DNA from: a virus
Virus record (IMG/VR): IMGVR_UViG_3300022227_000047
Span: 1 to 20,101 of that record
Strand: one strand, 5' to 3'
Length of the DNA stretch: 20,101 nt
Numbering within the stretch: the stretch's first letter is position 1; every line of letters begins with the position of its first letter. Shown here one piece after another: positions 1 to 20,101 of this stretch. The notes under the pieces were generated by a model. That model had not been told where the DNA came from and did no database searches. It saw only the letters and a list, made by a program, of their open reading frames with translations. Both the position numbers and the translations under genes were made by a program.

Positions 1-1937
1 TTTAGAGCAACCATAGTATTCATATTAATCCAGAGATTACTTTCAGCATCAGTATTATCCCAATTATCATGTAAAGCTGCAAATGTTGTAAATTTAGTAG
101 TATCTGTATGATAAGCTTTTACAATAGGAGCAGTTGTTTCTTTTACTTTGGCAGGAACAGTGACTGGTATTGTTGTAGTATCTGTAACTTTCCTCCATGG
201 AACATACTCTGTATCAAAAACAATAGTGTTCCATAAATTGCCCCCATCTTGACTAAGAGTATATTTATCGCTTGGAGCAATATATGCAAAACCCAGCGGA
301 CGTTCTCCTACTCCATTCCAAAATGGAAAATATCTTTGTGCGTGAGATAAAGTTACATCAGTAGAGGCAGGGTCTCCTACAGCAGAATAAACTGCATTTC
401 TAAGCATTAATTCATGCTGCGATTCTGAATAGGGATTATATTGTATAACTCCTTGTATTCTTTTTGCTGAAGTATCTAAATTAGATAATTTTAATCCAAG
501 GTCTACAGGGGAACTATTGTCTACATCTGTATAATAGTAAAATTCTATTTCGTATGGTTCAACGAGTATATCAAGTGGAAGTGTTTTTGGAGCAAAGGTA
601 TTAACCGTGGATGTTGCCAAAGACGCCGACCATCCTTTTAAAGGAGTTGATAAATCTGAAATCTGTTGACCTATAGAACGATACGTATTTCTAATATCTA
701 AAATTTTGGTGACATCGTCAGTATATAGTGTATCTGTTAGATTTATAGTATCTTGTTCTACTTCTACCCAGTGACCAAGCCCTGTTCCAGGACCACTGTA
801 ATCGCTATGATCTTCTGCACCACCATCACAATACAATAAAGAAGTGTGACCTGCTATATTTTGATTACATCCAGAGCCTATAATTTGTAATTTGTCTACT
901 GAGGGCTGAACAAAAGTAGTTCCGTTAGGAGGAACTGCTCTAGAAATCACTACATCTTTAACATAGTCAAAGGGAAATAATGAAGCAACATTTAATGATA
1001 TAGTCTCAGCAGTTCCATCATGAAGTAAATAGGCAGATTGAGGAGCATCGAATAGTATAACACTTGGTCCAACATCTCCTACAGATAAAGTAATAAAGTT
1101 CTTAAAACTATCTCTAAGAGTTATAGGTTTATTAATGCTTGCTAGCTCCGTTGATTTGTATATATCCATTCCAGTTTCATTTTCTAAATAGAATGCCTTA
1201 TAATAATCTTCACTCTCTCCTAGCTGTTGTGCTTGGGAAGGAGGTAAAAATGGAACTGCTTGTGAATTAGGTATATCTGTTATTTCAGGCGGGGGAAGTG
1301 CTGGTTGTGGAACTTTTATTGGTTTTAAATATTCAATATCTTCAGCAACATATTGAAAGGTAGTTTCCAAATAAGCTTCATCTGTGCCCGTTACCATGCC
1401 CTCATCTACAAGTCTAATATTTTTTAATAGAAGACGAGATCCAGGGGCATCAGCCCAAGCTTCAGTAGATGTTCCTCTATTAGGAAACTTTGCGCCCTTT
1501 ACTTCTTCTGAAAATAATAATAAAATATCGAATGGTGGGATTTGATCAGTAGTTTTATTTTCTTTACTAGAATAGCTCTCAGAACCGAGAGAAAATCCAT
1601 AAAGACTATCAACATCTTCTACTGCTTCTTCACTAAGTAATGAAAAAAATGCAGCTCTATCGAAGTTTATAACTATAATACTTCCAGCTATAGTTCTTGT
1701 GCCTGAAGTATATGAATGAGCTATAGCCGATCCTAATTTACGAACCGGCATTTTATCTCTGTGTATTGAGTAACTTAGTGCGCCAAGATTTTTAAAAGGA
1801 ATAAAAGTCGAACCGTAAGTACTATTTAATGAATTTTTTGGATCTACTAAGTTTATAGACTTAGCTAGAATGAATGCAGCTACATCAGAGCCTGAGAAAA
1901 CTACATCTTTATTATATGTTGCAGTAAGTTCTTTCAT
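1..1937 (-). CDS. Tail tube paralogue with long C-terminal extension (partial, 3' end outside window)
   Basis: The frame is open from ATG at 1937 to the left edge: 645 codons and no stop, so the C-terminus is missing. Residues 1-205 align by eye with the neighbouring tail tube protein: FSGSD (14-18), SYSIHRDKMPVRKLG (55-69; tube has SWSINREVRPVFVMG), RTIAGSIIVINFDRAAFF (81-98; tube RGVAGSIVMTCFDRSALF), a PPF motif near 134, and TTFQYVAEDI near 192 (tube AQFTYVAKNI). A proline-rich linker (about 205-235) leads into at least 410 residues that I do not recognise. A tube-like domain at the start of a longer protein fits a baseplate or tail-tip component that continues the tube, or a decorated minor tube protein; this role is inferred. 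There is no Shine-Dalgarno site before the ATG; the leader is AU-only and follows a hairpin. Confidence is high for the gene and for homology to the tube, low for exact position in the virion. Confidence 0.85.
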   Translation of the reverse strand, partial: MKELTATYNKDVVFSGSDVAAFILAKSINLVDPKNSLNSTYGSTFIPFKNLGALSYSIHRDKMPVRKLGSAIAHSYTSGTRTIAGSIIVINFDRAAFFSLLSEEAVEDVDSLYGFSLGSESYSSKENKTTDQIPPFDILLLFSEEVKGAKFPNRGTSTEAWADAPGSRLLLKNIRLVDEGMVTGTDEAYLETTFQYVAEDIEYLKPIKVPQPALPPPEITDIPNSQAVPFLPPSQAQQLGESEDYYKAFYLENETGMDIYKSTELASINKPITLRDSFKNFITLSVGDVGPSVILFDAPQSAYLLHDGTAETISLNVASLFPFDYVKDVVISRAVPPNGTTFVQPSVDKLQIIGSGCNQNIAGHTSLLYCDGGAEDHSDYSGPGTGLGHWVEVEQDTINLTDTLYTDDVTKILDIRNTYRSIGQQISDLSTPLKGWSASLATSTVNTFAPKTLPLDILVEPYEIEFYYYTDVDNSSPVDLGLKLSNLDTSAKRIQGVIQYNPYSESQHELMLRNAVYSAVGDPASTDVTLSHAQRYFPFWNGVGERPLGFAYIAPSDKYTLSQDGGNLWNTIVFDTEYVPWRKVTDTTTIPVTVPAKVKETTAPIVKAYHTDTTKFTTFAALHDNWDNTDAESNLWINMNTMVAL

Positions 1938-1949
1938 TTAAATATATAT

Positions 1950-1988
1950 ATAGAGCGGGCCATGGTATAATAACATAACCCACTCTAT
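1950..1988 (-). promoter_or_regulatory. Hairpin directly upstream of the tube-paralogue start
   Basis: On the minus strand ATAGAGTGGG (1988-1979) can pair with CCCGCTCTAT (1959-1950), ten pairs including one U-G wobble, around a 19-nt loop. It is followed by an alternating TA run and, 12 nt later, by the ATG at 1937. It could be a weak terminator, a processing site or a translational control element. The last is favoured because the start codon has no Shine-Dalgarno site. The sequence shows the pairing; the role is inferred. Confidence 0.45.
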
Positions 1989-1996
1989 TGTAAATT

Positions 1997-2014
1997 ACAA
2001 CATAGTAATGTTGT
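1997..2014 (-). promoter_or_regulatory. Small hairpin just after the tail tube stop codon
   Basis: ACAACAT and ATGTTGT form a perfect 7-bp stem with a 4-nt loop, starting four bases past the tube stop. No T-run follows, so it is not a classical intrinsic terminator. It may protect the 3' end of an abundant tube transcript. The stem is all A/T and G/C weak pairs, so stability is modest. Confidence 0.35.
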
Positions 2015-2017
2015 TAA

Positions 2018-2632
2018 TTAGACGCCAAGATTAGATTGAGCGGCTCCTAATACTGTGTCGGAACTTCCGCCAGCACCAGCATCTTCAACTGATTGCCAAC
2101 TTATGATGTTTTTAGCAACATAAGTAAACTGTGCTTCTTGAATTCCGTCATCGATAGAAACGCCTGCGCCTTCACTAATAATAGTAATATCGTGAATGCT
2201 CATAACCATCTGTTTACCAAATTCATTCATTCCATACAGGGTTGCTGTAAATGGAGGAATTTCATCAGTATAAACAGCGCTTCGAGTATTCTCTCTATTA
2301 TAAGGATTAGTATTAGATCCAGCCGAATGATCTGATCCAGGGACGTAGTTCATATCTCTGCGATACACTTCTGACATTTGTTGAATATCAAATAAAGCGC
2401 TTCGATCGAAACAGGTCATCACAATTGAACCAGCAACACCTCTCTTATTTTTAGAGTATGCTAGCGCATTTGGATCCCCCATTACAAATACAGGGCGAAC
2501 TTCCCTATTAATTGACCAAGAAACACCTTGAATGTTTCCTATCTCAACGTTACCAAAAATCATTTTAATATCAGAGCCGGAAAAGGTTGTGACCATATTT
2601 CCGCCTTGATCTAAATTAGATTGAAAAGCCAT
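2018..2632 (-). CDS. Tail tube protein
   Basis: This 204-aa protein would polymerise into the inner tube of the contractile tail. It lies directly downstream of the sheath gene, the usual sheath-tube order in myoviruses. The fold is suggested by FSGSD (17-21), a central SWSINREVRPVFVMG segment (38-52), RGVAGSIVMTCFDRSALF (64-81), a PPFTATLYG strand and a late QFTYVAKNI strand, a pattern I know from tube proteins of large myophages. The start at 2632 has TAGGAG at about 9 nt spacing; a later Met at residue 13 lacks this. A hairpin with a U-run ends just before the ribosome site, so the gene may have its own expression level. The downstream gene begins with a diverged copy of the same domain. 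Confidence 0.85.
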   Translation of the reverse strand: MAFQSNLDQGGNMVTTFSGSDIKMIFGNVEIGNIQGVSWSINREVRPVFVMGDPNALAYSKNKRGVAGSIVMTCFDRSALFDIQQMSEVYRRDMNYVPGSDHSAGSNTNPYNRENTRSAVYTDEIPPFTATLYGMNEFGKQMVMSIHDITIISEGAGVSIDDGIQEAQFTYVAKNIISWQSVEDAGAGGSSDTVLGAAQSNLGV

Positions 2633-2652
2633 GTTTAATTTCTCCTATAACT

Positions 2653-2680
2653 AAAAAGCCCCATTGTAAACAATAGGGCT
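2653..2680 (-). terminator. Terminator-like hairpin between sheath and tube genes
   Basis: On the minus strand AGCCCTATTGT pairs with ACAATGGGGCT, eleven pairs with one U-G wobble and a very short loop, followed at once by TTTTT. This is the form of a rho-independent terminator. It lies in the 107-base sheath-tube gap and ends only about five bases before the tube gene's TAGGAG, leaving no room for a promoter after it. It therefore more likely acts as a leaky terminator or as a 5' stabilising structure on the tube message. The rest of the gap (2681-2739) shows no convincing promoter. Confidence 0.6.
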
Positions 2681-2739
2681 AATTGCGGGTACTACTCTTA
2701 GATAGTTATGCCTCATCGTTACATTTTAGATATGTCACA

Positions 2740-4308
2740 CTATGCTAAATCCTCCGCAGAGAGTTCAACATTATAATGAACATCACGTAACTCAAACTGA
2801 GGCTGTAACGTTAGAGGAATTGTAACTCTTCCAACAACGCGTTCACCTGGAGTCATAACGACAGGAGCTAAAAATCCTCTCAAAACTCTAGGAACTAAAG
2901 AAGTACCTAATTGTGAATCTAACGAAGTTTGAAAAGCTTGTAATAATTCAGCACTTGAAACTTTACCGAGAAAGTCTTTAGCGACATTTCTACAAATTTC
3001 TAAAGCTTCCTGAAGAATAAGAACAGTCATTAAGTTCTCATAATCAGATCCAGCTTTTGCTAACGATCGAGATTCAGATAATTTAATTTCTCCATTCTTT
3101 ATTGAGGGCACAGATACCCTTACATCTGATAGTAAATCAACTTGTAATGATCCGCTTGATGCGTCTTTTCCAGCATAAGCCCATACTAAACCAGTTACTC
3201 CTGGGAGTATGTGTCTATATATAGCTTCTTCTGTCGGCATAGCGGCAATAAGTCCAGCTACAGCGCAATTTAGATTACCGGCATATTTACTTGATTGTCC
3301 ATTAAATATACCTTCACCATCTACGCAAAACATAAACGGTTGGTCAAAACCTGCAAGAACTGTATTTGTTACTAACGAGTTTAAACGAGAAACAACATCG
3401 TCTCTAAGGACGCGACCTCCTACTCCTGAACCAACAATTGGTTCAAAACTAGTAACTCCTATCATTTCTCCATTAAAGTCGTCAAGAAAAGTGGACATTT
3501 GTTGTGCAAAACTTGCTACATCGCCTGAACCGTCAGGTTCATCATTGGGCACTGCATCAAGAGTGACATCTACAATAGCCATAATATCAAAAAAGTCTAC
3601 TATAAAGCTATCATAAGCTTTTGCTAAACCAGCATAAAGATGATTGTCAGCGTCAACATCTGTAGACGGGTCCCAATCGGTTCCATTAGCTAAAGATTCT
3701 TTAGTCTCTCCATTGCCAGTAAATATGTCTTGATTAATTAATTGATCACCTACAATAGAAGAAGCAAACATAATTTCATTTAAAGATATATCTGCATTAA
3801 TTAAGGATGCAAGATCTGATATATCTAAACCAGTCCATGTAATCTTTGTATTTAATTTTGTTTTAGGGTTATAGATATAAAGCTCAGTTGCATTGGCCCA
3901 TATCGAAATATCATTGTATAGTGTTCCAGGATGGACTGCTTCTAGCTTAAAAACATCCGAGCCAGTAGAGTCCGAGGCCCATGTTCTATGTGCAGCAAGG
4001 CTCTGGGGAGTTGTCGCATCAGTATATCCAACAACGCGTAGGCCATAAACATCAGGGGCAGCTGTACCAGCAGATTGGCCATCAAAACATTCTTTGAGAC
4101 CTCTGGTTAAATTATATGCTCCAGATCCAAATGGTCCGAATAGTTCGGCCGCGTCTGAGGGAGAAGAAACTTTTACTGGAGCATTTAGCGGACCATCCGT
4201 AGCATTACCTAGGATGACTACACGTCTATTTCTAGGCCCGGAGCCACCAGCAGCTGCTCGTGTTAAATTATTATCAAATAATTGTCTAGATACTTTTGGG
4301 GTTGCCAT
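2740..4308 (-). CDS. Contractile tail sheath protein
   Basis: This 522-aa protein would form the contractile outer sheath around the tail tube. The N-terminus begins ATPKVSRQLFDNN and continues with a strand reading RRVVILGNATDGPLNAP and a segment SDAAELFGPFGSGAYNLTRG, which matches the usual sheath start of a 'slot' motif for a named virion position followed by an aligned subunit domain. The C-terminal third holds LPGVTGLVWAYAG, a helix-rich stretch with ENLMTVLILQEALEICRN, and ends with RVTIPLTLQPQFELRDVHYN, typical of the sheath core domain. Length is normal for sheaths. The start has GGAG at about 9 nt. The 93-base gap upstream (4309-4401) holds only a weak 5-bp hairpin at 4343-4355 and no clear promoter. 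The tube gene follows. Confidence 0.9.
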   Translation of the reverse strand: MATPKVSRQLFDNNLTRAAAGGSGPRNRRVVILGNATDGPLNAPVKVSSPSDAAELFGPFGSGAYNLTRGLKECFDGQSAGTAAPDVYGLRVVGYTDATTPQSLAAHRTWASDSTGSDVFKLEAVHPGTLYNDISIWANATELYIYNPKTKLNTKITWTGLDISDLASLINADISLNEIMFASSIVGDQLINQDIFTGNGETKESLANGTDWDPSTDVDADNHLYAGLAKAYDSFIVDFFDIMAIVDVTLDAVPNDEPDGSGDVASFAQQMSTFLDDFNGEMIGVTSFEPIVGSGVGGRVLRDDVVSRLNSLVTNTVLAGFDQPFMFCVDGEGIFNGQSSKYAGNLNCAVAGLIAAMPTEEAIYRHILPGVTGLVWAYAGKDASSGSLQVDLLSDVRVSVPSIKNGEIKLSESRSLAKAGSDYENLMTVLILQEALEICRNVAKDFLGKVSSAELLQAFQTSLDSQLGTSLVPRVLRGFLAPVVMTPGERVVGRVTIPLTLQPQFELRDVHYNVELSAEDLA

Positions 4309-4401
4309 AATTTGTTCTCCAAAATTTTTGTATTTTTATTTGCATAGACTCTATGGCCTTTCGTATCTAAGTTATGTCATTCTAGTAAATCTTTTATGAT
4401 A

Positions 4402-5067
4402 CTATTCAGAGTCTTCTATTGACTCTGAGACTTTCACTCGAATTACGTCGATTAAGTCAGCAGGAATTGCAGTATGTCTTTCTAAGTCTACTGTATATTC
4501 TAAACTTCGTACATTAAAAGTTTGATTTAACTCATCTACTTCTTTATCTTTTAATCTTTGTCTAAAAACTGTATAGTGTGATCCAAATAATCCACCAAAA
4601 TGATCCATAAATGCAAACTGAAACCAATCAGTTAACTCTTCAGCTTCTTGAGGATTCTTTGCAAATATATCAAATCTATAGAAGACAGTAAAACGTTGTC
4701 CATATACACGCAGAGCTTTTCCACTTTCTAAAAATATATCTGTTCTAAGTCTTGGTTTTACTTCTCTAGTACCTGATTCAGGATTCGCTCTAGGCTTTCC
4801 TCCCAAATTTACCGGAAGCATTCTATCAATACTCCAAACTATACCATTTTCTACTTTAAAATCAGGATCTTTACTAATAACCCAAGCAGGATATGCAGCA
4901 TCGAATCTAATATCTGGTTTTAATATATGTAGAACTTGTTCTAATCGTTCTATGTAAACAAGAGGACTAGCATTACCAGTCACATCTTCTTTATTTATAG
5001 TTAAAGGCATGTCTACGCCGTCGACACCGTCATTATATAATGTTATTTTTACAATATCGTCAGCCAT
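4402..5067 (-). CDS. Probable tail completion / tail terminator protein
   Basis: This 221-aa protein lies between a neck candidate and the sheath gene, where contractile-tail phages usually encode the protein that caps the tail and joins it to the head. A central segment reading FTVFYRFDIFAKNPQEAEEL (about 125-145), followed by TDWFQFAFMDHFG, resembles the strand-helix pattern of tail-terminator proteins, in which a strand describing the virion interface is followed by a long helix. No signal peptide or membrane segment is visible. The start overlaps the upstream stop by one base (TAATG) and has GGGAG about 9 nt before it, so translation is probably coupled. Assignment rests mainly on gene order; another neck role is possible. 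Confidence 0.5.
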   Translation of the reverse strand: MADDIVKITLYNDGVDGVDMPLTINKEDVTGNASPLVYIERLEQVLHILKPDIRFDAAYPAWVISKDPDFKVENGIVWSIDRMLPVNLGGKPRANPESGTREVKPRLRTDIFLESGKALRVYGQRFTVFYRFDIFAKNPQEAEELTDWFQFAFMDHFGGLFGSHYTVFRQRLKDKEVDELNQTFNVRSLEYTVDLERHTAIPADLIDVIRVKVSESIEDSE

Positions 5068-5534
5068 TAGTAGTCTCCCATATGGGGCACAACCTGCACT
5101 AAATAAAAAATTATATTACCTTTGTATCCTCTCTTTGTATCTATCTCTTGTATTTCAAATGCTTCTCTATGGTCTGCAGCATATAAAGCATTTAAATCAA
5201 TAGGACCGCCATGATCATTATAGTCGAGTTCAATAATGACATCTCCTCTTTTAGGATTAACATCGCTTTGTAAATAAATCTTAGAAGCATTAATAGTCAT
5301 GCCAACGCTTCCTCTAACTGACATAGGTGCATGTCTATTTTTTACTACCTCATCCGAATAAGCCCATTTAGGACCACCAGAACTAGAACCAGTAGCATCA
5401 CTGTAAAAAGTACTTTGGTTGCCTACATCATATCTTCTATATAATGAATAATGTCCCCAAGTCTTAAAAGCTTGGTCAACTGTTTTCTTTAAGGGAGAAC
5501 TTTTATCCAGGTAGGACCAAAGTTTAAAGCTCAT
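5067..5534 (-). CDS. Probable head closure / neck protein
   Basis: This 155-aa protein sits between the Ig-like neck protein and the tail-completion candidate. The second half has alternating strands, with SKIYLQSDVNPKRGDVIIEL (about 85-104) and later AFEIQEIDTKRGYKGNIIFY, and ends in a VQVVPH strand. That small beta-barrel look, with a 'PKRGDVI' turn, is reminiscent of head-closure (stopper) proteins, but the similarity is judged by eye. The N-terminal 60 residues are rich in aromatic and basic residues. An AAGGAG site lies 10 nt before the start, and only two bases separate it from the upstream stop. The neck location is well supported by context; the precise role is inferred. Confidence 0.5.
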   Translation of the reverse strand: MSFKLWSYLDKSSPLKKTVDQAFKTWGHYSLYRRYDVGNQSTFYSDATGSSSGGPKWAYSDEVVKNRHAPMSVRGSVGMTINASKIYLQSDVNPKRGDVIIELDYNDHGGPIDLNALYAADHREAFEIQEIDTKRGYKGNIIFYLVQVVPHMGDY

Positions 5535-5536
5535 AA

Positions 5537-6922
5537 CTAGTCTCCTTCGTTAGATAAAGATCTGGAGCTATATAATGAGCTGTGGTAGTCAGATTCGCCA
5601 GGTATTGCACTAGAAGTCTTCACTGGTAAGCTTTGATGAGTATGATCAGTATATGGATCAAGAGAAATATCTCCTCTTTTGAGTGCATTTTCTAGAGCAA
5701 TAATTTTCAAATCGATAGCTTTTATACTATCTTGTAAATATCTAGATAATTCTCTTCCAGACATTTTAAAGTCACCGATAGTAAAAGAACTAGAAGCACC
5801 GGCAGGATCAGTTAAATATGTATTTAATATATCTCGTTTTGTTCGTGCTTGTACGTATTCGGGAATACGGGTAGGTAAACTACTATAATCTAATGTACCT
5901 TTCCATAATTGTTCAGCGGTAATACTATGTCTATAAATAAGAAGGGCTAAAGTAAAGTCATCATACTGTTGTACAAATGGACCAATCTCAAGTTTAGTTT
6001 CATCAATGGAAGTAAAAAATGGAAATAATAGCCCCATAAAGCTAAGTGGTTCTATGTCATCATTAGAAGGAGTCGTAAAACTAACTTCAAATATTTTATT
6101 AACATCAAAGTCTAATGCAATATTACCCTCACTGTCAGCAGTTTTACTAATACAAGCAATTCCGTCAATAGTAATTGTATCCTCGCCCAGGACCATAAGT
6201 TTAGTTTCATCAATAGTAGATTCGTCTATCTTAGATGTTAAAAATAGTTCAGACCCAATAGCGTCTGAAGAAAAGTTATTAGCCCAAATAGAATTTACAT
6301 TTAAAGCTAATCCTAATGGATGTCTTACTTCTACTGAAGAAACAACATTTGTTTCAGTATTAGTTGGATCAGCCTCATCTTCTGGAATTCTACCATTAAA
6401 TTTAGCTATGACACTGCCAGTTCCATATTGCATTATGGATGAATCCATAGGCATACTAGATATTAAATAGAAACTATCAGGGATTGCTGGAAGTGTAGTT
6501 GTATCTACTGGAATTTCAGGACCAGTTCCGGCCGGCAATGTTTCTGCTAGAAAAGAAAGGGAGAAACTATGTTGTAATGTTTCTCCTTCTGTAGAAGTTA
6601 CTCCGTATCTTCCTTTTGGTAGATATAAAGTATAATAAGCTGCAGAGATTAAATCTGTAGCAGGTTGGACATGAATTAAGGTAGGATCTCCTGAATCGTC
6701 ATTAACTACAGTTAAACTTGATATATCAACTGGAGTTTCATTACCTCCGTCGGGTAATGTTCTGAATAAGGAAATTGTATAGGAAAGAACGGAGCTACTA
6801 GAAATATCTGCATTAAACTGCAAATAAATATCAGCTTCATTTGGAACTTCAGATCCACTAGTTAAAGCTTGCTGTACATTGCTATCATCGTAGTAAAAAG
6901 CTCCTGTTGCATTAAAAGCCAT
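5537..6922 (-). CDS. Ig-like neck or virion protein
   Basis: This 461-aa protein has at least one bacterial Ig-like domain of the SbsA/Big_5 kind at about residues 20-130. The signs are EVPNEADIYLQFNADISSSS (first strands), an IHVQPATDLISAAYYTLYLP segment, then GVTSTEGETL and a closing FSLSFLAE strand. A second, looser copy may begin near FYLISSMPMDSSIM (about 151) with IAKFNGRIP. The C-terminal part (about 330-430) is helical, including ARTKRDILNTYL and SIKAIDLKIIALENAL, and the tail end is Ser-rich with DHTHQS. The gene lies among head-tail joining genes, so it may be a neck adaptor that displays Ig domains, or a head fibre. The start has AAGGA at 8-9 nt and overlaps the upstream stop in TAATG. 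Confidence 0.6.
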   Translation of the reverse strand: MAFNATGAFYYDDSNVQQALTSGSEVPNEADIYLQFNADISSSSVLSYTISLFRTLPDGGNETPVDISSLTVVNDDSGDPTLIHVQPATDLISAAYYTLYLPKGRYGVTSTEGETLQHSFSLSFLAETLPAGTGPEIPVDTTTLPAIPDSFYLISSMPMDSSIMQYGTGSVIAKFNGRIPEDEADPTNTETNVVSSVEVRHPLGLALNVNSIWANNFSSDAIGSELFLTSKIDESTIDETKLMVLGEDTITIDGIACISKTADSEGNIALDFDVNKIFEVSFTTPSNDDIEPLSFMGLLFPFFTSIDETKLEIGPFVQQYDDFTLALLIYRHSITAEQLWKGTLDYSSLPTRIPEYVQARTKRDILNTYLTDPAGASSSFTIGDFKMSGRELSRYLQDSIKAIDLKIIALENALKRGDISLDPYTDHTHQSLPVKTSSAIPGESDYHSSLYSSRSLSNEGD

Positions 6923-7029
6923 TAGTCTGTTTCCTTAGTATCTTGTTTAGTCTTCTTTTTAGAAGACTCTTTTTCGTATCGTTTGACTTTTCGCTTAGTA
7001 GCCCTTCCAGTAGGACGTAGCTTAGGCAT
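6922..7029 (-). CDS. 35-aa highly basic peptide
   Basis: A short gene fits exactly between its neighbours: its ATG at 7029 shares a base with the upstream stop, and its own stop shares a base with the next start, both as TAATG. The 35 residues begin MPKLRPTGRATKRKVKRYEK and include SSKKKTK further on; about 14 of 35 are Lys or Arg, with an acidic C-terminal end (QDTKETD). I do not recognise the family. The charge suggests binding to DNA or to an acidic virion surface, or an unstructured peptide packed in the head. The perfect junctions on both sides are the main support that it is translated. It lacks a strong Shine-Dalgarno site of its own and probably depends on coupling. Confidence 0.6.
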   Translation of the reverse strand: MPKLRPTGRATKRKVKRYEKESSKKKTKQDTKETD

Positions 7030-7691
7030 TACACCGTAAATCGAACAGGTTTAACGTCCTTTACTAAAGGCTCCTCTTCCATGTTAACAGAGCTTAAACC
7101 TGCCCTAAGACCAAGGTCTAACATAATATCAGAAATATATTCCATTACAGCACTTCTAGGCGCCATTGCAGGATTATGTCCACCCATTTCAATTTTATTA
7201 ATAGCTTTAATAAGCTTAATTCGATCGTCTTTATCTGCGAGAGTAGAAAAAAGTTCAGTAAAAGATCTAATTGCGTTATTAGGTGTATCTGCCAATAGTT
7301 TAAAAGCCTGTTTTTCTACAGGATCATCAGATTTATATGCCAAAGTTCTACCAGTAAATGACGGCGATTTCATTGCTTTTTTTGGATCAGGATTTTCTGT
7401 ATAGTCAAAAGAACCCTTAGAATTTGTTACAGGAGCTGTTCGTGCAGACACCTTATCTATAGCAGCACTAGGTTTATTTACAAACTCTAATACTCCTTTT
7501 TCAACAGCATTATTAACAGCAGAATATGCTTCTGCTGGAATATCTGATGTTTTACAATAGCCTTTATTATTATTAAGGGCAGTTATAATAAAATCAGTTT
7601 TTTCTTCTCGCCACATGCCAACAGCAGCGGCAAGTCTAACGTATTTTTTATTGCTCAATTTCTCAGTTTTTTTATTGCTTTGCTCACTCAT
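7029..7691 (-). CDS. Unrecognised virion-module protein downstream of capsid gene
   Basis: I do not recognise this 220-aa protein. Its first third looks like a compact helical domain (KKYVRLAAAVGMWREEKTDF, then YCKTSDIPAEAYSAVNNAVE and KGVLEFV), possibly a winged-helix type fold. A linker (about 75-115) is rich in Ser, Thr, Pro and Lys. The C-terminal half is helical, with AFKLLADTPNNAIRSFTELF and ending in an acidic/valine-rich tail (EEEPLVKDVKPVRFTV). No membrane segment or catalytic motif is visible. Position between major capsid and neck genes suggests a head-completion or capsid accessory role. TAGGAG precedes the ATG by about 9 nt. Function is unknown. Confidence 0.65.
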   Translation of the reverse strand: MSEQSNKKTEKLSNKKYVRLAAAVGMWREEKTDFIITALNNNKGYCKTSDIPAEAYSAVNNAVEKGVLEFVNKPSAAIDKVSARTAPVTNSKGSFDYTENPDPKKAMKSPSFTGRTLAYKSDDPVEKQAFKLLADTPNNAIRSFTELFSTLADKDDRIKLIKAINKIEMGGHNPAMAPRSAVMEYISDIMLDLGLRAGLSSVNMEEEPLVKDVKPVRFTV

Positions 7692-7732
7692 ATTCGTTTC
7701 TCCTATAATTATATAGATTGATATTGTTAAGA

Positions 7733-7759
7733 ATTAGGAGGGGCAAAGCCCCTCCTAAT
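7733..7759 (-). terminator. Perfect 12-bp hairpin after the major capsid gene
   Basis: ATTAGGAGGGGC and GCCCCTCCTAAT form a perfect 12-bp, GC-rich stem with a 3-nt loop, 23 bases beyond the capsid stop. It is one of the strongest structures in the window. On the minus strand it is followed by TCTTAAC, not by a clear U-run, so it may be a partial terminator or a 3' barrier protecting the capsid message. The 5' arm contains a near-perfect Shine-Dalgarno sequence (TAGGAGG) that is locked in the stem. A weaker stem (ACCTAA/TTAGGT) spans the capsid stop codon itself. Confidence 0.6.
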
Positions 7760-7782
7760 ACATGATATTACCTAAATCAAAC

Positions 7783-9135
7783 TTAGGTTACTGTCGGACC
7801 AGAGGGGGTCGTACCAGCAAGCGTTACTTGATTTGCATTGTCAAAGACATAGTTATCTGTGATAACCATATCTCTAGCAACGGCAACACCTTTACCTTGT
7901 GATAACAGAGCCATTCCCCAACGCTCTTTAATCTTCATTGCGCGGATATCGCGTTCTGGATCTCTCCATTCATCGATAGATACGCCTTCTTTAGTCATCA
8001 ATAAACCACAATTTTGGGAATCGGCCATAATGACATCAGCTACTTTAACCGCGGCTGCGCCGGGCCCTGTAGCTGCACGATATCCAACGTGCGGTGAAAC
8101 GATAACCTTCAAAGGAGAAGGTAAATAGCGAGGTGCAATGTTAAAGGATGCACCTAACGGGTTAAGAGTCTGTACAAATGGATTAGGTCCAGCAACTTGA
8201 GCCGCGGTAAGATTGTTATAATCATTACCGGTAGGATCTGGTTGATAGCCTAGTTGTCCAAAGCTGGAGCCAAAAGTAGAGGCTCCGCTTCCAGCAGGAG
8301 TGCGATTTGAGGATATTACGCCATTAGAGAATAATATTTCTCTGGTTTTAGGATCATTCATAAAAATTTTCCATGCCAGAGGATTAATCAATAATGTATC
8401 ATAATTAAATCCACGAAGATATCCATATACCCACATATCAAAAATGTCATTAATGGTCATAGAACCATTAAATGCACCGTCAATACCGCGGCCATTTGTA
8501 TATCCTAGTTCGCTATCCGTTGCTGCAGCAGCAGAGTTATCAAATACGGAAATACCCATATCGTTCATAAGGGCAATACCGTATTCTTCTTTGTGTCGCG
8601 CTAACGCACGACCAGCCATATTTAGCCACATGCCAAATACGTCAAACAGGTTGTCATCGAGCACTTCTTGAGTAACACGAAGTTTCAAGCCATGTTTGTT
8701 GATTCCCAGCTGCATGATATAACCTTCCCCGTAGGAAAAGTCAGCTTCAGGATATTCCTGACCTTCAGGAATTTCCGCAGCGTGAAACGCGCCAACAGAG
8801 CCAATTTCGACAGAACGACCTGGTCCTTCATATGCAATTTGTTTAAACAAATTGGGAATGACAAGTAATTCTGGTTCGATTGCTTCTTGCACTAAACGAG
8901 TAACAGTTGTTCCAATATAACGAGTGAGATCTTCGGTAAAAAAGACGTCTTTAAAGTCGCCTATTCCTTCACCTTCCATCTGTCTATCAATATTGAAAAC
9001 ATCTTTAAATTCGAAATGCAATTGCAGATTGTCTCTATCTTCCGTCTCAACACCAACCATACCATTGTTGGTAAAGATGTCATAAATCAACTTCTGAGCT
9101 TGAGCCTGCTTTGATGTTCGCTTGGTTACTTTCAT
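7783..9135 (-). CDS. Major capsid protein (HK97 fold)
   Basis: This 450-aa protein forms the icosahedral shell. HK97-type features appear in order: an N-terminal helical arm (about 1-90) that may be trimmed by the protease, a glycine-rich E-loop-like part with IGSVGAFHAAEIPEGQEYPE (about 111-130), a strand LGINKHGLKLRVTQEVLDD (143-161), a spine helix NMAGRALARHKEEYGIALM (172-190), and a later segment LLINPLAWKIFMNDPKTREI in the A/P domain region. The C-terminal part holds DPERDIRAMKIKERWGMALL. Length is normal. The start has GGAG at about 10 nt. Its base composition is richer in GC than portal or terminase, as expected for the most highly expressed gene. A strong hairpin follows it. The 93-base gap upstream holds a small 6-bp hairpin (9213-9228) and no clear promoter. 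Confidence 0.9.
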   Translation of the reverse strand: MKVTKRTSKQAQAQKLIYDIFTNNGMVGVETEDRDNLQLHFEFKDVFNIDRQMEGEGIGDFKDVFFTEDLTRYIGTTVTRLVQEAIEPELLVIPNLFKQIAYEGPGRSVEIGSVGAFHAAEIPEGQEYPEADFSYGEGYIMQLGINKHGLKLRVTQEVLDDNLFDVFGMWLNMAGRALARHKEEYGIALMNDMGISVFDNSAAAATDSELGYTNGRGIDGAFNGSMTINDIFDMWVYGYLRGFNYDTLLINPLAWKIFMNDPKTREILFSNGVISSNRTPAGSGASTFGSSFGQLGYQPDPTGNDYNNLTAAQVAGPNPFVQTLNPLGASFNIAPRYLPSPLKVIVSPHVGYRAATGPGAAAVKVADVIMADSQNCGLLMTKEGVSIDEWRDPERDIRAMKIKERWGMALLSQGKGVAVARDMVITDNYVFDNANQVTLAGTTPSGPTVT

Positions 9136-9228
9136 TGTTTTTAGTCTCCAATTAAAAGCACTTCTAAAGCAGACTCTCTCAAAGGAGTTCTTGCATTATT
9201 AGTCATGTAAGTCATAGAATAATCTATG

Positions 9229-10206
9229 TTAGCTTACATTAATTTGGATCCATGCTTCGCCAAAAACACCTGCATCGCAGAGTGCTTTTATTTTTGTAGC
9301 AGGATCGTTTGCGCCAAAGTCATAAGAGGCACCGCTTAGTGCTTCATATGCAAAGTCATACAGGAATTGTGGCACGCCTTTTGTTCCTGTTCCGGCTACC
9401 CTATATGCACCTTCAGGTTCATAAGGGTTTTGTACTGTATCCAACAGATCTTTAGGGAATCGATAATCAATACCCATCAGATAACCAATTTTCTGATTGC
9501 CCTGCGCTAATTGCGCGGCTTTCATGGATTGCATATTTCCGTAGTAATCTGCGGAAATTGCCATTCCAGCTTGTCCTTCGGAACTACCATTATATGAAAG
9601 GAAAGAATATTTCTTTTCACATGCAACATACCCTGCTCCAGTTTCAGCAGCTACAGGGGGAAGGGGTGATTCAGCAGCAACAAATTCTCCTAATGTCTGG
9701 GTATCCCATTCATCAAGATCAACGGCAGGTAATTTAATCAACTGACGAGCCATAACTCCCCAGTTTTTATTACGCATGTCGTAGTTTAAGTTGTCGCCTC
9801 TAATATCTTGGTATACATCGTGCTCTACAACACCAATTGGTGCGTGATCAGCACTTTGTGTAAAACCACCGACAGCAGCTTCCCAGACATATCCACCGCT
9901 TGATGGAACCATCAATGCTAATACGCCTCTCCCAACGCCATAGAAATCATCATCAGTAGCGAAATGAGCTCCATCATTTGGGGTAATCGCAGAAACAGCG
10001 CGGCCTTTCGGAATAACAACCCAATCCTGGGTATTTGTATCCTGAAATTTTGCAGCTAGTTCTGAAAAAGGCTGTAGTGGAAATGCTGGACGTATGCCAT
10101 CAGATTGACTGATATTTGGGCGTCCTGCGGACAACGCATATTTGGAAGGAGAGCGTTTTAGTGCTCGTGTTCTTCCAGTTTGTGCAGTAAAATTAAGTTT
10201 AGCCAT
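9229..10206 (-). CDS. Probable capsid accessory (decoration) protein
   Basis: This 325-aa protein lies between the protease-scaffold gene and the major capsid gene, a site where phages often place head decoration or cement proteins. The N-terminal 35 residues are basic and probably flexible (KLNFTAQTGRTRALKRSPSK). The middle contains strands such as QDWVVIPKGRAVSAITP and GRGVLALMVPSSGGY, and HAPIGVVEHDVYQD, a pattern like the beta-rich 'set a value, get a default' strands of capsid decoration domains. It then becomes Gly/Tyr rich. No membrane segment or catalytic motif is apparent. AGGAG precedes the ATG by about 10 nt. Codon use resembles the capsid gene more than its upstream neighbours. 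A minor capsid role is inferred; I do not recognise the exact family. Confidence 0.55.
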   Translation of the reverse strand: MAKLNFTAQTGRTRALKRSPSKYALSAGRPNISQSDGIRPAFPLQPFSELAAKFQDTNTQDWVVIPKGRAVSAITPNDGAHFATDDDFYGVGRGVLALMVPSSGGYVWEAAVGGFTQSADHAPIGVVEHDVYQDIRGDNLNYDMRNKNWGVMARQLIKLPAVDLDEWDTQTLGEFVAAESPLPPVAAETGAGYVACEKKYSFLSYNGSSEGQAGMAISADYYGNMQSMKAAQLAQGNQKIGYLMGIDYRFPKDLLDTVQNPYEPEGAYRVAGTGTKGVPQFLYDFAYEALSGASYDFGANDPATKIKALCDAGVFGEAWIQINVS

Positions 10207-10223
10207 TTTATAGGTCTCCTAAT

Positions 10224-11042
10224 TTATTTAGATTTAAAATAAGATGAAATTATTTTTTTAGTATCGCTCATAGGCTTTTCATCATTGTCTAAGCCTTGCG
10301 GCTTGTCTTCAGAAAGTGTCTCTTTTTCTAAGGATTCTGTAGGAACGTTAACGAATGCAGTAAGCATATCTTTCTCCAATTCCTTATAGAGGTCTCTTAG
10401 TTCGTCAAGATCTTTATCTTCCAAAGTAGCTCTATAGCTTTTCTGGGAAGTTTCAATATCTTCTAGATCAATTTCTGATTTACGTAAAGCAGTCACACTG
10501 TGTACGATAGTATCAATAAGAACTTTCTTAATTGAATTTTCTATCTCTTTCTTGTCTGCTTCAGCGTCTTGTGTGTTTTGTTCTCCCTCCGGAGTGTTCT
10601 CTTCTTGAGTAGGTTCTTCTTTAGAATCTTCTTTAGAATCTTCTTTAGAATTGTCTACTTCAAGATCTTTTTCTTCCGCTTCATCTTCGGAAGAGGTCTC
10701 GAGAGAAATAGCAACACTAGCTTCTTCATAACCAAGCTTGTATCCATCTTTAAAAGATTCGTCTTTAAGAGATGCTATATAAGCACCCATTCCTTCAACT
10801 TTTAAAGCTTCAACAAGATCGGCGGGAGAATTCTTGTTAGTACTTTCGGTGTCATCAGCAGCATCTTCTTTAGCAATCTCGCTTTGTATTGCAGCTTCGA
10901 TTGCTTGTAGGAAAGCTTGCTTGACATCGTCGGACACTTTACTGTTATTTTCTATTAACAACTTGATACGGTCTAATTTTTTGTCAGAAGCACCGTTAAT
11001 ACTTTGTTGTAATTTTTCAAGTGTAAGATCATTTAGTTTCAT
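10224..11042 (-). CDS. Possible nested scaffold protein from an internal start
   Basis: An in-frame ATG at codon 472 of the protease-scaffold gene (base 11042) is preceded by ACAGGAAACAAAGCA, an AGGA core at a usable 9-nt spacing. Initiation here would give a 272-aa protein made only of the helical, charged scaffold part, beginning MKLNDLTLEKLQQSI. Phages such as lambda make scaffold from a nested start in the protease gene, because assembly needs far more scaffold than protease. The sequence shows the site; its use is inferred. Confidence 0.4.
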   Translation of the reverse strand: MKLNDLTLEKLQQSINGASDKKLDRIKLLIENNSKVSDDVKQAFLQAIEAAIQSEIAKEDAADDTESTNKNSPADLVEALKVEGMGAYIASLKDESFKDGYKLGYEEASVAISLETSSEDEAEEKDLEVDNSKEDSKEDSKEEPTQEENTPEGEQNTQDAEADKKEIENSIKKVLIDTIVHSVTALRKSEIDLEDIETSQKSYRATLEDKDLDELRDLYKELEKDMLTAFVNVPTESLEKETLSEDKPQGLDNDEKPMSDTKKIISSYFKSK

Positions 11043-12455
11043 TGCTTTGTTTCCTGTAAGTAAGGTTATGTCAGTTAAGGATTCAAATATTAAATCTATT
11101 TGAATCTGCTCATCGGCTTTTTCATTATGTTGATGCTGCTTTGAGCTGGCATCATAATAATTCTTTTCTTTATCATTTGACGAATCTTCCATTTTTGAAT
11201 CATCTTTAATTACCAATGGAGTATCCGGCTTCGTATTTTTTAAATTTTGTACATTTTCAGCATCTTTTTTACTAGATTTACAACCTAGTTGATTTGCTTT
11301 TCTAGAAACACATGCAAGTATAGCTGATTTACTTCCATCGCCTTTATAGCGTCCTATCAATCTCCTAGCCGCAGTTACATGTGCACAATCCGGGACAGGA
11401 AAAGAACGGCCAGGTCCACAAAAAGTGGATGACTTAAGTTTCTTTCTTTGTGAACTAGATAATTTTGCATCACCCATTTCTTCATCTAGTAATGCCTCTA
11501 ATTCATCCCAGTCTATATCTGTTAGACTTAGTAATTTCTCACATTCATCTTCATCTTTTATTTTATTTAGTTCATCCTCTTCTAATCTAGATAAAACTAA
11601 ATCTTCATCATATACTAATCCTTTTTTATCAATATAAGCTTGCTTATCATATTTTACACTTTCCCATAATACTCTATTTGCTACTAGTAATTCAGCTAGT
11701 AAATCACATGCAAGTAAAAAAGATTCATCAGCATATCTAACATCAGAGTCCACAAATACTAAACTTGTTTGGACTTTACATTCATCTCCAACACAAGGAT
11801 CCGCAGGTCTTTCCCCATCAACCATAGATATGGAAGTAATCTGAGCTGCAGTTGTACCATCATTATCTGCGGGGGTATTCACAAGAGAAACTTCTTTATA
11901 ATCCAAAGCACCTACTCTCCAATAACATTGTTTTTCAATACCTTCATCATCTTCATAAATACGTCCTCTACTATGTCCACAATATTCTTCTACATTTAAA
12001 TTAATATTACATATAGAACATTGAGTAAAATTAAAATCACTGGCAGCGTCTCTTAAAGGAGCACCATGAGTAGAAACAGTTAAATAACGTCCATCAATAA
12101 TTTTTTCAATAGCATCACTATCTGTAACTAATACATCTAATTGTGTAAACCCAGCACCTTCCGTAGAATCAATAAATCTGGCTGCTTTAACTCTCCCCAG
12201 GGGTTCACTGTCTAAGTCGTGATTCTTTAAAAAGGGTTTACTATACGGGGTTGTCCACACATCTCTAGATACAGCATAACGCATTGCATCGGGATCATAA
12301 TAAAAAAAGTTTTTATTTTTGTATCCCGCATGGGTAGCATCTAACGTAACAAGCAAGGATTTTGGAATATATCTATTTCCATCTTGCTCTATAGCAAAAT
12401 CTGCAGAAATAGTACTTTTGCTTTGATCTTCAAAATTATGTAGTAATTTACTCAT
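10224..12455 (-). CDS. Prohead maturation protease fused to scaffold domain
   Basis: This 743-aa protein would cleave capsid and scaffold during head maturation and supply the internal scaffold. The N-terminal 200 residues carry the herpesvirus-type/S78-like prohead protease pattern: KPFLKNHD with likely catalytic His79, LGRVKAARF (86-94), YLTVSTHG with likely nucleophile Ser128, and YKEVSLVNTPADNDG (186-200). Between Ser128 and the last motif sits a probable zinc site: C146, C149, C159, H161, perhaps C177. Residues 345-392 form a Cys-rich block with GPGRSFPVPDCAHVTAARRL that I know from other phage protease/scaffold proteins. Beyond about residue 395 the chain is Lys/Glu/Asp/Ser-rich and helical, typical of scaffold. 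The start overlaps the zinc-ribbon gene by eight bases and has only a weak ribosome site. Confidence 0.8.
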   Translation of the reverse strand: MSKLLHNFEDQSKSTISADFAIEQDGNRYIPKSLLVTLDATHAGYKNKNFFYYDPDAMRYAVSRDVWTTPYSKPFLKNHDLDSEPLGRVKAARFIDSTEGAGFTQLDVLVTDSDAIEKIIDGRYLTVSTHGAPLRDAASDFNFTQCSICNINLNVEEYCGHSRGRIYEDDEGIEKQCYWRVGALDYKEVSLVNTPADNDGTTAAQITSISMVDGERPADPCVGDECKVQTSLVFVDSDVRYADESFLLACDLLAELLVANRVLWESVKYDKQAYIDKKGLVYDEDLVLSRLEEDELNKIKDEDECEKLLSLTDIDWDELEALLDEEMGDAKLSSSQRKKLKSSTFCGPGRSFPVPDCAHVTAARRLIGRYKGDGSKSAILACVSRKANQLGCKSSKKDAENVQNLKNTKPDTPLVIKDDSKMEDSSNDKEKNYYDASSKQHQHNEKADEQIQIDLIFESLTDITLLTGNKAMKLNDLTLEKLQQSINGASDKKLDRIKLLIENNSKVSDDVKQAFLQAIEAAIQSEIAKEDAADDTESTNKNSPADLVEALKVEGMGAYIASLKDESFKDGYKLGYEEASVAISLETSSEDEAEEKDLEVDNSKEDSKEDSKEEPTQEENTPEGEQNTQDAEADKKEIENSIKKVLIDTIVHSVTALRKSEIDLEDIETSQKSYRATLEDKDLDELRDLYKELEKDMLTAFVNVPTESLEKETLSEDKPQGLDNDEKPMSDTKKIISSYFKSK
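10617..10651 (-). repeat. 12-bp tandem repeat in the scaffold region
   Basis: The plus-strand unit TTCTTTAGAATC occurs about 2.9 times in tandem and keeps the reading frame. It encodes repeated Ser-Lys-Glu-Asp units in the acidic linker of the scaffold part. Such in-frame repeats vary by slippage, so copy number may differ between relatives. Confidence 0.85.
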
Positions 12456-12792
12456 TTGTAGTCTCTGGTAGTAAGGCTGGAAATTGCTCTAAACTTCTTG
12501 TCATATTTTTACACCTAGGGCACTTAATTTCTATATTTGTTCCTGGAACAATCTTAGATAATAGTTTATTACACATAGTTGTTGATCCCCATTTTTCTGA
12601 TTTCTTTTCATCAATGTGCTGACACCTTAATTCTAATAAATTAGTAGGAACACAGTTTGCCCTAATATTAATTGTAGAGCAACCTCTTTTCTGACATTTG
12701 ATTTCAACTGCATATGGTTTTTCTTGATCAACATACTTACATAATAAAGAACCACATTGTGGACATCTAAACTCCAGATAGTTGTGTTCCAT
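12448..12792 (-). CDS. Tandem zinc-ribbon protein of the Mu Com type
   Basis: This 114-aa protein has two Cys-rich modules. The first is C10-x2-C13 with C33-x4-C38; the second uses C57, C74 and C91-x2-C94. CNKLLSK (74-80) followed by NIEIKCPRCKNMT closely resembles phage Mu Com, a small zinc-finger protein that binds mRNA and controls translation of the mom gene. Here the second module has a longer insert between its first two cysteines. The location between portal and protease genes is unrelated to DNA modification, so the target is unknown; RNA-binding control of head genes or a virion role are both possible. The start has AAGGA at 8 nt and shares one base with the portal stop (TAATG). It overlaps the protease start by eight bases. 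Confidence 0.7.
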   Translation of the reverse strand: MEHNYLEFRCPQCGSLLCKYVDQEKPYAVEIKCQKRGCSTINIRANCVPTNLLELRCQHIDEKKSEKWGSTTMCNKLLSKIVPGTNIEIKCPRCKNMTRSLEQFPALLPETTNE

Positions 12793-14555
12793 TAAGCATC
12801 CTTTATAATTTGTGCTTCTAATGTATCGAAAACAGTTCCTATTACTTCTTTAAAGTTACCTCCATTAGAGTGCCTTCGTAACATAATTTTCATAGTAGTT
12901 ATGTCATACGGGTCCAACTTAGACCCGGTAAGTAGATCTTCGAGCTCTATAACAGTTTGCGTCCCTAAGGCCTGATTCCATAATTCAGTATAATAATCTC
13001 TAGTTACGCTAGGTTTAGATAGTTGAGTTCCTTGTTGATTAGTTGGTCTAGAAACATTACTAGACAAATTCTCACCTGCCTCTGATAGTGCAGATGCTTT
13101 AGCTTCTGCTAAAGGAATCTGTACTCTATTAAGATACATTGCTTCTCTTTCTAGTTGAAGAATAATATCTCTACCTAATTCTTTTCGTAATTCTTCCTCA
13201 GTCAAAGCATTATTAATATAAAGATTAAGTTGATGTGCTTCTCTTTTAATCTTCTCTGATAGATCAACTTCAGGAATAGACAAGTAAACCATATTCTCAT
13301 CATTTAAAGTAAATTCGGTATAACCTGATTCATATAATAATTCTGTAATCATAAAAAATTCTATAGAATTTTTCAGAATACGCTGAAACTTTGCCGATGT
13401 ACTCTGCATTTCAGAACTAATTACTTGAGCTGTTGCACGATTTGCTGAATCTCCTTCTCCCATAGCTACTCCTGACATTCCCAAACCAGCTAAAACTCTA
13501 GCTTTAAAATAATTTATAGAAGAAGTTAATATATTATTAGCATTAGTTGCTTTAGCTATATCTTCTACTGATACTCGTTCTGAAGTTACTAATACGCCAT
13601 CACCAGTTAAACTTTGAATAGTTGAAGCTAAATCATCAACCTGCTCTTGTGTACCTGGTTGCTCTTTACTTCCTACTTTAGCATGTAACTTAGGAATTGC
13701 AACTTTAATTGATTCCAGTAAAGATAATTCTTCTAATTCTCTAAGAGCTTCCATGTCTGCAATAACAGGTACTGACATAGGCATTGAAAAAAAGAACATC
13801 GAAGGAGTGGCACTTCTGTCTTTAATATGAATAACATTATAAGGACTCCATTCTGGATCCTTTATACCGGGTGGAGGCTTATTAATTAGGAATTGTGTAA
13901 AAGCAGGATCTTTAGGTTTGCTTGGATTTTGTCCAGAAATTTGTTTCCACTTTCTTATATTTCCGTAATTATCTCTATCTACTTTAACAGAACTTGGATC
14001 AACTGGTTGATATCCCGCAACAGGAACTCTAGTAAATCCATCAAAAGATTTTCTTTCTTTACCTCCTGAAGCTTTTCTATTTCTCTGTTTAGTAATTATA
14101 CTATTAGAGTATAATACCATATTAAAAGTAATTTCATCAAAAAGTTCAGCGGTCGGTTTATTAGTAACGATAGCCATTTGATTAAATCTTTTTCTTATAT
14201 ACTTTACCGTAGTGGGGTTATTGCCTATAAATTCCCAAGAATGTTTTCTAATTTGTTCTACATACTTTTCTACTGATCGTCTAAATATTGATTCATTAGT
14301 AAAAGCAAGTTGTACTTTTTTGAAGTCCCATTCAGGAGTAATAAATATACCTCGATTACCGCCTGCAATTACACTTAAGACTTTAGATTTAAGTGCTTTT
14401 AAAATATTTGATATACTATTTGATTTTGTAGTTGCATCTGCAGTTTGGGCATATGCTAACTGTTCAATCTTTCGATTTCGTTTAGTAAGAATATCATTAA
14501 CTTTTTCTTCTAAAGTTTTACTCTTACCAAAAAATGGAAAAGTGAATCTAGCCAT
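12792..14555 (-). CDS. Portal protein
   Basis: This 587-aa protein would form the dodecameric ring at one capsid vertex through which DNA enters and leaves. Length, gene position after the terminase, and sequence fit: an N-terminal basic stretch, the FTNESIFRRSVEKYVEQIRK region (about 87-106), the segment VPVAGYQPVDPSSVKVDRDN (start of the clip-type strands), SPYNVIHIKDRS, then a long helix with ADMEALRELEELSLLESIKV leading to the stem region. A later section with FKARVLAGLGMSGVAMGEGD and RATAQVISSEMQSTSAKFQR matches the wing/crown part of portals of the SPO1-like and related groups. The start shares a base with the upstream stop (TAATG); the nearest AGGA is about 13 nt away, so coupling is likely. 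Confidence 0.85.
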   Translation of the reverse strand: MARFTFPFFGKSKTLEEKVNDILTKRNRKIEQLAYAQTADATTKSNSISNILKALKSKVLSVIAGGNRGIFITPEWDFKKVQLAFTNESIFRRSVEKYVEQIRKHSWEFIGNNPTTVKYIRKRFNQMAIVTNKPTAELFDEITFNMVLYSNSIITKQRNRKASGGKERKSFDGFTRVPVAGYQPVDPSSVKVDRDNYGNIRKWKQISGQNPSKPKDPAFTQFLINKPPPGIKDPEWSPYNVIHIKDRSATPSMFFFSMPMSVPVIADMEALRELEELSLLESIKVAIPKLHAKVGSKEQPGTQEQVDDLASTIQSLTGDGVLVTSERVSVEDIAKATNANNILTSSINYFKARVLAGLGMSGVAMGEGDSANRATAQVISSEMQSTSAKFQRILKNSIEFFMITELLYESGYTEFTLNDENMVYLSIPEVDLSEKIKREAHQLNLYINNALTEEELRKELGRDIILQLEREAMYLNRVQIPLAEAKASALSEAGENLSSNVSRPTNQQGTQLSKPSVTRDYYTELWNQALGTQTVIELEDLLTGSKLDPYDITTMKIMLRRHSNGGNFKEVIGTVFDTLEAQIIKDA

Positions 14556-16726
14556 TAGTATTCTAGTCCTACATTAGTTAGAGCATTTTTAAGTTCTTGT
14601 ATCTCATCGGCGCCTAAAGCTTTTACACATTCTCCTTTTTTCGCCTTACTTACAGCTTCATTTGCTTCTTCTTGAGTTAAACCCATATATTGTGCAAAAA
14701 ATTTAGCCACGTCCTCATCTTTTTGCTCAATTAAGAGAGAAACGGGATTGATCTTCTCACCAGTTATGTCAATCTGGCGGCCTAGGCCCCCTGTAGGAGA
14801 GTAAAATGAACCATCTTTAGACCCATCTCCTGTATCAGAAGTTTTTTTAATATCAACAGTACCACGTCCGTCTGTATATTCAAGACCTGTTCCTGTTCGT
14901 CTTCCAATAGTTGATGATGTTGGAAAAGGTTCATATGGTCCTCCAGTCTCTTTATTCTTGGAAGAATCGGAAGCAGACCCAGCTCCGGAATCGGCTTCAT
15001 ACTTATCTGGTCTTTGAGTTGCACAAATCATAAAAGCTTGTGCATTTAAATCTAATAACCATTCTATAACATCTATAGCTGCATTAAGCTTAGGTAACCA
15101 TGGATGATTTTCTCCAGTAACTGATGCATCTTCTCCTTCACCAGCAACTTCTTTTGCTTTTTTCATCATATAGTCTTGCATATTTAGTATCATTTCTCTA
15201 ACATTTTTTGACCAACCATCTGGACCAAATAAAGCAACTATAAGTGACATAAATAATTGTTCCCACGGTAAACATTGGGCGACAACACTTGGATTATCCG
15301 ATGCTTCTATTCTTTCTTTTCCCCATTGTACAGCTTGTTCAAATAGATGCTGTTGAACAACATTTAACATTGTAACCAGCATTATAGTTATTGAAGTATG
15401 CATTATAGCTGCTATGTTAAATTTAAATCCTTCCCAATTGAAATTCATAGAATCTCCAGTTAATAAGGGAATTAAAGCCATTAGCAGAGCATGTAGCTGT
15501 CTAAGCCATATTCTCTGTTCTTCTAAAAACATCTCTATATGCTGTGTAGAGATAGCTGGATTTTCTAAGAGTTCTTCTAAAGTTATTGGATCTCCAGCAG
15601 CAAATGCTGCCTCGTATTCAGATACAGTGTCATATCTGGTCCGTATTATTATATTACCTCCAGAGTCCACTTTATATATTTTAGCATCTGTTACCCCTGC
15701 TATGGTAGAGCTGCGTATTAATTCATAGAAGATACAACAATAAAATTCTTTGGTAGCCATGCTATCGATAGAACCTCCTATTGCCTCGCCAACTCCGTTA
15801 ATCATATCAGAGATTCCATTAGCTCCATAAGTCTTAGCCCCTTCTATTAAATTCTTTTTATATCCATCTAGATCTGCGTCTTCTAAAGATACATATCTTC
15901 CAACAAGTATAAAGTGAGTATCTTTAGAAGAATCATTAAGTGGGACTGATATTAAACTTGCCCATTCTGACTTTATCTCTTGTAAATTTTCTTCTTTAAA
16001 ATAGACTGTTAAAATATTATCTTCCAATGTAATACTACTAGTTTCTATAGAAAACACAGCAGACTTAACGCCACCATTTGGATTATTTGCTAAGTCCTGT
16101 TTATCTTGTATAGTTTTATCAAATGCTAAACCTAGTTTTGGAAAACCTAAATAAAGTTTCTTTCCTCCAGTTAATTCAGCATCTTCTAATCTGAAAGGAT
16201 TAGTATCATCATATGAGAAGAGCATAGTGGCTGGTTCGGGATTAACCCAACTAACTTCGGTTTTATTGCGTGTTTTTAAATCTTTATTAATATTTTCTAG
16301 TTTTTCCTTTTCAAGTTTATCTCCTCCTTCAAGACTAGAATCTCCAGGATCAGTTACTATTACAATATTATTAAAAGCTGAGCCACTTATTAAGTCTCTT
16401 AGCTCTTGAAATTTAATTGGAAGAAATGTTCCTTTATTATGTGAAATTGGATTTAGAGGATATAAAGAATTTGCAGCATTTCTAACATAAGAAGACATTT
16501 TAGAAGTTAAAGCCTTCCATCTTGCAGCCGAACTCACTTTAGAATCACCAGCAACATCTGACTGTATTCTATTTTTTAATGCTGCAATTGGGTCTCTCCA
16601 TTTAGTTTCATTTCTGCCCTGTTGGGTAGTGTGTTGTTCTATTCGATCGAAAAAGCTAGACAATTCTGCAATTGCAGCATCATCAAGCTCTGATCTAAGA
16701 TCTTCTACCCATTGTTCGTCAGGCAT
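14555..16726 (-). CDS. Unrecognised large protein between terminase and portal
   Basis: I do not recognise this 723-aa protein. Residues 1-100 are helical and polar. The middle (100-400) is mixed alpha/beta, with TFLPIKFQELRDLI, NIVIVTDPGDSS and FILVGRYVSLEDADLDGY. Residues 405-505 contain hydrophobic helices, including LHALLMALIPLLTG, AAIMHTSITIMLVTMLNVVQ and WEQLFMSLIVALFG, which might be membrane-active or core helices. Residues 578-650 form a Gly/Ser/Asp-rich linker, and the last 70 are helical (KDEDVAKFFAQYMGL onward). Its place and size suggest a virion component associated with the portal vertex or an injected protein, which is inference. The start overlaps the terminase stop (TAATG) with GGGAGAAG about 10 nt before it. 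Confidence 0.65.
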   Translation of the reverse strand: MPDEQWVEDLRSELDDAAIAELSSFFDRIEQHTTQQGRNETKWRDPIAALKNRIQSDVAGDSKVSSAARWKALTSKMSSYVRNAANSLYPLNPISHNKGTFLPIKFQELRDLISGSAFNNIVIVTDPGDSSLEGGDKLEKEKLENINKDLKTRNKTEVSWVNPEPATMLFSYDDTNPFRLEDAELTGGKKLYLGFPKLGLAFDKTIQDKQDLANNPNGGVKSAVFSIETSSITLEDNILTVYFKEENLQEIKSEWASLISVPLNDSSKDTHFILVGRYVSLEDADLDGYKKNLIEGAKTYGANGISDMINGVGEAIGGSIDSMATKEFYCCIFYELIRSSTIAGVTDAKIYKVDSGGNIIIRTRYDTVSEYEAAFAAGDPITLEELLENPAISTQHIEMFLEEQRIWLRQLHALLMALIPLLTGDSMNFNWEGFKFNIAAIMHTSITIMLVTMLNVVQQHLFEQAVQWGKERIEASDNPSVVAQCLPWEQLFMSLIVALFGPDGWSKNVREMILNMQDYMMKKAKEVAGEGEDASVTGENHPWLPKLNAAIDVIEWLLDLNAQAFMICATQRPDKYEADSGAGSASDSSKNKETGGPYEPFPTSSTIGRRTGTGLEYTDGRGTVDIKKTSDTGDGSKDGSFYSPTGGLGRQIDITGEKINPVSLLIEQKDEDVAKFFAQYMGLTQEEANEAVSKAKKGECVKALGADEIQELKNALTNVGLEY

Positions 16727-19065
16727 TAGAAACTTCTCCCTTTAGTACTTCTAGTTAATGTTCTTGATTTATGGGAAAATCCTCTACTCTTTACTGATCT
16801 ACTTCCTACTTTTTTAGGAGTTCCATTTTTATCTAGTGTATATTCAGGAGGCTCTCCTTCCCCACTCCAAAATCCATGATCATAAAGTAATGCTCCAGAT
16901 AATGAAGAAACTTTAGGTACATCTTTTATTTTTTCTAAATTAGATCTCCAACCTCCTTTAGTAAAAGCTAATTCAAGTCCTGGAACATTATCTATTACTA
17001 CATCCATATCTCTTTTATGAAAAATTGAAGTATCCATCATATAACCATACGCGGCCAACATTGTAGCATCAAGTCTATGGTCTAGACCATCGCGTACAGT
17101 AGATGCATAAACTTCTCCATATCTACCAACTCTATCGATAATATATCCTCTCATTTGGCCAACTAAATTGAATTCTTCATTTTCTACAGTATTTCCTTTT
17201 AGATCAACTGCAGGAATTATAAGCTGTCCACTTTCATTTAATAATTGTAAATTTTTTACCATTGTATTTTTTGTAGGAGTTTTTCTTGCTATCCCTGTGA
17301 TCTTATCTATGATTTCCGTAGATCCTCCCATGTCAACTGATGCCATATTATCTAACATATACTTCATATTTGTACACTTTGTACCCATGGGACCTTCACC
17401 CTTATCTAATGAAAGTCTAAGCATTTCATAATTTGCCTCACCGTGCCCACGATCAAAAACCATTTTATTAAATTTGATTTTTTTCATTAGTTTTAAAATA
17501 AATTCTACTGATCCCATATTAGTAAAGTCTGCAGGATCTATAGCATCGGCATAAAATACTCTAAGAGCATTTGATTTTTCAATCTTATTAATTAATTCTC
17601 CATCTGGTGTTTTCCATTCTCCATCATTATAAGGTATTAATAAATCAGGAATATTCATATACTCTAAAACAACTGCTTGAACTCCAAATCTAGATTCATT
17701 CCAATCTACTCCTAATACATAAATATTTTCTGGATTGTATCTAAGAGAAGAATAAGAATATACATATAAATTTGAGTCAATAAAATTATTTTTAAAAACT
17801 CCTTCAGCAGCTGTACCAAATAGTGCTAAATATTCATGTTCAAACTGTGTAACAGTTGTAACTGCTTTTAATTCTAATTCTCTATCTTTATTCCATTCGG
17901 GGCTAACCATGGATGGAAAAAAATATTCATTGAAGCCAAGATCTTTTTGTTGTTTTACAATGTTATAAAAATATTCTCTTTTACCTGTTGGAGTTCCTGA
18001 TATTGTAAGATTAGTATCTTTATATGTTGTAGAAATAGGTAATACAGCTTCAACAAGTGCCTCATTTGTTAAAGAATCAACCTCATCTATATATAAATCA
18101 TTGGCTGAATTATGAACTAAAAATCCTCCTGGAGCTAATCCTTCTTCTATTTTTTGACCTGAAGTTATAGAAGGTCCGGCAGCTACTGCTCCTTTACTAT
18201 TAGAATTTTTCTTATAGGCAACAAATGTATGAGAGGGAGTTACTGTTAAATCAAATGTTCTTTTTTTCAGAGAAAGCTTTGTTACTCTTTTAACTCTTGA
18301 CCAATATGCTTTTCCATTAGGATGAACAACAGAAACAAAATCAGCCTCTCTATCAACTTTTTCTTGAGTATATAGTTGTTGAATTTCTGCCCATCCCCTG
18401 CCCATTGTCATTACTTTATGATTTGCAGTAGCAACTAGAAATCTTTCAGAAGCTGTTTCAACTTCATATAATTCCTTAATACCATTATCGTGTATTGCTT
18501 CTACTGTTCCAACAATACTTTTTTCTGTTTCTAAATCTATAGATAATACTTCATCTCCAACCTTTAATTTATCAATTGATACAGAGGTTCCATTTTCTTT
18601 TACAACTTGAGTATCTCTAGGAAGACATTTACCACGAACTGAATTATTTCCGACATAGCCCTGTATTACAGAATTATTTTTAAACCAAATTTCATAAGGA
18701 CGCATTCTAGTACGTGCTATAGACGATGAAATTTCAGGAGCATCTTTAGTCATTCTATTAATAAGATTAAATAAAGTTTGAACTTGAGAATCATATCCAG
18801 CCACAATTAAAATTTCTCTATCAGTATAAGTAAAAGCTTTCCATATAGCTTCAATTGCTAATGTAACAGATTTTCCAGTTCTTCTTCCCATTCTAAGAAC
18901 TCTCTTCTGTGCTCTACTACGTAAAATCTTTTTCTGATAAGGACGAAGTTCTAGAGATTTTTTAGGATCAGAAGGCGAACGAAGATAAATTTCCGCGAAG
19001 TAAACTGGATCACTAAGAATTTGTACTTCTAATAAATCGTCTTTAGTTAACTTGGAGTCTGGCAT
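16726..19065 (-). CDS. terL: Large terminase subunit (TerL) interrupted by a mini-intein
   Basis: TerL is the packaging motor: an ATPase that pumps DNA into the prohead and a nuclease that cuts the concatemer. Of 779 residues, 147-319 are an intein, leaving a 606-aa enzyme. The ATPase part has Walker A GRRTGKS (60-66), Walker B LYIDEVD (324-330, right after the intein) and the coupling motif ISGTPTGK (355-362). The RNase H-like nuclease has acidic residues in VLGVDWNE (D454), VFDRGHGE (D538) and GLDHRLDAT (D662, D666). The C-terminus is basic and Ser-rich. It starts within the end of the upstream gene (19-base overlap), with a moderate AGGTAG site about 8 nt away. No small terminase is recognised nearby; it may lie beyond the right edge. 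Confidence 0.93.
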   Translation of the reverse strand: MPDSKLTKDDLLEVQILSDPVYFAEIYLRSPSDPKKSLELRPYQKKILRSRAQKRVLRMGRRTGKSVTLAIEAIWKAFTYTDREILIVAGYDSQVQTLFNLINRMTKDAPEISSSIARTRMRPYEIWFKNNSVIQGYVGNNSVRGKCLPRDTQVVKENGTSVSIDKLKVGDEVLSIDLETEKSIVGTVEAIHDNGIKELYEVETASERFLVATANHKVMTMGRGWAEIQQLYTQEKVDREADFVSVVHPNGKAYWSRVKRVTKLSLKKRTFDLTVTPSHTFVAYKKNSNSKGAVAAGPSITSGQKIEEGLAPGGFLVHNSANDLYIDEVDSLTNEALVEAVLPISTTYKDTNLTISGTPTGKREYFYNIVKQQKDLGFNEYFFPSMVSPEWNKDRELELKAVTTVTQFEHEYLALFGTAAEGVFKNNFIDSNLYVYSYSSLRYNPENIYVLGVDWNESRFGVQAVVLEYMNIPDLLIPYNDGEWKTPDGELINKIEKSNALRVFYADAIDPADFTNMGSVEFILKLMKKIKFNKMVFDRGHGEANYEMLRLSLDKGEGPMGTKCTNMKYMLDNMASVDMGGSTEIIDKITGIARKTPTKNTMVKNLQLLNESGQLIIPAVDLKGNTVENEEFNLVGQMRGYIIDRVGRYGEVYASTVRDGLDHRLDATMLAAYGYMMDTSIFHKRDMDVVIDNVPGLELAFTKGGWRSNLEKIKDVPKVSSLSGALLYDHGFWSGEGEPPEYTLDKNGTPKKVGSRSVKSRGFSHKSRTLTRSTKGRSF
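18109..18627 (-). mobile_element. Mini-intein (Hint domain) inside the large terminase
   Basis: The 173-residue insert begins at Cys147 (CLPRDTQVVKENG) and ends at His318-Asn319, with Ser320 as the +1 residue. Splicing blocks are visible: N-terminal CLPRDTQV, KLKVGDEVLSID, a block B VATANHKVM with Thr213 and His216, block F TFDLTVTPSHTFVA, and a final GGFLVHN/S. Removal would join SVRGK to SANDLYIDEVD, restoring a normal run into Walker B. The region is too short to hold an endonuclease domain, so it is a mini-intein. The residues needed for protein splicing are present, so it is probably active. A roughly 30-residue loop rich in Gly, Ala and Ser separates blocks F and G, which is unusual. 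Inteins in terminases at ATPase motifs are known. Confidence 0.9.
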
Positions 19066-19805
19066 ATAAAGCTACCTATTAATAAATTATCTGTGGGAAA
19101 TTCTGTACGGATTTTTATAGCTGGTTCATTTATTTTTCCAGCATATCTCAAATTTTCATATTTTAAAGGTTCTGTTAAACTTCCTTTAAATCTTATTGTT
19201 CCTGGTTCGGTTAAGGGACAGTGATCACTATGGCCATTAGCTGCAATACCTAATCTACTAAGTAACATTATGAGAAAATCTTTACTAAACGAAGTTAGAT
19301 GTTTTATTATCTTTTCAGAAAGAAAAGGTTTTAAAACATATTTTAAATCGGATTCAGCTAATTTTGATAATGCTAATGTTATATTTAATTTAGTATAGGG
19401 ATTTGGTCTTTTATTCTGGAATAAATAAAAAGAGCTTTTTAAACAATCTATATCTAATTTATTCTTCCACGAGTCTCCAAAAATCTTTAAGTACCCCAGC
19501 ACTGCTACTGTAGTTTTTTTAGAAGCTCCCGGAACTGATTGAATTGATAAGTCTTTAAATTTAGAATAATTTACCCACGAGGAATTAGGATTTCCTAAAA
19601 AATTGGTATTAAAAGGACAGTTTATTATACGACCTTGAGATGTTATAAATTTATGTAAATTTACTTTTGAATCTTTTACATCTATAACTCGTATAGGTTT
19701 ATATGTAGTTCCATTCCACCAAAAAATATTCTTATCTTTTAAATTTTTTGATAATACTATTTCTCCATTATTTGTTAGGAGAAGTTGTTTTTTAGAGATT
19801 ACCAT
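19047..19805 (-). CDS. Probable free-standing, splicing-dead intein-like protein with LAGLIDADG-like centre
   Basis: This 252-aa protein appears to have the layout of a full intein without exteins. The first 90 residues resemble a Hint N-half: LLLTNNGEIVLSKNLKDKN (8-26), then TSQGRIINCPFNTNFL (55-70) in the place of block B, and a WVNYSKFKDLSIQS stretch like the usual post-B strand. The centre has a LAGLIDADG-like VAVLGYLKIFGDSW (100-113), and later FLIMLLSRLGIAANG (177-191), like the end of such endonuclease domains. The end, IKIRTEFPTDNLLIGSFICQ (230-249), looks like blocks F and G with the HN replaced by CQ. The start Cys and final HN are missing, so splicing is not expected. It may act as a homing endonuclease for the adjacent terminase. 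It overlaps bS21 by 7 and terL by 19 bases. Confidence 0.5.
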   Translation of the reverse strand: MVISKKQLLLTNNGEIVLSKNLKDKNIFWWNGTTYKPIRVIDVKDSKVNLHKFITSQGRIINCPFNTNFLGNPNSSWVNYSKFKDLSIQSVPGASKKTTVAVLGYLKIFGDSWKNKLDIDCLKSSFYLFQNKRPNPYTKLNITLALSKLAESDLKYVLKPFLSEKIIKHLTSFSKDFLIMLLSRLGIAANGHSDHCPLTEPGTIRFKGSLTEPLKYENLRYAGKINEPAIKIRTEFPTDNLLIGSFICQTPS

Positions 19806-19963
19806 ATCTTCTTCTTTGGATATTTTTTTCTTAAAGACGGTTTTACATAAAATTCACGATATCTTAGTTCTTCCATTAACCCAGATTTTTGAACCTGTTT
19901 TGTAAATCTTTTTATTAATGCCCCAACAGACTCATGTTGTCTCTTTTCTACAGTAACTCCCAT
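19799..19963 (-). CDS. Phage-encoded ribosomal protein bS21 homologue
   Basis: A short gene with ATG at 19963 and stop TAA at 19799-19801 encodes 54 residues. The sequence VGALIKRFTKQVQKSGLMEE (13-32), then LRYREFYVKPSLRKKK, matches the bacterial bS21 core: a pair of basic helices with R/K-F-K...-Q-x-x-G-x-hydrophobic-x-E-hydrophobic-R-x-R-E-hydrophobic-Y-x-K-P. The C-terminus is short and lysine-rich. Cellular bS21 is a late-joining small-subunit protein near the mRNA channel and anti-Shine-Dalgarno region. Phage copies are known in some large phages and are thought to bias ribosomes toward phage messages. The gene sits between an unknown protein (3-base gap upstream) and the intein-like protein (7-base overlap). 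Its Shine-Dalgarno site is weak (ACGAGA). Confidence 0.88.
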   Translation of the reverse strand: MGVTVEKRQHESVGALIKRFTKQVQKSGLMEELRYREFYVKPSLRKKYPKKKIW

Positions 19964-19966
19964 TAA

Positions 19967-20101
19967 TTATCTCGTATGGTGATAAGTTGCTTCATTTCCC
20001 ATTAATCTATTTCTTGGATTTATTTTTGCTCCATAAGAAGCTCGAACTGCTCTTTGTCTTTCAGTCGCTGCGGCCGAAGATATCATAGCAGTAGGAAGTC
20101 T
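19967..20101 (-). CDS. C-terminal end of an unrecognised protein (5' end outside window)
   Basis: The frame is open from the right edge to a TAA at 19967-19969, giving 44 residues of the C-terminus. It includes ISSAAATERQRAVRASYGAK and ends NEATYHHTR. It is Ala/Arg rich and basic, without a motif I can name. It precedes bS21 by three bases, so it belongs to the same operon. A start at the internal Met (residue 6 of the visible part) cannot be excluded. Confidence 0.6.
   Translation of the reverse strand, partial: RLPTAMISSAAATERQRAVRASYGAKINPRNRLMGNEATYHHTR

Follow-up and report, generated by a model that had tools for sequence, protein, structure and literature searches.

The tail-gene locus and its tube paralogue

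The window analysed here is an entire IMG/VR virus record of 20,101 bases (IMGVR_UViG_3300022227_000047). At its left edge, a long open reading frame (ORF) that begins like the phage's own tail tube gene runs off the contig. The question raised by this locus is why a phage should encode a second tube-like protein with a long additional part, and where in the tail such a protein would sit.

The recognisable packaging, head and tail genes of the window all lie on the minus strand. Among them are genes for a terminase with an intein, the portal and capsid proteins, the tail terminator, the sheath and the tube, and the left-edge gene for the tube paralogue (TP). The TP gene (3-1937, minus strand) starts with an ATG at 1937 and comprises 645 codons. 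The C-terminus of TP is missing, because the ORF has no stop before the contig end and the window is the whole record. Residues 1-207 (1317-1937, minus) constitute the putative tube-fold domain, which was delimited by BLASTP, shuffled alignments, hhalign, a structural model and PDB fold matches. Residues 208-645 (3-1316, minus) constitute the extension, which was mostly modelled with a pLDDT under 50 and for which significant relatives were found only in the window's own population. The adjacent genes at 2018-2632, 2740-4308 and 4402-5067 (all minus) encode the main tail tube protein (T1, 204 aa), the tail sheath protein (522 aa; PHROG tail sheath, E = 1.1e-23) and a tail terminator of predicted gpU/gp15 fold (221 aa; model and fold matches), respectively. 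T1 was assigned by BLASTP, a tree, profile-profile comparison and an annotated homologue; its homologue in phage KLEB27-3 is annotated as a tail tube protein, and that in MTATph1 as a major head protein.

The terminase ORF (16726-19065, minus) contains an intein at residues 156-283 (Pfam Intein_splicing, E = 2e-11). The gene at 12448-12792 (minus), which adjoins the portal gene, encodes a small zinc-ribbon protein that is a relative of Mu Com (24.3 bits; cut-off 22.9). The family PHROG 9206, called "major head protein", is matched by tail tube proteins and by their paralogues, and the same label is found on the tube genes of MTATph1 and of Acinetobacter phage vB_AbaM_ME3. The name of PHROG 9206 is a misleading label.

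Homology between TP and the tube protein

In a two-sequence BLASTP comparison, TP and the 204-residue tube protein were identical in 47 of 167 columns (28%; E = 4e-15), the alignment joining TP residues 46-201 with tube residues 29-176. The same pair gave E = 2.8e-13 in a set of 30 proteins. The Smith-Waterman score of TP residues 1-215 against the tube was 146, far above the scores of 1,000 shuffles (mean 31, s.d. 5.2, maximum 62). Profile-profile alignment (hhalign) of 10 TPs with 10 tubes gave a probability of 100% (E = 7.9e-42, 158 columns), and this alignment extends to a common N-terminal FSG.D motif. On these sequence comparisons, the N-terminal domain of TP, about the first 207 residues, is homologous to the phage's own tube protein. 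A reading made from the sequence alone had proposed that the two genes arose by duplication and had called for a pairwise alignment of the two domains; the alignment is significant, and the proposal is borne out by it, by the profile comparison and by the trees described below. The same reading had the paralogue continuing for more than 400 residues, which agrees with the 440 residues that follow residue 205, a lower bound.

Predicted fold of TP

A monomer model of all 645 residues of TP was predicted with AlphaFold2 from 57 aligned rows. The mean pLDDT was 50.3 across the protein; it was 70 or more in 14 of the 21 ten-residue blocks of residues 1-210, and nearly all of residues 235-645 fell below 50. 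A Foldseek search with this model returned 36 PDB chains at E <= 1e-3, all of which belong by title to phage tails or necks, contractile injection systems or Hcp. The entry at rank 50 is an unrelated ATPase (E = 2.1e-3), which counts against the reading preferred below. With a second structure aligner, 49 of the 50 listed entries were of these same kinds by title, and the remaining one (8ygm) is titled only "SPR". The best fold match was a tail chain of phiCD508 (Z = 11.6, rmsd 4.8 over 129 residues, model residues 8-206); the T4 baseplate-tube entry scored Z = 8.0. The best matches comprise both tail and baseplate chains of phiCD508, and neck and cap entries are also listed.

According to the model, the N-terminal domain of TP belongs to the tail tube/Hcp fold superfamily. 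The sequence-only reading would have fallen had residues 1-205 shown no tube fold; the predicted structure matches PDB tail tubes, injection systems and Hcp, so it passes this test. TP matches tubes best; the gpU fold was seen in the protein of 4402-5067 instead, though absence from the list of TP matches does not exclude that fold. The modelled fold cannot tell a tube protein from a tube initiator, and this weighs against placing TP in a baseplate ring. Profile searches of PDB sequences with the tube, TP, T3 (the tube-related gene described below) and terminator alignments returned nothing credible.

Gene order in related phages

Two named phages, KLEB27-3 and MTATph1, together with IMG/VR and GTDB contigs, supplied the relatives. 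A profile scan of IMG/VR yielded 310 related stretches, not all of them necessarily TP, and the best 80 of the 310 were kept. The 96 loci examined (98 minus two pieces of the window itself; numbered here with the prefix L) represent 86 records by contig name, since 10 loci repeat a record, and 52 clusters at 80% TP identity. Because most loci were found through their TP, its presence is given by construction; the gene order is independent of that. No paper that names KLEB27-3 or MTATph1 was found.

The order in related viral contigs is sheath, tube, TP and a third tube-related gene, T3, sometimes followed by a fourth, T4. The tube gene precedes TP in 95 of the 96 loci; in the exception (L051), the sequence examined begins just 96 bases before its match. 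T3 follows TP in 86 of the 96, and in the remaining 10 the contig ends within TP or at most 141 bases after it. By profile, T3 is related to both the tube and TP (E = 2e-13 and 1.1e-8). The T4 gene follows in six near relatives (L009, L010, L013, L016, L018 and L025). After T3 there are usually two short genes and then a very long presumed tape-measure gene (18 maps, where the locus extends far enough).

Several tube genes are interrupted. A group I intron (Rfam RF00028) separates two pieces of the tube gene at L037:9006-9186 and another does so at L030:7821-8011, and the tube genes of L038 and L040 are similarly split without an Rfam match. Between tube and TP, a gene for a papain-family (C1) protease is present at L014:10810-11616 (E = 2.6e-13), and a gene annotated as S-adenosylmethionine decarboxylase is present at L002:19612-19968 in Moorella phage MTATph1.

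Age of the duplication and variation in length

In a tree of nine tubes and 10 TPs (19 rows), the two groups lie on opposite sides of a branch with 100/99 support that was recovered in 100% of 200 bootstrap trees; this tree excludes the near-identical rows of L011, and its MTATph1 tube row is N-terminally shortened by the chosen start. When T3 and T4 were added (28 rows), support was weaker: TP (89/82) formed a single group in 94% of bootstrap trees and the tube (70/90) in 70%. Since a branch with strong support divides the tubes from the TPs, the duplication that gave rise to the window's tube and TP is judged to be old. It most likely predates the split of the Bacillus, Moorella and environmental lineages and was no recent event. 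As far as sequence comparison can tell, TP is the product of an old tail-tube gene duplication in a group of large contractile-tailed phages.

Lengths were compared in 43 of the 52 clusters, a hand-picked set from which two open TPs, four split tubes and three missing or fragmentary tubes were dropped. Tube proteins are 179-264 aa long, near 220 residues (CV 0.07), whereas TPs range from 165 to 2,259 aa (median 261, CV 0.99), with 20 of 43 at 300 aa or more and three at 600 or more. T3 proteins, available for 39 of the 43 clusters, are 121-1,691 aa long (CV 0.83); the shortest comes from L065, where the gene is in two pieces. In the uncut set, which includes split and fragmentary genes, the ranges were 62-264 aa for the tube (55 ORFs, CV 0.23), 165-2,259 aa for TP (50 ORFs, CV 0.96) and 121-1,691 aa for T3/T4 (51 ORFs, CV 0.80). 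Among the near relatives of the window, where the tube ORF has 200-208 aa, complete TPs of 1,556, 1,679, 1,683 and 2,259 aa are found in L009, L010, L016 and L018, and TPs of 408 and 459 aa in L013 and L025. The TPs of L053, L052, KLEB27-3 and MTATph1 (165-181 aa) are almost without extension. A giant TP together with a giant T3 occurs in none of the listed clusters, numbers that are too small to interpret.

The extension of the window's TP (residues 206-645) has no significant match outside the window's own population; the weakest listed E value is 0.019. The extensions of L009, L016 and L018 are mutually homologous, and alignments of the window's extension with those of L009, L016, L018, L025 and L013 stay at the shuffled level. 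Pfam searches of the window's tail genes and of TP extensions gave no usable domain for TP. No credible enzyme or effector domain was detected in 29 scanned TPs (best E = 0.004), and LysM is absent from the seven families that these matched at E <= 0.05; in the parts of the literature drawn on, a LysM module is described for the Mu and Milano initiators and other initiators are without it. A 30-base probe from the left end of the window found no matching viral contig. The idea that the short TP of L013 keeps the C-terminal segment of the long TPs and lacks the middle was rejected by alignment tests: its scores against L009, L010 and L018 were at shuffle level, that against L016 (58) just matched the top score among 500 shuffles, and L013 is missed by a profile built from the other four TPs.

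Position of TP in the tail

The protein encoded at 4402-5067 models well (pLDDT 79.9). Its model matches lambda gpU (Z = 12.8 over 126 residues; Foldseek agrees), the pyocin R2 collar (Z = 12.3), the Mu terminator (Z = 11.7) and T4 gp15 (Z = 8.2). On this predicted structure, it is a gpU/gp15-type tail terminator encoded directly upstream of the sheath gene. Apart from the window's own locus, 89 of 93 loci have a homologue, each adjoining a sheath ORF at a position that ranges from a 33-base overlap to 120 bases upstream. The exceptions, in which it was missed, are L091 and three loci with little upstream sequence (L051, L097 and L098). Because the window encodes this separate terminator, the head end of the tail looks occupied.

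Enzyme domains are found in some T3 proteins. The T3 gene of L033 (L033:10838-15913) encodes 1,691 aa with an NlpC/P60 domain (33.2 bits; Pfam cut-off 23) near the C-terminus at residues 1552-1638. The T3 gene of L051 (L051:1532-2713) encodes a staphylococcal nuclease domain (SNase, 46.5 bits; cut-off 21) that is N-terminal to the tube-related domain. Lysozyme-like and SLT matches in the T3 of L036 and L034 lie below the Pfam cut-off. These domains are of the same kinds as the decorations that have been described, in the sections drawn on, for the hub proteins of 0305phi8-36 and BtI1, of which one carries transglycosylase, NLP and M23 domains and the other a nuclease domain. The enzymes on T3 speak for a position of TP at the tail tip. 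A domain above the cut-off is present in only two of the 18 T3 proteins scanned, which were picked mostly for length, and only one is of a cell-wall type, the other being the nuclease; this counts against the tip position, as does the lack of a credible enzyme domain in the 29 TPs scanned.

The reading preferred here, to which a probability of about 60% is given, is that TP would be a ring at the junction of tube and baseplate that anchors appendages. This placement at the tip is reached by elimination, from the position of the gene between tube and T3, and by analogy with Mu gp43, XM1 gp11 and T4 gp48/gp54. TP would assemble as a hexameric ring that continues the tube at the baseplate end and, with the third (and fourth) tube-related protein encoded next, would help to start tube assembly. 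Its extension would leave the ring at the junction, where there may be no tight packing of sheath, and would contact the wedges and/or make an appendage. Lineages could alter the extension freely, as only the ring domain would be constrained by assembly. The sequence-only reading had suggested that TP caps or initiates the tube at the baseplate; the duplication and the tube fold have held up, and the baseplate placement, though the best-supported reading, is an inferred one.

A head-proximal position, in which TP would be a second terminator or a collar ring and its extension would form a collar or whiskers, is unlikely. Several chains matched by TP come from neck, collar or cap entries, which were taken to be the last tube rings. 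According to a table in the source used for T4, that phage has two terminator proteins, so a single terminator gene leaves some room for a second ring at the head end. Against this stand the terminator gene upstream of the sheath, conserved as described above, and the location of the TP gene, which lies from the tube gene towards the tape measure and next to T3 genes, one of which has a cell-wall-type enzyme above the cut-off. It is still less probable that TP is a minor subunit mixed along the tube with its extension outside, like an extended siphophage tube protein. The tube proteins of siphophages T5 and lambda have C-terminal Ig-like domains according to the part of a review drawn on, and the TPs of 165-181 aa could sit in a tube. 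However, a sheath gene is present. In XM1, the outer diameter of the tube and the inner diameter of the sheath are both given as about 80 A, so long extensions would hardly fit in mid-tail, with little room for 440 to about 2,000 residues per subunit.

About equally doubtful is a role as an assembly factor or precursor, with an extension that is cleaved or used during assembly only. The extension is poorly conserved and was not found outside the window's population, and one of the two short genes that follow T3 in relatives is annotated as a tail chaperonin in ME3. However, the TP homologue of ME3 (gp031) is described in its annotation as homologous to a "0305phi8-36 virion structural protein", so that kin of TP are probably present in virions, as far as an annotation line can be trusted. 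That the long ORF is an artefact, a frameshift or chimeric assembly having fused unrelated sequence to a short tube paralogue, is hardly credible. The contig does end inside TP, as does the identical-sequence contig L005, which may not be an independent assembly; related contigs nevertheless contain the four closed TP ORFs of 1,556-2,259 aa, followed by T3 directly in two of the four and after three other ORFs in the other two.

A further, rather speculative proposal goes beyond the junction ring. TP and T3 could be interchangeable carrier rings on the tip of the tube, and lineages would swap both the ring and its cargo. The tube, and not the baseplate wedges, would then be the attachment site of as many as six appendages or enzymes, with lengths of up to about 2,000 residues. 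On sheath contraction these would be taken towards or into the cell envelope, like the cargo of evolved Hcp in type VI secretion.

Comparison with known systems

Tube-fold initiators are already well known. The comparisons made here draw on portions of PMC11915804, PMC11329794, PMC8718954, PMC3004832, PMC10457771, PMC8570332, PMC4870245 and PMC2147016, and on PMC5000817. In the portions concerned, Mu gp43 has a tube-like domain and a helix-rich domain that reaches the wedges, and XM1 gp11 lies immediately under the tube, with a tube-like inner part and loops to its neighbours. Like TP, both combine a tube-like domain with parts outside the ring, and both were proposed as the start point of the tube. 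TP likewise has a tube-like domain and a further part, the latter being absent in some relatives (the proteins of 165-181 aa). TP differs in that a far longer extension is possible, in the lack of a Pfam match and in that one or two further tube-related partners are present in relatives. The gene number of the initiator follows that of the tape measure in Mu (gp42/gp43) and XM1 (gp10/gp11), whereas TP precedes the tape measure, which counts against the analogy. In T4, gp48 and gp54 are described, in the text drawn on, as more than one ring protein between tube and hub, the tube platform. TP differs from them as a sequence-detectable paralogue of the phage's own tube. The giant extension of TP is not known to have a counterpart in T4.

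The one direct statement on tandem tube paralogues found among open-licence papers concerns Bacillus phage G, in which two tube-like genes (gp179 and gp180) lie between sheath and chaperones. In the portion of the 2021 phage G paper drawn on, the authors do not decide whether the tube is made of both proteins or whether one of them attaches it to the neck or baseplate. The two proteins (242 and 188 aa) are 38% identical (E = 5e-41) and have no giant extension. Neither matched the tube, TP or T3 profiles significantly, but they are among the fold matches of TP; since the profiles do not match, their duplication is perhaps independent. Among open-licence papers, no printed account was found of a conserved cassette of three or four tube-related genes in which the second or third carries a giant, variable extension. 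The phage contig family described here combines one near-constant tube with one or more highly variable tube-fold partners. With so large a comparable family, the phage G question becomes testable: is the second tube protein the baseplate ring, and does the tube bear its own appendages?

The same trio of tube, TP and T3 is encoded by gp030, gp031 and gp032 of Acinetobacter phage vB_AbaM_ME3, among the relatives of 0305phi8-36. The profile scores were 4.6e-39 for gp030 with the tube, 2.9e-23 for gp031 with TP (against 2.2e-14 with the tube) and 3e-20 for gp032 with T3. These proteins are annotated as major head, major structural and hypothetical protein, respectively. The TP of ME3 has 244 aa and is without the giant extension.

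Evolved Hcp proteins of type VI secretion systems have a tube-fold domain with a C-terminal extension. Hcp is among the fold matches of TP; in contrast to evolved Hcp, no effector domain was detected in the TP extensions scanned, and TP belongs to a phage tail. Two sheath-related ORFs per locus were found in 29 of the 95 loci with a sheath match. Multiple sheath genes are a feature of extracellular contractile injection systems, which these two-sheath loci recall.
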